Source: an uncultured Gammaproteobacteria bacterium
Lineage (GTDB): Bacteria; Pseudomonadota; Gammaproteobacteria; DRJJ01
Direction: 5' to 3'
Length of the DNA stretch: 64,000 nucleotides
Assembly: GCA_947258795.1 (NCBI GenBank)
Contig: CAMYJU010000002.1
Location: forward strand, 1-64,000
Each line of letters starts with the position of its first letter. Position 1 is the first letter of the stretch. The notes beneath the pieces are model-generated. The model was not told the origin of the DNA and did no database searches. It saw only the letters and a program-made list of their open reading frames with translations. This document shows positions 1-64,000 of this stretch, one piece after another. Made by a program: the position numbers and the translations under genes.

Positions 1-373
1 GGCGTTGAATTTGCGCGTCAGGGAGTGTCATTTGCACCTTTTCATTAGCATTTATGGTGCGGATTAAGACCGATTAATTCGTCGTTATTTCACACCCATT
101 GCCAACAGTATAGTCAATTTCTCGATGAAAAAGCGGGAAAATCCGGATGTACCAAAATATAGGCAAGGGGTGCAAAAAATGACCAACAACTTCCATCTCC
201 TGGCTGGTCTTAGAACTGGTTCTCGCGAACGTGCACTGGCCACCCCCGACTGTGTATGTCATGAAAATTTGAGGCAAAACCGGGTCAGAGAACAACATTT
301 TCTAATATTAGCAACAATTGCTCTCTGACCCTTATTTTTATACTTAAAGTTGTTTGTCTCAATAAAGTTGCAT
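1..373. other. left-edge intergenic region with palindromic repeat
   Basis: I find no convincing gene here. Two overlapping open frames of 67 and 74 codons on opposite strands lack a recognisable domain and a ribosome-binding site. The only structure is an inverted repeat at 282-331, listed separately, which lies just beyond the end of the minus-strand CDF gene. Confidence 0.5.
282..331. repeat. imperfect palindrome with GGGTCAGAG / CTCTGACCC ends
   Basis: GGGTCAGAG at 282-290 is the exact reverse complement of CTCTGACCC at 323-331, around an AT-rich loop of about 32 bases. A similar GGGGTC-type palindrome lies at 15135-15190. This suggests a small dispersed repeat family of REP or MITE type; that class assignment is inference. 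It could also act as a structural end for the metal operon transcript. Confidence 0.5.
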
Positions 374-1006
374 TTAGCTCTCATGGTTGATGTTGTTTTT
401 CTGTATGGCCGCTGAAAGTTCAGTTTTTGCATCATTTAGAATCAGTCTTGACCCTCTGAGTATAACGACTGAGATAATGATCCCGATAATGATATCTGGC
501 CAACGGTTGTCTAAAGTCCAAACCAGTACGCCACCGGTGATGACACCCAGATTGGCAATTACATCATTGGTCGAAAAAATCCAGCTGGCGCGCATATGAA
601 CTTCACCGTCTTTGTGTTTATGAATCAGAATGAGACAGATGACATTCGCCAATAGTGCAGCGACACCGACACTCATCATCAATGTTGATCCGGGCTCACT
701 GCCATATATGATGCGTCGGAGTATATCGACGAGTATTAAACCACCCAGTGCCGCCTGGAAATAGCCACTGATCATAGCGGCCCTGGCTTTATCAGACGCC
801 GCACGTCCTACGGCATAAAGCCCGATTCCATAAACAACTGCGTCGGCAAACATATCAATTGAATCAGCTATCAATGCCGTGGATTCAGCAAGCCAGCCCA
901 GACTTATCTCGACGCCAAACATCACCGCGTTAATGGTCAGCAACCAGTACAAAACACGTTTTTGTGACTGGTTCTTTATTTCAACTTCACAACCACAATC
1001 GCTCAT
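374..1006 (-). CDS. short CDF-family cation efflux transporter
   Basis: This 210-residue protein belongs to the cation diffusion facilitator family, inner-membrane proton-coupled exporters of divalent metals. It shows the family's transmembrane helices, starting with LYWLLTINAVMFGVEIS, and an acidic DxxxD site in helix 2 (ADSIDMFAD) where zinc members have HxxxD. In helix 5 the equivalent stretch is FSTND, so the usual histidine is missing. The C-terminal cytoplasmic metal-sensing domain of typical 300-residue members is absent; the protein stops soon after the last helix. The N-terminus carries a CGC motif that could bind thiophilic metal. It is the last gene of the metal operon, 30 bases after the DUF411 gene. 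Metal specificity is unknown. Confidence 0.85.
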   Translation of the reverse strand: MSDCGCEVEIKNQSQKRVLYWLLTINAVMFGVEISLGWLAESTALIADSIDMFADAVVYGIGLYAVGRAASDKARAAMISGYFQAALGGLILVDILRRIIYGSEPGSTLMMSVGVAALLANVICLILIHKHKDGEVHMRASWIFSTNDVIANLGVITGGVLVWTLDNRWPDIIIGIIISVVILRGSRLILNDAKTELSAAIQKNNINHES

Positions 1007-1036
1007 ATGTAAAAATAACCAGAATTAGAAATACAA

Positions 1037-1486
1037 TCAATGTGTGACAAACACTTCTGTATTACCGGTATTTTTATCAAATGTCATGACATTGTATTTT
1101 TCCTTTGTATTACCTTGCTCCATACCAGGCGAACCAATGGGCATACCAGGTATCGCGATTCCTGTGACATCTGGGCGTAGTAACAATAGCCGCTTTATAT
1201 CACGGATGGTGGCATGACCTTCCACTACATAGCCATCAATCACCGCTGTGTGACAGGCAGCCAGTTTCTCCGGGACGCCGAGCCGCTTTTTCTCCGCAAA
1301 CACATCACGTGTATTAATCTCAGTGACATTGAAATTATGTTTTTTTAAATAACTTATCCACTTGTTACAGCAGCCACATTCCGGATTTTTGTACATCGTT
1401 ATCTCTTTGGAAATAACGTCTACTGCGTATGCGGCTGTCCCGAAGCCCAGATTCAGGATTAATATTAATACTATTTTCATCATCAT
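1037..1486 (-). CDS. DUF411 periplasmic metal-binding protein
   Basis: This 149-residue protein opens with a signal peptide (IVLILILNLGFGTAAYA) and continues as a DUF411 domain. The domain is thioredoxin-like at its start (MYKNPECGCCNKW) and keeps the CGCC cysteine cluster, a later ACHT motif and the G-H-A segment before the LLLLRPDVTGIAIPGMP stretch typical of the family. DUF411 genes commonly sit in copper and other heavy-metal resistance loci. I infer a periplasmic metal-binding or chaperone role. It lies between the RND pump gene (about 110 bases upstream) and the CDF gene and is probably co-transcribed with both. Confidence 0.85.
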   Translation of the reverse strand: MMMKIVLILILNLGFGTAAYAVDVISKEITMYKNPECGCCNKWISYLKKHNFNVTEINTRDVFAEKKRLGVPEKLAACHTAVIDGYVVEGHATIRDIKRLLLLRPDVTGIAIPGMPIGSPGMEQGNTKEKYNVMTFDKNTGNTEVFVTH

Positions 1487-1595
1487 CTCCTAATATTATG
1501 CACGTGGTGGACATTATTAACACCAACTACAGCACACCAACAAGCTAGGAACACCCTACACTAAGGCATATCGGCTCGAACAGATATTCCGCGTC

Positions 1596-4500
1596 TTATC
1601 CTGGTTTATATTTTTGGCGCGAGAACGTCTCGAATAGCACAGGTAATACAAACAGTGTAAGCAATGTCGAAGAAAACAAACCACCCACCACCACGGTAGC
1701 TAAGGGGCGTTGTACTTCCGAACCAACACCGCTGGCCAATAACATAGGAATCAGCCCAAGGGCGGCAATGAAAGCCGTCATGAGTACCGGCCGCAGGCGT
1801 GATTGCGCACCTTCGAAAATGGCATCGCCAATGGCATTGCCACCTTCCAACCGCGTGTTGATCGCATTGACCATCACCACACCATTGAGCACCGCTACAC
1901 CGAACAGGGCGATGAACCCGATTGAACCGGGTACGGAAAGATATTGTCCCGAGAAAAACAGGGCCGCAATACCACCGATCAAGGCCAGCGGCACGTTCAA
2001 CATGATCAACAAGGCCTGCCCTACTGAGTTAAAGGCAAAATATAACAATAAAAAGATCAATCCCAGTGACAAAGGTACGACGATCATTAGCCTCGCTTGC
2101 GCGCGTTGCTGGTTTTCAAATTGACCGCCAAAGACTACACTGTAACCGGCCGGCAAATCGATTTCGGAACGAATACGCTGATCGATCTCGGCCACCAGGC
2201 CGCCCATATCCCGGCCTTCAACATTAGTCTGAATCACCACGCGGCGTTGCACATCATCGCGTCGAATCTGTGGCGGACCTGACTCAATCTCCACTTTGGC
2301 AACATCGCCCAGACGTACCCAGGCACCATCGGTTGCTTGTAAGATCAGACTGCGAATCGCTTCGATACTATTGCGGTGTTGTTCTGCCAAGCGTACGTAA
2401 ATATCGTAGCGTTCATTGCCGCGAATCACCTGGCCGGCTTCCTGCCCGCCAATGGCATCACTGACCAGGCTCATCACCTGATCGACAGGGATACCATAAC
2501 GGGCCAGTTTGTCGCGATCCGGCCGCACCACGAGTTGCGCCTCGCCTTCAGTTTGCTCCAGCGCTACGCCGCGTGTCCCTTCAATGCGTTTAACCAGTGC
2601 TTCAATTTCCTTACCTTTGGATACCAGGGCATTGAGATCCGGACCAAAAAATTTGATCGCCAACTGCGCTTTCACGCCAGAGAGCAATTCGTCCACGCGT
2701 GTGGCTATCGGTTGTGAGAAGTTGAACAATAAACCGGGCACGATGGACATCTTTTCTTCCATCAAGACCTGCAAGGCCTGTCGATCAGTCGCCGTTTCCC
2801 ATTCATCTACCGGTTTTAGGCCAATGAATATTTCGATGTTGGAGACCGGTTCTGGATCGCCCCCCACTTCGGCACGACCAATGCGACTGGAGGCATAGGT
2901 GACTTCAGGAAAAACCATGAGCTGTTGTTCGAGTTTTTCTGCCACTACCAGGGCATTGTCCAGGCTGGTGGAAGGGGCAAGCGTGACACGCACGTTGATG
3001 GTCCCTTCTTCAAGTTCCGGTACAAACTCGGTACCCAAAAACGGGACCAGTATCAGCGAGGCCACAAACAAGACGATAGCGCTGGTGACAACCGTCGGCT
3101 TTTTTAGCAATGCCTGTTGCAGACGCAGGCGATACTGTTTTTCAATAGGCTGCAACACCGGGCTGTGCTTTTCCTGCACGCCCTGTTTGAATACATATGA
3201 AGCCAGTGCCGGGATCACCATCAACGCCACGAGTAAAGAGGCGAACATGGCCAGTACAATCGAGATGGCCATTGGTTGAAACAGCTTGCCTTCCACGCCT
3301 TCCAGGCTGAACAGTGGCGCAAACACGATTGCGATGATCAGCACCGCAAAGAAAACCGGGCGCCCGACTTCCTTGGCCGCTTGCTGAATACGTATCGTCA
3401 TACCGTGCGTATCATGCCTTGAGTCATAGGGATGCTCGTCGTCTTCGGCCTGTGTTTGCTGTCCCGTGTAATCGGGATCGGCATGGGTCAGGTGACTGAA
3501 AATATGTTCCATCATCACGACTGAACCATCCACCATCATACCAATGGCGATTGCCAGACCCCCCAGCGACATGAGATTGGCCGAGACCCCCCAATGGGCC
3601 ATGACCATTAAGGCGAGCCCGATTGAAATGGGGATCGATAATAAAACCAGTAGCGTCGCTCGTATATTCATCAGGAACAACAACAATACGATAATGATCA
3701 GTACAAAGGCCTCCAGCAGTGCCTTGCTGACCGTATTGACGGCTTTACTGACCAGATCAGATTGATCATAAAAAGGATCCAGGATGACACCATCCGGCAG
3801 AGCTTGTTGAATAATGGGCAGGCGCTCTTTAATACCATCAATGGATGCCTTGGTATTGGCACCCATGCGTTTCATGACAATACCCACGACAACTTCACCC
3901 AGTTGTTGTGGTTGACCCTGTTCATCACGCAAGGTCATGGTAACGGCGCCTTGTCGGATTTCCGCACCAAAACGCACCTTGGCCACATCACTGACTTTGA
4001 CAACGGTACCATCATGCTGTTTGAGAGGCACATTACCGATGTCGCGCAGACCGTCCTCACCACTGCGAACCCAGCCAACACCACGAATTATCAATTGCTC
4101 GGCACCGCGATCCATGTACCAGCCACCGGCATTACGGTTGTTAGTTTCCAGTGCCTCGGCTACATCCCGCGGACTCAGGTTGAAACTTAACAGGCGCTGC
4201 GGCTCCAGTTGTACCTGGTATTGACGCACTTCACCGCCGAAAGACAGCACTTCGGTCACACCATCGACCGGCATCAGTAATAACTTCACCACCCAATCAT
4301 TTAAACTGCGCAAAGTGAGCGCATCATACTGACCGGGTTTTTCTGAACGGATCATGTACTGATAGATCTGCCCCAGTCCTGATGTATTCGGCCCCATCGC
4401 CGGGATACCGACACCTTCGGGTATTTGTTCACGCGCCGCCTGTAACCTTTCAAAGACCAGCTGCCTCGCAAAATAAATATCCGTACCTTCCTTGAAAACC

Positions 4501-4784
4501 ACCGTGATCCCCGATAATCCGGTCTTGGAAATCGAACGCACCTCCTCCACATCGGGCAGACTGTACATCACCGCCTCAATCGGAAAAGTCACGAGTTGTT
4601 CCAGTTCTTCGGCGGCCAAACCCGGTGCCTCAGTATTCACCGTGACCTGGACGTTGGTTACATCGGGAAAGGCATCCAGGTTCAGCTTGGGTAAAATTAG
4701 AAAGCTACCAAACAATATGGCGATCAGGGCCAATACAACCAACAGGCGACTGCCGACGGCAATATCAATCAATTTATTTAACAT
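1596..4784 (-). CDS. CzcA/CusA-type heavy-metal RND efflux pump
   Basis: This 1062-residue inner-membrane RND transporter of the heavy-metal efflux (HME) class has the usual family length. It has an N-terminal helix, two large periplasmic loops and two groups of membrane helices. The helix-4 proton-relay motif GLAIAIGMMVDGSVVMMEH lies at residues 409-427, with the key aspartate at 419. This motif matches neither the DFG-type motif of zinc/cobalt/cadmium CzcA nor the AIGAMVDAA motif of copper/silver CusA, so the substrate is left open. The gene follows the adaptor gene by 12 bases and forms a complete tripartite CBA efflux system with the two genes upstream. An acidic, His-containing cytoplasmic loop (about residues 433-460) follows helix 4. 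Confidence 0.95.
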   Translation of the reverse strand: MLNKLIDIAVGSRLLVVLALIAILFGSFLILPKLNLDAFPDVTNVQVTVNTEAPGLAAEELEQLVTFPIEAVMYSLPDVEEVRSISKTGLSGITVVFKEGTDIYFARQLVFERLQAAREQIPEGVGIPAMGPNTSGLGQIYQYMIRSEKPGQYDALTLRSLNDWVVKLLLMPVDGVTEVLSFGGEVRQYQVQLEPQRLLSFNLSPRDVAEALETNNRNAGGWYMDRGAEQLIIRGVGWVRSGEDGLRDIGNVPLKQHDGTVVKVSDVAKVRFGAEIRQGAVTMTLRDEQGQPQQLGEVVVGIVMKRMGANTKASIDGIKERLPIIQQALPDGVILDPFYDQSDLVSKAVNTVSKALLEAFVLIIIVLLLFLMNIRATLLVLLSIPISIGLALMVMAHWGVSANLMSLGGLAIAIGMMVDGSVVMMEHIFSHLTHADPDYTGQQTQAEDDEHPYDSRHDTHGMTIRIQQAAKEVGRPVFFAVLIIAIVFAPLFSLEGVEGKLFQPMAISIVLAMFASLLVALMVIPALASYVFKQGVQEKHSPVLQPIEKQYRLRLQQALLKKPTVVTSAIVLFVASLILVPFLGTEFVPELEEGTINVRVTLAPSTSLDNALVVAEKLEQQLMVFPEVTYASSRIGRAEVGGDPEPVSNIEIFIGLKPVDEWETATDRQALQVLMEEKMSIVPGLLFNFSQPIATRVDELLSGVKAQLAIKFFGPDLNALVSKGKEIEALVKRIEGTRGVALEQTEGEAQLVVRPDRDKLARYGIPVDQVMSLVSDAIGGQEAGQVIRGNERYDIYVRLAEQHRNSIEAIRSLILQATDGAWVRLGDVAKVEIESGPPQIRRDDVQRRVVIQTNVEGRDMGGLVAEIDQRIRSEIDLPAGYSVVFGGQFENQQRAQARLMIVVPLSLGLIFLLLYFAFNSVGQALLIMLNVPLALIGGIAALFFSGQYLSVPGSIGFIALFGVAVLNGVVMVNAINTRLEGGNAIGDAIFEGAQSRLRPVLMTAFIAALGLIPMLLASGVGSEVQRPLATVVVGGLFSSTLLTLFVLPVLFETFSRQKYKPG

Positions 4785-4796
4785 GTCGTCGTACCC

Positions 4797-6008
4797 TCAA
4801 TGGTTATGTGCTTCAAAACCGCTTTTCGCCAGTTCTGACTGCACGAAAAACGCGCCTTGGGTGACAACACGGGTACCTGGCTTAATACCATCGATCACCG
4901 CCAGTCCATCGCTGATATTTTTAACTTCAACTTCAACCGCTTTAAATTCACCAGGCTTTTCCTGCTCGACCATGACTTGCCAATCACCATCCGTACTACG
5001 CAATACCGCCACTTCCGGTAGCTGGATGGCCCTGCCTTTATTGCGTGTGGCAATAAAGACCGTGACAAACATACCTGCATGGAGCTGGTGTTTTACATTA
5101 TCCACTTCAAGGCGGACGGCAGAGGTACGCGTGGTTTCATCCAGGGTATGATGTAGCTGGATCACTTTGGCGGGGAAGCGCTGCTCATCAAGCAGTATCT
5201 CGGCAGAATTACCCACATCAACTTGACCGGCGATGGTTGGAGTCACGCTCGCTTCGACCCACATCAGCGATTCATCGGCAATCACCATCAATTCATAACC
5301 GGCCTCGACACGTTCTCCAATGATAAACTTGTCATGTAAAACACGACCTGACTGTTGAGCCACGAATTTGAATGAACCATCCGCACTACGCTTTTGTGAT
5401 AACAGTGCCTTGATTTCCTTATCGCTCATACCAACGGCTTTCACGTAGGCATAGGCTTTGTCATAATCTATTTTTGCGGTGATATAACGTCGTTCTGAGA
5501 CGACCTTGCGACCGAGCTTTTTGACGCGTTGCCATTCTTTTTCAGCTAATAACAATTGACCTTGAGCTTCTGCCATTTCGACACTGGACAAGGTCACCAG
5601 TGGCTGCCCCTGATTGACTTCATCGCCCAGTTTGGCGTGGCGTCCAATAACCTGTGCATTAATCCGGGGAGTAACCTTGATGGTACGATAGGCGTTCAAC
5701 TTGATTTCACCGGGTGCACGTACTCGCGCTGCAACATCCTTCAGCGCTAGTGCTTCGACGACGATATTGGCAGCCTTCATTTGCGCCGATGTTAACCGAA
5801 CAATACCTTCTTCCTCATGTTCATCCGTTTTATCCTCGTCATGATGCTCCTCATCCTTGTGTTTGTTGTGATCATCATGATCTTTTTCCTTGTGCCCCTC
5901 ATGCTCGACATGATTATTTTCCTTGGCAGGTGTATTTGTTACAGCATCACTCTGGCTGCAAGCCGTGAATGTAATGAGTGTAAAGAAGAATAAAATAGTA
6001 CGTAACAT
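4797..6008 (-). CDS. His-rich periplasmic adaptor (CzcB/CusB type) lipoprotein
   Basis: This 403-residue membrane-fusion protein links the RND pump to the outer-membrane channel. The start has a lipoprotein signal with lipobox-like FTAC, so the mature protein is probably anchored through Cys17. It is followed by a very His/Asp/Glu-rich segment of about 45 residues (many HxxH and DDHNKHK-like runs), a likely metal-collecting sequence. The adaptor core follows: barrel-sandwich hybrid halves (for example KVTPRINAQVIGRHAKLGDEV), a helical hairpin and the beta-barrel. The stop is separated by 12 bases from the pump start, and the channel gene ends one base upstream of its start, so the three are tightly coupled. 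Confidence 0.92.
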   Translation of the reverse strand: MLRTILFFFTLITFTACSQSDAVTNTPAKENNHVEHEGHKEKDHDDHNKHKDEEHHDEDKTDEHEEEGIVRLTSAQMKAANIVVEALALKDVAARVRAPGEIKLNAYRTIKVTPRINAQVIGRHAKLGDEVNQGQPLVTLSSVEMAEAQGQLLLAEKEWQRVKKLGRKVVSERRYITAKIDYDKAYAYVKAVGMSDKEIKALLSQKRSADGSFKFVAQQSGRVLHDKFIIGERVEAGYELMVIADESLMWVEASVTPTIAGQVDVGNSAEILLDEQRFPAKVIQLHHTLDETTRTSAVRLEVDNVKHQLHAGMFVTVFIATRNKGRAIQLPEVAVLRSTDGDWQVMVEQEKPGEFKAVEVEVKNISDGLAVIDGIKPGTRVVTQGAFFVQSELAKSGFEAHNH

Positions 6009-6009
6009 C

Positions 6010-7296
6010 TTACTGATTCCTTATGTCGTTGAGTTGCAGCCATGATTCAATTTTCGCAGTGGCGCCCAGCCAGTGAAGCCAGCTGGACCAGACAGTGCTT
6101 TGCAATTCGATACCCGCTGACTGGGTATCGAGGTTTTGTTTGATTTGTACGAGGTAATCCGTGGTACTCAGATCACCGGCCTGCCATAAACGCTTGAGTA
6201 GCTTGAGCTGGCGATCCATACTGACCTTGCCGGTTGACAGCCATTGCTGCCAGGCTTGCTGTATCAGTTGATATTGTCGTGTGCGGCTGGCGATATCGCT
6301 TTTCAGATCACGATAGGCTTGTTGCGCCAGTTGCTCAGTCTGTAAATACGCTTTCCTGGCCGCTTCAATCTCGGCAGTGAAGTTATTGCGGACATTAAGC
6401 GGAATCGTCAGGGTCAAGCCGGCGAGCGATTCCTCATCCTCTTTACCGCCGCGTATCGCAATCGTCGGGTCGGCACTGCTTTCACTTTCACGCAGCGCAA
6501 TCGTGGTTTTGCTCGCCGCGACATTGGCGCGGACCATACGCATTTGCGGTAATGTCAGAATATACACATCAAGGTCAGCTGGAACATTCACTTCCTGGAA
6601 GGCAATGGCAATATCCGGGAGATGATAACCACCCGCACCAGGTGCCTGTCCAAAAACAGCGATAAAGGTCTGCTCTGCGGCAACCTGTTCGGCCACTATC
6701 GTGGCATTGTTCAAAACAGTTTCGTTATAAGCCAGTTGCGCCAGGACGAGTTCAACCTGGTTGATATCACCTGCCGCATGTTTTTTGCGAGCCAGCGTAT
6801 AAAATTCCTGCATGAGTTTTGAACGTTGATTGGATAACTCCGCTAACCGAGTCTTGTTCTGATAATCACTTAAGGTGATGAGTAAATCCTGGATTAAAAG
6901 CTGGCGTTCTTGTTGAAACCTTGCCTGGGCCGCATCGACTTGATGTTTGGCGATCTGTGTTTTGGCACCGCGTTGATCGCCCCAGTCAATGGTTTGGCTG
7001 ATGCCGAGGGTTGTTGTGCGGATATCGGTATTTTCCGTCTCCAGTTCCAGCTCGGGGTTATATATGGCCTGCTCTGCGGCATTAAGATTTGCTTTGACCG
7101 AATCCAGCTTGGCCTGTGCCGCTATAAAACGAGGATGATTCGGTAATACCCGTCGTATAAAACCCTGAATGTCTTCCGGGGCCGCTTTAACGTTCTGATC
7201 ACCCGCTGCGAGTACGTGATTGCCAGACAGCATGACATTGAATGCCAGCACGACAAACACAACCAAGCGAATAAATCGCTGTTGCATGAATAACAT
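6010..7296 (-). CDS. TolC/CzcC-family outer-membrane efflux protein
   Basis: This is the outer-membrane channel of the tripartite metal efflux system. It shows two TolC-type repeats of long coiled-coil helices (PRFIAAQAKLDSVKANLNAA and later EIEAARKAYLQTEQLAQQ) and the TIDWGDQRGAK stretch typical of CzcC. I chose the ATG at 7296 (MLFMQQRF), which has AAGAAGG upstream and puts a normal signal peptide first; the frame is open to 7338. It ends one base before the adaptor gene begins. The mature channel would be about 400 residues, normal for the family. Confidence 0.9.
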   Translation of the reverse strand: MLFMQQRFIRLVVFVVLAFNVMLSGNHVLAAGDQNVKAAPEDIQGFIRRVLPNHPRFIAAQAKLDSVKANLNAAEQAIYNPELELETENTDIRTTTLGISQTIDWGDQRGAKTQIAKHQVDAAQARFQQERQLLIQDLLITLSDYQNKTRLAELSNQRSKLMQEFYTLARKKHAAGDINQVELVLAQLAYNETVLNNATIVAEQVAAEQTFIAVFGQAPGAGGYHLPDIAIAFQEVNVPADLDVYILTLPQMRMVRANVAASKTTIALRESESSADPTIAIRGGKEDEESLAGLTLTIPLNVRNNFTAEIEAARKAYLQTEQLAQQAYRDLKSDIASRTRQYQLIQQAWQQWLSTGKVSMDRQLKLLKRLWQAGDLSTTDYLVQIKQNLDTQSAGIELQSTVWSSWLHWLGATAKIESWLQLNDIRNQ

Positions 7297-7383
7297 AATC
7301 CTGAAACCTTCTTCAATAATACAGATTGACAAACGCACAACACCCTCTGGTGTGTGCAGTCACAATAAATTTACGAAAAGGTA

Positions 7384-7704
7384 TTAGGAGATGGGGGGCG
7401 GTATGGGGGGTTGGTAGCTCAGTGAGGAAGTGTGATTCTTTACAGTAGACTCATGACGGTCACTTGCCGCTTGTATATCTATCTTACAATTTGAGAATAC
7501 CCCGACAAAATGCCCACTGGCATGGCAAAAGTGATTGCAGTTACCAGTTGAGTCGTCATGATTGTCAGATGGTTGCGTGTCGAGTTGCCATGAATTACTA
7601 CTATTAGGGCCATTATCAAGGTCATCACTATGGATTGCCCACGCAGACTGGGTGACCAGCACGCTAATGATCAGCAGGATGTTCAAAACGCAACGCATAT
7701 TCAA
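7384..7704 (-). CDS. small exported Cys/His protein leading the metal operon
   Basis: This 106-residue protein has a clear signal peptide (VLNILLIISVLVTQSAWA). The mature part is rich in His, Asp, Ser and Asn, with a CNHFCHASGH cluster that could bind metal and a proline-rich tail (YQPPIPPPIS). Small proteins with such a C/H cluster and a PPI-P-PI tail often open czcCBA-type operons; I know no assigned function. It is the first gene of the operon, 87 bases before the channel start at 7296. A periplasmic metal-binding role is inference. Confidence 0.6.
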   Translation of the reverse strand: MNMRCVLNILLIISVLVTQSAWAIHSDDLDNGPNSSNSWQLDTQPSDNHDDSTGNCNHFCHASGHFVGVFSNCKIDIQAASDRHESTVKNHTSSLSYQPPIPPPIS

Positions 7705-8100
7705 AGCCTATCGGAGTTATCCGCATTATTCAATCAATTATGTGCCATTTTGTGGATCAATCAGTATTTCAACAGTGGTACTGCGAGACTTAACCGGATT
7801 GGTCTGGCAGGACTGGGTATACTGGTTCAGGGTTTATAGTGAACAATTATGGTATTGATTTATATGTAATCCATGCTCATTGTGAACAAACCGCTAAGCT
7901 TGCAAGATCAGCTAAAACGTAAATGGCTTTGGCTGCCTAATATTATCAATAAATTTTTTTTAATTTTATTCACAGATATACTTGGATGTCTATTTAGAAT
8001 ACTTACAATTCTATAATTCTACTTAAACTAATAATTACAATAAGTTATAACATATTCTTAAGGTAATATCTGTTTGGAAAGCAACTGATAAGTCTTTATC
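7705..8100. other. AT-rich region upstream of the metal operon
   Basis: This stretch should contain the promoter of the minus-strand metal operon. I could not identify a MerR-type 19-base-spacer promoter with confidence. A 48-codon plus-strand frame beginning at the ATG near 7873 (MLIVNKPLSLQDQLKRKW) is hydrophobic towards its end but has no ribosome-binding site, so it is not called. No RNA gene or repeat was seen. Confidence 0.3.
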
Positions 8101-8274
8101 CTATTTTGTCATGAGTGGCATGAAGAACACCTTTCCAAACGCGATCGCGTCTTTCAATGTAAACAGACTAATATTTTCCAGATCGTCTCCCTTCCACTGC
8201 TGTGCTGTTGCCGGATCTTTTAAAAATACCATTTTGGTACACATACTATAGGCAGTAGTGCCTCCTATATCGTC
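8101..8274 (-). pseudogene. C-terminal fragment of a MerB-like organomercurial lyase
   Basis: Read on the minus strand, 8274-8101 encodes about 57 residues ending in a TAG stop. It begins directly after an in-frame TGA and has no proper start; the first ATG is at 8244. The peptide contains SMCTKMVFLKDPATAQQW and later LKDAIAFGKVFF. This lines up with the C-terminal part of MerB, where SFCCHVHFFAS...A.DW...L.....EAFGLG is conserved and the cysteine is catalytic. The N-terminal half, including the other active-site Cys and Asp, is missing; the space upstream is taken by the 1371-residue gene. I infer an eroded mercury-resistance gene next to the metal efflux operon. Confidence 0.5.
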
Positions 8275-8316
8275 TCAGTTAAAAAAAGTTTGGATCGATG
8301 AAGTGATTTCAGGTTC

Positions 8317-11300
8317 TTATTGATCCGTATCCTTTTTCTTTTGCTTGTGTTTCAGGTCGATTTGCCGCCAAAATCCATTGGTACTAAAGGCTTTCCAACC
8401 CCATTTGAGCCAGCCGAGCAGTGCAAAGGCCAGCCATAATGACCAAAGTAACATCAATAACCGATAGGCCAATAAGGGGACGGAAAGCACCCAGCTCGAT
8501 GGCAGCATCGCGTCTGCCCTGTCCTGGTACCATTTCAGATCATAGGCGTGACTCTGGTTACCGGACACCTGCATGTCCGGGTAACCAAGTAGGCCATGCT
8601 CAACGGCTCCGAACAGGCTTACCATGGCCATCAGGGTCAAGATACCTAATATTAATTGAGTAAAGTTGAAGCTTGTATCCGTAACACCTTCCTTCATCCG
8701 TTCACGGATAGCGATCGCAAACAACCAGCTCACGACGATCACCGCAGTAAAGATGGATGACTGACTCAGGCCTATCCCGAGCAGGATCCAGTGCCAGGTC
8801 TTTAGCGGGATCATCTTGACCCGGCCCAAGCCAATGCCTATCAGGACAATGACGATCAGTTCACCCCAAAATAACACCGCTGGCCCCATGTCTGGCCCGT
8901 TGACAAACAAAACCCAGCGGTCTCTGCCCAGTTTGACATTCATGGCATGGTTGACACTGTCGATACCAAGATCAAGCTGAGGCAAACGAAACGATAAAGG
9001 TAGTTCAGTCGATTCCCGCCAGAGCATTTCAATGGTCTGCTGGCCCGGATGCACCGGTAGTGTCACCTTCACACCTTCCTGCCGGATCGGTTGAGTGGTG
9101 CCATCGATTTTAACCGCCTGCAGCTCCGCTTTAACCGGTAAGTTAATGGTATGTTGCCCACCCTGACTACTGCGAAGTCTGAAACTGAGATTCGACTCCA
9201 TTGATCGTTGTCCGGGTTTGATCACCAGCTGCGATTGATCGATCGTTTTGGTTTGACCCTCTATACCCATCGGCCTGGACAGGGTGAGTTTCACTTGTTC
9301 TCCTGGCCAGGGCTGCCAGGTCGGTAACCATCGGCCACTCGGATCGGTATGGTGAATGACACTGATCCCGGTCGATTCGGCATGCCAGATGGGCGAGATA
9401 TCGGCGCGCCAGGTTTCAGTCCAGGCAGTCGTCTTGGGGGCAACCAAGGTCAGGACCTCCGTTTTATCCAACTGCGAACTCCAGACGGCATATTGCTGAT
9501 TCGCACCCATATTAATCAGCGCTTTGCCGTCCTGAACACGAATGTTTTCCGTGATTACCGATTCACCCGGTAACAGCGGTATCTCAATGACCACCGCGCT
9601 GCCGGCCGGCGATTCCCTCACCACCGAGGTTTCTAGCTGCCACTCCAAGCCAAGACGCAAGGTCCGCTCGACCCGGACAAACGGCGGTAAGATGCCCGGT
9701 TCCAGCGACGCGGCTGATTCGGACTGACGGGTTTCGGTCTGGAGCCGCGTTAATTGTAGCTGTGCGTCGACGATACCATTCTCATGCAGGCCATCCAGCT
9801 GCCAGCCCTGAATGCTGGCTTCAACAAACCGAGGCTGCAATGGCAAGGGTAACTGCACGCTGTTGCGGTTTGGTAACAAGCCGCGCACCGTCACCCGATG
9901 GACACCCGGCTTGATATCAAGCCATAGATGTCCTTTCCCGGTCCTGTACAGGCCTTCTGCCTGCTTACCGTTAACCAGTACTTCCTGGCCCACCCAATGT
10001 ACTTTATGTCCCGGTAATGGAATGGCGACCTGCTCGAGCGCATGCACCTCCAGCAGCAGCTCCATCGTCTGCACTTTGATATCCAGTCGCATACGCGGTA
10101 TCTGCGCGCATTGCGGCAGGCATTCAGGTTTTTTCAGCAAGCGGGTTTTTAATTCGTTGAGTATCTCTGGTGACGGCAGCTCTGCATGGGCCTGATCTGC
10201 AGGGGCCATCGTCAACAACGGGATTGCCATCAGACATGACAGTACCGACAGCGTGAATGACGGTAGACTGAATCCGCTACCGGGTTGATAACGAAGCCCT
10301 ACCAGCAAGGCAGTCAATGCAATCAACAGTACCACACGGATCAGGTTCAGGACTAAATTCATGGCAGGTGAGATCAGCACCATGTCCACCTGCTGGATCC
10401 TGTCGACCGGGCCATTCCACTGCAGCGGAATGCTGCGCCATTGCCATTGCGGCAGCCCGGGGCCGGTCTGTACATTTGCATTCGGGTCTATCTCTCCCAG
10501 TAGTAGATTCTGTTTTTGGAGTGCCCTGCCCTGACTTGAGATGAACCCTTTCGATGGATAAGGGCTGCTTGCTATTTTCCTTCGTACGGATTGGTCATAT
10601 TCTGCCGGTGCCGGTTGTTGTTCCAGCGATGAGACCGCGCCCTGGGTCACGGCATCAGGTTTAACACTGGCCGCATCATATTGTTGTGGGACGATCTGCT
10701 GCCAGGCCCTTTCCAGCTGTGGATACAGGCCTGTTCGCACTTCATTAATCATAAAGGGTACTGCCAGTACCACCAGACCGACCAATACCAACAGACGGTA
10801 ACCATTGACCAGCTTTTTCAATTTTCCATCGGGTAACACACGCAGTAACGCAATCGCCGCAATCAGATTCAACCATATCCATTTGGGGGCCATAGGTTCA
10901 TGCCACAACAAGCCGACGGTCACCAATGCCAGTATGCCCCACGGCCATGACCAGAGTCTGGCCACAGCTATGGTGATAATCATGACCAGGAACAGGTCCA
11001 GCAGGGTCCAGTTCTGTAGCCAGCTGCCCGGCACGTTGTCGACCCCTGAAACTGAAAACAGCTCCCAGCCGGGCGGTAATTGCAGGTTAGCGGATACCTG
11101 CTTGAAATCATGATCCCAACCTATGGCCGGTATGCGGGCGAGATCTGCCAACAACAGGCCTTCTGCCTGTACGTTGAGTTGTCCTCTGCGTACCTCGACG
11201 CCCTGCTGTTGACTACCCAGGGTGGTGATAAATTGCGGCTTGCCATCGACCACCACCCGACCCAGCTGCAAGGCAGGCTGTGCGTTCAAGCGCCAGCCTG

Positions 11301-12432
11301 ACGTTTTGCTGCCGCCAATGGCGTCCTGTACGGTATAACCGCTGCCATCGAAATGCAGCCACAGCTTTCTGTTCAAAGTCAGCTGGTCCGGGGCCGGTTC
11401 GGGATCACCCCGGCGGATGACCTTAAATCGCATTTCGCTGCCTGTTTTTAACTGGTAGGCCGGCAGTTGCTTCCACTGTTCTGGCAACCGGGTTTGCTGC
11501 GGATCAATGGTGGGGACACCTTCGGTTTCGACCAAACGTAGTTGGTTTTGGCTTTTAAATACCCACACCTCACTGGATGGCCATTCATCGGCATTCTCAG
11601 GCAGTTTTATCGCGGTGAGTAAATCCGGGTGACGGGATTTCAGATAAATATCCCATCGTCCTGGTCGGACCTGTAAACGCAAATTGTCCTGCTCAAGTCT
11701 GGCCGGGAGACGGCTGATCAGCTGCAATGGGATAAAGCCATCCAGCAAGGGGTTGCCGATATTGACCTCGCGCTGTTTCCCCGATACCTCCAACTGCAGG
11801 TACGTGGTGACTTGCATGGGTATAGCATCATCAATATGGCGGAAGACACGAAAGGTAATCCGATCTTCATCCTGTTGCTGTGAAGTGGTGCTGCGTTGCC
11901 TGATCCAGAGCTTGCCGTTTTCCAGGTCAGGGAATTCTACCCGCTTGCCATCAACCTGGAGTGACACGATGCCGGTATGTTCAGGAATAGCCAGTGATTC
12001 CGGCAGGCTGTCCCATTGATACTGGCCACTAACTGAATAATTGCCTTTCTCCACATAGATTGACGGCTTGCCATCATGCAGGGTAACGGTGGCTTTATCC
12101 CCATTGATCTCAACAGACTGTGGCCAATATTTGACGCTGCCCGGTAAGGTCAGCCAGGACCCGCGGTACACTTGCCATCGTTGTGTTAACTCCCCGCCTG
12201 CTTGATTGAGCGATAATGATAGTGTCGAGGGCCAGGCACAGTGGGTGTTTTCACTGTTGTTATAGATAAATGGACAGTCGATTTGATGTTGGACATCTTT
12301 CAGCACCCATGGTATCCAGGGTTTCAGATCCTCCGGGATCGCCTTGGTGTCAAGTGTTCGCGCCTGCACCAGGCTTGTAATCAATAGTAGTGCAAGTACT
12401 CCAGTATAAAATGGGTATCTTTTTCTATTCAT
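8317..12432 (-). CDS. large membrane-anchored protein of unknown function (1371 residues)
   Basis: I do not recognise this family. The protein starts with a signal peptide (GVLALLLITSLVQARTL). A beta-rich exported region of about 480 residues follows, then helices near residues 490-590 (such as LFLVMIITIAVARLWSWPWG) and 700-765. A second exported region of about 420 residues begins after MAIPLLTMAPADQAHA, which looks like an internal signal peptide, and carries a CLPQC pair. The C-terminus has five or six helices and a lysine-rich tail. The two-part layout suggests fusion of two exported modules. The gene lies 112 bases from the NTPase gene upstream on the same strand. Codon use looks ordinary for the window. 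A role in envelope structure or export is only a guess. Confidence 0.7.
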   Translation of the reverse strand: MNRKRYPFYTGVLALLLITSLVQARTLDTKAIPEDLKPWIPWVLKDVQHQIDCPFIYNNSENTHCAWPSTLSLSLNQAGGELTQRWQVYRGSWLTLPGSVKYWPQSVEINGDKATVTLHDGKPSIYVEKGNYSVSGQYQWDSLPESLAIPEHTGIVSLQVDGKRVEFPDLENGKLWIRQRSTTSQQQDEDRITFRVFRHIDDAIPMQVTTYLQLEVSGKQREVNIGNPLLDGFIPLQLISRLPARLEQDNLRLQVRPGRWDIYLKSRHPDLLTAIKLPENADEWPSSEVWVFKSQNQLRLVETEGVPTIDPQQTRLPEQWKQLPAYQLKTGSEMRFKVIRRGDPEPAPDQLTLNRKLWLHFDGSGYTVQDAIGGSKTSGWRLNAQPALQLGRVVVDGKPQFITTLGSQQQGVEVRRGQLNVQAEGLLLADLARIPAIGWDHDFKQVSANLQLPPGWELFSVSGVDNVPGSWLQNWTLLDLFLVMIITIAVARLWSWPWGILALVTVGLLWHEPMAPKWIWLNLIAAIALLRVLPDGKLKKLVNGYRLLVLVGLVVLAVPFMINEVRTGLYPQLERAWQQIVPQQYDAASVKPDAVTQGAVSSLEQQPAPAEYDQSVRRKIASSPYPSKGFISSQGRALQKQNLLLGEIDPNANVQTGPGLPQWQWRSIPLQWNGPVDRIQQVDMVLISPAMNLVLNLIRVVLLIALTALLVGLRYQPGSGFSLPSFTLSVLSCLMAIPLLTMAPADQAHAELPSPEILNELKTRLLKKPECLPQCAQIPRMRLDIKVQTMELLLEVHALEQVAIPLPGHKVHWVGQEVLVNGKQAEGLYRTGKGHLWLDIKPGVHRVTVRGLLPNRNSVQLPLPLQPRFVEASIQGWQLDGLHENGIVDAQLQLTRLQTETRQSESAASLEPGILPPFVRVERTLRLGLEWQLETSVVRESPAGSAVVIEIPLLPGESVITENIRVQDGKALINMGANQQYAVWSSQLDKTEVLTLVAPKTTAWTETWRADISPIWHAESTGISVIHHTDPSGRWLPTWQPWPGEQVKLTLSRPMGIEGQTKTIDQSQLVIKPGQRSMESNLSFRLRSSQGGQHTINLPVKAELQAVKIDGTTQPIRQEGVKVTLPVHPGQQTIEMLWRESTELPLSFRLPQLDLGIDSVNHAMNVKLGRDRWVLFVNGPDMGPAVLFWGELIVIVLIGIGLGRVKMIPLKTWHWILLGIGLSQSSIFTAVIVVSWLFAIAIRERMKEGVTDTSFNFTQLILGILTLMAMVSLFGAVEHGLLGYPDMQVSGNQSHAYDLKWYQDRADAMLPSSWVLSVPLLAYRLLMLLWSLWLAFALLGWLKWGWKAFSTNGFWRQIDLKHKQKKKDTDQ

Positions 12433-12544
12433 TCGTGCAGAAAGGCCTAGACAATGTATATTTCTTTTTGATACGAATATTTTTTAACTGATTCATCTGT
12501 TATTTTTTCCTCGCACTAAATCTACCTTGTTAATCACCATACAA

Positions 12545-14986
12545 TCAATCTCCCATAGTTTCACCAAGTTTCTCGAGGAGTTCGGCATTGTTTGGTGACC
12601 TGGACAAGATTTGAATGAGGGTGTTACCGATCGCTTGGTCCGTTAACTGTATTGTTTCGATGACATCAGCGACGGTATTAAGATACATGGATGTCTCAAG
12701 ATGGCGGGCCAGGCGGGACAGGTCCAGCGCCGCGACCAGCGCCTGACCCTTGGACGGGTCGATCTTCTGAATCATTTCAATGGTACGGGCGGAACCCCCA
12801 AGATCCACGGACTCAATACGACGGGCGATGCGATTCAGGTCTAGCTCAGCGATCAGGGCCTGCCCCTTAGCCGGATCGGTCTTCAGAATTATTTCAATAG
12901 CATCGACAGCCTCCCAAAGATACTCGGACGCCTCAATGCGACGTGCCATGCGGTTCAGGTCTAGCGCAGCTACCAGGGCCTGTCCTTTGGCCGGATCGGT
13001 CAGTTGAATTATTTTGATAGCCCAGGCGGCGCTCCTAAGATCGGCGGCCTCGATGCGACGGGCCATGCGGTTCAGATCTAGCGCAGCGACCAGGGCCTGC
13101 CCGTTGGCCAGATCGGCCTTTTGAATATTTTCAATAGCACGGGCAGCATCCCCAAGATATTCGGATGCCTCGATGCGACGTGCCATGCAGTTCAGGTCTA
13201 GCGCAGCGACCAGGGCCTGCCCCTTGGCAGGATCAGCCTTTAGAATATTTTCAATTGCTTGGGAGGCATGAACAAGATACTCGTCCGCCTCGATGCGACG
13301 GGCCATGCAGTTCAGGTCTAACGCAGCGACCAGGGCCTGTCCCTTGGCCGGATCGGCCTTTTGAATTCTATCGATGGCTATGATGGCATACCCAAGATTC
13401 TCGTCCGACTCTATGCGGCTAGCGAACGTCGCCATATCTTCCAGTTGCACCGCCTGAACCAATGTACTCTGCAGACTCAACGAAATCAAAACACTCGACG
13501 CATTCTCAGCATAGTTCGATAGTACGTACCGTCGCAGAAACGCTCCCGTGTCCCTATAAAGCTCATCGTCCCACGTCGTGTGCATCCTGCATTCGTGATA
13601 AAACCCGGCCAACGCCGAATGGGGAAGCCCGTAGAATAACGTTCCTTTTTGAACTACTTCACCGAGATCGGTCAAGTCGGCGAGCACTTTCATTGATCCG
13701 GGAAACACATCTTTCAAGAAACGCACGTCTGTAGGTATTTCATACCGATATAGAACCGACAACGCCACTAGCAACTTCGGATAGCGGTCATCCCTGTCAT
13801 TGTCGTTCCAGATTTTCTGAAGATCCTGTTCAACCTGTGTGAGAATGAATGCCTGGTCCACCGCCGCCCAGCCGCTGTTTTTGAGTGCGACAAGGGCATA
13901 GGCAAGAAGCCAAAGGCTGTCTCTTGATGCGTCGGTTACCTGCTTAATTAATGCCGGTGTTGTTTCGATGCCATGCTGGTTGCAGAATAGTTCAATAATT
14001 GCCTGGGCCGCATCAAATGGCTGAAGTACCACCTGAGGTAATGGTTCCAGGTAGTTGGGCGCCTTATCGAAAACTGGCGACTTAAAGTCAATCGGTCGGG
14101 ACGTCAGCAACAACATCGGCCATCCCGCTTGAGGGAATGCGAGCAGATGATTGATCTCTTTTGGAGCGAGATGAAGATCCTCTATCACAACCAGGTTGTT
14201 TCCATTACCAAGCCGTTCAAGCTCGCCCTGTATGGCAGTACGCTCTATGCCCTGTGTGAGCGATAGCCAATAAACGGTGCTGCCTGCTCGCCACAGTTCA
14301 TAAGCGGCCTGCCGAGCAACCACTGATTTGCCCGACGCGGCCGTGCCCATCAGAAGCAGTTTACGCTTTTCAGCAAGTATTTGTTTAACTTGATCCACCT
14401 CAGCCCGCCGATAAACACGACCGGCATCGAAATCCACGGCTAAGGGGCCAATTCGGCGAAAAAAACGCGGCTCGCGCGTTTTGTTCGCCACAGGCAACAC
14501 TTCCAGCACCCGTTCCAATGGGAGTAAATGGTGAAAACCTGCTTGCAGAGAGAGTTTAAGCGACTCAAATTGCCGCTCGAGTTCGCTGAGTACAGTTGCT
14601 TGCTGATCGACTAAGAAGCGCGTGAGCTCTGGGAACTTCGCTTCAGAGAATAGCCTATTGACCGCATGTTCAAAAAGGGTTCCAGGATTTGAGATACCCC
14701 GCTCTCTCAGCTGTGCTTCCAATTGCCCTGGTGATTGGATCCTCTCGCAATCAGTGTCTGTGATGCCTACCTCATGGCAAACCATTACGATAGCCTTTTG
14801 GGGAATGGCTTGTTTCTCTCGATACGCTGACCACCAGCTACCGATTTCAATTATTGACTTTGCACAAGGAATAAACTCAGAAACAACTTTGAAGGCCGGG
14901 TGCTCCTTGATTTCTTCTGAACTCAGACCCTTGACAATCGTCAGGGTCTCTTTGGCGAAGTCCATGATTTTCTCAATACGTTCCAT
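12545..14986 (-). CDS. STAND-like P-loop NTPase with seven C-terminal 39-40-residue repeats
   Basis: This is a multidomain ATPase of 813 residues. The start is the ATG at 14986, seven bases after AGGA; the frame also has an ATG at 15004 with a poorer site. Residues 1-200 are helical with no known domain. The NTPase core has Walker A GTAASGKS (about 214-221), Walker B LVVIEDLH (about 265-272) and a TSRP sensor motif (about 295-298), as in STAND ATPases that use a winged-helix relay and C-terminal repeats as ligand sensor. From about residue 518 to 798 come seven tandem repeats with consensus MARRIEAxEYLxxAxxAIE plus xADPAKGQALVAALDLN. STAND proteins with repeat sensors include signalling and anti-phage (Avs-like) proteins; I see no effector domain that proves defence. 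Confidence 0.75.
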   Translation of the reverse strand: MERIEKIMDFAKETLTIVKGLSSEEIKEHPAFKVVSEFIPCAKSIIEIGSWWSAYREKQAIPQKAIVMVCHEVGITDTDCERIQSPGQLEAQLRERGISNPGTLFEHAVNRLFSEAKFPELTRFLVDQQATVLSELERQFESLKLSLQAGFHHLLPLERVLEVLPVANKTREPRFFRRIGPLAVDFDAGRVYRRAEVDQVKQILAEKRKLLLMGTAASGKSVVARQAAYELWRAGSTVYWLSLTQGIERTAIQGELERLGNGNNLVVIEDLHLAPKEINHLLAFPQAGWPMLLLTSRPIDFKSPVFDKAPNYLEPLPQVVLQPFDAAQAIIELFCNQHGIETTPALIKQVTDASRDSLWLLAYALVALKNSGWAAVDQAFILTQVEQDLQKIWNDNDRDDRYPKLLVALSVLYRYEIPTDVRFLKDVFPGSMKVLADLTDLGEVVQKGTLFYGLPHSALAGFYHECRMHTTWDDELYRDTGAFLRRYVLSNYAENASSVLISLSLQSTLVQAVQLEDMATFASRIESDENLGYAIIAIDRIQKADPAKGQALVAALDLNCMARRIEADEYLVHASQAIENILKADPAKGQALVAALDLNCMARRIEASEYLGDAARAIENIQKADLANGQALVAALDLNRMARRIEAADLRSAAWAIKIIQLTDPAKGQALVAALDLNRMARRIEASEYLWEAVDAIEIILKTDPAKGQALIAELDLNRIARRIESVDLGGSARTIEMIQKIDPSKGQALVAALDLSRLARHLETSMYLNTVADVIETIQLTDQAIGNTLIQILSRSPNNAELLEKLGETMGD
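12590..13434 (-). repeat. seven tandem 117-120-bp coding repeats
   Basis: Within the NTPase gene a unit of 120 bases (117 in two units) recurs seven times. The phrase encoding GQALVAALDLN appears at about 12720, 12840, 12960, 13080, 13200 and 13320, with few nucleotide differences. The first and last copies are the most degenerate. Such near-identity at DNA level means recent duplication or gene conversion, and copy number may vary between strains. Confidence 0.9.
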
Positions 14987-15134
14987 ATGAACGTCCTGTT
15001 CCATCCCTAAGTCAGCGTTATTGTTTTAACTTCTTTGTAGTAATTTGTTTCCTGAAGGTACTTCTTTTTCAATGTCTATTTATTCCAATATTAGAAATGC
15101 ACATTTTTATCAATTAACTTCTCTGAAAACTGAG

Positions 15135-15190
15135 TAAAAGGGGTCGGTGACAAATCGCAATCGTTCTCATATGTCACCGACCCCCTTTAT
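15135..15190. repeat. long inverted repeat GGGGTCGGTGACA...TGTCACCGACCCCC
   Basis: The arm at 15135-15152 (AAAAGGGGTCGGTGACA) pairs with the arm at 15171-15190 with one mismatch and an 18-base loop. The hairpin lies 17 bases past the stop of the minus-strand nitroreductase gene and could stop its transcription, but no clear T-run follows. Its GGGGTC core resembles the palindrome at 282-331, so a REP or MITE-type dispersed element is possible. Confidence 0.6.
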
Positions 15191-15206
15191 TCTCTAAATC
15201 GATTTG

Positions 15207-15812
15207 CTATGTAAAACAATTTTTAATTAATACTTCTTTTAGATCTAACTGACCTGGTCGCGGCCATGCCTCTTTTGTACCCTTTCCAATCGCAACAAAC
15301 ATTGCAATCACGTGATCGTCGGGAAGATGAATAAGCTCAGCCACTTTTTCGAAATCGAAGCCATCCATAGGGCAAGAGTCATATCCCATTGATTTTGCAG
15401 CAAGCATTAATGTCTGCGCGACTATACCGCAAGATCTCATTGCTTCATCTCTTTGGACCTGATCTTTGCCTCTATAGTAATCATCTATCGCCGGAATCAT
15501 GAACTCTTGAACTGCCTTAGGGGCATTAGCCCAATATCGAATTGGCTGCTTCTCCCATGCTTTTAGATCAGCGCATAAAACTATGAATAACGAAGTATCC
15601 GTGACCTGCGATTGATCCCAGGCGACCTCCCTAATTTGTTTTCTTAATTGCTGGTCAGATACCACCACAAAACGCCAGTTCTGAATATTGAATGCCGTAG
15701 GAGAAAGTACAGCCAAAGACAGAAGTTCATTCACTTCATCATCTGACATACTGTGGTTTTCATCATAATGCTTCACGGCTCTACGTGAACGTATCGCATC
15801 TACTGTTTTCAT
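15207..15812 (-). CDS. nitroreductase-family FMN oxidoreductase
   Basis: This 201-residue flavoprotein belongs to the nitroreductase fold family. It begins with the family's VDAIRSRRAVKHYD FMN-phosphate-binding stretch, then LSPTAFNIQNWRFVVV, and ends with IAMFVAIGKG-type flavin-contacting sequence (VIAMFVAIGKGTKEA). A segment MGYDSCPMDGFD is typical of NAD(P)H-dependent members. Family members reduce nitroaromatics, quinones or other conjugated substrates in the cytoplasm; the substrate here is unknown. Length is normal. It is flanked by the inverted repeat downstream and the SPFH/NfeD pair upstream and seems to be its own unit. Confidence 0.92.
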   Translation of the reverse strand: MKTVDAIRSRRAVKHYDENHSMSDDEVNELLSLAVLSPTAFNIQNWRFVVVSDQQLRKQIREVAWDQSQVTDTSLFIVLCADLKAWEKQPIRYWANAPKAVQEFMIPAIDDYYRGKDQVQRDEAMRSCGIVAQTLMLAAKSMGYDSCPMDGFDFEKVAELIHLPDDHVIAMFVAIGKGTKEAWPRPGQLDLKEVLIKNCFT

Positions 15813-15864
15813 CTACCTCTCCCGATTCAAGTTTGCAACATAACGACCAAGCTTTGCTCCTGCA

Positions 15865-16719
15865 TCAGCTACTAATATTAAGCATCCCTTTTAATGTTTG
15901 TGGTATATCTGCAGGGTATACAAAATTCTTTGCATTTGTAGATGTAGACAATTTATTAATAGATTCTATATATCGTTCACCTAATAAATATAGAACCGAG
16001 ATATGATTGTCTTTGTCTATAGCGTCGGATACGCGAGTAATCGCAGTAGCTGACGCATTGGCCAATATCTCTACTGCTTCTGCATCCTTTCTAGAGGCCT
16101 CAAGATTACCTTCCGCTTCCAGTATAGCTGCTTGCTTATCGCCTTCTGCCGTAGTAACTGCAGCACGTCGTGAGCGTTCTGCTGCCGCCTGCTCCTCCAT
16201 TGCCTTCTGCATGGTTGCTGATGGATTAATATCCTGTATTTCTACAGTTTTAACAACTATCCCCCAGTCTGATATATCATCTGAAATGCTATTTTTCAAT
16301 TTTGTCTTAATTTGATCACGAGAAGACAGGGCTGCGTCGAGTTTCATTTCGCCAATAATCGCACGTAGAGAAGTTTGAATAAGGTTCTGTATAGCAACGG
16401 TGTAATTTTCCACACCATAGACGGCCTTCTCTGGTTCAACTATATTCATATACGCAACGGCGTTAGCTAGAATGACTGCGTTATCCTCTGTAATAACTTC
16501 TTGAGAGGGAATGTCGAGCACAATATCTTTAGTAGTTACTTTATAAGGGATCGTGTCGATATAAGGTATAATTAGATTCAATCCTGGCTTAAGTGTTCCA
16601 TGATATTTACCAAGGCGTTGTACAATATATTTCATACCCTGAGGTACAATACGTACACCCATTGCAATTGTAGTGATGATTAGAACAGCAATTGTTGCAA
16701 TAATTATTAAAGCATCCAT
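15865..16719 (-). CDS. SPFH/band-7 (stomatin-like) membrane protein
   Basis: This 284-residue protein has an N-terminal membrane segment (ALIIIATIAVLIITTIAMG), then a band-7 domain opening VRIVPQGMKYIVQRLGKYH and containing the conserved PYKVTTKDIVLDIPSQEVITEDNAV region (only part shown in 20s: DIPSQEVITEDNAV). An Ala/Glu-rich coiled coil follows (AEGDKQAAILEAEGNLEASR). Such proteins form oligomeric rings in membrane microdomains and are often encoded with NfeD. The NfeD gene lies 12 bases upstream on the same strand, which supports a QmcA/NfeD-type pair involved in membrane quality control. Family assignment is firm, precise role is not. Confidence 0.93.
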   Translation of the reverse strand: MDALIIIATIAVLIITTIAMGVRIVPQGMKYIVQRLGKYHGTLKPGLNLIIPYIDTIPYKVTTKDIVLDIPSQEVITEDNAVILANAVAYMNIVEPEKAVYGVENYTVAIQNLIQTSLRAIIGEMKLDAALSSRDQIKTKLKNSISDDISDWGIVVKTVEIQDINPSATMQKAMEEQAAAERSRRAAVTTAEGDKQAAILEAEGNLEASRKDAEAVEILANASATAITRVSDAIDKDNHISVLYLLGERYIESINKLSTSTNAKNFVYPADIPQTLKGMLNISS

Positions 16720-16731
16720 ATTTATAAACCT

Positions 16732-17193
16732 CTATCGTTTCTTTACGATTAAACTATTTCCACTAATTTCGGTGATGACTGCGCGATCGCCTTGTACGAG
16801 TTTTTCTTCACAAATTACTTCCCACTCTTCATTACCCAACAGCGGCGCAGGAAACTTTATTAGTCCTCTTTGTGTTTCTTCATTGTAGTTGATAACAGTC
16901 CCAACCTTTCCCAATAGATTTTCCAGTGCCATACCAGACAAACTCTTGGTTTTTATCATAGGAGAAATATATTTAAACCAAGTCACCAGGCATAGAGTCG
17001 AGAGCATTATCCAGATGAGTAGTTGTGTACTGAAAATAATTGTCGTCATAGTCATGATAATGCCTACTATTGTGGCGCTTATACCAAGCCATAACATGAA
17101 AAAGCTTGGGACAAATATTTCGAATAGGACTAGTACTAAACCAAAAACAATCCAGTGCCAATACACAATATTTGCATCTAACCACTCTACCAT
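16732..17193 (-). CDS. NfeD-family membrane protein
   Basis: This 153-residue protein has three or four hydrophobic helices (HWIVFGLVLVLFEIFVPSFF, LGISATIVGIIMTMTTIIF and the next) followed by a small beta-barrel OB-fold domain (GKVGTVINYNEETQRG to ITEISGNSLIVKKR). This is the short NfeD form without the serine protease part. It is encoded 12 bases before the SPFH gene, the usual gene order, and the two proteins are known to act together in membrane-associated complexes. Confidence 0.93.
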   Translation of the reverse strand: MVEWLDANIVYWHWIVFGLVLVLFEIFVPSFFMLWLGISATIVGIIMTMTTIIFSTQLLIWIMLSTLCLVTWFKYISPMIKTKSLSGMALENLLGKVGTVINYNEETQRGLIKFPAPLLGNEEWEVICEEKLVQGDRAVITEISGNSLIVKKR

Positions 17194-17351
17194 TGGTGCT
17201 TTCCTCTATTATTACCTATCGCAAGAATCTCCTTTCAAGTAAGGCGCTCATATCACGCCTACCATCAACACAGAAGATGTCAAAGACCCAGGGTCTCGTT
17301 ATTATGTTTTAGAATCTCATTCATAACTATTTTTTCTGATTTTCTGAATCA

Positions 17352-17732
17352 TTAGTCATTTTTTATGATTTTATAATCGTACCAAGCCGTACTATATATC
17401 GTAATTCCAGGGCGATAAGCACAATAAACGCCTACTTTATGAATACCAGGGCTTACATGTTCTGGAATTTTTGCAGTAATTTTGTTATTTGTCCATTTTA
17501 AAACGATCAACTCATTTAGATGGCCATCATTAATAGCGGGTACTTTCTCGCCCTGCTCTTTCCCCCACACTCCATAAATCTGTATTGTATCATCGGGCTT
17601 TGCAGATTTTTTATTTATGGAGGTTAATTTTATTCCACATGGTTTTGTTTCATCACTTTCAGCATTTAAATTAAAAGAGAAAAAGCATAGCCCAAATAAT
17701 ACGAATATATATATTTTGAAATTATTACTCAT
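17352..17732 (-). CDS. small exported protein with IPT/TIG-like fold
   Basis: This 126-residue protein has a signal peptide (YIFVLFGLCFFSFNLNAES). The mature part begins CGIKLTSINKKSAKPDDTIQ and continues with alternating beta-strands and VSPGIHKVGVYC. The pattern matches an IPT/TIG immunoglobulin-like domain, as does the GIKLTSINxxSAKPGD-style opening; this is a fold guess from the pattern. Two cysteines could form a disulphide. It sits 21 bases after the acetyltransferase gene, same strand. Function unknown. Confidence 0.6.
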   Translation of the reverse strand: MSNNFKIYIFVLFGLCFFSFNLNAESDETKPCGIKLTSINKKSAKPDDTIQIYGVWGKEQGEKVPAINDGHLNELIVLKWTNNKITAKIPEHVSPGIHKVGVYCAYRPGITIYSTAWYDYKIIKND

Positions 17733-17753
17733 TATAGACTCTAATCGTTCCAG

Positions 17754-18203
17754 TCAACCACGTGTTATTGCATAGGTATAAAATTCCCAAGAACTCTGCT
17801 TTGCACCTAAAGCCTTATAGATTGACTGAGCTGCTTCATTACTCGCTGCCGTTACCCATTGCAGCCTCACTGCACCGTTAGTCTTTGCATATTTTTCGCA
17901 GTGCTTAATTAGTTCTGTAGCTATTCCCTGTTTGCGATACTCTTCAGATGTATACAGATCATTCATGACTGCCACCTTGCTTATAATTGATGAGGCATAG
18001 CTAAAATAGACTGTTGCAAACGCTACCAATTTTCCTTTTGTTCTGTAGCCAAAAAGGCAGCCTTTGTCTGATGAAATGCCAAACTGAGAGAAAAACTCTT
18101 TATTCTTATCATCATCAATATTATTTACTTCGTAGAATTCCTGATACTTCCTTATTAAAGGAAGCACTTCATCTAGATTGTTTTCATTTATTGGTTCAAT
18201 CAT
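17754..18203 (-). CDS. GNAT-family N-acetyltransferase
   Basis: This 149-residue protein has the GNAT fold. It carries the acetyl-CoA-binding motif A with LYTSEEYRKQGIATELIKH (Q/R-x-x-G-x-A pattern) and the downstream LQWVTAASNEAAQSIYKALG, where the conserved asparagine and tyrosine lie. The N-terminal strand-helix (DEVLPLIRKYQEFYEV) is also typical. The substrate cannot be told; cytoplasmic small-molecule or protein N-acetylation is known for the family. It leads a two-gene unit with the small exported protein. Confidence 0.9.
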   Translation of the reverse strand: MIEPINENNLDEVLPLIRKYQEFYEVNNIDDDKNKEFFSQFGISSDKGCLFGYRTKGKLVAFATVYFSYASSIISKVAVMNDLYTSEEYRKQGIATELIKHCEKYAKTNGAVRLQWVTAASNEAAQSIYKALGAKQSSWEFYTYAITRG

Positions 18204-18570
18204 TCCTGGTTTATTTTATATCATATGGTAGCCGAGATTCGGTCATATTAACGATTTTGAGGAGTTGCCATCGTGGGTCAAGACAGCTCGCCGGCTGTAA
18301 CCCATTACAGCCCCAAGATTGATAACCCCAGATCTTTTGGAAACGCCCGTTTATTCGGCATAATCAAAAAAGGTACCTCAACACCATGGGTCAGACCGGG
18401 ATTGATTCATAATACGCATATTACCCTCATTATAATTATTATTAACAGTAAGTTATATGTATTACTTAATGTAATATCTTGCCATTTTTGATATGCGGCA
18501 TTTTATCTTTCTCAGTATTTAAGCTGATTACGCTACCGGTGTATCACCACCTGTTATTCAGGCATTTGAT
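18204..18570. other. intergenic region with a strong short hairpin
   Basis: No gene is seen between the acetyltransferase and the GH63 gene. A perfect 8-bp stem, GGCTGTAA at 18293-18300 and TTACAGCC at 18305-18312, encloses CCCA. It lies about 90 bases upstream of the acetyltransferase start and may be part of its leader or an operator. The remaining sequence is AT-rich and featureless. Confidence 0.4.
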
Positions 18571-21273
18571 TCACAACATCTCTTCCACCCATGACGCGGT
18601 CTCACCCGTATCCAGTCCGCTCCAGGGCTGCACATCTTTTTCATAATGCCGCATGACCAGATTGGCCAATAGTCCTGTCCAACCTGTCTGGTGTGAGGCG
18701 CCGAGTCCCTGTCCTGTCTCGCTGTGAAAATACTCATAGTAAAAACTCAGATCACTCCATGTGTCGTCCGACTGGAAAGGGCTATCTCTTCTAAGTGCAG
18801 GTATCAGACCATTTTGGTCGCGGCGATAGAGGTTGACGAGACGCTGTGACAATAATTTAGCAACCTGTTTCAGATTAAGTTTCTCTCCTCCCATGCAGGG
18901 AACCGACACGGTAAAGTTGGGTCCGAGAAAACGATGGAATTTTTCAATGGCCTGAACAAGCGAGTAATTGGTCGGCATCCAGACCGGCCCGCGCCAGTTC
19001 GAGTTCCCCCCGAACAGCCCGGTATTCGATTCGCCAGGTACATATTCAATACTTGTATGCCCGATGCCCGGGATATAACCCAGATCCCTATGAGATTCGT
19101 GAATCTTGCTCAGGCTGCGAACACCATAGGGTGATAGAAACTGGTTTTCGTCTAGCAAGCGTTCGAGTATGCGCGGTAGCATGGAATGATCGACCAGTGA
19201 CAGAAGCCGTTCTCCCCGGTCGTTTTCCCATTCGGGGCAGGCGCAGATATAGCTGCCACGAAACAGACCACCTTTGTAGGTACTCAATAACTCTTTAAAA
19301 CGGGGTACGTGATTGAGCAATCGGTTGTCGATGACTTCTGATGCAAACAAAGGTATCAGCCCGACCCAGGAATACGCATCGATGTAATGCGCTTCACCGT
19401 TAGGCCCTACCAGCAGGTCCTTGAAGAAACCTGCCTCCATGTCCCACAGTGAGGTATGATGTTGCTCCTCGACACCGGCGATTGCATTGGCTATGGCGAG
19501 AAACTGCTGATAACAGAGAATCGCCATGTCTTCATAGTCCGGATCTTCCTCGCAGAGCTCGAGCGCCATGACTGTCATGTTCAGGGCAAACATGGCCATC
19601 CATCCAGTAGCGTCCGCTTGTTTTAGGCTATAGCCCTCTGGCAGACTGCGCGAGCGATCATAGACAGATATATTGTCCAGGCCAAGAAAGCCGCCTTCGA
19701 ACAGGTTATGCCCATGAATATCCTTACGGTTTATCCACCAGGAAAAATTCAGCAACAGTTTGTTAAACACTCGTTTCAGATAGCGCAGATCACCCTTTCC
19801 CCGTTGCACGCGCTCTGCCCTGAATACCTTTAGTGCGCCCATGGCATGCACCGGAGGATTTACATCACCAAATGCCCACTCATAGGCCGGGATCTGACCG
19901 TTCGCATTCATATAGCGTTCATTCAGCATCAGCTCGATCTGGTCTTTTGCGAAATCGATATCGACCAACGCCAGGGCCGCGCAATGATAGGCAAGGTCCC
20001 AGGCAGCAAACCATGGATACTCCCATTTGTCTGGCATACTGATGATGTCATGTGCTTTTAGATGTCTCCATTGACGATTGCGGCCCATGAACCTGGAAGC
20101 TGGAGGCGGCATCTGGTCACCCTTCAGCCAGCGATCGACATCATAGTGAAAGAACTGCTTGGTCCATATCATGCCGGCGAGCGAATTACGCAGAATACGC
20201 ATATCTTCCGGCCTGGCTTCAGGCAACAACTCGTCGTAGAAAACATCCGCTTCCGTGCGCCGGGTGGAGAGCACCCGTTCAACATCGGCAAAGGGGCTCT
20301 GCTTCAACTCTCTGGATAACAACAGATCGACACGAACCCACTGCCCTCCTTCAACGGTCAACTTGGTCGCAGCCCCGAATTTGGTGCCAGTCATGTCAGG
20401 ATTCACCGCGTTGTGTTCACCATCGATCAGATGACGGTGAAAAGCATCTTTTACAAAGGGCTGTCCGTTTGACACATTCCACAAACGTTGCGCGTTACTT
20501 TCATTCTCGGTGAACAACTGGTCCGCTGCCTGAGCGCCATAGAGGAAATACTTACCTAATTCCCCGTGTTCGGTTTCCACGAGCCACGCAGCACCTTCAG
20601 TGGGACTGTGGCTCTTCATCATCGGCTTGTCCTGTTCATCGCCCCAGGACCAGGTGTTGCGAAACCAGATTGTCGGAATCAGGGTTAACTCCGCCGTGTC
20701 CGGCCCACGATTGTACACATGGATGCGAATTTGAATTTCATGCGGCGAGGCCTTTGCATAGAAGATTTCAACGTCCCAATACCGGCCGTCATCCAGCACG
20801 CCACTATCGAGCAGATTGAACGGCGGCTGCAGCCGGTCTCTGGATAGATTCTCTTCGACGATTTGCTGATAGGGGAAAGCGGATTGCGGGTATTTATACA
20901 GATAACGCAAATAACTGTGGCTCGGAGTGGCGTCCCGATAAAAGTAGTACTCCTTGACATCCTCGCCGCGGTTACCCTGGTTCCCCGTTAGTCCGAATGC
21001 GCGCTCCTTGATTATCGGGTCCTTGCCGTTCCACAATGCCAATGAAAAGCAAAGATACTGGTTAATATCGGAGATCCCCCCCAGCCCGTCTTCATTCCAC
21101 CGATAGGCTCTTGAACGCGACTGATCATGATCAAAAGACTCCCATGCGGTACCTCCCTGACTGTAATCCTCGCGTACGGTACCCCAGGCCCGTTCACTGA
21201 GATATGGTCCCCACAGCTGCCAGTCGGCATCTCCCTTACGTTGCTGTTCCAGTCTTTTGCGCTCTTCATTCAT
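18571..21273 (-). CDS. GH63-type (MGH1-like) glucosidase
   Basis: This 900-residue protein matches the bacterial GH63/MGH1-like glucosidase family. It opens with ERKRLEQQRKGDADWQLWGP and LSERAWGTVREDYS, and contains the (alpha/alpha)6-barrel regions DKWEYPWFAAWDLAYHCA, NPPVHAMGALKVFRAE, GGNSNWRGPVWMPTNYSL and a C-terminal HQTGWTGLLANL. The acidic residues in the FAAWD and YEW stretches are plausible catalytic residues of this fold. Such enzymes hydrolyse terminal alpha-glucosyl or related bonds; the exact linkage here is unknown. No signal peptide is seen, so it should be cytoplasmic. Its ATG overlaps the TGA of the debranching gene by four bases (ATGA), showing translational coupling in the sugar operon. 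Confidence 0.9.
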   Translation of the reverse strand: MNEERKRLEQQRKGDADWQLWGPYLSERAWGTVREDYSQGGTAWESFDHDQSRSRAYRWNEDGLGGISDINQYLCFSLALWNGKDPIIKERAFGLTGNQGNRGEDVKEYYFYRDATPSHSYLRYLYKYPQSAFPYQQIVEENLSRDRLQPPFNLLDSGVLDDGRYWDVEIFYAKASPHEIQIRIHVYNRGPDTAELTLIPTIWFRNTWSWGDEQDKPMMKSHSPTEGAAWLVETEHGELGKYFLYGAQAADQLFTENESNAQRLWNVSNGQPFVKDAFHRHLIDGEHNAVNPDMTGTKFGAATKLTVEGGQWVRVDLLLSRELKQSPFADVERVLSTRRTEADVFYDELLPEARPEDMRILRNSLAGMIWTKQFFHYDVDRWLKGDQMPPPASRFMGRNRQWRHLKAHDIISMPDKWEYPWFAAWDLAYHCAALALVDIDFAKDQIELMLNERYMNANGQIPAYEWAFGDVNPPVHAMGALKVFRAERVQRGKGDLRYLKRVFNKLLLNFSWWINRKDIHGHNLFEGGFLGLDNISVYDRSRSLPEGYSLKQADATGWMAMFALNMTVMALELCEEDPDYEDMAILCYQQFLAIANAIAGVEEQHHTSLWDMEAGFFKDLLVGPNGEAHYIDAYSWVGLIPLFASEVIDNRLLNHVPRFKELLSTYKGGLFRGSYICACPEWENDRGERLLSLVDHSMLPRILERLLDENQFLSPYGVRSLSKIHESHRDLGYIPGIGHTSIEYVPGESNTGLFGGNSNWRGPVWMPTNYSLVQAIEKFHRFLGPNFTVSVPCMGGEKLNLKQVAKLLSQRLVNLYRRDQNGLIPALRRDSPFQSDDTWSDLSFYYEYFHSETGQGLGASHQTGWTGLLANLVMRHYEKDVQPWSGLDTGETASWVEEML

Positions 21274-23297
21274 TCAGCTAACCCCCGCTTATCAGATTTC
21301 TTCAGCTCGAGATTCCACCAGGCCTCCAGCGTGCAGGCCACAGACCATGCCTGAGATGGCGCCCCTCGTGGCGTGTGTGGCTCATCACCATCGAAAATCT
21401 CACTGATGGTTCCAATCCCTGCCTCACTCAAGTGCGCTTCCAATGGTTCTAATCGTTGTTGAGCGCGATGCGCATCGTTGGTCACCCGGAATTCTGCCAG
21501 CGCATAATGCCCGAGTAGCCATGCCCACACGGTTCCCTGATGGTAGCTGCCATCCCGCTGTGCCACGTCGCCCTCGTAGCGACCGACATACTTTTGATCT
21601 GACGACGCGAGAGAGCGAAGCCCGACCGGTGTCAGCAGTTCACGTTCGCACACATCAACGATAGACTGCATCACAGACCGGGATGAGACTGGTGAAAACG
21701 GCAGACTGACGGCGAACAACTGATTCGGTCGGATGGAGGCGTCGTTGCCTTCCGGTCCGTTAAGTACATCGTATAGTCCAAGCCCGTCTTCCCGGACATA
21801 TTTACTGAAACCTTTGCCAGTCTTTTGAGCCATCGCTTTGTATTCATCATCCGGCAAGTCCAATTGTTTGCAAAAAATCACCATTGAACTTAGCGCATTA
21901 AACCAGAGCGCGTTGATCTCAACCGGTTTTCCATGCCGGGGTGTAATCACACGTCCATTGACTTTGGCGTCCATCCAGGTCAACTGCTGACCCGTAACCC
22001 CTGCCATTATCAATCCGTCCTTTGGATCCATCGCAATTCCGTAACGTGTTCCGTCACGGTAGTAATGGATAATCTGCTGCAAAGCAGGAAACACATTGCG
22101 TATCGCATCGACGTCACCGCTCAGTTCAAAGTAAGCCCGCCACGCGTCGATGAACCATAGCGCCGCATCGACGGTATTATACTCAGGCTCGTCGCCGTCG
22201 CCCGGAAACATATTCGGGAGCATGCCTTTGCTGATATATGAAACAAAGGTGTTAAGAATTCTCAATGCAATGTCATGCCGGCCCGTCGCCAGGCACAAAC
22301 CGGGCAAGGCAATCATGGTATCCCGCCCCCAGTCGCCGAACCAGGGATAGCCTGCGATGATTGAATAAGGTTCATCATCTTCTGTGCCGAGTCTTGTGAA
22401 TACGAAGCTGTCGGCTGCAATCACCAATCGGCGAATCCATGCCGGCGTTACCTCTTTGTCTACACCCGGTAAGGACTTTGCCTGGAGTTCCGTAACGCGT
22501 TTCTGCTCGGCCTCAATCACACCACCACAATCCAGATCAAGCGAGCGCTCAGTCCCTGCGATAATCCCAGTCCATCGATCGGCGTGTAATTCAATTTCAG
22601 CGAATCCCACGCGAACATGATTGTCGATATATTCCAGGCCCCTTGCCTGCTCCATCTGGAGAAAGAAATTTTCGATCCAGGTGTTATCGACTTGATACTG
22701 CGCATTGGAACCCTGTATCAAGAGGTCATTGCCTTGAGGGAGGGTCACCCTTAAACCATCCTCGATTGGATGAACCGAGAGTTCGAAATCTCTGGCACGG
22801 TTCACATGATGGTGATCACGAAAGCTGGCAACAAGGCCCAATCGAATCCTCGGCTGTTTGTCCCATGCGTCCAGTCCCTCAGAAACGCGATAAGCAATAC
22901 ATGTCGCATTGCGGCCATGCAGCATGCAAATTCTCTGCTCGATGAGCAGGTTGTCAACACGGAAACGCCAGACTGGAATGTTGCCATCGATAAAGAATTC
23001 CTCGTTAGATTGATAACCTTGTGGATTATAACCACCTTCACCCCAGTGGTTGGTGTGTAACGGAATCACGCCATCGTCCAGGAGAAGATCCGCATCGGCC
23101 TTGGCAAACAGCAGCACCCTGCCGAGCGGCGGAAACAAAGGTGCGATCAACAGTCCGTGGTAACGGCGGCCAAGCACACCGGTTACGGTTCCGCTCGCGT
23201 AACCACCCAAACCGTTGGCCAGCCACCATTCACGATTATCTGACTCGACAGGATTCATGCAAATATCCCGCCCCAAACGAATACTGTAATGACTCAT
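21270..23297 (-). CDS. glycogen-debranching-type amylo-alpha-1,6-glucosidase
   Basis: This protein is about 675 residues. I chose the ATG at 23297 (MSHYSIRLG), six bases after AGG; an in-frame TTG at 23315 is less likely. The N-terminal domain has REWWLANGLGGYASGTVTG and RRYHGLLIAP, hallmarks of archaeal/bacterial-type glycogen debranching enzymes. The C-terminal (alpha/alpha)6 domain has IAGYPWFGDWGRDTMIALPG (catalytic region with W-G-R-D-T) and SYHQGTVWAWLLGHY. It should cleave alpha-1,6-linked glucose at branch points in the cytoplasm. It is translationally coupled to the GH63 gene and follows the dehydrogenase by 27 bases. Confidence 0.92.
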   Translation of the reverse strand: MSHYSIRLGRDICMNPVESDNREWWLANGLGGYASGTVTGVLGRRYHGLLIAPLFPPLGRVLLFAKADADLLLDDGVIPLHTNHWGEGGYNPQGYQSNEEFFIDGNIPVWRFRVDNLLIEQRICMLHGRNATCIAYRVSEGLDAWDKQPRIRLGLVASFRDHHHVNRARDFELSVHPIEDGLRVTLPQGNDLLIQGSNAQYQVDNTWIENFFLQMEQARGLEYIDNHVRVGFAEIELHADRWTGIIAGTERSLDLDCGGVIEAEQKRVTELQAKSLPGVDKEVTPAWIRRLVIAADSFVFTRLGTEDDEPYSIIAGYPWFGDWGRDTMIALPGLCLATGRHDIALRILNTFVSYISKGMLPNMFPGDGDEPEYNTVDAALWFIDAWRAYFELSGDVDAIRNVFPALQQIIHYYRDGTRYGIAMDPKDGLIMAGVTGQQLTWMDAKVNGRVITPRHGKPVEINALWFNALSSMVIFCKQLDLPDDEYKAMAQKTGKGFSKYVREDGLGLYDVLNGPEGNDASIRPNQLFAVSLPFSPVSSRSVMQSIVDVCERELLTPVGLRSLASSDQKYVGRYEGDVAQRDGSYHQGTVWAWLLGHYALAEFRVTNDAHRAQQRLEPLEAHLSEAGIGTISEIFDGDEPHTPRGAPSQAWSVACTLEAWWNLELKKSDKRGLAE

Positions 23298-23324
23298 GGT
23301 TACCTGCGTATGCAAAGAAATAGA

Positions 23325-24140
23325 TCAGCCACCCTCACGGAAACCGGGATATAGTGTCATTCCGCCATCGATATACAGTGTCGTCCCGGTCATGTAATCA
23401 GACGCATCGGACGCCAGCCATACCGCCGCATGTCCAATGTCCATCGGGTCGCCAACTCTCTGATAAGGGATAAGTGTTAATAACTCTGCTTCAGCTTCAT
23501 GGGTCTCCCAAGCATGTCGATTGATCGGCGTCTTTATCGCCCCAGGTGAGATGCCATTGACGCGAATTCGGTTATGGGCAACTTCTTGGGCGAGGCTCTT
23601 CATGAACATCAGAAGCCCACCTTTCGACGTCGCGTAATTCACATGCCCTGCCCACGGGACGATGTCGTGAACCGAGGACATGCAGATAATCTTGCCGGCT
23701 GCACAGGATATGTCGCTAATCACGCCCCTTCGATTGAACTCGTTGACCGCTTCCCGGGCACAGAGGAACTGGCCAGTCAGATTCACAGCCAGTACTTTAT
23801 TCCATTGCTCCAGTGTCATCTCGTGAAAAGGCGCATCCCATTGAATACCGGCATTGGCGACGAGGATGTCGATACTTCCCCAGGCATCGATCATCTCACT
23901 GAACATTCGCTTGACATCGTCTTCGATACTTACATCCGCCTGAATCGCTATCGCCGTACCGCCTTCGGCTTCGATCTCGTTAACGAGTTGGTCTGCTCCT
24001 ACCGCATCCGAAACATAGTTCACCACGACCTTCGCGCCTACTTTGGCGAGCGCACGACAGACAGCTGCACCAATCCCCGAGCTACCCCCGGTCACGAGGG
24101 CTCTCTGACCCTTAAGCAGTTCTTGTGTATAAAAGTTCAT
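23325..24140 (-). CDS. short-chain dehydrogenase, glucose 1-dehydrogenase type
   Basis: This 271-residue SDR has the NAD(P)-binding TGGSSGIG near residues 17-24, the NAG motif (LVANAGIQ), catalytic Ser in CMSSVHD and YxxxK in NYATSKGG, then the ISPGAIKTPINR and TGTTLYIDGG segments. It resembles Bacillus-type glucose 1-dehydrogenases. Because its neighbours encode a gluconolactonase-type SMP-30 protein and a gluconokinase, oxidation of beta-D-glucose to glucono-lactone is the best inference. The start has a strong AGGAGG site seven bases upstream. It lies 60 bases after the SMP-30 gene. Confidence 0.9.
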   Translation of the reverse strand: MNFYTQELLKGQRALVTGGSSGIGAAVCRALAKVGAKVVVNYVSDAVGADQLVNEIEAEGGTAIAIQADVSIEDDVKRMFSEMIDAWGSIDILVANAGIQWDAPFHEMTLEQWNKVLAVNLTGQFLCAREAVNEFNRRGVISDISCAAGKIICMSSVHDIVPWAGHVNYATSKGGLLMFMKSLAQEVAHNRIRVNGISPGAIKTPINRHAWETHEAEAELLTLIPYQRVGDPMDIGHAAVWLASDASDYMTGTTLYIDGGMTLYPGFREGG

Positions 24141-24200
24141 AAAGCCTCCTTTTTGGGCACTGTCTTTTTTGCGTTGTTGTCTGATACAAGGCTTGAGCCG

Positions 24201-25049
24201 CTACGGTAATCCGGCCCCAGCGACATCCACATCGACACATTCTATACAGCCCGATTTGCGGCTCACGGCCTCTCGCGGATCATCTGTTTCAGACGTACAG
24301 ATGTAAAGAGTTTCTCGATTCTCTCCGCCGAGCATGCAGGCATAAGGCACTCCTTGGGTCGAGCACGTGGCCAACCGCTCACCGCCACGTTTAACTCGAA
24401 ACAGCTCGTTCGTGCCGGGCGATGCGACCCAAATCATACCTTCTTCATCCAGGCAGATTCCATCGGGTGTCGCAGCTCCGAGATCGGCCCAAAGCACGGA
24501 TGACGCCGCCGATCCATCGGGCCGTAGTCGAAACTCAGTCAATCGATGCGCGAAAGTCTCTGCCACGATCAGGCTGTCGTTATCCGGAGGAATCACACAG
24601 CCGTTCGGAAAAACCACGGAATCATCGAACAAGGAGATATCACCACCTGGCCCGATCATTATTAATTCCGCCTTTTTCTGTGCCTCACCGCCATGCAGAT
24701 CGAATCCAAAGTTTCCGACATAAACCCTACCCTGTTTATCTACCACCATGTCATTACAGTGAAATGAAGCATGCCGGGAGAGATCTGCATAAGATACAAG
24801 TTGGCTGCCATCCCATTTCATCACGTGCCGATTGGTCATATATACCACCAGCAGAGTTCCATCCGGCAGCCACCCCAGCCCCCCAGGCAAATCACCTGTC
24901 CCGGCAATCGTCTTAAGGTCGCCATCCGAATCGATGCAATAGATACACCGATCATGTTGATCAGTGAACCAGAACCGATTCTCATGCCAACGTGGCCCCT
25001 CTGGAAACGCGAGTCCTTTAATCAATGGTGTCGCCGAGTACGTCTTCAT
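24201..25049 (-). CDS. SMP-30/gluconolactonase-family hydrolase
   Basis: This 282-residue six-bladed beta-propeller begins with GLAFPEGPRWHENRFWFTDQ, where the EGP glutamate ligates the divalent metal. Other conserved segments are CNDMVVDKQGRVYVGNFGFD (metal Asn/Asp) and TPDGICLDEEGMIWVA. SMP-30 enzymes hydrolyse sugar lactones; given the dehydrogenase and gluconokinase beside it, glucono-1,5-lactone to gluconate is the natural reading. It starts three bases after the gluconokinase stop, so they form one transcript. Confidence 0.92.
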   Translation of the reverse strand: MKTYSATPLIKGLAFPEGPRWHENRFWFTDQHDRCIYCIDSDGDLKTIAGTGDLPGGLGWLPDGTLLVVYMTNRHVMKWDGSQLVSYADLSRHASFHCNDMVVDKQGRVYVGNFGFDLHGGEAQKKAELIMIGPGGDISLFDDSVVFPNGCVIPPDNDSLIVAETFAHRLTEFRLRPDGSAASSVLWADLGAATPDGICLDEEGMIWVASPGTNELFRVKRGGERLATCSTQGVPYACMLGGENRETLYICTSETDDPREAVSRKSGCIECVDVDVAGAGLP

Positions 25050-25052
25050 GCT

Positions 25053-25571
25053 TCACTCACTTTCGAAAACTTGTTTGACCACCTCCGCCACCTGCTGTTG
25101 AGTGGAAAATTCCACAGGGACAATTATCGCGTCTTCGGGCGGTTCAAGCGTGGCGATTTGACTATCCAGCAGATCCGGTAACATATAGTGACCGTGCCGA
25201 TTGTGCAACCGATTTAGAATTACATCCTGCGCGCCGCACAGAAAAATGAACTGAACACCCTCCAATCCGTGGGTCAACCGATCCCGATAACCTTTCTTCA
25301 GGGCCGAACAGGCTACAACTGAGTGCACACCTTTACGTTGATTGTTTGCGATTTCTCTGTTGAGTTGATCCAGCCAGGGTCTACGGTCATCATTGTTTAG
25401 TGGTACACCTCGAGCCATCTTGTCCACATTTTCCTGGGGATGGAATTCATCTCCCTCGATAAACCGCCAAGCTAATGACTCAGACAGTGCGCGGCCCAAC
25501 GTGCTTTTACCCGTCCCAGATACACCCATAACAACGAGTGTTTTGACTGGTACTTTTGTTATTGATCGCAA
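25053..25571 (-). CDS. gntK: gluconokinase
   Basis: This 172-residue P-loop kinase has Walker A GVSGTGKS at residues 16-23, followed by FIEGDEFHPQENVDKMARG (the substrate-binding Gly-Asp and HPxxN pattern of gluconokinases), PLNNDDRRPWL and ACSALKKGYRD, then FLCGAQDVILNRL and the R-x-GHYM lid motif. It phosphorylates D-gluconate to 6-phosphogluconate with ATP in the cytoplasm. It is the first gene of the five-gene sugar operon and would feed the Entner-Doudoroff or pentose-phosphate route. Confidence 0.95.
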   Translation of the reverse strand: MRSITKVPVKTLVVMGVSGTGKSTLGRALSESLAWRFIEGDEFHPQENVDKMARGVPLNNDDRRPWLDQLNREIANNQRKGVHSVVACSALKKGYRDRLTHGLEGVQFIFLCGAQDVILNRLHNRHGHYMLPDLLDSQIATLEPPEDAIIVPVEFSTQQQVAEVVKQVFESE

Positions 25572-25612
25572 AGATTATCCTTGGTTTCAAGAAATTACAG
25601 TCAAAGATAAAA

Positions 25613-25789
25613 CTATCTTTTATCATTTGATTTAGACCGAAATTTTACTCTGACCTCAAACGTCTGATGTAGCTGGTTTAATGACGGCGGTAGTTGATCT
25701 TGTCGGTCCTTAAGTGGCAATTGCTTGTTTAGTCGTGTCAGATACTCATCAATATTAATAGTTTTTACATATATTAGCTGCTGTGTCAT
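25613..25789 (-). CDS. 58-residue ORF translationally coupled to mscK
   Basis: The ATG at 25789-25787 overlaps the TGA of the channel gene (ATGA), and the frame stays open to TAG at 25613. It encodes a basic, hydrophilic peptide starting MTQQLIYVKTINIDEYL and ending in KFRSKSNDKR. No domain is recognised. The four-base overlap argues for real translation, but its 3' part contains GAGGTCAGAGTAAAATTT, which looks like a dispersed repeat of the GGGGTC type, so the C-terminus may be repeat-derived. It could be a small regulatory or fortuitous peptide. Confidence 0.45.
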   Translation of the reverse strand: MTQQLIYVKTINIDEYLTRLNKQLPLKDRQDQLPPSLNQLHQTFEVRVKFRSKSNDKR

Positions 25790-28092
25790 TTTGTATCTTC
25801 GGGAGGGAGTCGGTGACTGCCGTCTTTGATATGTATATCCCGTTGAGGATATGGAATCTCGATTCCATTCTCACGGAATGCCTGGTCTATGGCAAAGTTC
25901 AGGTCACTTAGCACCTGAAGGCGATGATCAACATTACGAATATAGCAACGTAGTTCGAAATTTAATGAGCTATCGCCAAAAGCAAGAAATAGAACGCGAA
26001 TTTTATAGTTGTCGTTATTGTGTATTACATCTTGATGCTGCTCTGCAACACCGGTAAGTATCTCTCTGACTTGACTTGTGTCCGTACCATAGGCTACGCC
26101 GACTGGCACCCTTACCCTGCCACTCTGATCATATAGCATCCAGTTTGTTACCTGATTTGATATAAGGTCTGAATTGGGTACGATGACATCTGATCTGTCG
26201 AAAGTTTGAATTTGCGTGGATCGAATACTTATTTTCTTCACATATCCTTCGGTATTCCCGACTACAATCCAGTCGCCTGTTTTGATTGGTCGTTCAAACA
26301 AGAGGATAAGACCTGAAACAAAGTTATTTACTATATTTTGCAACCCGAATCCAATACCAACAGATAAAGCGCCAGCTATAATTGCGAGATTAGTAAAAGT
26401 GGCACCAGCGATACCCAAGGCAACAATTATTGCAATTGCAACACCGGTATAACCAAACATGGTCAGAGTTGCTTCACGAGCGCCACGCTCTAAATAACGA
26501 GATCGACTACTCAGATATACTGCTATTCTTGCCTTGATCCAGTTGCTTAAAAGATAAAGCAGGGAAAAAGCGACAAAAGCCCAGAAAATTCTTTCCGGAA
26601 TAACTTTTAAAGAACCAAGCTGGAATCCCTGTTGCAGAACCAGGAATATTTGCTGCATTGTGGCTTCTGATAAATTGACCACATGTAGTAACAGATAGAA
26701 AACGCCTAGCCATAAGACCAGTGCAGAAAGAAATCGCATCCATGGCAACCAGCCCATTCTGACGCCGTGATGAGCACCCATAATGTTGCGAAGTGACTTT
26801 TGCCAGTTTTTGGTGCCTGTGTTAATTCCATCGTATATATCACTGAACAGTGTTAACAGGAAAATCAAGATACCTAATAGCACTAATGTACCGATGGAAA
26901 CCCTGAATATGGCTGTAGAAAGATTACGATAACCGGAAAGCTCCGAGAATAAACCAACAATAATGGCAACAATGAAAAGCAGTCGTAACCAGGCAAACTT
27001 TTTAAGATAGGGAATTTTTACTGTGATCCTGGAAAGCGAGACAAGAATAGTTACAAAGAAGATAGCAAAAACACCACGCGCAAAATAGAACATTTCTTTG
27101 GACAGGACATCAAGCATGGATGAAGAAAATAATATAAATGCAATAAACAACATAAGCACAAACAGACGGAGTCTGTATGCCATCGAAATGGCTAGTTTCT
27201 CATCTTCTACGATGAAGCGTTTGGCTGGTGGATGCGGGTTAAGCAGAAATTCAATTGTTGCAATCGAGCAAAATAACACGGGTAATGCATAGACAAGCAA
27301 AAGATAATATGAAGTGGTAACCTGCTGCTTGTCAGATATAAGATAGATGCCTATTGCTAAAACAATGGTTGTGCTTAAATATGGTAGCCAGCGCGTGAGC
27401 GTAACTGTCAGGGCGCATGCAATATGGTCGGAAAAATACTCGCCCCATTTATGCCGGTTTATCAAGGGTAGCAGTTTTTTTCTACCCATGACAGATATAA
27501 ATAAAATCAGTGCAGCGACAATTAGTATGTATACGAAACTGCTTGATTTTTCCTTCTGGATGCCCGTTGGCTGTAAAATGACTTTCTTGATCCCGTCTAT
27601 CCAGTGTCCGGGCTGAGCTAAACCTTTCTGTAAGAGTTTGACCATATCTGGCGTTTTGGCCAGGAGTTTCGTTTTGAGGAGAGCTGACAGGCGTTCGGTA
27701 TAGATCTTGTGCGTGTCTTCAACTCTTAAGGCAAGTAACCGTATGCTTGAACCCTGCTTCTCATATTCGGCCTTTATGCCAGACAGTTCCTTTCGCTTTT
27801 TGGTGACTTCAACTGTCTCTTTCTCAACTTTTTCTCCCAGACTTTCCAAGTCCTTTGTTGCTTTCTTGATCAACGTGTTTTGATTTTCAAGAAGTTCTGC
27901 TAGTTGAGAGCGCATCTGACCAAGTTCGTGCAATGCCGCTTTCAGGTCACTTTCAGCCTGTCTTATTGACTTTGCTTGCTTCTCCAGCTTTTTGATCTGG
28001 TTTTCTATGTTGCTCAGGTCGTCTGCAGCCCAGGCAGGTGCAGACGATATGAATAGAATCATGAAGAGTAATTTAATGAATCTATATAACAT
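25786..28092 (-). CDS. MscK/MscS-superfamily mechanosensitive channel
   Basis: This 768-residue channel starts with a signal peptide (LLFMILFISSAPAWA) and a periplasmic coiled coil (IENQIKKLEKQAKSIRQAES to about residue 140). About ten membrane helices follow, then the MscS core: the pore helix ATFTNLAIIAGALSVGIGFG with Gly/Ala packing, GLQNIVNNFVSGLILLFERP and the beta domain GDWIVVGNTEGYVKKI, then SDVIVPNSDLISNQVTNW. It sits in the inner membrane and releases solutes on osmotic downshock. It is larger than MscS and shorter than E. coli MscK. Its stop overlaps the start of a 58-residue ORF. Confidence 0.93.
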   Translation of the reverse strand: MLYRFIKLLFMILFISSAPAWAADDLSNIENQIKKLEKQAKSIRQAESDLKAALHELGQMRSQLAELLENQNTLIKKATKDLESLGEKVEKETVEVTKKRKELSGIKAEYEKQGSSIRLLALRVEDTHKIYTERLSALLKTKLLAKTPDMVKLLQKGLAQPGHWIDGIKKVILQPTGIQKEKSSSFVYILIVAALILFISVMGRKKLLPLINRHKWGEYFSDHIACALTVTLTRWLPYLSTTIVLAIGIYLISDKQQVTTSYYLLLVYALPVLFCSIATIEFLLNPHPPAKRFIVEDEKLAISMAYRLRLFVLMLFIAFILFSSSMLDVLSKEMFYFARGVFAIFFVTILVSLSRITVKIPYLKKFAWLRLLFIVAIIVGLFSELSGYRNLSTAIFRVSIGTLVLLGILIFLLTLFSDIYDGINTGTKNWQKSLRNIMGAHHGVRMGWLPWMRFLSALVLWLGVFYLLLHVVNLSEATMQQIFLVLQQGFQLGSLKVIPERIFWAFVAFSLLYLLSNWIKARIAVYLSSRSRYLERGAREATLTMFGYTGVAIAIIVALGIAGATFTNLAIIAGALSVGIGFGLQNIVNNFVSGLILLFERPIKTGDWIVVGNTEGYVKKISIRSTQIQTFDRSDVIVPNSDLISNQVTNWMLYDQSGRVRVPVGVAYGTDTSQVREILTGVAEQHQDVIHNNDNYKIRVLFLAFGDSSLNFELRCYIRNVDHRLQVLSDLNFAIDQAFRENGIEIPYPQRDIHIKDGSHRLPPEDTK

Positions 28093-28484
28093 TATAATAT
28101 ATCTGGTTTATACTTCTTTTATTTTTTATCAGGGGTGTCTTTACGTTAATTATACTCTCGCTTACTCTACTCGTGTTGGATTGTAATCGTGAAATGTGTC
28201 AGATCCTGAAACTTGATCAGGTTACGGTTCATATCAGTCCGGGAGTCCGTCACGCAGGTCATACCACGGATTGTCGTGATTCTGCAGGAACGGTTCCATT
28301 CAGGAACCATTCAGTGGAATGTTGTGCACGGCCTCTTAGTGTGCGTGGATTGATACGCCTGAGTTTTCTCTGGATAGTATAGAAGTATATTTCTGATCTG
28401 CCTTCGGCCGAAAAGATTTAGCGCTGTAGTTGAAGTGTAACAAAAAAGACCGGAGGAGAAATCCTCCGGTCAATTGTAGGTTTA
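28093..28484. other. intergenic region between mscK and hydrolase gene
   Basis: Frames of 47-69 codons exist on both strands but show neither a domain nor a ribosome-binding site. The part near 28086-28160 is AT-rich and probably holds the channel promoter. CCTGAAACTTGATCAGG near 28204-28220 forms a weak hairpin, and GGAACGGTTCC with a nearby GGAACC copy occurs near 28288-28310. The terminator at 28442-28471 is listed separately. Confidence 0.35.
28442..28471 (-). terminator. rho-independent terminator of the hydrolase gene
   Basis: GACCGGAGGA (28448-28457) and TCCTCCGGTC (28462-28471) form a perfect 10-bp stem around a four-base loop. On the minus strand the stem is followed by six T, 14 bases after the hydrolase stop codon. 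Confidence 0.9.
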
Positions 28485-29531
28485 CTAGTCATCATCACCC
28501 AGGTTATAGACTTTCAGGTCTTTTGCCTTACGTATTTTTCCCCTGTAGCCGGCGCTTTTTACGATGGACTTAACCTCTTTAAGCCGTGGTTCGGTGACCG
28601 GGGTAATATGCGACAATACCAGCATTTTCGGTTTTGCCGTGGCAGCGACCACGCCCATGCGTTCCGGTGTGGTATGCAGTTTGTGGAAAATGGTTCCTGG
28701 TGGCGGATCGTCCGACATGATTGCCGTATCGTAGATCAGGATATCAGCGCCAGTTGCGAGTTTGATGACATTGTCAGTGATTGATGTGGTATCACCGGTA
28801 AACACAATGCTGTAACCGGCATAGTCAACCCGGTAGGCTACGGCAGGAACCGGACCATGATGAACCGCAATAGAGCTGACTTTTAATCCATCCGCCTCAC
28901 TGAAGACAGGGTAGATGGTGTTATCCGAAAAATCGGATGGCTGGTTTTTTACCGTGTAATTAAACTCCCCGGCTTCGATCCCACCGGCAAATGCATTCAG
29001 ATAACGCTCGAGACCGATAATATTATCGAAGTGACCATCAACATAGTCAGTGGTGTCCGGATACTGGGCAATGCCTGCACCAGGACTGCCTGGTGGGAAT
29101 GGAACATTATTGGTTTCGGGCCCATAGAAATTGATTGGGTCGGTACGAAACAGTCCTGCGCCACGATTATGAAAGTATAGGGTTTTCACAATCGCCGACA
29201 TATCACCGGTGTGATCCAGGTGCAGATGAGTCAGCAAAAAATGCGACAGGTTCGGTATACGCGCACCACTCTGTGCCAGGCTTTTGAATGTGCCGCCACC
29301 GGTATCCATTAGCAATCGCGGTACACCGTTAGTAAAAAACAGATAGCCGGAACTCGCACGTCCACTGGGTGTTGCGACCGGGCCGCCGGAACCCAGTACC
29401 ATGACTGACAGTTTCCCCTCTACCTTATTAACGGCAAGCTTGTCATCGTCATCTGCCGAGACACTTGTGGTTGAGAACAGAAAAAGACCGCTGACAGAGA
29501 GTAAGATAAACGTTGATCTGAATAACTTCAT
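28485..29531 (-). CDS. exported metallo-beta-lactamase-fold hydrolase
   Basis: This is a protein of about 348 residues. I start it at the ATG at 29531 because AGGAAGG lies eight bases upstream and it places a signal peptide (STFILLSVSGLFLFSTTSVSA) first; the frame is open 40 codons further. The metallo-beta-lactamase zinc motif is LLTHLHLDHTGD (HxHxDH). Later metal ligands lie in HHGPVPAVAYR, FTGDTTSITD and LVLSHITPV. The arrangement resembles arylsulfatase or RNase Z-like MBL members, which are usually cytoplasmic, but this one is probably periplasmic. The mature start is acidic (ADDDD). Substrate unknown. Confidence 0.88.
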   Translation of the reverse strand: MKLFRSTFILLSVSGLFLFSTTSVSADDDDKLAVNKVEGKLSVMVLGSGGPVATPSGRASSGYLFFTNGVPRLLMDTGGGTFKSLAQSGARIPNLSHFLLTHLHLDHTGDMSAIVKTLYFHNRGAGLFRTDPINFYGPETNNVPFPPGSPGAGIAQYPDTTDYVDGHFDNIIGLERYLNAFAGGIEAGEFNYTVKNQPSDFSDNTIYPVFSEADGLKVSSIAVHHGPVPAVAYRVDYAGYSIVFTGDTTSITDNVIKLATGADILIYDTAIMSDDPPPGTIFHKLHTTPERMGVVAATAKPKMLVLSHITPVTEPRLKEVKSIVKSAGYRGKIRKAKDLKVYNLGDDD

Positions 29532-29709
29532 TGTCACACCTTCCTTGCGAAATCCTTGTTGTTGGTCGATAGCATCATGGAGTCCAGTACTGTATCCATG
29601 AGTTTCCATAGCATGCCATAATATACCAGGAAACGGTGAGTACCGTTTCAAGGATATACATATTGTGTAACCTGGCGCACACAGTAAAATGTAGGTTGTT
29701 CAGAACGAC

Positions 29710-30300
29710 ATGGGTATCGATATGGCGATTCGACCTGTACTTCGCATGGGGAACCCCCATTTAAAAAATTCTTGTGTGCAAGTCACTGATTTCAATGATT
29801 CTGCCTTACATAGCCTGATTGAAGACATGTTTGACACCATGCGTGCAGAAGACGGTGCCGGACTGGCTGCAAACCAGATAGGCGCCAGTCTGCGTGTGGT
29901 TATTTTTGGTTTTGACCAGAATCCGAGATATCCCGAATATCCTCCGATCCCGGAAACGGTTCTGGTTAATCCTGTCATCACAATACTGGACGAGCAAATG
30001 GAATCAGCCTGGGAAGGTTGTCTATCGATACCCGGCATGCGTGGCATGGTACCCCGCTACAAACGCATACGCTACCAGGGTTTTGATGCCCGAGGGAACT
30101 CCCTGGAAGTTGAGGCATCTGACTTTCACGCGCGTGTGGTACAGCATGAATGCGACCATCTTGACGGTATCCTGTATCCACAACGGATCAGTGATATCAG
30201 CCAGTTTGGTTTTATAGAAGAACTGGAACAGGCGGACGCAATGGGCCAGGGCACCCTGCCCTGTGATACGTATTGCCAGACCGACATCAACAAGGAATAA
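29710..30300 (+). CDS. def: peptide deformylase
   Basis: This 196-residue enzyme removes the formyl group from nascent N-formyl-methionine. All three motifs are intact: GAGLAANQ (residues 49-56), EGCLS (102-106) and the metal-binding HECDH (146-150). The typical start of the family would be the ATG at 29722 (MAIRPVLRMG), four codons in; neither site has a clear Shine-Dalgarno. An extended C-terminus of about 30 residues goes beyond the catalytic core. The formyltransferase-like gene follows almost at once, as in def-fmt operons. Confidence 0.95.
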   Translation: MGIDMAIRPVLRMGNPHLKNSCVQVTDFNDSALHSLIEDMFDTMRAEDGAGLAANQIGASLRVVIFGFDQNPRYPEYPPIPETVLVNPVITILDEQMESAWEGCLSIPGMRGMVPRYKRIRYQGFDARGNSLEVEASDFHARVVQHECDHLDGILYPQRISDISQFGFIEELEQADAMGQGTLPCDTYCQTDINKE

Positions 30301-30304
30301 CCCA

Positions 30305-31210
30305 TTGCCTGTAGAAAAACCGGTTCGGGTTCTGTTTTTCGGTATGTTAGGCGAGTTCTCACGCCTGGTATTCGAGTCATTACTGGAATTTCCAGATGCT
30401 GAAATTGCCGGCGTCATTACCGCTGGTCACAAGCTTGCATCAGGCAGTCGCAAGGGAGACCTGCCAGTCAGACTGGCCGGACCGTTCCATGTTGCCGATC
30501 TGGCCAGAGGCAGGGGCCTGCCCTGTTTGCATGTTGATAACCTCAAGGGGTCTGAGACGCTGGAATGGATTTCCGGTCTGTCGTTCGACATGATACTGGT
30601 GGCCTGTTTCAGTCATTATATTCCTTCAACGATTTATCAATTACCCAAACTCGGGAGTTTTAATCTGCACCCTTCCCTGTTGCCTGCCTACCGGGGGCCG
30701 ATGCCGATGTTCTGGCAGTTCCGTCATGCCGAGCAGGAATTCGGTGTGACCCTGCATCAGATAATCGATACGATGGATGGTGGTCCGATTGCACTTCAGG
30801 ATACGCACAAACTGGTGCCAGGCTGCACCGGATTACAGATGAATCAGGAACTGGGCAGCATCGCAGCAGGGCTTGCGCGGGAGTTTATATCCGCTTTACC
30901 CGATAAACTGCGGTTGACGCAACAGGATGAAAGTCTGGCCAGTTATCAGGGATACCCGGCCCCATCGGATTTTTCACTGGATATTAATTCAACGGCCAGG
31001 GATGCTTATATTTTTATGAAAGGAACACAGCACTGGAACCAGGTATATTCCATCAAGCTGGGAAACCAGGTATTTGAGATCGACCGGGCGATTGAATTCA
31101 GGGAAAATGAAAGACAGTCCAGTGAGCTGATCAATATGAAGCGAGGTTATTCAATACAGTTCAGGCAGGGTTTGTTGCATGTACGTGAGTTGCGTAAGGT
31201 GATGGATTAA
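30305..31210 (+). CDS. formyltransferase-fold protein (Fmt paralogue?)
   Basis: I place the start at TTG 30305, eight bases after AAGGA and four bases after the def stop; the open frame reaches 30263 inside def. The 301-residue protein has the Rossmann formyltransferase domain with FNLHPSLLPAYRGPMP and DTMDGGPIALQ, including the N-H-D catalytic set. The sequence around HPSLLP differs from classical Fmt (usually NxHxSLLPxWRGAAP), and the C-terminal part is not a clear Fmt C-domain. So it may be a divergent methionyl-tRNA formyltransferase or a sugar-nucleotide or amine formyltransferase. Its linkage to def favours translation, but this is inference. Confidence 0.75.
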   Translation: MPVEKPVRVLFFGMLGEFSRLVFESLLEFPDAEIAGVITAGHKLASGSRKGDLPVRLAGPFHVADLARGRGLPCLHVDNLKGSETLEWISGLSFDMILVACFSHYIPSTIYQLPKLGSFNLHPSLLPAYRGPMPMFWQFRHAEQEFGVTLHQIIDTMDGGPIALQDTHKLVPGCTGLQMNQELGSIAAGLAREFISALPDKLRLTQQDESLASYQGYPAPSDFSLDINSTARDAYIFMKGTQHWNQVYSIKLGNQVFEIDRAIEFRENERQSSELINMKRGYSIQFRQGLLHVRELRKVMD

Positions 31211-31248
31211 GCTGTCTATTCGTTTACTTGCGTTGGTTGTAAAACTCA

Positions 31249-32070
31249 TTATATCTGTTTAATGATTGTCAGCTTGTCTCCTGTAGTAATCCTGCTGCCT
31301 GGTTGGCAGTCATGCACCAGGTTCTGGCCAAAATAAATCTTGTTGTAACGTTTGCGGTATTCCATCAGCGTACGCACCGGTTCATTGCCCTTTTCCGCTG
31401 TGTCGCGATTGATCGTCGGTATGATACAACGTGAACAGGGTTTGACTACATGAAACCGGGTGCCACCTATGTGTACAGTATTCCAGCCATCCTCTTCATA
31501 TGGGGAACAGCCGCTGATCACCAGGTTCGGGCGAAAGCGATGCATCGGTACGGCGGTTTCACCTTTTTGCATTAGCCGTTCATTCAGGTCATTGAGTGAA
31601 GCCTCGGAGATCAGCAGGAATGGAAAACCATCGGCAAAACCGACCTGGTCATGCTGACTGATTTTGAAATCCTGATCAATCAGCCGGGTCGTGTCACCTG
31701 GCATGAAAACCAGGCGACAGCGGCGCTTTAGAAACCGGCTGAACCATTCGTCGATTGCCGGATCGACGAGCTGTGCGCTGACCTGGTCATTCCATACCCG
31801 CACCTCCACCCTTTCTGAGGTTTGCGGTTGTAATGGAACCTGGCAGGAGTCCATGCCGGTCACATCGAGTTGCAGACCTTCATTTGACAGTGTTACATCG
31901 ACCAGTGCCATGCGCGCCTCCTGGCGTTGGGTCAGGAAACGGTTTTGTTCATCAATCAACATCCATCTTCGGTCCAGATATAATCCGAACGTATCGATAG
32001 GCCAGTTGTCTACAGTCATACCGCGCAGGGATTTAACGGGATAGATATTGATTTCCGTTATGGTGTACAT
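31249..32070 (-). CDS. MOSC-domain protein, YcbX type
   Basis: This 273-residue protein has the MOSC N-terminal beta-barrel (ITEINIYPVKSLRGM and LYLDRRWMLID) followed by the MOSC domain, with its conserved cysteine in VVKPCSRCIIPTINRDT. Members handle sulphur or molybdenum cofactor chemistry; YcbX-like proteins detoxify N-hydroxylated bases with a molybdenum cofactor. The fused ferredoxin of E. coli YcbX is absent here, so an electron partner would be separate. It is encoded alone, convergent with the formyltransferase gene. Confidence 0.88.
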   Translation of the reverse strand: MYTITEINIYPVKSLRGMTVDNWPIDTFGLYLDRRWMLIDEQNRFLTQRQEARMALVDVTLSNEGLQLDVTGMDSCQVPLQPQTSERVEVRVWNDQVSAQLVDPAIDEWFSRFLKRRCRLVFMPGDTTRLIDQDFKISQHDQVGFADGFPFLLISEASLNDLNERLMQKGETAVPMHRFRPNLVISGCSPYEEDGWNTVHIGGTRFHVVKPCSRCIIPTINRDTAEKGNEPVRTLMEYRKRYNKIYFGQNLVHDCQPGSRITTGDKLTIIKQI

Positions 32071-32245
32071 GGGCCAGACCTTGTTTTGATTATTGTCGAT
32101 GGAATAGTGTTTGTCGCGGCCAATATATCACAGAGTAATATTCCGGTTGAATGCTTGTGGCCGGTCACGGGTCTGTCAGACTAAGGTATAGACTATACTC
32201 TGATGGCGGTAATCATCCATTCTGCGACAGAGAAAGGACCAGCTT

Positions 32246-33484
32246 ATGTTAGGTGCGGTCGAATGGGGTATCCTGGCTTTTTCAGTTCTGATGATCATTG
32301 CATTACTGATCGAGCCACTGGCATCCCGTTTACGTATCCCTTTCAACGCCATTCTGGTCCTGATCGGTTTTGCCGGTTCGGAAGTGCTTGTAGGGTCTGG
32401 TATAGACCTGGGTTTGCGCTGGCATCATTTTCGTGACCTGGTGTTATTTGTACTGATACCGGTACTGGTATTTTCGGCCGCACTTGAGATCAATATTCGT
32501 CAGTTTCTCAGGCAGCTCTATCTGATCATAATATTGTCTATACCACTGTTTATCCTGTCCGTGGCTGTTATCGCAATTATACTTTATACCGGTATAGGGA
32601 GCTCATCACAATTTCCTGTTGTCGCAGCGATGATCTGTGCCGTATTACTGGCAGCAACCGATCCTGCAGCAGTGATTGTTTTACTGGAAAAATTGCAGGC
32701 ACCTGATCGTATGACCATGTTACTGGAGGGTGAAAGCCTGCTAAATGATGCGACGGCCATTGTTTTGTACAGCATACTGGTCAGTGTCGTTATCATGCCC
32801 GAGACCAGCCCTACTACCGGCCTGGTGATACTTGAATTTGGACGGGTGCTGGCCGGCGGTGTCCTGACCGGAATGCTCCTGGGCGGGTTTGCCGGGCTGA
32901 TGATACGTTTTTTCAGCAAGCCGCTACACCATACGGTGGTAAGCCTGGCATTTGCATATCTCAGCTATGTTATTGCGGAATCTGTTTTCCACGTTTCAGG
33001 CGTTATGTCTGTACTGGCGGTTGGGCTGGTGATTACACACTTTCTGCAGTCAGGCAGCAGCGGGAATACCGCATCAGGAATAAGGACGGTATTGCCTTTC
33101 TGGGGTGTGCTGAAGTATATCGCATCGGCACTGGCTTTCCTGCTCGTTGGTGTTACGGTCAACCTGTCGTTTTTTACCGATTTGTGGCTCCCGCTACTGG
33201 CAGGGATAGCTGCGGTCCTGCTGGCACGCGGATTATCGGTTTACCTGGTACTGCCGGTGTTTACACTGACACCGTGGACCAACAGTCTGACTTGGCATGA
33301 AAAACACATCCTGTTCGGTGGTGGAATACGGGGCGCTGTAACTGCTGCGCTGGCACTGTCTTTACCGGTTGAATTGGAAGGTTGGCAGATTGCACAGTCC
33401 ATCGGCTATGGTGTGGTTATTTTCAGTCTGTTTATCCAGACACCTTTACTTAATCTGTACCTGTCGCGTCATCTGTCAGATTGA
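32246..33484 (+). CDS. CPA1-family Na+/H+ antiporter
   Basis: This 412-residue inner-membrane protein has about twelve helices. It carries the family's ion-binding residues in ATDPAAVIVLL and GESLLNDATAIVLY, where the ND pair is catalytic, plus a conserved arginine stretch in FGGGIRGAVTAALALS. It exchanges Na+ or another cation for protons and supports pH and salt homeostasis. It lacks the long hydrophilic tail of NhaP-type proteins. The last 16 bases overlap the convergent Nudix gene. Confidence 0.93.
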   Translation: MLGAVEWGILAFSVLMIIALLIEPLASRLRIPFNAILVLIGFAGSEVLVGSGIDLGLRWHHFRDLVLFVLIPVLVFSAALEINIRQFLRQLYLIIILSIPLFILSVAVIAIILYTGIGSSSQFPVVAAMICAVLLAATDPAAVIVLLEKLQAPDRMTMLLEGESLLNDATAIVLYSILVSVVIMPETSPTTGLVILEFGRVLAGGVLTGMLLGGFAGLMIRFFSKPLHHTVVSLAFAYLSYVIAESVFHVSGVMSVLAVGLVITHFLQSGSSGNTASGIRTVLPFWGVLKYIASALAFLLVGVTVNLSFFTDLWLPLLAGIAAVLLARGLSVYLVLPVFTLTPWTNSLTWHEKHILFGGGIRGAVTAALALSLPVELEGWQIAQSIGYGVVIFSLFIQTPLLNLYLSRHLSD

Positions 33485-33987
33485 TCAAGCCAGGCCGCGG
33501 CACGCGTCAGTCCGATGATGGTTTTTGCATCCTCAATATCACCATGCAAACAGCGATCCAACAGTTCATTCAGTGCCAGCCAGTGTATTTCCATACATTC
33601 ACCCTGTTCCTGTGCCGGTGCCTGTTGTTCGAGTCCGGTTACCAGGTAATACCAGATACGTTCGGTAAACACACCCGGAGAACTGATACTTTCTCCCAAT
33701 GGCTGCCAGTGTCTGGCCAATAGCCCGGTTTCCTCCTGTAATTCTCTCCTGGCCGTCTTAATAGGTGGTTCATCATGATCGCGCTTGCCCGCAGGTAACT
33801 CCCATATCCAGTCATCCAGTATAAAGCGGTACTGGCGTAACATGCAGACCTGCCGTTTTTCATTTATAGCAACAACAGCGGCACCACCGGGATGGTGCAC
33901 TACTTCGACAGGGTGACTATGGCCATTGGGCAGGGTGACCGAACCGGTGTCCAGGCGTATCACCTGCCCCTTGAATACAGTTTTCAT
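33469..33987 (-). CDS. Nudix hydrolase, ADP-sugar pyrophosphatase type
   Basis: This 172-residue Nudix enzyme carries a complete box: G-KRDHD-E-PPIKTAR-RELQEETG-L. The N-terminal half has RLDTGSVTLPNGHSHPVEVV and GGAAVVAINEKRQVCMLRQY, as in ADP-ribose and ADP-glucose pyrophosphatases, and an EWRxEhP-like stretch is replaced by DWIWELPAGK. It likely hydrolyses ADP-ribose-like nucleotides in the cytoplasm. Substrate is inference from similarity. Its 3' end overlaps the antiporter gene tail-to-tail by 16 bases. Confidence 0.9.
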   Translation of the reverse strand: MKTVFKGQVIRLDTGSVTLPNGHSHPVEVVHHPGGAAVVAINEKRQVCMLRQYRFILDDWIWELPAGKRDHDEPPIKTARRELQEETGLLARHWQPLGESISSPGVFTERIWYYLVTGLEQQAPAQEQGECMEIHWLALNELLDRCLHGDIEDAKTIIGLTRAAAWLDQSDR

Positions 33988-34222
33988 ACAATGACGCTCC
34001 CCCGACTTTTAACCCTATTATTTGTAGATTTAGGTATTTCACCCCAGTATAACGCCCAATAGCGACTCATTTAGAATGAAAAATGCCGAATATTCACAAT
34101 TTCAGTGATTGTTGCTTGCGCCTCTGCCCTGCTTTACCTCACAATGAGCCGATCCGGCATATGGACCGGCACCGATCAGACTAACTGGTTGGATGTATTG
34201 ACTAATTATTTGGAGATCATCA

Positions 34223-34936
34223 ATGTTTGCGCGTATTGCACTGGCAGTAGCTCTGGGTTTAACCACTTTGACGGCTATTGCCGCAGATAAAAAAACCGAA
34301 ATCAAATCAGATGAACAAAAGGCCGGTTATGCCATGGGGTTTCAGTTTGGTATTAACCTGAAGAAGAAGGGGCTGGAAGTGCCGCCTGATGCATTTGCGC
34401 TCGGTATTGAAGACGCCCTGACCACTACACAACCGCGCTTGCCTGTAGAAGAACTGCAGCAGGCCCTGGTGACTTATCAACAGAAACTGGTTGAGGAGAA
34501 AAAGAAACAGGCTGCGGCGAATTCCGAGAAGGGTGACAAATACCGCGCCCAGAACAAGAAAAAATCAGGGGTAGTCGAGCTGCCCAGCGGCTTGCAGTAT
34601 GTCGTTGTCACCAAGGGCAATGGACCAAAACCGAAGGAAAGCGATACCGTCGTCGTGCATTACCAGGGTACACTGATCGATGGCAAGGTGTTTGATAGCT
34701 CCATTCAGCGTGGTACCCCTGCCACCTTCCAGTTACAACAGATCATTCCTGGCTGGAAAGAAGCACTGATACTGATGCCGACCGGTTCCAAATGGAAGGT
34801 TGTGATCCCGCCACATCTCGCCTATGGTCCGAATGGTGTCGGTAATTCCATTGGACCGAATGAAACCCTGCTGTTCGATATCGAACTGATGGAAATCAAG
34901 AAGGCTGATGCTGCTGCCCCCGCGCCAGCCAAATAA
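34223..34936 (+). CDS. FKBP-type peptidyl-prolyl isomerase (FkpA/Mip type)
   Basis: This 237-residue periplasmic foldase has a signal peptide (FARIALAVALGLTTLTAIAA). An N-terminal helical dimerisation domain contains GYAMGFQFGINLKKKGLEV, then a long linker helix (QQKLVEEKKKQAAANSEKG), then the FKBP domain with VVHYQGTLIDGKVFDSS, QIIPGWKEALILMPTG and HLAYGPNG. It helps fold or catalyse proline isomerisation of exported proteins. A strong terminator lies 30 bases after the stop, so the gene is monocistronic. The start sits five bases after a TTGGAG Shine-Dalgarno. Confidence 0.94.
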   Translation: MFARIALAVALGLTTLTAIAADKKTEIKSDEQKAGYAMGFQFGINLKKKGLEVPPDAFALGIEDALTTTQPRLPVEELQQALVTYQQKLVEEKKKQAAANSEKGDKYRAQNKKKSGVVELPSGLQYVVVTKGNGPKPKESDTVVVHYQGTLIDGKVFDSSIQRGTPATFQLQQIIPGWKEALILMPTGSKWKVVIPPHLAYGPNGVGNSIGPNETLLFDIELMEIKKADAAAPAPAK

Positions 34937-34963
34937 GCCCTTAATAGCTTATTGATCCATGAG

Positions 34964-34993
34964 AAGGCCCTCTTACCAAGAGGGCCTTTTTTT
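34964..34993 (+). terminator. rho-independent terminator after the FKBP gene
   Basis: AAGGCCCTCTT (34964-34974) and AAGAGGGCCTT (34978-34988) form a perfect 11-bp stem with an ACC loop, followed by a run of T. It lies 28 bases after the isomerase stop. Confidence 0.95.
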
Positions 34994-35064
34994 ATGCATG
35001 GATGTATTTACCGCATGTCTGGAAATAATATACCGGACATACCATGACACCTGTGCTCACTTAT

Positions 35065-35192
35065 GGAGCCTCTGATTAATATAAAAATTTGAGTCATTGC
35101 GAGCAGAGCGCGACAATCTCACAAATTGAATCAAGACATTATAGATTGCTTTGTCACTTTGTTCCTTGCAATGACGACACATCAGAGGTTCC
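35065..35192. mobile_element. 128-bp MITE-like element with GGAACCTCTGAT ends
   Basis: The outer ends GGAGCCTCTGAT (35065-35076) and ATCAGAGGTTCC (35181-35192) are inverted repeats with one mismatch. Inside are two further arms, GTCATTGCGAGCAGAGCGCG (35093-35112) and the complementary-type TTTGTTCCTTGCAATGAC (35157-35174), typical of the widely dispersed GTCATTGCGAG...GCAATGAC bacterial repeat. No coding capacity is present, so any movement would need a transposase in trans. The right end touches the stop codon of the neighbouring minus-strand gene. Confidence 0.7.
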
Positions 35193-35732
35193 CTAAATAT
35201 AAAAATACCGCCAGCTTATCCCGCTGGCACTGTTTATCGTATTGATCAGTTCATCTGCCGGGATGGCCTCATGTGGAAAAACATTATGAACAAGTATGGC
35301 GTCACAGGCCTGCCCGATGGTCTTGTTCCAGTTGATCTCTGACCAGTCCAGCTCGGTTTGACAGCTGTTGCATACCGGTAATGAATGCTGTTGCAGGCTT
35401 GTTTCCAGTGACTGTATATCCAGTGGTGATTTGCAGCGGCTGCAGCTCGGTGGCCGTGTCAGTGAACCATGGTAGATCCGCCCGGGTTTAGCATGATGTC
35501 GTATGCTGATAAAACTGTAGTCATCACCGCTTGCGTCTGGCTCTAAGCTGATCGATGGTGAGCAGCCCATAAATACCATCAGCTCAAGGAAGCGTTCACC
35601 GGTAAAATAGTCTGATTCAGACCCGGGGATGGCGGTACCGATCAGTCCGCTACTTTTTAATGCGGCGATTAGTGATTTGTGGTCAAAGCTGGCTTGCCCT
35701 TTCTGTCGGGGACAGAACACCAGGCTATGCAT
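35193..35732 (-). CDS. zinc-ribbon protein of unknown function next to DUF2384 gene
   Basis: This 179-residue protein is not a family I can name. It shows two CxxC pairs, CSRCKSPLD (about residues 96-104) and CNSCQTELD (about 121-129), forming a likely zinc ribbon, plus an N-terminal domain with ALKSSGLIGTAIPGSESDYF. It lies 24 bases after the DUF2384 gene and is probably its operon partner. It lacks the Arg/Glu/Ser pattern of RES toxins, the usual partners of DUF2384 antitoxins. The stop codon TAG at 35193-35195 abuts the inverted-repeat element, so the natural C-terminus may have been replaced. Confidence 0.65.
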   Translation of the reverse strand: MHSLVFCPRQKGQASFDHKSLIAALKSSGLIGTAIPGSESDYFTGERFLELMVFMGCSPSISLEPDASGDDYSFISIRHHAKPGRIYHGSLTRPPSCSRCKSPLDIQSLETSLQQHSLPVCNSCQTELDWSEINWNKTIGQACDAILVHNVFPHEAIPADELINTINSASGISWRYFYI

Positions 35733-35756
35733 GTTTAGTCTTGTTCCGGATGCCGG

Positions 35757-36158
35757 TCAGGCGTGGGAAGCCATGGTTTCCCACATGAACACGCAATCGA
35801 GCTGTGAACGTATCGAAATCAGGCTACCGAGCGTGCCTTCCTTGAGCAGGGACACAGGCGTACGCTGATTGAGCTTCCGGTTGGGTTTGTTCATCCATTG
35901 TGTGCCCATACGAATATTGGTCGGATAGGTGGTGCGCAATGCATCTGCGATGCCCAGCAGGTGCTCTACCCGTTCGCGAACGATATCAGTAACAGGTAAC
36001 GGCGTATTATCCTTGTAACGACTGATTGAACGCTTAGGGGTGTTTTCAGGCAGGCCCAGCAATGCGATTTTCTGCGAGTTATCCAGAGACCAGGCGTCCA
36101 GCATCAGGATCACAGACCTGGATATTTGTAACCATTCTTCTTCAGTATAGGACCGCAT
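35757..36158 (-). CDS. DUF2384 (MbcA/ParS/Xre-type) antitoxin-like protein
   Basis: This 133-residue protein has an N-terminal Xre-like helical region (LDAWSLDNSQKIALLGLPEN and KRSISRYKDNTPLPVT) and a C-terminal DUF2384 segment with VRERVEHLLGIADALRTTYP, NIRMGTQWMNKPNRKLNQRT and VSLLKEGTLGSLISIRSQLD. The W-M-N-xPN motif is typical. Proteins of this class usually neutralise RES-domain toxins encoded immediately downstream; here the downstream gene is a zinc-ribbon protein instead. A palindrome at 36244-36265 upstream could be the operator for autoregulation. An orphan regulator is the alternative reading. Confidence 0.85.
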   Translation of the reverse strand: MRSYTEEEWLQISRSVILMLDAWSLDNSQKIALLGLPENTPKRSISRYKDNTPLPVTDIVRERVEHLLGIADALRTTYPTNIRMGTQWMNKPNRKLNQRTPVSLLKEGTLGSLISIRSQLDCVFMWETMASHA

Positions 36159-36243
36159 TGCTGATATTCCCCTTGCTAACGCTCAGGCTATTCATGGCTG
36201 ATTTCAGTCTGATATCTTACCATATTGATAATGTATTAACTGT

Positions 36244-36265
36244 TTCTATCTCGAAGGAGATAGAA
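36244..36265. promoter_or_regulatory. palindrome TTCTATCTC-GAAG-GAGATAGAA upstream of DUF2384 gene
   Basis: TTCTATCTC (36244-36252) and GAGATAGAA (36257-36265) are perfect inverted repeats around GAAG. The site lies 86 bases upstream of the DUF2384 start, in an AT-rich segment, and is a candidate operator for that Xre-like protein. It could instead be a terminator hairpin for the converging PilZ gene transcript, though no T-run follows on that strand. Confidence 0.4.
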
Positions 36266-36307
36266 GTTAAATATATTTTTTTTAAAAACAATGTATTAGT
36301 TGGTCTG

Positions 36308-38782
36308 TCAGGCAATCGCGCCGAGTAGTTCATATCCCATTACCTGCTGGGTTACATCAATGACATCACCCACGGCATACAATTGATTGAATTCCTGTAA
36401 CAGCTTGTTGGTCTGGTGTGGAGAGCATTCGTAAAGGCGCTCGATGGTCGCATTAACCTCGATTCTTTCAGGGGTAAGGGCCTTATCCACCCGAATTTTC
36501 ACGGCGCAGTGATCATGTTGCATGGCTTCATCAAAAAACTGCTTCCTGTCACTATCGGATTCAAACTCGCTGTCAGTGGCTGACAGAATCTCAAACTGGT
36601 GTTGATTTCTGTCGGGTTTCTTGAACATGTAAACGGTCATTACCGCATCCTCTCCCTTGCGCAGGTGGGTGGATAATTCAGCCAGGCGTCTGGATACATT
36701 TAATGGGCTAAAGTCATAGTGTTTTGGGGCCGTTTCAAAAAACTGCACAAAAGTAGATCGATGATCCGGTAGCGCTATGCGGGTATAGGTGATCATTTCC
36801 TCTAAATCCTTGTATACCAGTAATGGTATGGTCGCGCTGTTTTCTACTGCTAGTGAGGCAAACAGGCGTGATACGCCAGCGTTGACCGTATCCTCCATGT
36901 CGATCTGTATACGTTGCCTGTTTCGTTTGATCAGGTCCTTGAAGAAATCGGCGTAGGCGCGTCCGGCAGTATCCAGCCTTTTCAGGCTGATCAGATTGCC
37001 ACTGCCCTTTTCCATGCCGCAGACTTCATAGGGTATTTTCATCAGATCCGGCGTCCGGGTTCTTTTGGCCAGAGCCGGTAAACCGATGCGTACAATGTCT
37101 CCCCGGTTCAGGCCTGCCGGGATAGCCTGTTGCAGCTTGATACTCATGCCATTTATAGAGATATCATGTGTGGAGCCTGTATATGTGCTGTCTTTGATGC
37201 CCAGTTCGGCCTCCAGTGCAACTATGTAGCGGTCTTCGTGCCGGTGCTCTATATATCCAAAGCGGATGATCCTTGGTTCCGGGCCGGTCTTTTCTTCGAT
37301 AGACTTGATAATTTTTATATACTCATTGGCAACCTGATTATCTGCCGGTGTGCCATCGTTTGACCATTGCAGTACTTCCCTGCTGACGTCAACCAGTACC
37401 CCCATCGACACGATATTACGGGCCAGCCTTATCACATCTTCAGCGTGCTCCGTGGATTTTTCCGACAGACGTTCAAGCCGGTGCAATATCTTCATAGACT
37501 CCGGCATACTGACAGGCCGCAACACGACCTTGAATACATTAAACTGTTTATGGCTGGCGGAATAATCATTCACAAACTGTTTCCATGCCCTGATATCGGC
37601 CAGTTCAAAGTCAAACAGGATCTGTGGAGGCAGGTCATGATTTTCCCGGTAGACTGCCATCAGGGGGTCAGTCTGGCCGCTTTCCTGGGCCTGTTCATGC
37701 AGTCTTCTTATTCTTTCTGGATCTGAAAGATGGGCGAACACGTGCTCATGATTCACGAGGCTGAATAATTTGAGTTTTTCGCGGTTGTTTTCATTACTTC
37801 CCACTGCACACAGTTTGATCGCGTTACCTGCTTCCGGATCAGAACAAATGAATATGGGCACTGTACTGGAGGACAGGATGTAATGTAGTTCGGTCATCAT
37901 TGAAGTCGCTGTGATGCGCCTGTCCTGGGTATCCAGTTTACGCCGGCCTGCACCGCTTATTACGCTGTCGACGAAGTTGTCCAGCGCAGTCTGGGCAGCC
38001 TGTTGCCCTTCTCCACAGATCAGGCTCATGCGGTATTCTTCATGATGCTGTTCAATTCGCAACACCCGGTAGCTGACTTGCATCAGAACTTCACCGTATT
38101 CTGGGTTTAGCGACGGGAAGTCAACCAGTACCTGTTCTCCTGATACGAATGGCAACGGGTGCCTGGCACAAACCTGGATACCCTGGCTGGATAGATCACG
38201 TGTTTTCAACGGTATGGTCTGTTGATCCCCGGTTACCAGGGTTTCGATCACATGCTGTACCCTGGCCTGATGTCGGCGTTCAAAATAGCCCAGTGGAATA
38301 ATTTCAGGTGCCTCTGAGTCAGTCCTGAACGATTGCAGGTCATCGGACGCTTCTGTCTGATCAACAGTGGATTCTGCGGATTGGGCCTGCGCCTTGCGTT
38401 GTGCCTGCTCTGCCTCTTTTCTGGTCTGCATGCCCCGGAAGGTGTGCGGGGCGTTAAGCATGTCCTCAAACATGCCTACGGTAAACACACCGTTATTATC
38501 CTTGAGGCCCTGTGTAAATGTTTCGCTACTGATATCGTCCAGCCAGAACTGACGATCCCGGTAATTGACCGGCTTGCAGTCGTAAGGGACCTTGCCACGT
38601 AAATCCAGGTTCATCACGCACTCCTGCTTGCGGCGCCGGATACTCATACGGTCCAGAAATTCAAAGGTGGGCGACCCTTTGACCACATGCTCAGTGACCA
38701 GACCCTTTTCACGCGAGTTCTGGTTCTCGCGCTTATAGTGTTTGAGTGTAGTAACTGTCTGTTTGTTAGTCGGTTTTTCCAT
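36308..38782 (-). CDS. twin-PilZ-domain protein
   Basis: This protein is about 824 residues. I start at the ATG 38782 (MEKPTNKQ), as the 25 codons further upstream have no ribosome site and look unlike protein. It has two PilZ domains: motif ERRHQAR with DLSSQG (about residues 168-201) and EHRHEDR with DISING (about 512-545). These RxxxR and D/NxSxxG residues bind cyclic di-GMP. Each domain is followed by a helical region of about 200-300 residues. The double domain architecture suggests two binding sites in one cytoplasmic effector. A link to motility or adhesion would be expected but is not shown by its immediate neighbours. Confidence 0.88.
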   Translation of the reverse strand: MEKPTNKQTVTTLKHYKRENQNSREKGLVTEHVVKGSPTFEFLDRMSIRRRKQECVMNLDLRGKVPYDCKPVNYRDRQFWLDDISSETFTQGLKDNNGVFTVGMFEDMLNAPHTFRGMQTRKEAEQAQRKAQAQSAESTVDQTEASDDLQSFRTDSEAPEIIPLGYFERRHQARVQHVIETLVTGDQQTIPLKTRDLSSQGIQVCARHPLPFVSGEQVLVDFPSLNPEYGEVLMQVSYRVLRIEQHHEEYRMSLICGEGQQAAQTALDNFVDSVISGAGRRKLDTQDRRITATSMMTELHYILSSSTVPIFICSDPEAGNAIKLCAVGSNENNREKLKLFSLVNHEHVFAHLSDPERIRRLHEQAQESGQTDPLMAVYRENHDLPPQILFDFELADIRAWKQFVNDYSASHKQFNVFKVVLRPVSMPESMKILHRLERLSEKSTEHAEDVIRLARNIVSMGVLVDVSREVLQWSNDGTPADNQVANEYIKIIKSIEEKTGPEPRIIRFGYIEHRHEDRYIVALEAELGIKDSTYTGSTHDISINGMSIKLQQAIPAGLNRGDIVRIGLPALAKRTRTPDLMKIPYEVCGMEKGSGNLISLKRLDTAGRAYADFFKDLIKRNRQRIQIDMEDTVNAGVSRLFASLAVENSATIPLLVYKDLEEMITYTRIALPDHRSTFVQFFETAPKHYDFSPLNVSRRLAELSTHLRKGEDAVMTVYMFKKPDRNQHQFEILSATDSEFESDSDRKQFFDEAMQHDHCAVKIRVDKALTPERIEVNATIERLYECSPHQTNKLLQEFNQLYAVGDVIDVTQQVMGYELLGAIA

Positions 38783-38909
38783 ATTCCATCCGAACAAGCT
38801 AATTCCGGGGTGGCCTGGGGCCTCCCTGTTTGGACTATCTGTCCGGTTTATCGGCATTTTTCGGGTTGGCTTAAGTAATTAAGGCGGTGCTGTTGCACGG
38901 ATGGTCAGG

Positions 38910-39437
38910 TCAGGGTTTGGTAACAGCCCCGCCAGCGGTCAGGCTGTCCTCAATTGCCTTGATGATAATGGATTCGACTTCTGCCAATACCGGCCTGGCC
39001 GGGCTGTTCGCGGCAACGGCTGTCGGGCGCACAAACAGGATCCGGGTTTTTCCGTTTTTCTGGACCAGTGACAGCCGTAATGGACACAGACCCAGCATGT
39101 CAGGATCCTTGTTGGCTACCTGGTTGACGTACCAGATATTACACACCACCAGGCTGCGTATATCCTCCAGCTGGTTGCGGTTGTAATCCTCTCCCCAGCG
39201 TTGTTTAAAACGCGCCATGTTGTCACCAATCGGTGGCTCCAGGACGACAAAGAAACGACTGGCCTCCAGATTGTCATAAAGCTTTTTGTAGATGGCGTTG
39301 ATTGGTTTATCGACGGTTGCAATGTAAATACCGGTATTATCCGCATGACCAAACGAAACCGACAGTAAAGAGATGATCAGAGGCAGCAGGAGCTTTTCCA
39401 ATGCTGCCCATTTTATATTCCTGTTATTCATCATCAC
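38910..39437 (-). CDS. DUF302 exported protein
   Basis: This 175-residue protein has a signal peptide (LLLPLIISLLSVSFGHA) and then the DUF302 domain, with YDNLEASRFFVVLEPPIGDN and VCNIWYVNQVANKDPDMLGL. DUF302 folds are small alpha/beta domains of unclear function. The gene overlaps the upstream CPXCG gene by 14 bases (the start lies inside that gene's 3' end), so the two are translationally linked. I infer a periplasmic location only. Confidence 0.8.
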   Translation of the reverse strand: MMMNNRNIKWAALEKLLLPLIISLLSVSFGHADNTGIYIATVDKPINAIYKKLYDNLEASRFFVVLEPPIGDNMARFKQRWGEDYNRNQLEDIRSLVVCNIWYVNQVANKDPDMLGLCPLRLSLVQKNGKTRILFVRPTAVAANSPARPVLAEVESIIIKAIEDSLTAGGAVTKP

Positions 39438-39612
39438 GTTTTACCAGGGGTATGAGTGTATTATCCTGCATGCTCAGGCTGAGTATCATCGGTCGGCAAC
39501 ATACCTCGCAATCCTCGATATGTTCACCCGACATGTCGCCCAGATCAATAACAAGTACCTGGGATTCACCACAGTAAGGGCACAGAATATTGACGGGTTC
39601 TTCCGGGTTCAT
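39424..39612 (-). CDS. CPXCG-motif cysteine-rich protein
   Basis: This 62-residue protein has NILCPYCGES near its start and a second pair, CEVCCRP, so it likely folds around one zinc ion. I use the ATG at 39612 (MNPEEPV), the normal start of this family; the frame runs 19 codons further upstream. Such proteins are found widely in gammaproteobacteria and have no assigned role. It overlaps the DUF302 gene by 14 bases and forms an operon with it. Confidence 0.88.
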   Translation of the reverse strand: MNPEEPVNILCPYCGESQVLVIDLGDMSGEHIEDCEVCCRPMILSLSMQDNTLIPLVKRDDE

Positions 39613-39722
39613 AGGTTTTTGTCTTCGACCGGTAGCATTATTATGTGATAATAGCCTGTAACAAGGCATAGGTCAGCGTTTGTGGCCAGATTTCAACCCG
39701 ATCCCGGGCCAACAGGAACCAG

Positions 39723-40877
39723 ATGGCTACTGAGTACATAACCGATACGGATGCATTGAAGGTATTCTGTGACTACCTGGCGCACTGCGAAACCGTGTTT
39801 ATTGATACGGAATTTATCAGGGAATCAACCTATTATCCCGAGCTCTGCCTGATACAGGTATCGTCTACAGAGCAGTCAGCCTGTATTGATCCGCTTGTAA
39901 TCGAGGATCTGGGACCGTTAATGGAAGTGCTGTATAACACGCAGATCACCAAGGTGTTGCATGCGGGGAGACAGGATATGGAAATCCTGTATCAATTGCA
40001 GGGTCGTGTCCCGTCACCGTTGTTTGATACCCAGGTCGCAGCGGCCTTTCTCGGCTATGGCGAGCAGATAGGCTATGGCGAACTGATCAAGCGGGAACTG
40101 GGGGTACAGCTGGATAAGTCACACAGCCGGACAGACTGGAAAAAGCGCCCGTTAAGCCCTGCCCAGCTAGAATATGCGCTGGATGATGTGCGTTATCTGG
40201 CCAGGGCCTGGCCGAAACTGGTGGAAAAACTGGAAGCCAGCAAGCGTTTGCAATGGGTACAGGAGGAATCGGCTGCGCTGGAACAGGAAGACCTGTACGT
40301 AAATCACCCGGACATGATGTGGCTGCGGGTAAAACGGGTCAATAGCCTGAGAGGCAGGGCCTTGTCAGTTCTGCAAAGGCTGGCTGCCTGGCGTGAGCAA
40401 ACGGCTATGAGCCGTAACATGCCCCGTCGTCGATTATTGAATGATGATGTCCTGTTGGTCCTGGCCCGGCAACAACCCCGGGATATGGACAGTCTGACCC
40501 GGATGCGCGGGATACACCCTACAGTGATGAAACGGCATGCACAGGATATCCTGACAGTCATCGCCGAGGCACCGGAGCAAGCGGAAGCTACAGAAATGCT
40601 CAGGAAGCCGGCAGCGAGTGTGGATGCATCCCTGCTCGATGGTGCCAGCGCCCTGTTGCGCCTGTGCGCAGAACAGGCCGGTATCTCGACCGGCGTGTTG
40701 GCCAATCGCTCCGATATCGAAAAGCTGATTCGCAACCAGGATGCCGAGATCGCACTGACACACGGTTGGCGTTACGATATCGCCGGCCGGGATTTGCTGC
40801 AATTCCTGAACGGCGCAGCCGCATTACGGGTAGAAAACGGCAAGTTGATCGTTTATAAAACTAATATAAACAATTAG
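39723..40877 (+). CDS. rnd: ribonuclease D
   Basis: This 384-residue 3'-5' exoribonuclease trims tRNA and other small RNAs. The DEDDy active site is present: FIDTEF (residues Asp28 and Glu30), the middle VLHAGRQDMEIL Asp, and YALDDVRYL with Tyr and Asp. A HRDC domain follows (about residues 210-290, LSVLQRLAAWREQTAMSRN). The length and domain order match family RNase D. It is transcribed alone in the opposite direction to its neighbours. Confidence 0.95.
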   Translation: MATEYITDTDALKVFCDYLAHCETVFIDTEFIRESTYYPELCLIQVSSTEQSACIDPLVIEDLGPLMEVLYNTQITKVLHAGRQDMEILYQLQGRVPSPLFDTQVAAAFLGYGEQIGYGELIKRELGVQLDKSHSRTDWKKRPLSPAQLEYALDDVRYLARAWPKLVEKLEASKRLQWVQEESAALEQEDLYVNHPDMMWLRVKRVNSLRGRALSVLQRLAAWREQTAMSRNMPRRRLLNDDVLLVLARQQPRDMDSLTRMRGIHPTVMKRHAQDILTVIAEAPEQAEATEMLRKPAASVDASLLDGASALLRLCAEQAGISTGVLANRSDIEKLIRNQDAEIALTHGWRYDIAGRDLLQFLNGAAALRVENGKLIVYKTNINN

Positions 40878-40890
40878 TTATAAACTATAA

Positions 40891-41760
40891 TTAATCCTGA
40901 TTATTATCCACCAGCATTTTTTGCAGGCTATCGAAACGCCTGATCCACGGACGCTTTTCGCGCAAGTTAATTGACATGGTCTGCAGTGCACGTCTCGCCT
41001 GTGAGGGAGAGTCAAAATCACCGACTACCAGACCATGCCAGGCATCCTGGCCATGCTTGAAACGAAAAATAGCGGCCGGGTATCTGGTTTTGCTGGATTG
41101 CCAGAAGCGTTTGATCTCTTTTCTGGATGGTCCGGCCATCATCTGGATGGTGTAATGCTTTGCCGGACGTTCACGCACCCATTCACCGGAGGCCAGGTGA
41201 CTGTGGTAGTTTCTGACGGCATTCACATCATCCCGAGCGCTTTTCCCTGTCATCTGGCTCATCATACGTTTGGCCGGGGTATAGCCACTGTTAGCGGCGC
41301 GGTTTAGCCAGTCCAGCGCGCTTTGCTCATCGACCGCCGTGCCGCGTCCAAACAGCAGCGCGATACCGACATTGTACTGGGCAGGAGGATAGGATTGTAA
41401 GGCAGATCGCTTCCACCAGTTCAGTGCCATCCAGTCATCCTGTTCCATACCACGACCATTTTTATACGCATTGCCAAGACTGAATTGTGCCCTGGCGTTG
41501 CCCTGATTGGCAGCGGCGCGAAACCAGTAAACCGCCCTGGCATCATCCTGAGTCACTCCCTTACCTTCATGATACATACTGCCAAGATAATATTGCGCAT
41601 CAGAATGCCCCTGTTCAGCGTGCGTTTTCAGCTGGGTGTAGGCGTCACTGTAGTCGCCATTCTTGTAAGCCTGCAGGGCCTCAGCCGGCGTCATTGCCAG
41701 TACCTGATGACTGATCACAAGCAATAGGGCTGATATCGGGCTGATAAAACCTTTTAACAT
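40891..41760 (-). CDS. Sel1-repeat protein with C-terminal SPOR domain
   Basis: I use the ATG at 41760 (MLKGFISPISALL), giving 289 residues with a signal peptide ending near VLAMTPAEA; the frame is open 51 codons further but that part is not signal-like. About four Sel1 repeats follow (for example AQYYLGSMYHEGKGVTQDDA and AQFSLGNAYKNGRGMEQDDW). The last 80 residues form a SPOR domain (HYTIQMMAGPSRKEIKRFWQ and VVGDFDSPSQARRAL). Sel1 repeats mediate protein contact and SPOR binds septal peptidoglycan. A periplasmic role at the division site is inferred. Confidence 0.88.
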   Translation of the reverse strand: MLKGFISPISALLLVISHQVLAMTPAEALQAYKNGDYSDAYTQLKTHAEQGHSDAQYYLGSMYHEGKGVTQDDARAVYWFRAAANQGNARAQFSLGNAYKNGRGMEQDDWMALNWWKRSALQSYPPAQYNVGIALLFGRGTAVDEQSALDWLNRAANSGYTPAKRMMSQMTGKSARDDVNAVRNYHSHLASGEWVRERPAKHYTIQMMAGPSRKEIKRFWQSSKTRYPAAIFRFKHGQDAWHGLVVGDFDSPSQARRALQTMSINLREKRPWIRRFDSLQKMLVDNNQD

Positions 41761-41956
41761 GCTTAACCTGGTGTGTTTTATATTATTCAGAAATAACTGA
41801 ATGATTGTACTGGAATTATATTGACTTTCAGGGTTTAAAATCAAACCTGCAGGTGTATAAAAAATGTATTTCCTTAATGGCAGGAAAATGAACTTTTTCT
41901 CATGTTCTGTCATGATCAGGCGCTAAACTGGACATGAACTCAAAAATATAACTGTT

Positions 41957-42610
41957 ATGATGCCTGTACTCATTCTATCCGCCAGCGCACTGGTCATACT
42001 GCTGTTATTTACCTCTGTCCGGTGTATACACCAGCTCAGGCGGGGAAGCCTGTTGGCGGCCAGCCGTTCCGGCGTCATCAGTCTTGTTATTCTAAGCCTC
42101 GTGACCGTCGCGGTACTGGCCGGGATGAATATCCTGACTTATCAACGATTGAGGTTCGAGCAGTCGGTTGCCCTGCTTTCATTCAAACAACTCGGACCGC
42201 AGTCCTACCAGGCGATGGTGCAGGCCACAGGCAGGCAGCTGGCGTATGCCTTTCCGGTGTCTGGTGATGAATGGCAAATGGATGCCCGTGTCGTGATCTG
42301 GAAACCGCTGGCGAACCTGTTCGGGCTGGATGCCCTATTTCGTCTTGAGCGCTTTTCAGGACGTTACCATGATGTGACCCAGGCGCGTAGCCAGTTGCCT
42401 ACTGTCCATGATATGCACGACAAGGAGCAGGTGGATTTCATCGCCTTACTAAAGCGCTTTCCAGCCGGGGTGGATGTCCAGTTTGGCAGTAGTGCCTATA
42501 TGCCGATGGCAGACAATGCCCGATACGAGTTAAGACTGACCCAGACCGGTCTGATCGTCAGGCCGGATAATCTGGCCGCGCATAAGGCGGTTGATCACTG
42601 GGCGCCATGA
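41957..42610 (+). CDS. membrane-anchored protein of unknown function
   Basis: This 217-residue protein has two N-terminal helices (LILSASALVILLLFTSV and VISLVILSLVTVAVLAGMNI) followed by a soluble region beginning about residue 55 with LSFKQLGPQSYQAMVQATGR. I do not recognise the domain with certainty. The C-terminal region contains VIWKPLANLFGLDALFRLER and IVRPDNLAAHKAVDHWAP. The topology suggests a periplasmic domain anchored in the inner membrane. It is monocistronic. Confidence 0.7.
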   Translation: MMPVLILSASALVILLLFTSVRCIHQLRRGSLLAASRSGVISLVILSLVTVAVLAGMNILTYQRLRFEQSVALLSFKQLGPQSYQAMVQATGRQLAYAFPVSGDEWQMDARVVIWKPLANLFGLDALFRLERFSGRYHDVTQARSQLPTVHDMHDKEQVDFIALLKRFPAGVDVQFGSSAYMPMADNARYELRLTQTGLIVRPDNLAAHKAVDHWAP

Positions 42611-42772
42611 TCTTGTGTGATGATTCCAGAATACTTTAACAATGTTCGCTATTCTATTGAATATTAAATTCTAAATAATTATAAGACTATTATCTTACGA
42701 CGTACCCTGAAGCTATCGTCAAACAGTCCGCTGATTAGTATCCGGACATAAAATATGCTTTATAGGTGCTTT

Positions 42773-42788
42773 TGTGACCCGTGTCACA
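42773..42788 (+). promoter_or_regulatory. CRP/Vfr-type site TGTGA-N6-TCACA upstream of DUF1631 gene
   Basis: TGTGACCCGTGTCACA matches the CRP consensus half-sites exactly with a six-base spacer. A second GCTGTCACATCC follows about ten bases later. The site lies 74 bases before the DUF1631 start, in a position consistent with class I or II activation or repression. It is a candidate only, because no promoter is mapped. Confidence 0.5.
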
Positions 42789-42861
42789 TCCTGCCTTTCA
42801 AGCTGTCACATCCCTGGACGCTACTTATATGTAAGAGGAATCAAAACCAGGGTAGCCACTC

Positions 42862-45201
42862 ATGAATAACGAAACCAATGTGCTTAACATGCATCAATAC
42901 GTGCACAAACTGGGTCCGCGCGCCTTTGAGATCATGCAGCAATCAGAACTGCTGGCCATATCGATCATCGAAGCTGCTGTCAAGTCAATGATGGACAAGG
43001 CTGACGATACCCTGTTTGATCTGGCCAATAGTGCCGACAGTAACACCCAGCAACAACTGTACTTTGATGCGATGCGTGATATTCGTTTGCGCCGTAAACA
43101 TATCGAACAACAGTTTATCGAGATGTACAAACAGGAGTTCGGTCTGTTTGCAGCAGGTAAGCCACTTGGTATGGATCTGCAGGATATCGTACCCGTACAG
43201 GAAATGGCGCTGGAACTGGTTGACGACACCAGCATGGAAGAGAATATCGCGCTGGCCAATATGGCCTCACGCAGTATACGCGAAAATTATCAGCCGCTGT
43301 ACGAACTGACCATACGTCTGTCGGAGCTGAGTGAACGTCCACAACTGGCGCATACCCAACATCCACTGAGTCCGAATTCCGTGGCCCATGCTATCGGTGC
43401 CTGCCTTGAACCGATGGATATTGAAATCCATGTCAAGCTGATTATCTACAAATTGTTTGACAAGTATGTGATGAGCAATCTGGGACAGGTGTTCAAGGAC
43501 GTGAATACGTTGTTGATCAAACTGGGTATCCTGCCCAGCATCCGGCACAAGGTTAAAACCAATCCCAACAAGGCTGGAGCCTACCCGGGCCAGCCTTCTG
43601 AAACACAGTCCGATGCCGGCCAGATAGCTGATCAGGACCATACCCATACACATACACATAACGGACTACATGGATACCACGGTGCGCCTGTCAGCAATGT
43701 TGCAGCACCATACAAGGATTACATCAGCTACGCCGGTAACCAGTTCGTTGCAACAGAAGGCAGTCATCTGCTCGGCGCCCTGACTGCGATGCAGGATTAT
43801 GTGCTGAGCGATGTACCCGAAGTGCTGGACACGCCTGCAATGATCGGCAACCAGGTTTTGAACCTGTCCAGCCAGATTGCGACTTTACAGGGCAAACCGC
43901 ATAGCAACGCCGAAGAAGACCACGCGATCAACATGGTGTCCTTGATATTCGAATATATCCTTGAGGACCGGAATATCCCGGATCCGATTAAGGCGCTGTT
44001 GGCCCGACTGCAAATTCCATATCTTAAAATATCACTGCTGGACAAGGCTTTTTTCAGCCAGAGCCAGCACCCTGCCCGGAAATTACTGAACAAGGTTGCG
44101 CGTTTCTCCACCAGCTGGAGTTTCGATGAAGATCTGTCGCAGGATGCATTGTTGCTCAAGGTGCGTGCGATCACTGCCTGTGTACTGGAGAATTTCAGCG
44201 ACAATACCGGTCTGTTCGAAGAATTGTTGGCAGATTTTGAATCTTTCATTCAACAGGAAGAAGCGCAAAACTTTATCTTCGAAGAACGTGTCCGCAAGAC
44301 CCAGGAGGGCAAGGACCGGCTCAAAGTGGCTAAGGCACGTGTTAATGCCTGGATACAGACCTGGGTATCGCGTGAGGATGTACCCGCATTCCTCAGTGAC
44401 TTTCTACAGGATACATGGCGTAATATTCTTCAGGTCACCATGCTGAAGCATGGTGAGGATAGTGAAGCATGGCAGACCCATGTAAAAACCATAAACACAC
44501 TGATCTGGAGTATTTCACCTGACAAGTCAGCCGAGGATGGTAAAAAACTGGTAGAGGTATTACCCAGCCTGATCAAGTTCCTGCGCAGTGGTATGGATGA
44601 TGCCTCCGTGCATCCAAATATTCAACAGGCATTTTTAGAACAGCTGGCGCAGTTTCATGTTCAGGCGGTCAATGGTGCCCGTCCCCGGGAATTGCGTGAT
44701 AGCGGTTCAGCAACATCAACAGCCGGAAGCGAGAGCGTGCCGGAGGCAGGCTCGGCCACACGAGCCATACAGGATAAATTGTTGTCAGAACATCAGAAAG
44801 GCGTGGATGCCTCCTTCAGTATTGATGCAGATGAGGCAGATCTTCGTCAACTCGAAGCGGTCTCGGAAGAAATTGTTATTGAGGCGCCTGATAGTCAGGC
44901 ATCGGTTGATCCATATGACTATGAGGATGAATATACCGAACTGGCGGATCAGCTGGAGGTCGGTGACTGGCTGGAATTTTATGATACAGAGGGTAACGGT
45001 ACGCGAGTCAAGCTGTCCTGGCATTCCAGACTCAGTGGCAGCTGTTTGTTTGTTACCCGCAAAGGTAGCAAGTATGCCGAGAAGTCACTGGCTAGCCTGG
45101 CTACAGAATTGCGCTGCGGCCGTGCACAGGTCATGGACAAGGTGCCGGTAATGGACAGGGCAATCAGCATGTTAGTAGGCCGCCTGCAAGACAGGGTCTA
45201 A
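42862..45201 (+). CDS. DUF1631 protein with c-di-GMP-related context
   Basis: This 779-residue cytoplasmic protein is a member of the DUF1631 family of gammaproteobacteria. The N-terminal 450 residues are helical (LNMHQYVHKLGPRAFEIMQQ is part of the start), with a His-rich patch (DHTHTHTHNGLHGYHG) near residue 260 that is a possible metal-binding insert. The C-terminus (about residues 700-779) contains YTELADQLEVGDWLEFYDTE and WHSRLSGSCLFVTRKGSK, a beta-rich PilZ-like end reported for this family. A CRP-type site lies upstream. Function is unproven; a regulatory role linked to cyclic di-GMP is inferred. Confidence 0.85.
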   Translation: MNNETNVLNMHQYVHKLGPRAFEIMQQSELLAISIIEAAVKSMMDKADDTLFDLANSADSNTQQQLYFDAMRDIRLRRKHIEQQFIEMYKQEFGLFAAGKPLGMDLQDIVPVQEMALELVDDTSMEENIALANMASRSIRENYQPLYELTIRLSELSERPQLAHTQHPLSPNSVAHAIGACLEPMDIEIHVKLIIYKLFDKYVMSNLGQVFKDVNTLLIKLGILPSIRHKVKTNPNKAGAYPGQPSETQSDAGQIADQDHTHTHTHNGLHGYHGAPVSNVAAPYKDYISYAGNQFVATEGSHLLGALTAMQDYVLSDVPEVLDTPAMIGNQVLNLSSQIATLQGKPHSNAEEDHAINMVSLIFEYILEDRNIPDPIKALLARLQIPYLKISLLDKAFFSQSQHPARKLLNKVARFSTSWSFDEDLSQDALLLKVRAITACVLENFSDNTGLFEELLADFESFIQQEEAQNFIFEERVRKTQEGKDRLKVAKARVNAWIQTWVSREDVPAFLSDFLQDTWRNILQVTMLKHGEDSEAWQTHVKTINTLIWSISPDKSAEDGKKLVEVLPSLIKFLRSGMDDASVHPNIQQAFLEQLAQFHVQAVNGARPRELRDSGSATSTAGSESVPEAGSATRAIQDKLLSEHQKGVDASFSIDADEADLRQLEAVSEEIVIEAPDSQASVDPYDYEDEYTELADQLEVGDWLEFYDTEGNGTRVKLSWHSRLSGSCLFVTRKGSKYAEKSLASLATELRCGRAQVMDKVPVMDRAISMLVGRLQDRV

Positions 45202-45273
45202 GCTAAGGCGCTGCGTTAGTTCAAGGCGTCGAACTGAAGCGTATGAACAACAACCGTTTCGCCTTGGCTATAG

Positions 45274-46155
45274 CTAGTCTCTTCTATTCCGATTCCGGGG
45301 ATGCAGAATCTGCAGGGTCACCTCTATTTCATCCAGCAGTCCATGCATTAACTCATCCGTGTTATCCGGGTCGACCTTGACCAGCTCCAGGGTTTCGGCT
45401 TGTGGAGTGATATATTCCTCTGCCGGCTCCTGCATAAACGAACCCAGCGTGCTGCTGTTGGCGAGCCAGTCAGCAACCTGTAGTATGGAGCACTCCAGCA
45501 TACCCTCTCCCGCTTCTGTGGGTGAGTGATGCATCGCAATTACATTGATCAGTTGTTGTGGCAGTTTCCAGTGATGAAACAGTTGTGCGCCAAGCGTGGC
45601 ATGATTAAAGCTGAACAGGTCATTCTCGGCCTGGTAAAGGACTTCTTCATCCCCGTTCGCAATCATCAATGTTTCACTAGCCTTTTCCGGGCATGCGCCA
45701 TACAGCAACAGGCTGCCGATATCGTGCAATAGACCGGCCACATACAGACGCTCGATATGAAGAATACGGCATTGTTTCGCCAGGCGCCGTGCTATCAACC
45801 CGGTACATATGCTGTGCCGCCAGAAGGTTTCGGTGCTGGTCAGCTGGTTTGGTATATTGCTGAATACCTTCGCTGCAATAACGCCGGTAGCAATACTGTA
45901 CAGATCGTTGAGTCCGATGATGGAGATCGCACGTGAAACGGTATCGATACGTTTACTGAAGTGATAGACCGGGCTGTTTACGATACGCAGTATGCTGGCG
46001 GTCAGCACGGTATCCTGCATGACCACACCGGCCACATCATTGGCAGAGGAATCCGGGTCGTGTACGACCTCGTTAATACGCAACCAGATGGATGGTGGCG
46101 ATACCAGCGCCGCAGCGTTTTCAATGATTTCGTCTTCTGTCTTGCTGCTTTTCAT
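45274..46155 (-). CDS. HDOD-domain signalling protein
   Basis: This 293-residue protein is a HDOD domain protein: PPSIWLRINEVVHDPDSSAN, DTVLTASILRIVNSPVYHFS, ISIIGLNDLYSIATGVIAAK and LYVAGLLHDIGSLLLYGACP, followed by the helical HMxx-HHSPTEAG stretch. HDOD proteins often act as phosphodiesterase-like or adaptor modules in signalling. The C-terminal region is acidic. The start ATG overlaps the TGA of the 111-residue gene by one base (TGATG), showing coupling to it. Confidence 0.9.
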   Translation of the reverse strand: MKSSKTEDEIIENAAALVSPPSIWLRINEVVHDPDSSANDVAGVVMQDTVLTASILRIVNSPVYHFSKRIDTVSRAISIIGLNDLYSIATGVIAAKVFSNIPNQLTSTETFWRHSICTGLIARRLAKQCRILHIERLYVAGLLHDIGSLLLYGACPEKASETLMIANGDEEVLYQAENDLFSFNHATLGAQLFHHWKLPQQLINVIAMHHSPTEAGEGMLECSILQVADWLANSSTLGSFMQEPAEEYITPQAETLELVKVDPDNTDELMHGLLDEIEVTLQILHPRNRNRRD

Positions 46156-46490
46156 CAGTGTATTTCAGTCTGTTTGATCAAATCATCCAGTCCGGGTTGC
46201 TGGTGCATTTCAATAACGATTGTTTCCATCAACGGGATTTCACCGGTCTGAATATGTGGCAACAGCTGTTCCGCGACCTGGAGGATAGTCATAACCCCTT
46301 GTTGCTCTGAGCTATTCGCTTCAGCCTGCTGATATTGCAACTTCAGGTTTTCTACATACTGACTGAATTCACTGCCCTGCTGTTCCAGCGTCAATGACTG
46401 GAATTCCGGCTTGAAACTGATATGTAATTCCCGTTTCCCGGGGTCTTCAAGATCTGTAACACTGACACTGATCGGGCCTTCGATGGCCAT
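46155..46490 (-). CDS. small conserved protein, 111 residues
   Basis: I choose the ATG at 46490 (MAIEGPISV) because AGGAG lies seven bases upstream; the frame is open to 46514. The protein reads as a beta-strand-rich N-terminus (PISVSVTDLEDPGKRELHIS) followed by helix (QYVENLKLQYQQAEANSSEQ) and a C-terminal helix. I do not recognise a family. It is transcribed between the 96-residue gene and the HDOD gene, with one-base TGATG coupling to the latter. Confidence 0.65.
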   Translation of the reverse strand: MAIEGPISVSVTDLEDPGKRELHISFKPEFQSLTLEQQGSEFSQYVENLKLQYQQAEANSSEQQGVMTILQVAEQLLPHIQTGEIPLMETIVIEMHQQPGLDDLIKQTEIH

Positions 46491-46500
46491 GGGCACTCTC

Positions 46501-46791
46501 CTATTCTTCATCACCTATCCAGTTCTCCAAGGCGGCTATCACCTTGCGCGCCTGGTCTGCACTGGAAATATTGAACTTGGACTTCTGCATATATTCACCA
46601 TTACGTTTCTGGTAACGCCTGATCGTATACTTGTCCGGCCCATACACCTCCTTGGTGCGATCCCAGTCCTGGTAACGGTATATAATGGTGGACCAGGCCC
46701 CCTTGGTCAGTACTACCTTATCCAGTTCCTTGACGACGTCTTTGCCATCTTCAGTATAGGTTACAGTCAATTCATCTATCGTGGTCGCCAT
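46501..46791 (-). CDS. small conserved protein, 96 residues
   Basis: The sequence starts MATTIDELTVTYTEDGKDVV and contains LTKGAWSTIIYRYQDWDRTK and the C-terminal helix ISSADQARKVIAALENWIG. It looks like a single compact alpha/beta fold that I cannot name. It stands first in a three-gene unit with the 111-residue gene (10 bases away) and the HDOD gene. Its function is unknown. Confidence 0.7.
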   Translation of the reverse strand: MATTIDELTVTYTEDGKDVVKELDKVVLTKGAWSTIIYRYQDWDRTKEVYGPDKYTIRRYQKRNGEYMQKSKFNISSADQARKVIAALENWIGDEE

Positions 46792-47043
46792 ATAAAAAGC
46801 CTCTTTATAAGTATGTGTTTCCCTGCCGAGCGATCATAAACAGCCTATCGGCATATAAAAACAGTACTTTAAATACAAAACATTGTTGTTGGTAGCCTAC
46901 TGCTGAATTATTTATGAATTAAATCAGTTCGGTACCACTTCCAGTCAGACTTGAGACAGCCTCGCCGTGACCGCCAGATAATAACAGCTATACCAGTCAA
47001 AGGGCAGCAACTGAACTGGATAAAGCAGGGCTGTGGCGTTGTG

Positions 47044-47301
47044 TCAGTTGATGTCGGGTTCCAGCTGTGGGTCAGCGGGTGGCATTTGCAGAAAATAGCC
47101 ATTGATCTCCAGTTCGGAGATCACATCCAGGGCTTCAAAGCGTGCCAGACGTGATTCCGGTGTCAGATCCAGTTCGATCACAAATTCCGCCGCTCCAAAG
47201 GCATGACGCAAGGCCTCGTCAAGCTCGTCATATCCATCTTCCTTGCGTAGGTAAATATACATGTCCGCATGTTTCAGTGATTTGTATACATAGCATTTCA
47301 T
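47044..47301 (-). CDS. ycgL: YcgL-family protein
   Basis: This 85-residue protein matches YcgL (DUF709): MKCYVYKSLKHADMYIYLRK, then DELDEALRHAFGAAEFVIEL and ISELEINGYFLQMPP. I use the ATG at 47301, six bases after AGGA; the frame is open to 47349. The gene begins one base after the zapE stop, so they are in one transcript. The protein has no proven function. Confidence 0.9.
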   Translation of the reverse strand: MKCYVYKSLKHADMYIYLRKEDGYDELDEALRHAFGAAEFVIELDLTPESRLARFEALDVISELEINGYFLQMPPADPQLEPDIN

Positions 47302-47302
47302 A

Positions 47303-48421
47303 TCATATCCTGTGTGCCTGTTCGTAATATATTGCACTGCCCATTTCATACAGGCGACTTTCAGTACGTCTGAATTCTTCTCTGAGTTGTTTCCCCTGAT
47401 AGAGTGACTGGATCGGGACTTCTGCTGTGATTAACAACTTGACCCGGTGATCATACAATGCATCGATCAGATGTATAAATCGCTTGGCAATATCAGCCAG
47501 ATCATCGTTTAACTGTCTGACTGCGGAAAGCATGATCATGTGGTATTCACTGGCCAGTTCCATGTAATCTGATGGCGACCTGGCGGATGCGCAGAGTGCC
47601 ATGAAATCGAACCAGGCCAGGTCCTGTCCTGCGGCCTTGACCGGGATCCTGCGCTGATTGACCTCGATATATCCGTGTGTTTCCGGTTCAAATAAATCAA
47701 AATCAGCAAGATGCTTTTCAATATAGATCTCGCCAGCCCGTTGATCCAGTACGTGATAGTGTTCAAGTTCGAGCAGTTTCAGCCGCCGGTAATCCTGGCC
47801 GGTTCCCAGATTGCATAGCAGCATCTGTTGTTCAATCAGGTGTATCGCGGGCATGAACTGGTCACGTTGTAATCCACCTCTGTATAACTCGTCAGGTTTC
47901 AGGTTTGAAGTAAAAAGCAGGGTGATTCCCTTATTGAACAGCGCATGTAACAGGCCTGACATCAGCATGGCATCTGCAATATCCTGTACATGGAACTCGT
48001 CTACACAGAGTACCCGGTATTCCCTGGCCATCGACGTAGCCAGTATCGGCAACGGGTCGGGTGTTTGGGGCATTTTGTCCAGACACGCGTGAATGTTACG
48101 CATGAAACGGTGAAAATGAACTCGACGCTTCCGCCTGAACGGCAAGGACTGGTAAAACCGGTCCATCAGCCAGGTTTTGCCCCTGCCCACACCGCCATAC
48201 AGGTATACCCCGCCAGGAGTGCGATTTTTACTGCCAAACAGGCGTGACAGTACACCGGTCCGGCTATCCTGTACCAGCACAGCCTGGTAGAGTTTTTCCA
48301 GCTCCTGCACGGCTTTTTCCTGTTCGATATCAGTGCTGATACTGCCTTCTGCCAGGCCTTGCCGGTAATACCCAGCGGGACTGGCGTGCATTGACCGGGG
48401 CATACCTGATTCCATCATCAT
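47303..48421 (-). CDS. zapE: cell division protein ZapE (AFG1-like ATPase)
   Basis: This 372-residue AFG1/ZapE ATPase has Walker A GGVGRGKT (about residues 76-83), Walker B VLCVDEFHVQDIADAM with a following sensor-like LFTSNLKPDELYRGGLQRDQ, and the N-terminal FxxL-type segment. ZapE interacts with FtsZ at the septum and is needed under anaerobiosis or heat in E. coli; that role is known for the family. The gene is followed by ycgL with one base between stop and start. Confidence 0.92.
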   Translation of the reverse strand: MMMESGMPRSMHASPAGYYRQGLAEGSISTDIEQEKAVQELEKLYQAVLVQDSRTGVLSRLFGSKNRTPGGVYLYGGVGRGKTWLMDRFYQSLPFRRKRRVHFHRFMRNIHACLDKMPQTPDPLPILATSMAREYRVLCVDEFHVQDIADAMLMSGLLHALFNKGITLLFTSNLKPDELYRGGLQRDQFMPAIHLIEQQMLLCNLGTGQDYRRLKLLELEHYHVLDQRAGEIYIEKHLADFDLFEPETHGYIEVNQRRIPVKAAGQDLAWFDFMALCASARSPSDYMELASEYHMIMLSAVRQLNDDLADIAKRFIHLIDALYDHRVKLLITAEVPIQSLYQGKQLREEFRRTESRLYEMGSAIYYEQAHRI

Positions 48422-48492
48422 GGATACATGCTACGATAGCCGCTAGTTGATTAACAGCATGCAGTTCATCTTCCAGCAAAAGTATGGGTACC

Positions 48493-49065
48493 ATGAAATA
48501 TTGTAGTGAATGCGGCCATTCCGTCAGCCTGGATATACCGGAAGGTGATAATCTGCCGCGATATATCTGCAAGTATTGCGAAACTATCCATTACCAGAAT
48601 CCCAATATCGTTGCAGGTTGCCTGCTGAGTTGGCAGGACAAGATCCTGTTATGCAAACGGGCAATCGAACCACGTTATGGCGCCTGGACCCTGCCCGCCG
48701 GATTTATGGAGAATGATGAAACCACCTCACAGGCAGCGGCGCGCGAGGCCATGGAAGAAGCAGGTGCCAGGACGTCGGAGCTGGAACTTTATACCCTGCA
48801 CAATCTTCCTCATATTAACCAGGTATACCTGATGTTCCGAGGTGAACTGGCCGAGGGTTTTGCGGAGCCGGGACATGAAAGCCTCGAGGTTGCCCTGTTC
48901 GATGAATCAGAAATACCCTGGGATAACATTGCCTTTCCGGTCATACATGAAGTTCTGGAATACTATCTACAGGACCGTAAAATCGGGCGATTCCCGATAC
49001 GTACCGGCGATATTATCAGGGACCAGGACCAGATTATCCAGATCGTTAGATATCAGTCCCGATAG
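48493..49065 (+). CDS. Nudix hydrolase with N-terminal zinc ribbon
   Basis: This 190-residue Nudix enzyme has a zinc ribbon (KYCSECGHS and YICKYCETI) ahead of the Nudix box GFMENDETTSQAAAREAMEE followed by AGA. I place the start at ATG 48493 (MKYCSECG), although an ATG lies nine bases upstream. NudC-type NADH pyrophosphatases share this layout, but the NudC substrate motif is absent, so the nucleotide substrate is unknown. It is transcribed divergently from zapE, with only about 70 bases between, so their promoters may overlap. Confidence 0.88.
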   Translation: MKYCSECGHSVSLDIPEGDNLPRYICKYCETIHYQNPNIVAGCLLSWQDKILLCKRAIEPRYGAWTLPAGFMENDETTSQAAAREAMEEAGARTSELELYTLHNLPHINQVYLMFRGELAEGFAEPGHESLEVALFDESEIPWDNIAFPVIHEVLEYYLQDRKIGRFPIRTGDIIRDQDQIIQIVRYQSR

Positions 49066-49066
49066 A

Positions 49067-49429
49067 TCAGTTTCTGACAAACTCGCAGCTGATCTGCTTG
49101 TTATTTGTGCTAATCCGGATTTCTTTCAGATCCGGCATTCTTGTGGCCAGCCAGGAACACATTAACCTGGCCTTGTTGGTGCGGTCTGTTTCAATCGCGC
49201 GGTGTAATTGCATGACAACATATTGCGCGCATTGCATCCGTGTAGGCGTAGTGATTTTCCGGTCGTCAAGCAGGATTCCCGCTTCCATATCCTGGTCCAT
49301 CTGCTCCAGCATACCACGCTGTAGCCCGGGTAACCGACGTCTTTCGTAATTCAGTACAGACTGGTCATCCAGGGTGATCTCAAGAAATTTCCCCCTAGTG
49401 GACACTGGGCTCATCTTCATGCATATCAA
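49067..49429 (-). CDS. small conserved protein, about 120 residues
   Basis: The protein shows LEITLDDQSVLNYERRRLPG, an N-terminal beta segment followed by helices (QYVVMQLHRAIETDRTNKAR) and a C-terminal strand end (KEIRISTNNKQISCEFVRN). I do not recognise a family. The start is uncertain: ATGs occur at 49429, 49420 and 49414, all overlapping the SirB1 gene by up to 35 bases, and none has a good ribosome site, so translational coupling is likely. Its function is unknown. Confidence 0.6.
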   Translation of the reverse strand: MICMKMSPVSTRGKFLEITLDDQSVLNYERRRLPGLQRGMLEQMDQDMEAGILLDDRKITTPTRMQCAQYVVMQLHRAIETDRTNKARLMCSWLATRMPDLKEIRISTNNKQISCEFVRN

Positions 49430-50192
49430 GCAATATCTTGCGTATCGTGGTCACGTCCTCGGCATCCGGCACCATTTTCAGGTATCGGGTCAGATCCAGT
49501 ATTGCCGGTTCAAGCCGCTCCATATTGTAGTACAGCAGGCCCCGGTCGCGGATCTCGTCGGCGCTGTCCGGCAGCAGTTTCAGTATCCGGTTCACAGTGT
49601 CCAGCGCCTTGACTTGATTACCTTCGCGGAAATAGATGATCTTCAGGTTGCGTAACATACGGAGAAGGATATCTGTCTGGCTGGCAGGTACCAGCCATTT
49701 ATCACGCTCTGACTCATTGATGGTCTGCTTGTCTGATACCTGGGCAAGTAACTCGTCCAGGTCGATATTCGATAGTTCGCGCCCTCCGGCATAGGGGTCC
49801 AGGTAGATAATCCTGTTATCGAGTTGGCAGCCGACCAGGAAATGTCCCGGGAAACTGACGCCATAGGTATTCAGGCCGACCGTCTGGGCCAGTGTGAAGT
49901 ACAGCACGCTAAGGGTAATCGGGATTCCACAGCGGGTTTCCATAACGGCATTGATACAACTGTTGCTCGGATTGTAGTAATCATCCTTATTACCTACAAA
50001 ACCAAGTTCTTCAAAAAACAGGCGGTTAAAGGCAGCCAGGCGTTCCTGATCGGTGTTTAGTTCTGCCAGATGGGTATTGGCCAGGTTGACCAGCTCCTCA
50101 AATTCGGCAAGCTCAGACTGAACGTCCAGCGATGGATATTCCACCCTGGCAATAGAAAGGGTCTGTAGGATCAATTCCGGATAATCTGTCAT
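49395..50192 (-). CDS. SirB1-family transglutaminase-like/TPR protein
   Basis: This 265-residue protein has the SirB1 N-terminal transglutaminase-like core (YNPSNSCINAVMETRCGIPI and FPGHFLVGCQLDNRIIYLDP, with possible Cys/His residues) and a C-terminal TPR-like segment (LKIIYFREGNQVKALDTVNR and LLYYNMERLEPAILDLTRYL). SirB1 is a regulator-type protein widely conserved in gammaproteobacteria. Its end overlaps the following small gene by 35 bases, so both may be in one operon. Confidence 0.9.
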   Translation of the reverse strand: MTDYPELILQTLSIARVEYPSLDVQSELAEFEELVNLANTHLAELNTDQERLAAFNRLFFEELGFVGNKDDYYNPSNSCINAVMETRCGIPITLSVLYFTLAQTVGLNTYGVSFPGHFLVGCQLDNRIIYLDPYAGGRELSNIDLDELLAQVSDKQTINESERDKWLVPASQTDILLRMLRNLKIIYFREGNQVKALDTVNRILKLLPDSADEIRDRGLLYYNMERLEPAILDLTRYLKMVPDAEDVTTIRKILLDMHEDEPSVH

Positions 50193-50498
50193 GCCGGTTC
50201 CTGTTAAATCAATCGTCGGTGTTGTTCTGCGGCCAGGCCTGTGTCAAAAAATATCTAAATAAAACATATAAAACAATTAGTTATATGTTCAGGCCAGTTG
50301 AGTAAGGGCCATGCCTGTAGGCGAAATGATACATGTTTTTACTGGTATGACAAACCATTCCACTATGGTTTGCAAGGGTAAACACCGGTATAGTGCAGTG
50401 AAAAAAAGTCCAAAATTCAAGGATTTTTGCAAGATTCCGCTATTCTAGTTCATATGCTTCCGTTAACTAGCAGGCTGGCAGGAAAGATCAGGCTATCG
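50193..50498. other. intergenic region with palindrome CAAACCAT-TCCACT-ATGGTTTG
   Basis: CAAACCAT (50351-50358) and ATGGTTTG (50365-50372) form an 8-bp perfect inverted repeat with a six-base loop. It stands about 130 bases upstream of the chosen start of the VWA gene, and could be an operator or a transcript hairpin. Otherwise the sequence is AT-rich; a TTG-started frame begins at 50427 in front of the gene's real start. Confidence 0.4.
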
Positions 50499-52844
50499 AT
50501 GAGCAGAGACAAGTTTGACCAATCGGGTTTAATTCGGCATCTGTGCGGCGTGCACGGTCTGATCCTGCTCTGTTGTCTGGTTGCGATCGGCGGTGCCGCG
50601 CGGGCGGCGCAAATGCCTGCCCCGGTATCCGATATTCGTGTGCTGATCGATATATCAGGCAGTATGAAACAAAATGATCCGGCCAATCTTCGTGGGCCGG
50701 CGTTAAAGCTGTTGGTCGGGCTGTTGCCGGACCAGTCGCGATCCGGCGTGTGGATGTTCGGCCGCTATGTCAATATGCAGGTCAAGCTCGGGACTGTGAA
50801 CGCAGAGTGGAAGCAGCAGGCACGCAAGGCCGCGGAGATTATCCATTCGCGTGGGCTATACACCAATATCGAAGAGGCGATACGCAGGGCCAGTTCTGGC
50901 TGGACCAGTGCAGACCCTGCCTACAGACGCAACCTGATCCTGCTGACTGACGGTATGGTGGATGTTGCCAAAGATGCGTCCAGGGACCAGGCCTCCAGAA
51001 ACCGTATCCTGACAGAATTACTACCGCGGTTACGTAAGGCGGGTGTTCATATCCATACGGTTGCCTTGTCTGATAATGCCGATGACGAATTGTTGAAAAC
51101 GCTGTCGCTCAGTACTGGAGGCTGGTATGAAAAAATCCTCGAGGCAGACAGCTTGCAGCGTGTCTTCCTGAGACTGTTTGAACAGTCTGCGCCAACAGAT
51201 GCCCTGCCCTTGCGCCAAAACCGTTTCTCGGTCGACAGCAGTATCAAGGACATGACCTTGCTGGTATTTCAGTCAGACCAGCAGTCACCCACGCGTATCA
51301 TCGGACCAGGCGATATCAACTGGTCTCTGGAAAAACATCCCGAAAACGTTCAATGGTTTCATGAACAGGGATATGACATGATTACCGTAGCCAGTCCGCC
51401 GGAAGGCGATTGGTCGATTGATGCCCCGGTTGATGATGACAACCGGGTTATGGTGGTGACCAACCTGCGGTTAAATGTCAGTCCCCTGCCCGCTCATATC
51501 CTGGTGGGTGACGGTGTCACGGTTGCTTCCAGTCTTTCTGAAGATGGCGAAATCATCAAACGCGACGATTTCCTGAAACTGATACGGTTTAACGCCAGCC
51601 ATACCCTTGCAGACAATTCTCCCGTAAACGTACAGCTGCTGGATAATGGTGTCGAGCCGGATATGACCGCAGATAACGGGGTCTTTACGGCATCCATGCC
51701 CAGGGCCATGAGCAGTGGTGAAATCGAATTACAGATCAATGCCAGAAGCGCGACCTTCTCCAGGCAGTTACGGCACCAGATCAAGGTCTATGAAAGTGCA
51801 ATCAGATTCGAGCTGAAAGCAGATTCTGAAACGCATGAATATCTGTTGACGGTCAAACAGGAGCCCGGACTGCTTGATCCGGAGTCAGTCAGAATAGATG
51901 CGCTGCTGTCGGGTCAGAAACTGGTGCTTGAGTATCATGATCAAGGTAAGCTCTGGCAGGTCAATATACCGGCAATCGACAAGGAACAGCAGCTGGACAT
52001 TCAGGTACGCGGTCTCGATTTTCATAACAAACTCTACCAGACACGCTATCAAAGCGCCATTGCTGCGCAGTCGCCCGCTGTACGGTCAATAACCAGTCCT
52101 GACTCACAAGTCCCGATAAATGAAGGTTTGCCGGATGCCGAAACGGGCGACAAGCCTGTTACTGCGGTATCGGAATCTGATGCCGTTCAGAAAAAAGGCG
52201 ACTTTCGGGACGAATTGCAGGACCGCGCCGGAGAGACACCTGTTTCGGAAAAACAGCTACAGGATGAACAGGAAGCGCAAGCCGGCAGTAAATCCGGAAG
52301 TGCTGGCAGAAAATGGTGGCTAGTCACTATTCTTGTTCTATGTATCAATCTGTTGCTGGCCGGCAGCGGGTATTTTCTGTGGCGATATTTAAAGTCCAAA
52401 AAGGTCAAATTCGATCAGGTGATCGAATCCGGTCCGGAAGACAGTACTGAAGAAGCGGTTCAGAATATCCCGGTTACTGAAAACAACAAATCCGAACCGA
52501 CGTCTGACACGGAACCTGAATCCGACGAGGCGGCAGTTGAAAACCAGACGGTCGTTGAATCCGAAGCCGATCGCGAAGTGGAACAGCAGACGGCCGATGT
52601 CTTGGAAAATCAGGAGCCTGAAGTCACCGCATTGGAGCATGAGCCGGGATCAGAACCGGAATCAGAGCAGGAAACTCCACCAGCCCCACCCGGCCTGCCA
52701 GATGCCGAGTCGCTGGACAGATTCCTGGATGAGCATAAGGATATGCTCGACGAGCATGAGGTTGATACCATTGATGAGCAGGACATGGACAACACGGATA
52801 TGGATGATAAAAATAATAAAAACATCAGGCAAGCAGATGAGTAG
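50499..52844 (+). CDS. VWA-domain protein with a transmembrane helix and acidic tail
   Basis: This protein is 781 residues. I start at ATG 50499 (MSRDKFDQ), as this puts a signal peptide (LILLCCLVAIGGAARAAQ) near the N-terminus and has an AGG site upstream; the frame also opens at 50427. The VWA domain has a MIDAS DISGSMKQND (residues 51-60) and NLILLTDGMVD. A second region of about 350 residues follows. A single helix (WWLVTILVLCINLLLAGSGY, about residues 607-627) leads to a long acidic tail rich in Glu and Asp, which should be in the cytoplasm. Such proteins often mediate protein assembly; the role is unknown. Confidence 0.85.
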   Translation: MSRDKFDQSGLIRHLCGVHGLILLCCLVAIGGAARAAQMPAPVSDIRVLIDISGSMKQNDPANLRGPALKLLVGLLPDQSRSGVWMFGRYVNMQVKLGTVNAEWKQQARKAAEIIHSRGLYTNIEEAIRRASSGWTSADPAYRRNLILLTDGMVDVAKDASRDQASRNRILTELLPRLRKAGVHIHTVALSDNADDELLKTLSLSTGGWYEKILEADSLQRVFLRLFEQSAPTDALPLRQNRFSVDSSIKDMTLLVFQSDQQSPTRIIGPGDINWSLEKHPENVQWFHEQGYDMITVASPPEGDWSIDAPVDDDNRVMVVTNLRLNVSPLPAHILVGDGVTVASSLSEDGEIIKRDDFLKLIRFNASHTLADNSPVNVQLLDNGVEPDMTADNGVFTASMPRAMSSGEIELQINARSATFSRQLRHQIKVYESAIRFELKADSETHEYLLTVKQEPGLLDPESVRIDALLSGQKLVLEYHDQGKLWQVNIPAIDKEQQLDIQVRGLDFHNKLYQTRYQSAIAAQSPAVRSITSPDSQVPINEGLPDAETGDKPVTAVSESDAVQKKGDFRDELQDRAGETPVSEKQLQDEQEAQAGSKSGSAGRKWWLVTILVLCINLLLAGSGYFLWRYLKSKKVKFDQVIESGPEDSTEEAVQNIPVTENNKSEPTSDTEPESDEAAVENQTVVESEADREVEQQTADVLENQEPEVTALEHEPGSEPESEQETPPAPPGLPDAESLDRFLDEHKDMLDEHEVDTIDEQDMDNTDMDDKNNKNIRQADE

Positions 52845-53169
52845 CTCCTATGGATAATGTTTTTACCAGTATACTCGTATTGCATCAGAAATAGCCGTTG
52901 TAGTGATACTGCTGCTTAAGAGAAGTTCAAATACATATACCGAACAGGACAGTATAATGCAGGAATATACCGCCCTGTATGAGCGTTACAAGGGTGATAA
53001 GCAGCAGTAAATAGTGTCGTGACGGCAGTGCATAGCGGATAGCTTGCATAACCCAAAATACCTTATAATATTAATGGAATATATCGACTATCCTACCGGT
53101 TTACCCCTCAAGAATCAGGCGTCCCTGCCGAAATTATCATCATAAGCAAATCTTGGTAAGGGCAAAAAT
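52845..53169. other. intergenic region, possible 35-residue membrane peptide
   Basis: A GTG at 52903 opens a 35-codon frame ending in TAA at 53010. It begins VILLLKRSSNTYTEQDS and ends RYKGDKQQ, which resembles a very small membrane protein. There is no clear ribosome-binding site, and the GTG is one of several possible starts, so it is not called as a gene. The end of the region, from 53015, should hold the CheV promoter. Confidence 0.3.
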
Positions 53170-54114
53170 ATGGCGAACTTCATCCAATCCGTCGACGCGC
53201 GTACACAGCTTGCAGGTGCTAACCGTCTTGAGATTCTGTTATTCAGTCTTGGGTTTGACAAGGAAAACAATCGCGAAGAAGTATTCGGCATCAATGTGTT
53301 CAAGGTCAGGGAAGTCATGAACCTGCCGGACATCACCAAGGCGCCGGATATGCCACCCGGTGTGGTCGGTTTTGTCAGTCTGCGTGGCCAGATGATTCCG
53401 GTAGTGAATTTGACCCATTATTGTAATTTACAGGTCGATGAGCCACCCTCTATTCTGATCGTGACCGAGTACAACAAGTCGATACAGGGTTTTCTGGTTC
53501 ACTCGGTAGAGCAGATTCTGCGTATGGAATGGAATGACATCAAAGTACCCCCTCCTATGCTGGCACACCGTCTGGGCGGCTTGGTAACAGCCGTTTCAGA
53601 ACTGGAAGATAAGCGTATAGTGATGATACTGGATGTGGAAAAGGTACTGGCTGAAACGGAAAGTTCTGAGGTTGAGAAACACCGTTTTGAGGGTATTGAG
53701 CCTCTGAATGTGGACGCGACCGTTGTCTATGCGGACGACTCCTCGGTGGCACGTAAACAGATAGAGCAGACACTGGACCATATCGGTATCAAGCATATCG
53801 GCGCCAAGAACGGAGTTGAGGCCTGGGACAAATTACAGGAACTGGCCAAACGTGCTGAAAAAATGAATATTCCGACCTATGAAATGGTCAGCCTGATTCT
53901 GACCGATATCGAGATGCCGGGTATGGACGGTTATGTTCTGACCCGTAAGGTCAAGGACGATAATCGTTTTCGCGGTATTCCGATTATCATGCATTCCTCG
54001 CTTTCAGCGGATGCGAATATGAATCTGGGTAAAACGGTCGGTGCGGATGGATATGTCGCCAAATTCGACCCGCAGGAGTTGGTGTCGACACTGAAGCCCT
54101 ATCTGGATAAATAG
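53170..54114 (+). CDS. cheV: chemotaxis coupling protein CheV
   Basis: This 314-residue protein has a CheW-like coupling domain (residues about 20-160, EVFGINVFKVREVMNLPDIT, VVGFVSLRGQMIPVVNLTHY) and a C-terminal response receiver with VVYADDSSVARKQI, phosphorylatable Asp in LILTDIEMPGMDGY and the conserved Lys in ADGYVAKFDPQEL. It couples chemoreceptors to the CheA kinase. No other chemotaxis gene is in the window. The nearest minus-strand neighbour, the HTH-ferredoxin fusion, converges with it six bases after its stop. Confidence 0.95.
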   Translation: MANFIQSVDARTQLAGANRLEILLFSLGFDKENNREEVFGINVFKVREVMNLPDITKAPDMPPGVVGFVSLRGQMIPVVNLTHYCNLQVDEPPSILIVTEYNKSIQGFLVHSVEQILRMEWNDIKVPPPMLAHRLGGLVTAVSELEDKRIVMILDVEKVLAETESSEVEKHRFEGIEPLNVDATVVYADDSSVARKQIEQTLDHIGIKHIGAKNGVEAWDKLQELAKRAEKMNIPTYEMVSLILTDIEMPGMDGYVLTRKVKDDNRFRGIPIIMHSSLSADANMNLGKTVGADGYVAKFDPQELVSTLKPYLDK

Positions 54115-54120
54115 TGCCTG

Positions 54121-55632
54121 TCACTGATAGCCGCAGTCCGGTACGGTATTGCTGCGAATATTGTCGGTCAACGCGCCGTTGGCAGTCAGGTACTGTCTGC
54201 AAATCAGTATAAAATCATCCGGACCTGCAATATAGAAATCACATTCTGAAAGCTTGTTGTAGTCTCGTTTGATCCCCGCCAGTAGTGTATGCAGTTTGCT
54301 GTGGTCCTGATTCTGATCGAGACTGCCTGGATAGATGAGTGGTGTATACCTGAAATCATCCAGTGCATCGTTCCAGGCCCGGCACAGGTTGTTCAAATAA
54401 TGTTCATTCGATTCGCTGGCTACCCAGTATAAACAGATTTTTTCTGCCATATTCAGCGCGATAGCATGCTCAATCAGGCTGTTAACGGGCATAAAACCGG
54501 TCTCGTAGACGATAAATATCGCAACTCGGGGTGAGTCGATATTAAACAGAAAGTCGCCATGTGGTCCGGAGACTGTCAAGGCCTGGCCCGTTCGCAAGGC
54601 GGTAAGTGTTTCATTAAATCGGCTGTGGTCATGCCGGATATGGAACTGCAGTTTACGGTCGTCACACGGGCAACTGGTCAGAGGTATTTTTCTGGCAAGT
54701 CCCTCACCCAGATCCAGTTCCGCCCATTGTCCTGCCAGGTATCGAAAACGGCTTGATGGATGAGACATGACAGTCAGCAGGCCAGTCGTGTCTGACAGGG
54801 GCTTGTAGGATTTGAACGAAACCTCTACGGTCTGCTGGGGCAGGTCTTGCGCCCCGATTGTCTCGTCTACTTCTATCTTCAGGTCGCTCACGGCGGTATT
54901 GGCACAGGTCAGGACATACCCGGCCACCTGCTCTTCCTCCGGTATGTAGTAGGAATATTTCCTGATTTTCTTGATATGACCGTCAACGATACGTGCCTTA
55001 CACATGCCACAGCTGCCATCGTTACAGCCATAGGGTATGGAGAAGCCGGCCTTGGTTGCTGACTCCAGGATCGTAGAGTTGCCCTCGATAAAAAATTCGT
55101 GACCCGTGTTTACCAGGTTGACATGGGCAGTAACCAGCCTTAACAAGGTGTCCTGAACCAGCAATGGAACAACGATTTCAGCTTCGTGCAGGACCGCCCC
55201 CAGTTCCCGGTTGACCCATTCGTGCAAATCGCCAGCCAGGATCTTTTCCTGTTCGTTACCACTATGCTGATAATGACGTAGTTTCGCCTTTAACGCAGAT
55301 ACCATCTTTTTTATACAGGTAAATTGTCCGCGTGCATTGCTCAATTCGACGGCGAGTTCATTCAGGCGTTCGAACAGGACCTCCGCATCGGGCAGGATCA
55401 GTTCGTGTACACGCTTTGAGAAGGCCTTGGACTTGATTTCGTTGACGCGATTGAACTCTACATCCTGATAGGGTTGTGCATCCGGATAGGCCTTCAGCAG
55501 GTCTGCCATCAGTACATTGCCTTCGAAGGTCCCCAGCTCTCCCGATCGGATTTTTTTCTGTAATTGTCCGCGACTCACGCCAACCAGCTTGGCGGCACGG
55601 GATAAAGGTACGTATTGTTCCATGACGACCAC
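54121..55632 (-). CDS. HTH / [2Fe-2S] ferredoxin / flavin-reductase fusion
   Basis: This protein is 503 residues. Residues 1-55 form a MerR/excisionase-like helix-turn-helix (PLSRAAKLVGVSRGQLQKKI). A helical linker of about 110 residues follows. Residues 175-250 are a plant-type ferredoxin with C203, C208, C211 and C243 (CNDGSCGMC and LTCANT). The rest is an FNR-like reductase: an FAD segment (FRYLAGQWAEL), SGPHGDF and an NAD-binding tail. This layout joins a DNA-binding or protein-binding module to an electron-transfer chain in one chain. I infer a redox-sensing regulator or a reductase with an adaptor. The start has an ATG three codons later (MEQYV). No oxygenase partner is next to it. Confidence 0.85.
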   Translation of the reverse strand: MVVMEQYVPLSRAAKLVGVSRGQLQKKIRSGELGTFEGNVLMADLLKAYPDAQPYQDVEFNRVNEIKSKAFSKRVHELILPDAEVLFERLNELAVELSNARGQFTCIKKMVSALKAKLRHYQHSGNEQEKILAGDLHEWVNRELGAVLHEAEIVVPLLVQDTLLRLVTAHVNLVNTGHEFFIEGNSTILESATKAGFSIPYGCNDGSCGMCKARIVDGHIKKIRKYSYYIPEEEQVAGYVLTCANTAVSDLKIEVDETIGAQDLPQQTVEVSFKSYKPLSDTTGLLTVMSHPSSRFRYLAGQWAELDLGEGLARKIPLTSCPCDDRKLQFHIRHDHSRFNETLTALRTGQALTVSGPHGDFLFNIDSPRVAIFIVYETGFMPVNSLIEHAIALNMAEKICLYWVASESNEHYLNNLCRAWNDALDDFRYTPLIYPGSLDQNQDHSKLHTLLAGIKRDYNKLSECDFYIAGPDDFILICRQYLTANGALTDNIRSNTVPDCGYQ

Positions 55633-55827
55633 TTCTGCCTATTTGATTCCAATAAGCTAATTTATAGTCATGCCTGGGACTACAGGCAAATAAAAATCCT
55701 GTGCAGGTAGTCATTCAGGATGATCACGGCTGTATACGCGCCTGTTTGTCAGGATGTGAACCAGTGCTGTGGGAGCTGACAGAACATAGTCAACGATATG
55801 TTAAAGCGGCTAAAGTCGGGAATTCGA
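55633..55827. other. short intergenic region between fusion gene and receiver gene
   Basis: I find no gene or repeat here. The segment near 55633-55690 should contain the minus-strand promoter of the fusion gene; the other part is the 3' end of the receiver transcript. No T-run terminator is visible. Confidence 0.3.
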
Positions 55828-56292
55828 CTATTTTAAGGTCGGTACCTCGTTTAGCATTAGCCAGTACATGCCAAGTTGGCGTACTGATTCGACAAACTGG
55901 TCGAAGTCAACCGGTTTCCTAATGTAACTGTTTGCGCCATCTTCATAGCTTTTAATAATGTCCTGTTGCTCGTTTGAAGTTGTCAGGATAACAATCGGTA
56001 TAAAGCGCGTTTGTTCTTCCTGGCGTATCCGTTTTAGAACCTCCAGTCCGTCCAGTTTTGGCAGTTTCAGATCGAGCAGGATTAATTGCGGCATTTCATG
56101 TTGCAGCTTGCTGCCCACGCCCTCTGTACCAAACAGATAATCCAGTGCTTCCACACCATCATGCTTGACAACGATATCATTGACGATATTGTTTTTTTTC
56201 AGGGCGCGTATCGTCAGCAACTCGTCATCCGGATTATCTTCTACCAGCAATATATTGCCAATACTCATACCTGAAATACCTGTTATAGTCAT
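55828..56292 (-). CDS. stand-alone response regulator (receiver only)
   Basis: This 154-residue receiver has NILLVEDNPDDELLTIRALK with the acidic pocket, phosphorylatable Asp in LILLDLKLPKLDG, Thr in IVILTTSNEQQD and Lys in YIRKPVDF. The N-terminus may be at the ATG 56292 or 56268 (MSIGNILL). Its Rcp1-like layout (VEDNPDDE and DYLFGTEG) is typical of receivers paired with a phytochrome or hybrid kinase, but no kinase is encoded here. It is followed upstream by the REC-GGDEF-EAL gene (100 bases), which may be in the same signalling set. Confidence 0.92.
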   Translation of the reverse strand: MTITGISGMSIGNILLVEDNPDDELLTIRALKKNNIVNDIVVKHDGVEALDYLFGTEGVGSKLQHEMPQLILLDLKLPKLDGLEVLKRIRQEEQTRFIPIVILTTSNEQQDIIKSYEDGANSYIRKPVDFDQFVESVRQLGMYWLMLNEVPTLK

Positions 56293-56392
56293 TTTTTATT
56301 GTTTCTTCTTATAGAGCATTATAGTTGTGGTTATTGATCCGGATATCCGTTACTTTCGGTAATTAGGTCACATTCGCAGACCTTAAATCGCC

Positions 56393-58150
56393 TTAATTGC
56401 CAGTATCAACCCTCTTGTCAATCAGTAGGGTCCCGGCTTCAGTATTGATATATGGCTCGGGTTTCCCTATTGCATAACCCTGAACATAATCAACCCCCAT
56501 TCCTTCCAGCAGTGAAAGAATCTCATTATTTTCGACAAATTCAGCTATAGTTTTCAGACCCAGCGTATGACCGATTTCTATGATTGACTTCACAATCGCC
56601 TGGTCTGTGTTGTCATAGCTGATGTCCCGGACAAAAGATCCGTCGATTTTCAGATAATCGACCGGCAGGTTTTTCAGATAGGCAAACGATGACAGACCTG
56701 AGCCAAAGTCATCGAGTGCAAACCTGCAGCCCTTTAGCTTCAGGGTATTGATAAAATTCAGGGCGTTTGAGAAATTGGCGATTGCGGCTGTTTCAGTTAC
56801 TTCGAAGCAGATTCGATCTGCCGGCAAATCCTGTTCTTCAATCATGGTTACGATGAATGACAGTGTCTCTTCATCTCCCAGCGTATGACCAGAAAGATTA
56901 ATTGTATAGAACGTGCCACTATCGATAACTTGCTGCCTGTTTACTGCTAGCCAGCTTAATGCGGTGTGCAAGACCCAGTTGTCCAGTACTCCCATCATAT
57001 TGTATCGTTCAGCGGCCGGGATAAATGAGCCTGGCATAATGATCTCACCTTTGGGTGAGTACATGCGTAGAAGCAGCTCATAATGCAAGGCTTCATCCTG
57101 GTCAGCCAGTGACTTGATCGGTTGTCTGTACAGGGCGAAGCGGTTTTGTTCAATCGCAAGAGATATCTTTTCTACCCATTGCATTTCACCCTGTCGTCTG
57201 GCCAGCTCGTTATCATGTTCGGTATATACATGGACACGGTTCCGCCCCGATTCCTTGGCGGTATAGCAAGCAGCGTCAGCAGCACTCAGAATACTGGTAG
57301 GGCTGGCGGAATTGGCATCAATGGGTACCATGCCGATACTCAAACCTATCCGGAAAGTATGGTCACGCCACACGAAGCGAAAATCATCGACAACTTCCGT
57401 CAGGCTGCTAGCAACTGAATAGGCCGATTCGGTAGTACAGTTTTCCAGCAGTATGCCGAACTCATCACCGCCAATTCGGGCGAGTGTGTCTACTTTTCTC
57501 AATTTGCTCTTGAGTAAGGAGGCAATCTGGCAGAGTAACTGATCACCGGCAAGGTGCCCGCAGGTATCATTGACAATCTTGAACTGGTCAAGGTCCAGAT
57601 ATAGCAGTGCGGCAATGGTTTTTTCGTCACGGCAGCGCATGAACACTTTCTTCAGGCGGTATTCGAATTCGGCCCGGTTTACCAACCCGGTCAGCGCATC
57701 ATGATAGGCTAGATGCTGTACGGTTTCTTCAGCGCGGCGCCGAGCGCACCTGATTTCTGCCTCGCGTAATTCACGTTCGATAGCAGGCATCAGGCGTATC
57801 AAATTGTCTTTCATGATGTAGTCGTGTGCGCCTGACTTCATGGCTTCTACGGCTATATCTTCACCGATACTCCCGGATACGATAATAAAAGGCACATCCA
57901 GTGCATATTGCTTGACAATATTCAGGGCATCCTGGGAACTGAAGCCGGGCATATTGTGGTCAGTCACAACGACATCCCAGGTCTGGGACATAATCGCCTC
58001 GCTCATGGTTCCAGCGGAATCGACCCTTTTACATACGGCCTGTAGTCCACCCCGGCGTAACTCGCGCTCGATCAGTACGGCATCATCCTCTGAGTCATCG
58101 ACTATCAGTATTTTTATTTTTTCACTCATAACGATTCTGTTTGCATGCAA
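56393..58150 (-). CDS. REC-GGDEF-EAL cyclic di-GMP protein
   Basis: This 585-residue protein has three domains. The receiver (residues about 8-130) has ILIVDDSEDDAVLIE and Asp in DVVVTDHNMPGF. The GGDEF domain has an intact RIGGDEFGILLEN signature. The EAL domain has YELLLRM at the EAL position, so the signature is ELL instead of EAL, while the other catalytic residues appear kept (NLSGHTL, EVTETA, DDFGSGLSSF, LKIDGSF, AEFVE, QGYAIGKPEP). Such proteins can make or degrade cyclic di-GMP or act as sensors; which activity dominates is open. Receiver input probably controls it. The PilZ and DUF1631 genes in this window are candidate effectors. Confidence 0.92.
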   Translation of the reverse strand: MHANRIVMSEKIKILIVDDSEDDAVLIERELRRGGLQAVCKRVDSAGTMSEAIMSQTWDVVVTDHNMPGFSSQDALNIVKQYALDVPFIIVSGSIGEDIAVEAMKSGAHDYIMKDNLIRLMPAIERELREAEIRCARRRAEETVQHLAYHDALTGLVNRAEFEYRLKKVFMRCRDEKTIAALLYLDLDQFKIVNDTCGHLAGDQLLCQIASLLKSKLRKVDTLARIGGDEFGILLENCTTESAYSVASSLTEVVDDFRFVWRDHTFRIGLSIGMVPIDANSASPTSILSAADAACYTAKESGRNRVHVYTEHDNELARRQGEMQWVEKISLAIEQNRFALYRQPIKSLADQDEALHYELLLRMYSPKGEIIMPGSFIPAAERYNMMGVLDNWVLHTALSWLAVNRQQVIDSGTFYTINLSGHTLGDEETLSFIVTMIEEQDLPADRICFEVTETAAIANFSNALNFINTLKLKGCRFALDDFGSGLSSFAYLKNLPVDYLKIDGSFVRDISYDNTDQAIVKSIIEIGHTLGLKTIAEFVENNEILSLLEGMGVDYVQGYAIGKPEPYINTEAGTLLIDKRVDTGN

Positions 58151-58563
58151 TGTCTCAACTATGTATTCATTCCGTTACGTAACACAGGCTGCGATCAAAT
58201 CTATCCTTAAGAGATGTATGGAAATGGAAATACATAGCCCAAGTACAAACATACACTTACCGTTCCAGGAATTAACCTGTAAACAGTCTAAGAATAGACC
58301 ATATTCACGCTATGTCACACTGAGTGTCTGACTGCTGACAGGTTTGTATCAACCTGTTCTTTTTACAATAATAACATGAGTTTAGCAGTAATCTAGCGAA
58401 ATCATAACACGTAAAACTACGTATAGCGTCTAGGTAATTCTTTGGTATGGTGACGGACCAGGTCAGACGGGCTGATAGCCCAGCGCTTCACTATAATAGG
58501 ATGATAAATAAGGAATTACTATCCTGTTGATATATCAGAAAATTGGAATGTAAATAGTTGGTG
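58151..58563. other. intergenic region, 413 bases
   Basis: I see no gene. A short GGGCTGATAGCCC palindrome lies near 58469-58481. The left part should hold the promoter of the REC-GGDEF-EAL gene, since its start is at 58150. No T-run terminator is visible for the chalcone-isomerase-like gene that ends at 58564. Confidence 0.35.
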
Positions 58564-59169
58564 TTATTCTGATCCGCTTAGCATCGCTTCTTTCAGGGAG
58601 CTGTCCGCCGGTACCTCACCCAGCCATACTCGTAACAAGGCGTGCATGAAATCCTGGCCTGCAATATTGCCTTTGGGCTGATGATTGATCGTAACACTGA
58701 CACCGGCTGACGGATTAAAGTCGATCTCGATCGTATTGTCCTTGCGCATATCTACAAACATTTCATTAAATTGATCCAGACGTGATTGCAGCTCTTGCAT
58801 TTGTTGTTCATTGTTATTGTTTTCAAAGCCTTCCTGCCAGCCATTTTGCAGCTTTTTACTGCTTACTTCGTCGTACAGAAAGTGCATATGTATGCGTTTG
58901 GGATTCGGATCTGACAGTATCTGGTTAACTGATCTGAGCGCTGTTTTTGTATACAGGGCTCCGATATAGATCTTGAAGAACAGTTTTCGCCTGATCCCTG
59001 CACCATTCAGTGTTAGCTGGTTCCCGTTAACAGTGACAGATTCAGCTATGTCCACTCCAGCAACGGTCCTTGCATGCGTTGTTGTTGTCATGCCGGTGGT
59101 CAGCAGAAGTGTAATCAGCAATGTCAGAAAATGAGTACTTCTGGAAAATCCGGATACAATAGTTGGCAT
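58564..59169 (-). CDS. chalcone-isomerase-like exported protein
   Basis: This 201-residue protein has the chalcone-isomerase-like fold seen in many bacteria, with VAGVDIAESVTVNGNQLTLN, GIRRKLFFKIYIGALYTKTA and the conserved HMHFLYDEVSSKKLQNGW stretch. I choose the ATG at 59169 because AGGG lies eight bases before it; an ATG also occurs at 59184. A signal peptide (LITLLLTTGMTTTTHA) sends it to the periplasm. The bacterial proteins of this fold usually lack isomerase activity; a role in lipid binding is possible. It is encoded near the YdbL trio. Confidence 0.88.
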   Translation of the reverse strand: MPTIVSGFSRSTHFLTLLITLLLTTGMTTTTHARTVAGVDIAESVTVNGNQLTLNGAGIRRKLFFKIYIGALYTKTALRSVNQILSDPNPKRIHMHFLYDEVSSKKLQNGWQEGFENNNNEQQMQELQSRLDQFNEMFVDMRKDNTIEIDFNPSAGVSVTINHQPKGNIAGQDFMHALLRVWLGEVPADSSLKEAMLSGSE

Positions 59170-59265
59170 ACAGGAGTCCCTCATACTGTCTGAAATAAAC
59201 GCTTGTTTGTAAGCGGTAAAGAAATTCCGGACTGTCCGGTAACTGTCAGATGGCTTGCCTTGTTG

Positions 59266-59640
59266 TTACTTTTTTATCCAGGCGCCGCTGGCATTTTGTA
59301 TGTACTGCCCAGCTGGAGTCTTCTGTATGGCTTTTTTTCCTGCCAGCACCTCTACCACATCGCGAGATGTGCCGGTTTGTTGCGCGATTCGCTTGTAGTG
59401 TTCACGACGACCCAGATTAATCTTTTTAACCAGTGCCTGCACCCTGTCTGAGGGTTTGACAATACCCAGGTAGCCATCGAGTCGTTCACCAACCAGGCCT
59501 TGCGATTTGGCTTGCTGTAAATCGAGTGCCCAGACACTCTGACTCCAGCCAGACAGGCCCATCAAAACAAGTCCCAAAATGATTGTTGAAACAAGATTAG
59601 ACACAGAAAATCTCATGCGTGTAGTCCTTATGGATATCAA
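59266..59640 (-). CDS. ydbL: YdbL-family (DUF1318) periplasmic protein
   Basis: This 124-residue protein has a signal peptide (LVSTIILGLVLMGLSGWSQS) and the DUF1318 domain: LDLQQAKSQGLVGERLDGYL, VKKINLGRREHYKRIAQQTG and AGQYIQNASGAWIKK. It corresponds to E. coli YdbL, encoded with YnbE and YdbH, a set linked to phospholipid transport across the periplasm. The ynbE-like gene ends four bases into its start (ATGA overlap), showing close coupling. Confidence 0.92.
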   Translation of the reverse strand: MISIRTTRMRFSVSNLVSTIILGLVLMGLSGWSQSVWALDLQQAKSQGLVGERLDGYLGIVKPSDRVQALVKKINLGRREHYKRIAQQTGTSRDVVEVLAGKKAIQKTPAGQYIQNASGAWIKK

Positions 59641-59834
59641 AACAGACCGCTTTCCTTGGAAAAGACGGAATCAAGTTCCTTGTCGACCTTGACCTTGATT
59701 TCATGCTCGATCTTCACATTCAGGTTAATTGTGATCGGCTTTTCTGGTGCCTCCAGTTGTACTTTATGGGTACAGGCGACCAGAAACAACAGCGCCATGA
59801 CAGAAACAGGTATAGCTGTCCGGATTTTTTTCAT
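59637..59834 (-). CDS. ynbE: YnbE-family lipoprotein
   Basis: This 65-residue lipoprotein has a signal peptide and lipobox (VSVMALLFLVACTHK, mature Cys near residue 21). The mature part contains a beta-rich segment (APEKPITINLNVKIEHEIKV). The family member YnbE of E. coli binds YdbH and forms part of an intermembrane lipid bridge. It overlaps the ydbL start by four bases and follows the ydbH gene by about 80 bases on the same strand. Confidence 0.92.
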   Translation of the reverse strand: MKKIRTAIPVSVMALLFLVACTHKVQLEAPEKPITINLNVKIEHEIKVKVDKELDSVFSKESGLF

Positions 59835-59916
59835 ATTGCCTTACGATCCCGTGTAGTCCTGACTTTGAGGATAGCATCTGGAATGGCCAACATCCATATG
59901 AATATGGTGTACCAGT

Positions 59917-62631
59917 TCACTGTATGGATTCACCAATTTCCCGGCCAATGTCATCCGCCAGCCTCAGACTGCGCATCAGGGTTTTGATGTTTTCTTCAAG
60001 ATTGACATTGAGATGTACTGCCCTGCCACCTTCCAGGTTCGGGTTATATCCTTCCAGTTGCAGGTACATCTTCAATACGCCATCCGGGGAATACTGCAGG
60101 TCCGTGTCCAGTATGGAGTAGTGAAAATCCTTTAACGCGTCAACCAGAATTTTCAGGTTGGGATTCGATTTTGCCATGCCTTCTACCGTTTCATTTGCTA
60201 CATAGCGGAGTATTCCTCCTGGTTCACGGGCAGCAAGTTTTCCATTGACAATCTTCAGCCCCTGGTCAGTAAGCCTGAATGGAAGTATTCCATCGATGAT
60301 GCCGGAGCCATAGATGCTTTTGTCCTGGTATAACTTCAGTAACTCCTCGATATCCAGCGCACTGACTTCTATATCAAAGCTGTTGTCTTCCCTTGACGGG
60401 TCAAACTCAATCTTGTCACTGTTGAGTTGTCCGCCCAGCACATTTGCCCTGAAGCGACTGGCGGTAATGGCGTATGGACCTGTTCTGCCCGGGCCTATCT
60501 CCAGGTCAAAGCCTATATCTGAAATTACCAGGCCTGTGTCCAGGCTTGCCAGTATTGCCCTGGCTGGTTTTGCGGTTAGCATCTCCCTTGTTCCATGCAG
60601 ATGGACTTCGGTATTGAATCCGGTAAATTCGGTATGCTGATATGAACCACCGATATCCTGGAATTTCAGGATTGTTGACTGATTCAGTATTGGCTGTTTT
60701 TTCCGGTCTGGCGTGGTGTGCCAGGACAGCCTGGTATTGGCACTCATCCGCCCACGATCAACGCTTATTGCCAGGTCTTTAGTGTCTATTATTCGTGCAA
60801 TGATATCCTGGTGCCGGCTGAACAAAACCGGTTCGAGTTGCAAGCTCGCATTACCGGCCCTGGTTTTCAGGGAGTGGGATGCCAGCAGCCTGGCATTAAC
60901 AGTTCCATCAGCGGCTGACAGTGCTGTTTCGAGTCGGATTTTCCCCCGGTTCGCAGTGAAGTCTGAATGAATCCGGTCCAGTCTGAATTCGTGGCTGTAG
61001 GCGCGAGTCGTTATGTCAGATAGATCGAACTTGCCTGTGATATCCCAGCTATTCGCGGAGCCATTCAGGTGTTCGAATGTGAGCAGGCTGCTGCCGACCA
61101 GCATACTGTTTTTTCCGAATCCAACTTCAGCAAGATCCAGCTTCATGCTCAGGCCGTTACATGCCCAGCCAAGGTCCGCGAGCATGATATGACAGCTGCC
61201 ACGCTCTGTCAGACTGGAAGTCACAGATGGCAGTGTGGTCTCCCTGTAGCTGAAACCTCGTAAAATCTGCCGGCTACCAGGTAAAAACTCCAGCTTTAAT
61301 GTGTCCGGGTCAACATCGAGATGAAGTTTTCCCTGCAGGCTGGCTGACCGGGCGTAAACCGGATCGAGTTTCGCCAGTCTGGCTTTATAGGATGCAGTCG
61401 AGCTGATCCGGAAAGCCTGACTCGGTACGACAGTCGCTCCGTGCAGTTTGGCCTGGAGGGATAACGCCGATTCACCGTTTCCTGAACGAATGGTGATGAT
61501 ATCATCAAAACGGATTTCAGGGCTGGAAAGGAAATCCGGATCTAGTTGGATGCTTCCGTCCAGCCCGTTCGCCGCACTGATGATGACGGCCTGACGACCT
61601 ATTGACGCCAGTAGCTTGTCAAGATCCTGTTTACCGGTCTCGTGGTTTGTCCCTGGATAAAACACCATACGAGTCAGGGGATCAGCACGCCAGGACAGGA
61701 GACTATCGTTCAGCACAAAAGATAAGGGGATAAATAGGTCAGCAAGATCCTTGTTTTTGTATGTAGACAGCTTGATGTTCCACGTGCTGTTCATCATTAG
61801 CCGAATATCGGACAGGGGTTGGTCTGCTGCCGGGTTCAGATAAGCAGGCCACTCCAGCTTTCCGTTGGCTGTCAGGCTACCCGAAATCGCTGTCGCAGGC
61901 GCCATGATCCCCAGGTTTACAAACAGGCCCTGCATTGCCTGCATGTCGGATTGAAGTTCAAAAGAGATTTGTTGATGACCCTTTAATGCCTGTACTGGTT
62001 TTGCACGCACTGACAAGAGGGTCGAATCCCTGCTTAAGTCCCTGATCATCAGGTAGCTTTCTGAATTTGCCAGTGTGAACTGACTATGAATGGCATCAGA
62101 CCGGTCAGAAGACAGGCTGAAGCTGCCGCTGGTTGTGTCCCGGTTGCTATCAATTTTTCCCTGTACGTCGAACATCCGGCCGGGTTTGTTGGTGGCTGTA
62201 TGCTCAATATGTAAATGATCAACAACCAGCTGTCTGAACGGCAAGCGGTGACTGATGCGAGGAACACGGAGTATGTTCTGTTTGCCGGGTTTCCCGTCTT
62301 GAATGCGGTGCTGTAAATGCAGGTCAATATCTGGCACGGAAATACGATGTACCTCGCCCTTAACCAGTCTTGTCAGGCTGTATTCCAGGTGGAGTTCACG
62401 GGCCTGAAGGTCAATCCGGTAGTAGTGGCCGGAGTACCTTAACTTCAGTCCGTGTATTGTGGTGCGGCCAGGACCGGTGTCCGTTACTTCCAGGTCTACG
62501 TCACTGAAACCACGGCTGTGCAAATGAAAGCTAATCAGGGTTTCCAGCACATAGGGCGTAGCGGAATATAGTGCTATGAACACTATGCCAAGCATGATCA
62601 GGCTGATTATCAGTTTGCGCATGATAGGCAA
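59917..62631 (-). CDS. ydbH: YdbH-family AsmA-like envelope protein
   Basis: This 904-residue protein has one N-terminal helix (LIISLIMLGIVFIALYSATP) and then a very long beta-rich region of repeated strands ending with the DUF2950-like C-terminal segment (RFRANVLGGQLNSDKIEFDP and GSGIIDGILPFRLTDQGLKI). YdbH is an AsmA-like bridge between inner and outer membrane and works with YnbE; E. coli YdbH is about 880 residues, so the length fits. It is the first gene in the trio. A periplasmic location anchored in the inner membrane is expected. Confidence 0.9.
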   Translation of the reverse strand: MPIMRKLIISLIMLGIVFIALYSATPYVLETLISFHLHSRGFSDVDLEVTDTGPGRTTIHGLKLRYSGHYYRIDLQARELHLEYSLTRLVKGEVHRISVPDIDLHLQHRIQDGKPGKQNILRVPRISHRLPFRQLVVDHLHIEHTATNKPGRMFDVQGKIDSNRDTTSGSFSLSSDRSDAIHSQFTLANSESYLMIRDLSRDSTLLSVRAKPVQALKGHQQISFELQSDMQAMQGLFVNLGIMAPATAISGSLTANGKLEWPAYLNPAADQPLSDIRLMMNSTWNIKLSTYKNKDLADLFIPLSFVLNDSLLSWRADPLTRMVFYPGTNHETGKQDLDKLLASIGRQAVIISAANGLDGSIQLDPDFLSSPEIRFDDIITIRSGNGESALSLQAKLHGATVVPSQAFRISSTASYKARLAKLDPVYARSASLQGKLHLDVDPDTLKLEFLPGSRQILRGFSYRETTLPSVTSSLTERGSCHIMLADLGWACNGLSMKLDLAEVGFGKNSMLVGSSLLTFEHLNGSANSWDITGKFDLSDITTRAYSHEFRLDRIHSDFTANRGKIRLETALSAADGTVNARLLASHSLKTRAGNASLQLEPVLFSRHQDIIARIIDTKDLAISVDRGRMSANTRLSWHTTPDRKKQPILNQSTILKFQDIGGSYQHTEFTGFNTEVHLHGTREMLTAKPARAILASLDTGLVISDIGFDLEIGPGRTGPYAITASRFRANVLGGQLNSDKIEFDPSREDNSFDIEVSALDIEELLKLYQDKSIYGSGIIDGILPFRLTDQGLKIVNGKLAAREPGGILRYVANETVEGMAKSNPNLKILVDALKDFHYSILDTDLQYSPDGVLKMYLQLEGYNPNLEGGRAVHLNVNLEENIKTLMRSLRLADDIGREIGESIQ

Positions 62632-62749
62632 TGTACATCCTGAATCGGGGGTCGGGGTTTAGTGGGCAAGCTCCCTGCCCCATGATAGGACCAGTATCCT
62701 GACCAGACAAGCATTGGCGCACACCGTTTATGTTTTCAACATGCTGTCG

Positions 62750-63352
62750 TTATTCATAGCCGGTTTTTTGCCAGATCAGAGTCCGGTTGTTGGCCGGCAT
62801 GGCATAATCATGTAGCAACTCCAGCCCGGAATGTGCAGCCAGTTGTTGTAATACCTCAAAATCCGGTATCCCGCTAAGTGGGTCTCGTTCCTTAAGCCAG
62901 CCGTTAAATTGCCTGTTACTCTCACTGGTATATTGTCCGTTATAGTTGACAGGCCCGTACAGAATAAACAACCCTCCAGCGCTCAGCAGCTTTCCTGTTC
63001 CATCTATCATGGCTGTAACTTCATGGTCGTGCATGATGTGGGCAGTATTGGCAGTAAACACCGCATCGATTCCCAGGACAGGCCATTCTGATTTTATGAC
63101 ATCCAGCGTAATCGGTCCGCGGATATTCGGGAGATCGGCCTCCTTCAGCCACTGGCGGATACCGTTATGATATTCCGATCGGTCACTGGTATGCCATAAC
63201 AGATGTGGCAGTTTGCTGGCGAAATAGACGGCATGCTGGCCAGTTCCGCTGCCTATTTCAAGTACCGTGCTGGATTGCATCAGCTGAGGCCGTATAACCT
63301 CAAGTATAGGATCGCGGTTTTGATCACATGATTCTGCGTATGGCCTGGTCAA
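62750..63352 (-). CDS. DUF938 SAM-dependent methyltransferase
   Basis: This 200-residue protein has the class I methyltransferase motif I (VLEIGSGTGQHAVYFASKLP) and later AVFTANTAHIMHDHEVTAMI, LLSAGGLFILYGPVNYNGQY, as in the DUF938 family. The start PYAESCDQNRDPILEVI is typical. Its substrate is unknown. It lies alone between the ydbH gene and the cold-shock gene. Confidence 0.92.
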   Translation of the reverse strand: MTRPYAESCDQNRDPILEVIRPQLMQSSTVLEIGSGTGQHAVYFASKLPHLLWHTSDRSEYHNGIRQWLKEADLPNIRGPITLDVIKSEWPVLGIDAVFTANTAHIMHDHEVTAMIDGTGKLLSAGGLFILYGPVNYNGQYTSESNRQFNGWLKERDPLSGIPDFEVLQQLAAHSGLELLHDYAMPANNRTLIWQKTGYE

Positions 63353-63700
63353 TGTCTAAATTCCGTTCCTATCTGTTACCGGCAAGGCTATCTTACCTGA
63401 TATGACAGTCTTGTTAACAGCGTTCGACATATACAGGTTCGGGTCGAGATGTCTATTGAGGTTAGTAGCTACGATATATGGTGGCCAGCAGAGGGGCTGG
63501 CAAAGACCGTCAGGAATCATGGTGTGTTCATGATGCTGTAGCAAATAATCCTTCGGGGTTAGGCGCAAAGAATCCCTACGGGATTCATTATGCGTACCCC
63601 ACCCGTTCCGGGTCGGGGCAGCTCGCGGCATACGTATACCCATGTACATAAAAAACCCCGCCATGAGGCGGGGTCTTGTGCGATTCTGTTACAGCGTATC
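63353..63700. other. intergenic region with palindromes beside cspA-type gene
   Basis: An open minus-strand frame of 102 codons (63664-63356) has no domain and reads like translation of a repeat. AATCCCTACGGGATT at about 63570-63584 is a short palindrome. CCCACCCGTTCCGGGTCGGGG near 63599-63619 could form another hairpin. I infer a decayed repeat or mobile remnant. The terminator at 63648-63674 is listed separately. Confidence 0.35.
63648..63674 (-). terminator. rho-independent terminator of the cold-shock gene
   Basis: ACCCCGCC (63655-63662) and GGCGGGGT (63667-63674) form an 8-bp GC-rich stem around a four-base loop. On the minus strand it is followed by a run of six T. It lies 27 bases after the cold-shock stop. 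Confidence 0.93.
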
Positions 63701-63904
63701 TTATTCAGGTACTACGTTTACCGCACTTGGGCCTTTCTTGCCCATTTCCGTTTCGTATGTCACTTGCTGCCCTTCAGCCAGAGACTTGAAACCAGCACCC
63801 TGGATAGCACTGTAATGAACGAAGACATCAGCGCTGCCATCTGAAGGCGCGATAAAACCAAAACCTTTACTGTCGTTGAACCACTTAACTGTACCTGTAG
63901 CCAT
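63701..63904 (-). CDS. cold-shock domain protein (CspA family)
   Basis: This 67-residue protein has a single cold-shock domain with RNP1 KGFGFIAP and RNP2 VFVHYS, and binds single-stranded RNA or DNA. GAGGTGACCAGG precedes the start. The 5' leader visible to the window end is AT-rich and may be involved in temperature-dependent folding, as known for cspA-type mRNAs. Its paralogue identity cannot be fixed from the sequence. Confidence 0.95.
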
Positions 63905-64000
63905 TCCTGGTCACCTCAATGAAAATTTAAAACATAAGTATTTAGCATGCAGATTGTTGTTGAGTTTTTCGGTGCGTCTGCTGAAAATACTGCATTGGAC

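Follow-up and report, generated by a model that had tools for sequence, protein, structure and literature searches.

The window, that is, the whole stretch of 64,000 nucleotides that was analysed, carries on its reverse strand a fusion gene in which a predicted winged HTH, a coiled coil, a [2Fe-2S] ferredoxin and an FNR-like region follow each other. The neighbouring genes encode CheV, a receiver and a GGDEF-EAL protein. ORF analysis of the window showed that positions 54121-55632 of this strand are open throughout in one frame, giving one chain. The ATG at 55623 appears a likelier start than the GTG at 55632, because the homologues start at the equivalent of Met4. The features of the locus are listed below.

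54121-55632, (-) strand: fusion gene (HTH, coiled coil, [2Fe-2S], FNR-like), 503 amino acids from the GTG at 55632
55477-55623, (-) strand: likely MerR/Xis-like winged HTH, residues 4-52 (weak Pfam and NCBIfam matches; AF2 with Foldseek; invariant residues)
55132-55461, (-) strand: long helices that are predicted to form a coiled coil, residues 58-167 (AF2 secondary structure; coiled-coil matches only)
54865-55131, (-) strand: plant-type [2Fe-2S] ferredoxin domain, residues 168-256 (Pfam Fer2; invariant C203, C208, C211 and C243)
54145-54834, (-) strand: FNR-like domain without the canonical motifs for flavin and NAD(P)H, residues 267-496 (domain matches, Foldseek, alignment)
54664-54675, (-) strand: Ser-Cys-Pro-Cys, residues 320-323, at the FNR-family flavin site, a hallmark of the subfamily (alignment)
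54382-54384, (-) strand: Cys417 in an NxCR(S/A)W motif, kept in most members (alignments)

Architecture of the chain and its N-terminal module

Pfam, NCBIfam and AF2 give the domain order from the N-terminus as HTH, long helices, Fer2 and FNR-like region. For the complete chain, AF2 gave a model with a mean pLDDT of 83.1 and a pTM of 0.67. Library models of Pfam and NCBIfam place the parts (Fer2, FNR fold, HTH) and none of them spans the whole architecture. A preliminary description of this DNA had claimed that an HTH, a ferredoxin and a reductase-like domain are joined in a single chain, and this was borne out by the one ORF and by full-length homologues in other genomes. The same architecture, when searched for elsewhere, was recovered in 16 of the 185 genomes of the class and in five genomes of a second, phylum-level panel (G393, G537, G444 and G420 from the same class, G418 from another); hence, it is not an artefact. 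Fusion relatives also occur in Thioploca, Sedimenticola and Lamellibrachia endosymbionts, and the fused form is represented by 26 distinct sequences. Between the HTH and the ferredoxin there is a coiled-coil stretch of some 110 residues, which was absent from the preliminary description. In the following, the winged HTH with the coiled coil is termed module N, and the [2Fe-2S] ferredoxin with the FNR-like domain module F.

The N-terminal segment had been described as a MerR/excisionase-like HTH. In the window protein alone, the sequence matches stay below the cut-offs (HTH_17, Pfam E 0.06; TIGR excise, NCBIfam E 0.037), and HTH_17 matches 13 of 31 members of the N-module family, at best with 8e-6. 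It is the predicted fold that agrees with the description: the AF2 model of the N-module alone (mean pLDDT 85.5) matches excisionase 4j2n with a Foldseek probability of 0.99, an E-value of 0.2 and a TM score of 0.66-0.68 over the target, and the MerR, BldC and RacA folds were matched as well, all with E-values above 0.05, namely 0.07 or worse. Modelling thus makes an HTH in the window protein likely and well supported, and it stays short of proven because no Foldseek E-value is below 0.001. Residues A13, A14, R21, Q25, E37 and G38 are invariant across the 20 aligned fusions. The recognition helix, SRGxLQKKIR, is mostly positive in N-modules; in three standalone N-modules (G015, G044 and G088) it is net negative, and DNA binding is doubtful for these three on that account. 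A search for shared operator-like dyads in 27 regions upstream of the genes gave none above shuffles. An 11-bp match with TTTGCCTGT was seen upstream of both congeneric fusion genes (upstream of 55632 in the window and of 9597 in L038), the surrounding DNA being dissimilar.

The arrangement predicted for module N, a long coiled coil behind a winged HTH, would be that of MerR-family and excisionase/BldC proteins; unlike these, the fusion has an Fe-S and FNR-like module as its effector part and a wing with a conserved F-E-G. The MerR-type SoxR combines a MerR-like HTH, a coiled coil and a [2Fe-2S] cluster in one chain, and the fusion may be likened by analogy to it and to other Fe-S transcription factors. 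It differs from these in that the cluster belongs to a full plant-type ferredoxin domain rather than to a short cysteine loop, in its much larger size and in the extra FNR-like domain.

The ferredoxin and the FNR-like domain

The Fer2 match (residues 177-244, Pfam E 3.6e-12) lies above the cut-off. The cluster cysteines C203, C208, C211 and C243 (C-x4-C-x2-C...C) are invariant in 20 fusion homologues, and the first three are present in all 56 aligned F-type domains. The complete ferredoxin cluster motif noted in the preliminary description is confirmed by the Fer2 match and the four invariant cysteines.

A two-domain FNR-like fold is present behind the ferredoxin (Foldseek, 1qfj with TM 0.84 over the target and 4wqm with E 1.8e-23). 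NAD_binding_1 (residues 378-478, Pfam E 5e-5) is matched above the cut-off and FAD_binding_6 (residues 280-361, Pfam E 0.028) below it. The C-terminal two thirds of the AF2 model match T4moF, GcoB and BenC in Foldseek, the full-chain model giving E 1.8e-23 for T4moF and 4.6e-22 for BenC, and the FNR core is partly retained in the fusion alignment through the motifs AGQ, GFAP and GPxGxF. With the ferredoxin-FNR oxygenase reductases (BenC, T4moF, GcoB and PaaE-like), the fusion shares the order of Fer2, FNR barrel and NAD fold, the C-x4-C-x2-C...C cluster and the fold. Unlike them, it is without RxYS, GGTG and a kept CGP, has Cys-Pro-Cys and NxCRSW, bears the N-terminal HTH and coiled coil, and is linked to dsr genes and not to oxygenases.

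The FNR-family motifs RxYS, GGTG and CGP bind flavin and NAD(P)H. At the flavin site, RxY/F[ST] was found in none of 50 subfamily members and in all six generic homologues, where it reads R.FS followed by ANxP; Cys-Pro-Cys occupies the former flavin site in 50/50 subfamily members and in 0/6 generic homologues. The GGTG nucleotide loop is replaced across the subfamily by YETG, FDTG and similar non-glycine, often acidic variants (VYETG in the window), whereas its paired glycines are kept or nearly so in the generic homologues. The CGP motif is not kept in the subfamily, and C417 (NxCRSW) is kept in most of its members. In a tree of the 56 F-type domains, the Cys-Pro-Cys subfamily forms a clade of 50 with support of 100/100. 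That electrons pass from NAD(P)H to the Fe-S cluster by an ordinary route appears doubtful, given that the whole subfamily is devoid of the signature motifs for flavin and NAD(P)H; the domain may have lost the binding of these cofactors.

Distribution of the modules and association with dsr genes

A profile search with the N-module revealed standalone ORFs of about 145-160 amino acids in 16 more genomes, and in three of these (G117, G125 and G084) the N ORF directly precedes a ferredoxin/FNR-like ORF. Among the non-fused genomes, F was present in 11/16 with N versus 11/153 without N (Fisher 4e-8) and, when the three operon genomes were removed, in 8/13 with N (p 6e-6), both p-values ignoring shared ancestry. 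N without F is found in four genomes (G056, G102, G109 and G131) and perhaps in G062; conversely, 11 genomes have F and no N. As the two modules are encoded separately, as a two-gene operon or as a fusion, it was concluded that they work together. In the F-domain tree, 26 fused and 4 unfused domains fall into one group with support of 93/84. Such a topology is consistent with one main fusion and later losses, a single origin being short of proven.

The occurrence of the modules follows that of the genes for reverse dissimilatory sulfite reductase (rDsr). dsrB was detected above the curated cut-off in 59 of the 185 class genomes, and a further three, whose dsr genes are truncated (G067, G087 and G033), complete a dsr+ set of 62. 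N and/or F are carried by 40 of these 62 and by 3 of the 123 dsr- genomes, the sampling of genomes at family level reducing, and not removing, the shared ancestry behind such counts. The three dsr- carriers (G045, G178 and G093) are all soxB+, with a completeness of only 81% and 72% in two cases. By itself, soxB is not predictive, as only 3 of the 20 soxB+ dsr- genomes are carriers. In 22 dsr+ genomes neither module was found, so the N/F system is dispensable for rDsr. In the phylum panel, all five strong fusion matches besides the window are dsrB+, compared with 51/398 overall (p 3e-5); if only the window's class is considered, the dsrB+ genomes of this panel and its fusion carriers are one and the same set.

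Gene order points the same way in several genomes. Unfused F lies directly after dsrS in G088, G183, G042 and G015, where the dsr operon ends in dsrS and F comes next. The order in G088 is dsrO, dsrP, dsrN, dsrR, a 377-amino acid ORF at the dsrS position and then unfused F; the names dsrR and dsrS rest here on position, on weak model matches and on the literature (PMC3368242). In G117, a split N and F pair is located about 8 kb downstream of dsrS; in G109, about 4 kb separate N from the dsrR that precedes it. As for the fused gene, it directly precedes dsrL in G418, of another class, on the same strand and at a distance of 116 bp; it lies about 3.5 kb upstream of dsrA, and divergent from it, in G420, where a second dsrC-like gene (L169, 11656-11970) is situated between the two; and in G444 its distance to dsrS is about 4 kb. 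In the window's genome, the dsr operon including dsrB is on contig C1 and the fusion on C2, and in most other fusion carriers, too, the fused gene is not at the dsr operon and is often encoded away from it. On contig C1, dsrN appears as two ORFs (L160, 8722-9381 and 9402-10070), which may reflect a frameshift or an assembly error.

Two further kinds of gene were observed around these loci. Members of a small protein family (131-152 amino acids), which contain several cysteines and match no Pfam model, are encoded close to loci of the ferredoxin module in four genomes (L043 11328-11786, L054 7941-8357, L056 7233-7628 and L098 4005-4454). A solitary protein akin to the C-terminal domains of Xre/MbcA/ParS antitoxins (one was tested and fell just below the Pfam cut-off) is encoded directly before three standalone N-module genes (L100 7277-7687, L101 7371-7787 and L105 7257-7667) and near one fusion (L043 10676-11104).

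Like the rDsr accessory genes dsrL, dsrR and dsrS, the N and F modules are distributed along with dsr; unlike them, they are not homologous to these genes. The passages of PMC3368242 and PMC11406059 that were consulted do not list the modules with the dsr genes. The fusion is conserved and nearly confined to bacteria that oxidise sulfur by rDsr, and it probably serves this pathway, for control or in electron transport, as an undescribed component and not as a chemotaxis protein.

Candidate roles of the fusion protein

Sulfur-oxidising Proteobacteria of the rDsr type would have a two-module system, of which the window protein would be the fused version. The [2Fe-2S] cluster, once loaded, and/or the Cys-Pro-Cys pair would read the redox or sulfane-sulfur (persulfide) state arising from sulfur oxidation; the coiled coil would dimerise the chain and relay the sensed state to the HTH, which, as the output, would bind DNA and control sulfur-oxidation genes as its putative targets. 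The chance that the fusion protein regulates sulfur oxidation in response to the redox or sulfane-sulfur state is put at not far short of even. The fusion, operon and co-occurrence of N and F, the predicted fold of module N, the Cys-Pro-Cys clade and the tie to dsr speak for this reading; the three net-negative recognition helices, the lack of a shared dyad, the 22 dsr+ genomes with neither module and, in the window's genome, the separation of the gene from dsr speak against it. A more specific version is possible, if on the unlikely side: a disabled flavoreductase would have been turned into a sensor, with the Cys-Pro-Cys pair as a persulfide/redox switch wired via the [2Fe-2S] ferredoxin to the winged HTH, the whole being a dedicated rDsr regulator that is either split or fused.

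In the chief alternative, which we consider rather improbable, the fusion would assist the rDsr machinery (e.g., DsrL or DsrAB) as a partner in electron transfer or persulfide handling, its N-module only dimerising and docking, or being a vestigial HTH without DNA binding. The location of F alone after dsrS and of the fused gene beside dsrL in G418 would suit such a partner, as would the four retained cluster cysteines; the loss of the canonical motifs for flavin and NAD(P)H, however, does not. With respect to the N-module, the net-negative recognition helices in three genomes, the 11 genomes that have F without N and the lack of a shared operator upstream speak for such a partner, whereas the linkage of N to F in three arrangements, the R21/Q25 of the recognition helix kept in the fusions and the N-modules that occur alone in four genomes speak against it.

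In the preliminary description, a working NAD(P)H-FAD-[2Fe-2S] reductase joined to an HTH was proposed to form a transcription factor reduced directly by NAD(P)H. The general idea of a redox-controlled transcription factor survives in part, in that the HTH-like and Fe-S modules form a conserved unit; its NAD(P)H path does not fare as well. The retained FNR fold and its core motifs, the NAD_binding_1 match above the Pfam cut-off and the strong Foldseek matches to T4moF and BenC would fit a working reductase, but with RxYS missing in every one of the 50 members, GGTG lost and CGP not kept, direct reduction by NAD(P)H is regarded as unlikely.

It is very improbable that the fusion is a chemotaxis or cyclic di-GMP control protein acting with its CheV, receiver and GGDEF-EAL neighbours, the link to motility or biofilm control that the preliminary description had suggested. 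These neighbours are found in the window and in its congener G045 only; in the latter, another gene, a divergent unfused Cys-Pro-Cys ferredoxin gene that is absent in the window, separates the fusion from the receiver gene (L038, 9735-10802). A tblastn search of the 195-bp gap between fusion and receiver in the window gave no match to a remnant of that second ferredoxin gene. Adjacency to cheV, expected from that link, does not extend beyond the genus, and a CheV link was rejected on this ground. Proximity to GGDEF genes was seen as a modest, roughly threefold excess (a GGDEF domain within 3 kb in 10/59 loci versus 2.9 expected); three carriers (G109, G141 and G180) are without any GGDEF gene, and cyclic di-GMP was therefore rejected as an essential partner.

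An ordinary oxygenase reductase of the BenC/T4moF type with an unimportant N-terminal extension is hardly credible: BenC is the best NCBIfam match and the nearest solved structures are oxygenase reductases, but all oxygenase-reductase models fall far below their cut-offs (BenC with 101 versus 430 bits), no oxygenase partner was seen among the scanned neighbour genes, and the N-terminal extension is conserved and separately encoded elsewhere.

The favoured reading, a regulator of sulfur oxidation, can be compared with SqrR, the ArsR-type SoxR of Hyphomicrobium and CsoR-type regulators, in which cysteine-based sensing, as proposed for the fusion, is tied to sulfur-oxidation genes (PMC10451225). 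Unlike the fusion, whose role is only proposed, these regulators are of an unrelated fold and are without an Fe-S or FNR-like part. No description of such a fusion, or of the gene after dsrS, was found in the open-access literature, most subscription papers being outside this coverage. Known folds appear to be joined in an undescribed combination, of which there may be an earlier mention, and attached to a known pathway.

Little is known about the sensing of inorganic sulfur compounds (PMC10451225), and PMC3368242 describes several dsr genes as being of unresolved role. The activation of the dsr genes in cells that resort to stored sulfur is poorly understood. A protein family whose occurrence follows dsr in many gammaproteobacterial families, and whose genes lie within the operon or next to it in several of these, offers a concrete candidate for the missing control or electron component, and it presents an FNR-fold domain in which a cysteine pair seems to have taken the place of the cofactor site.
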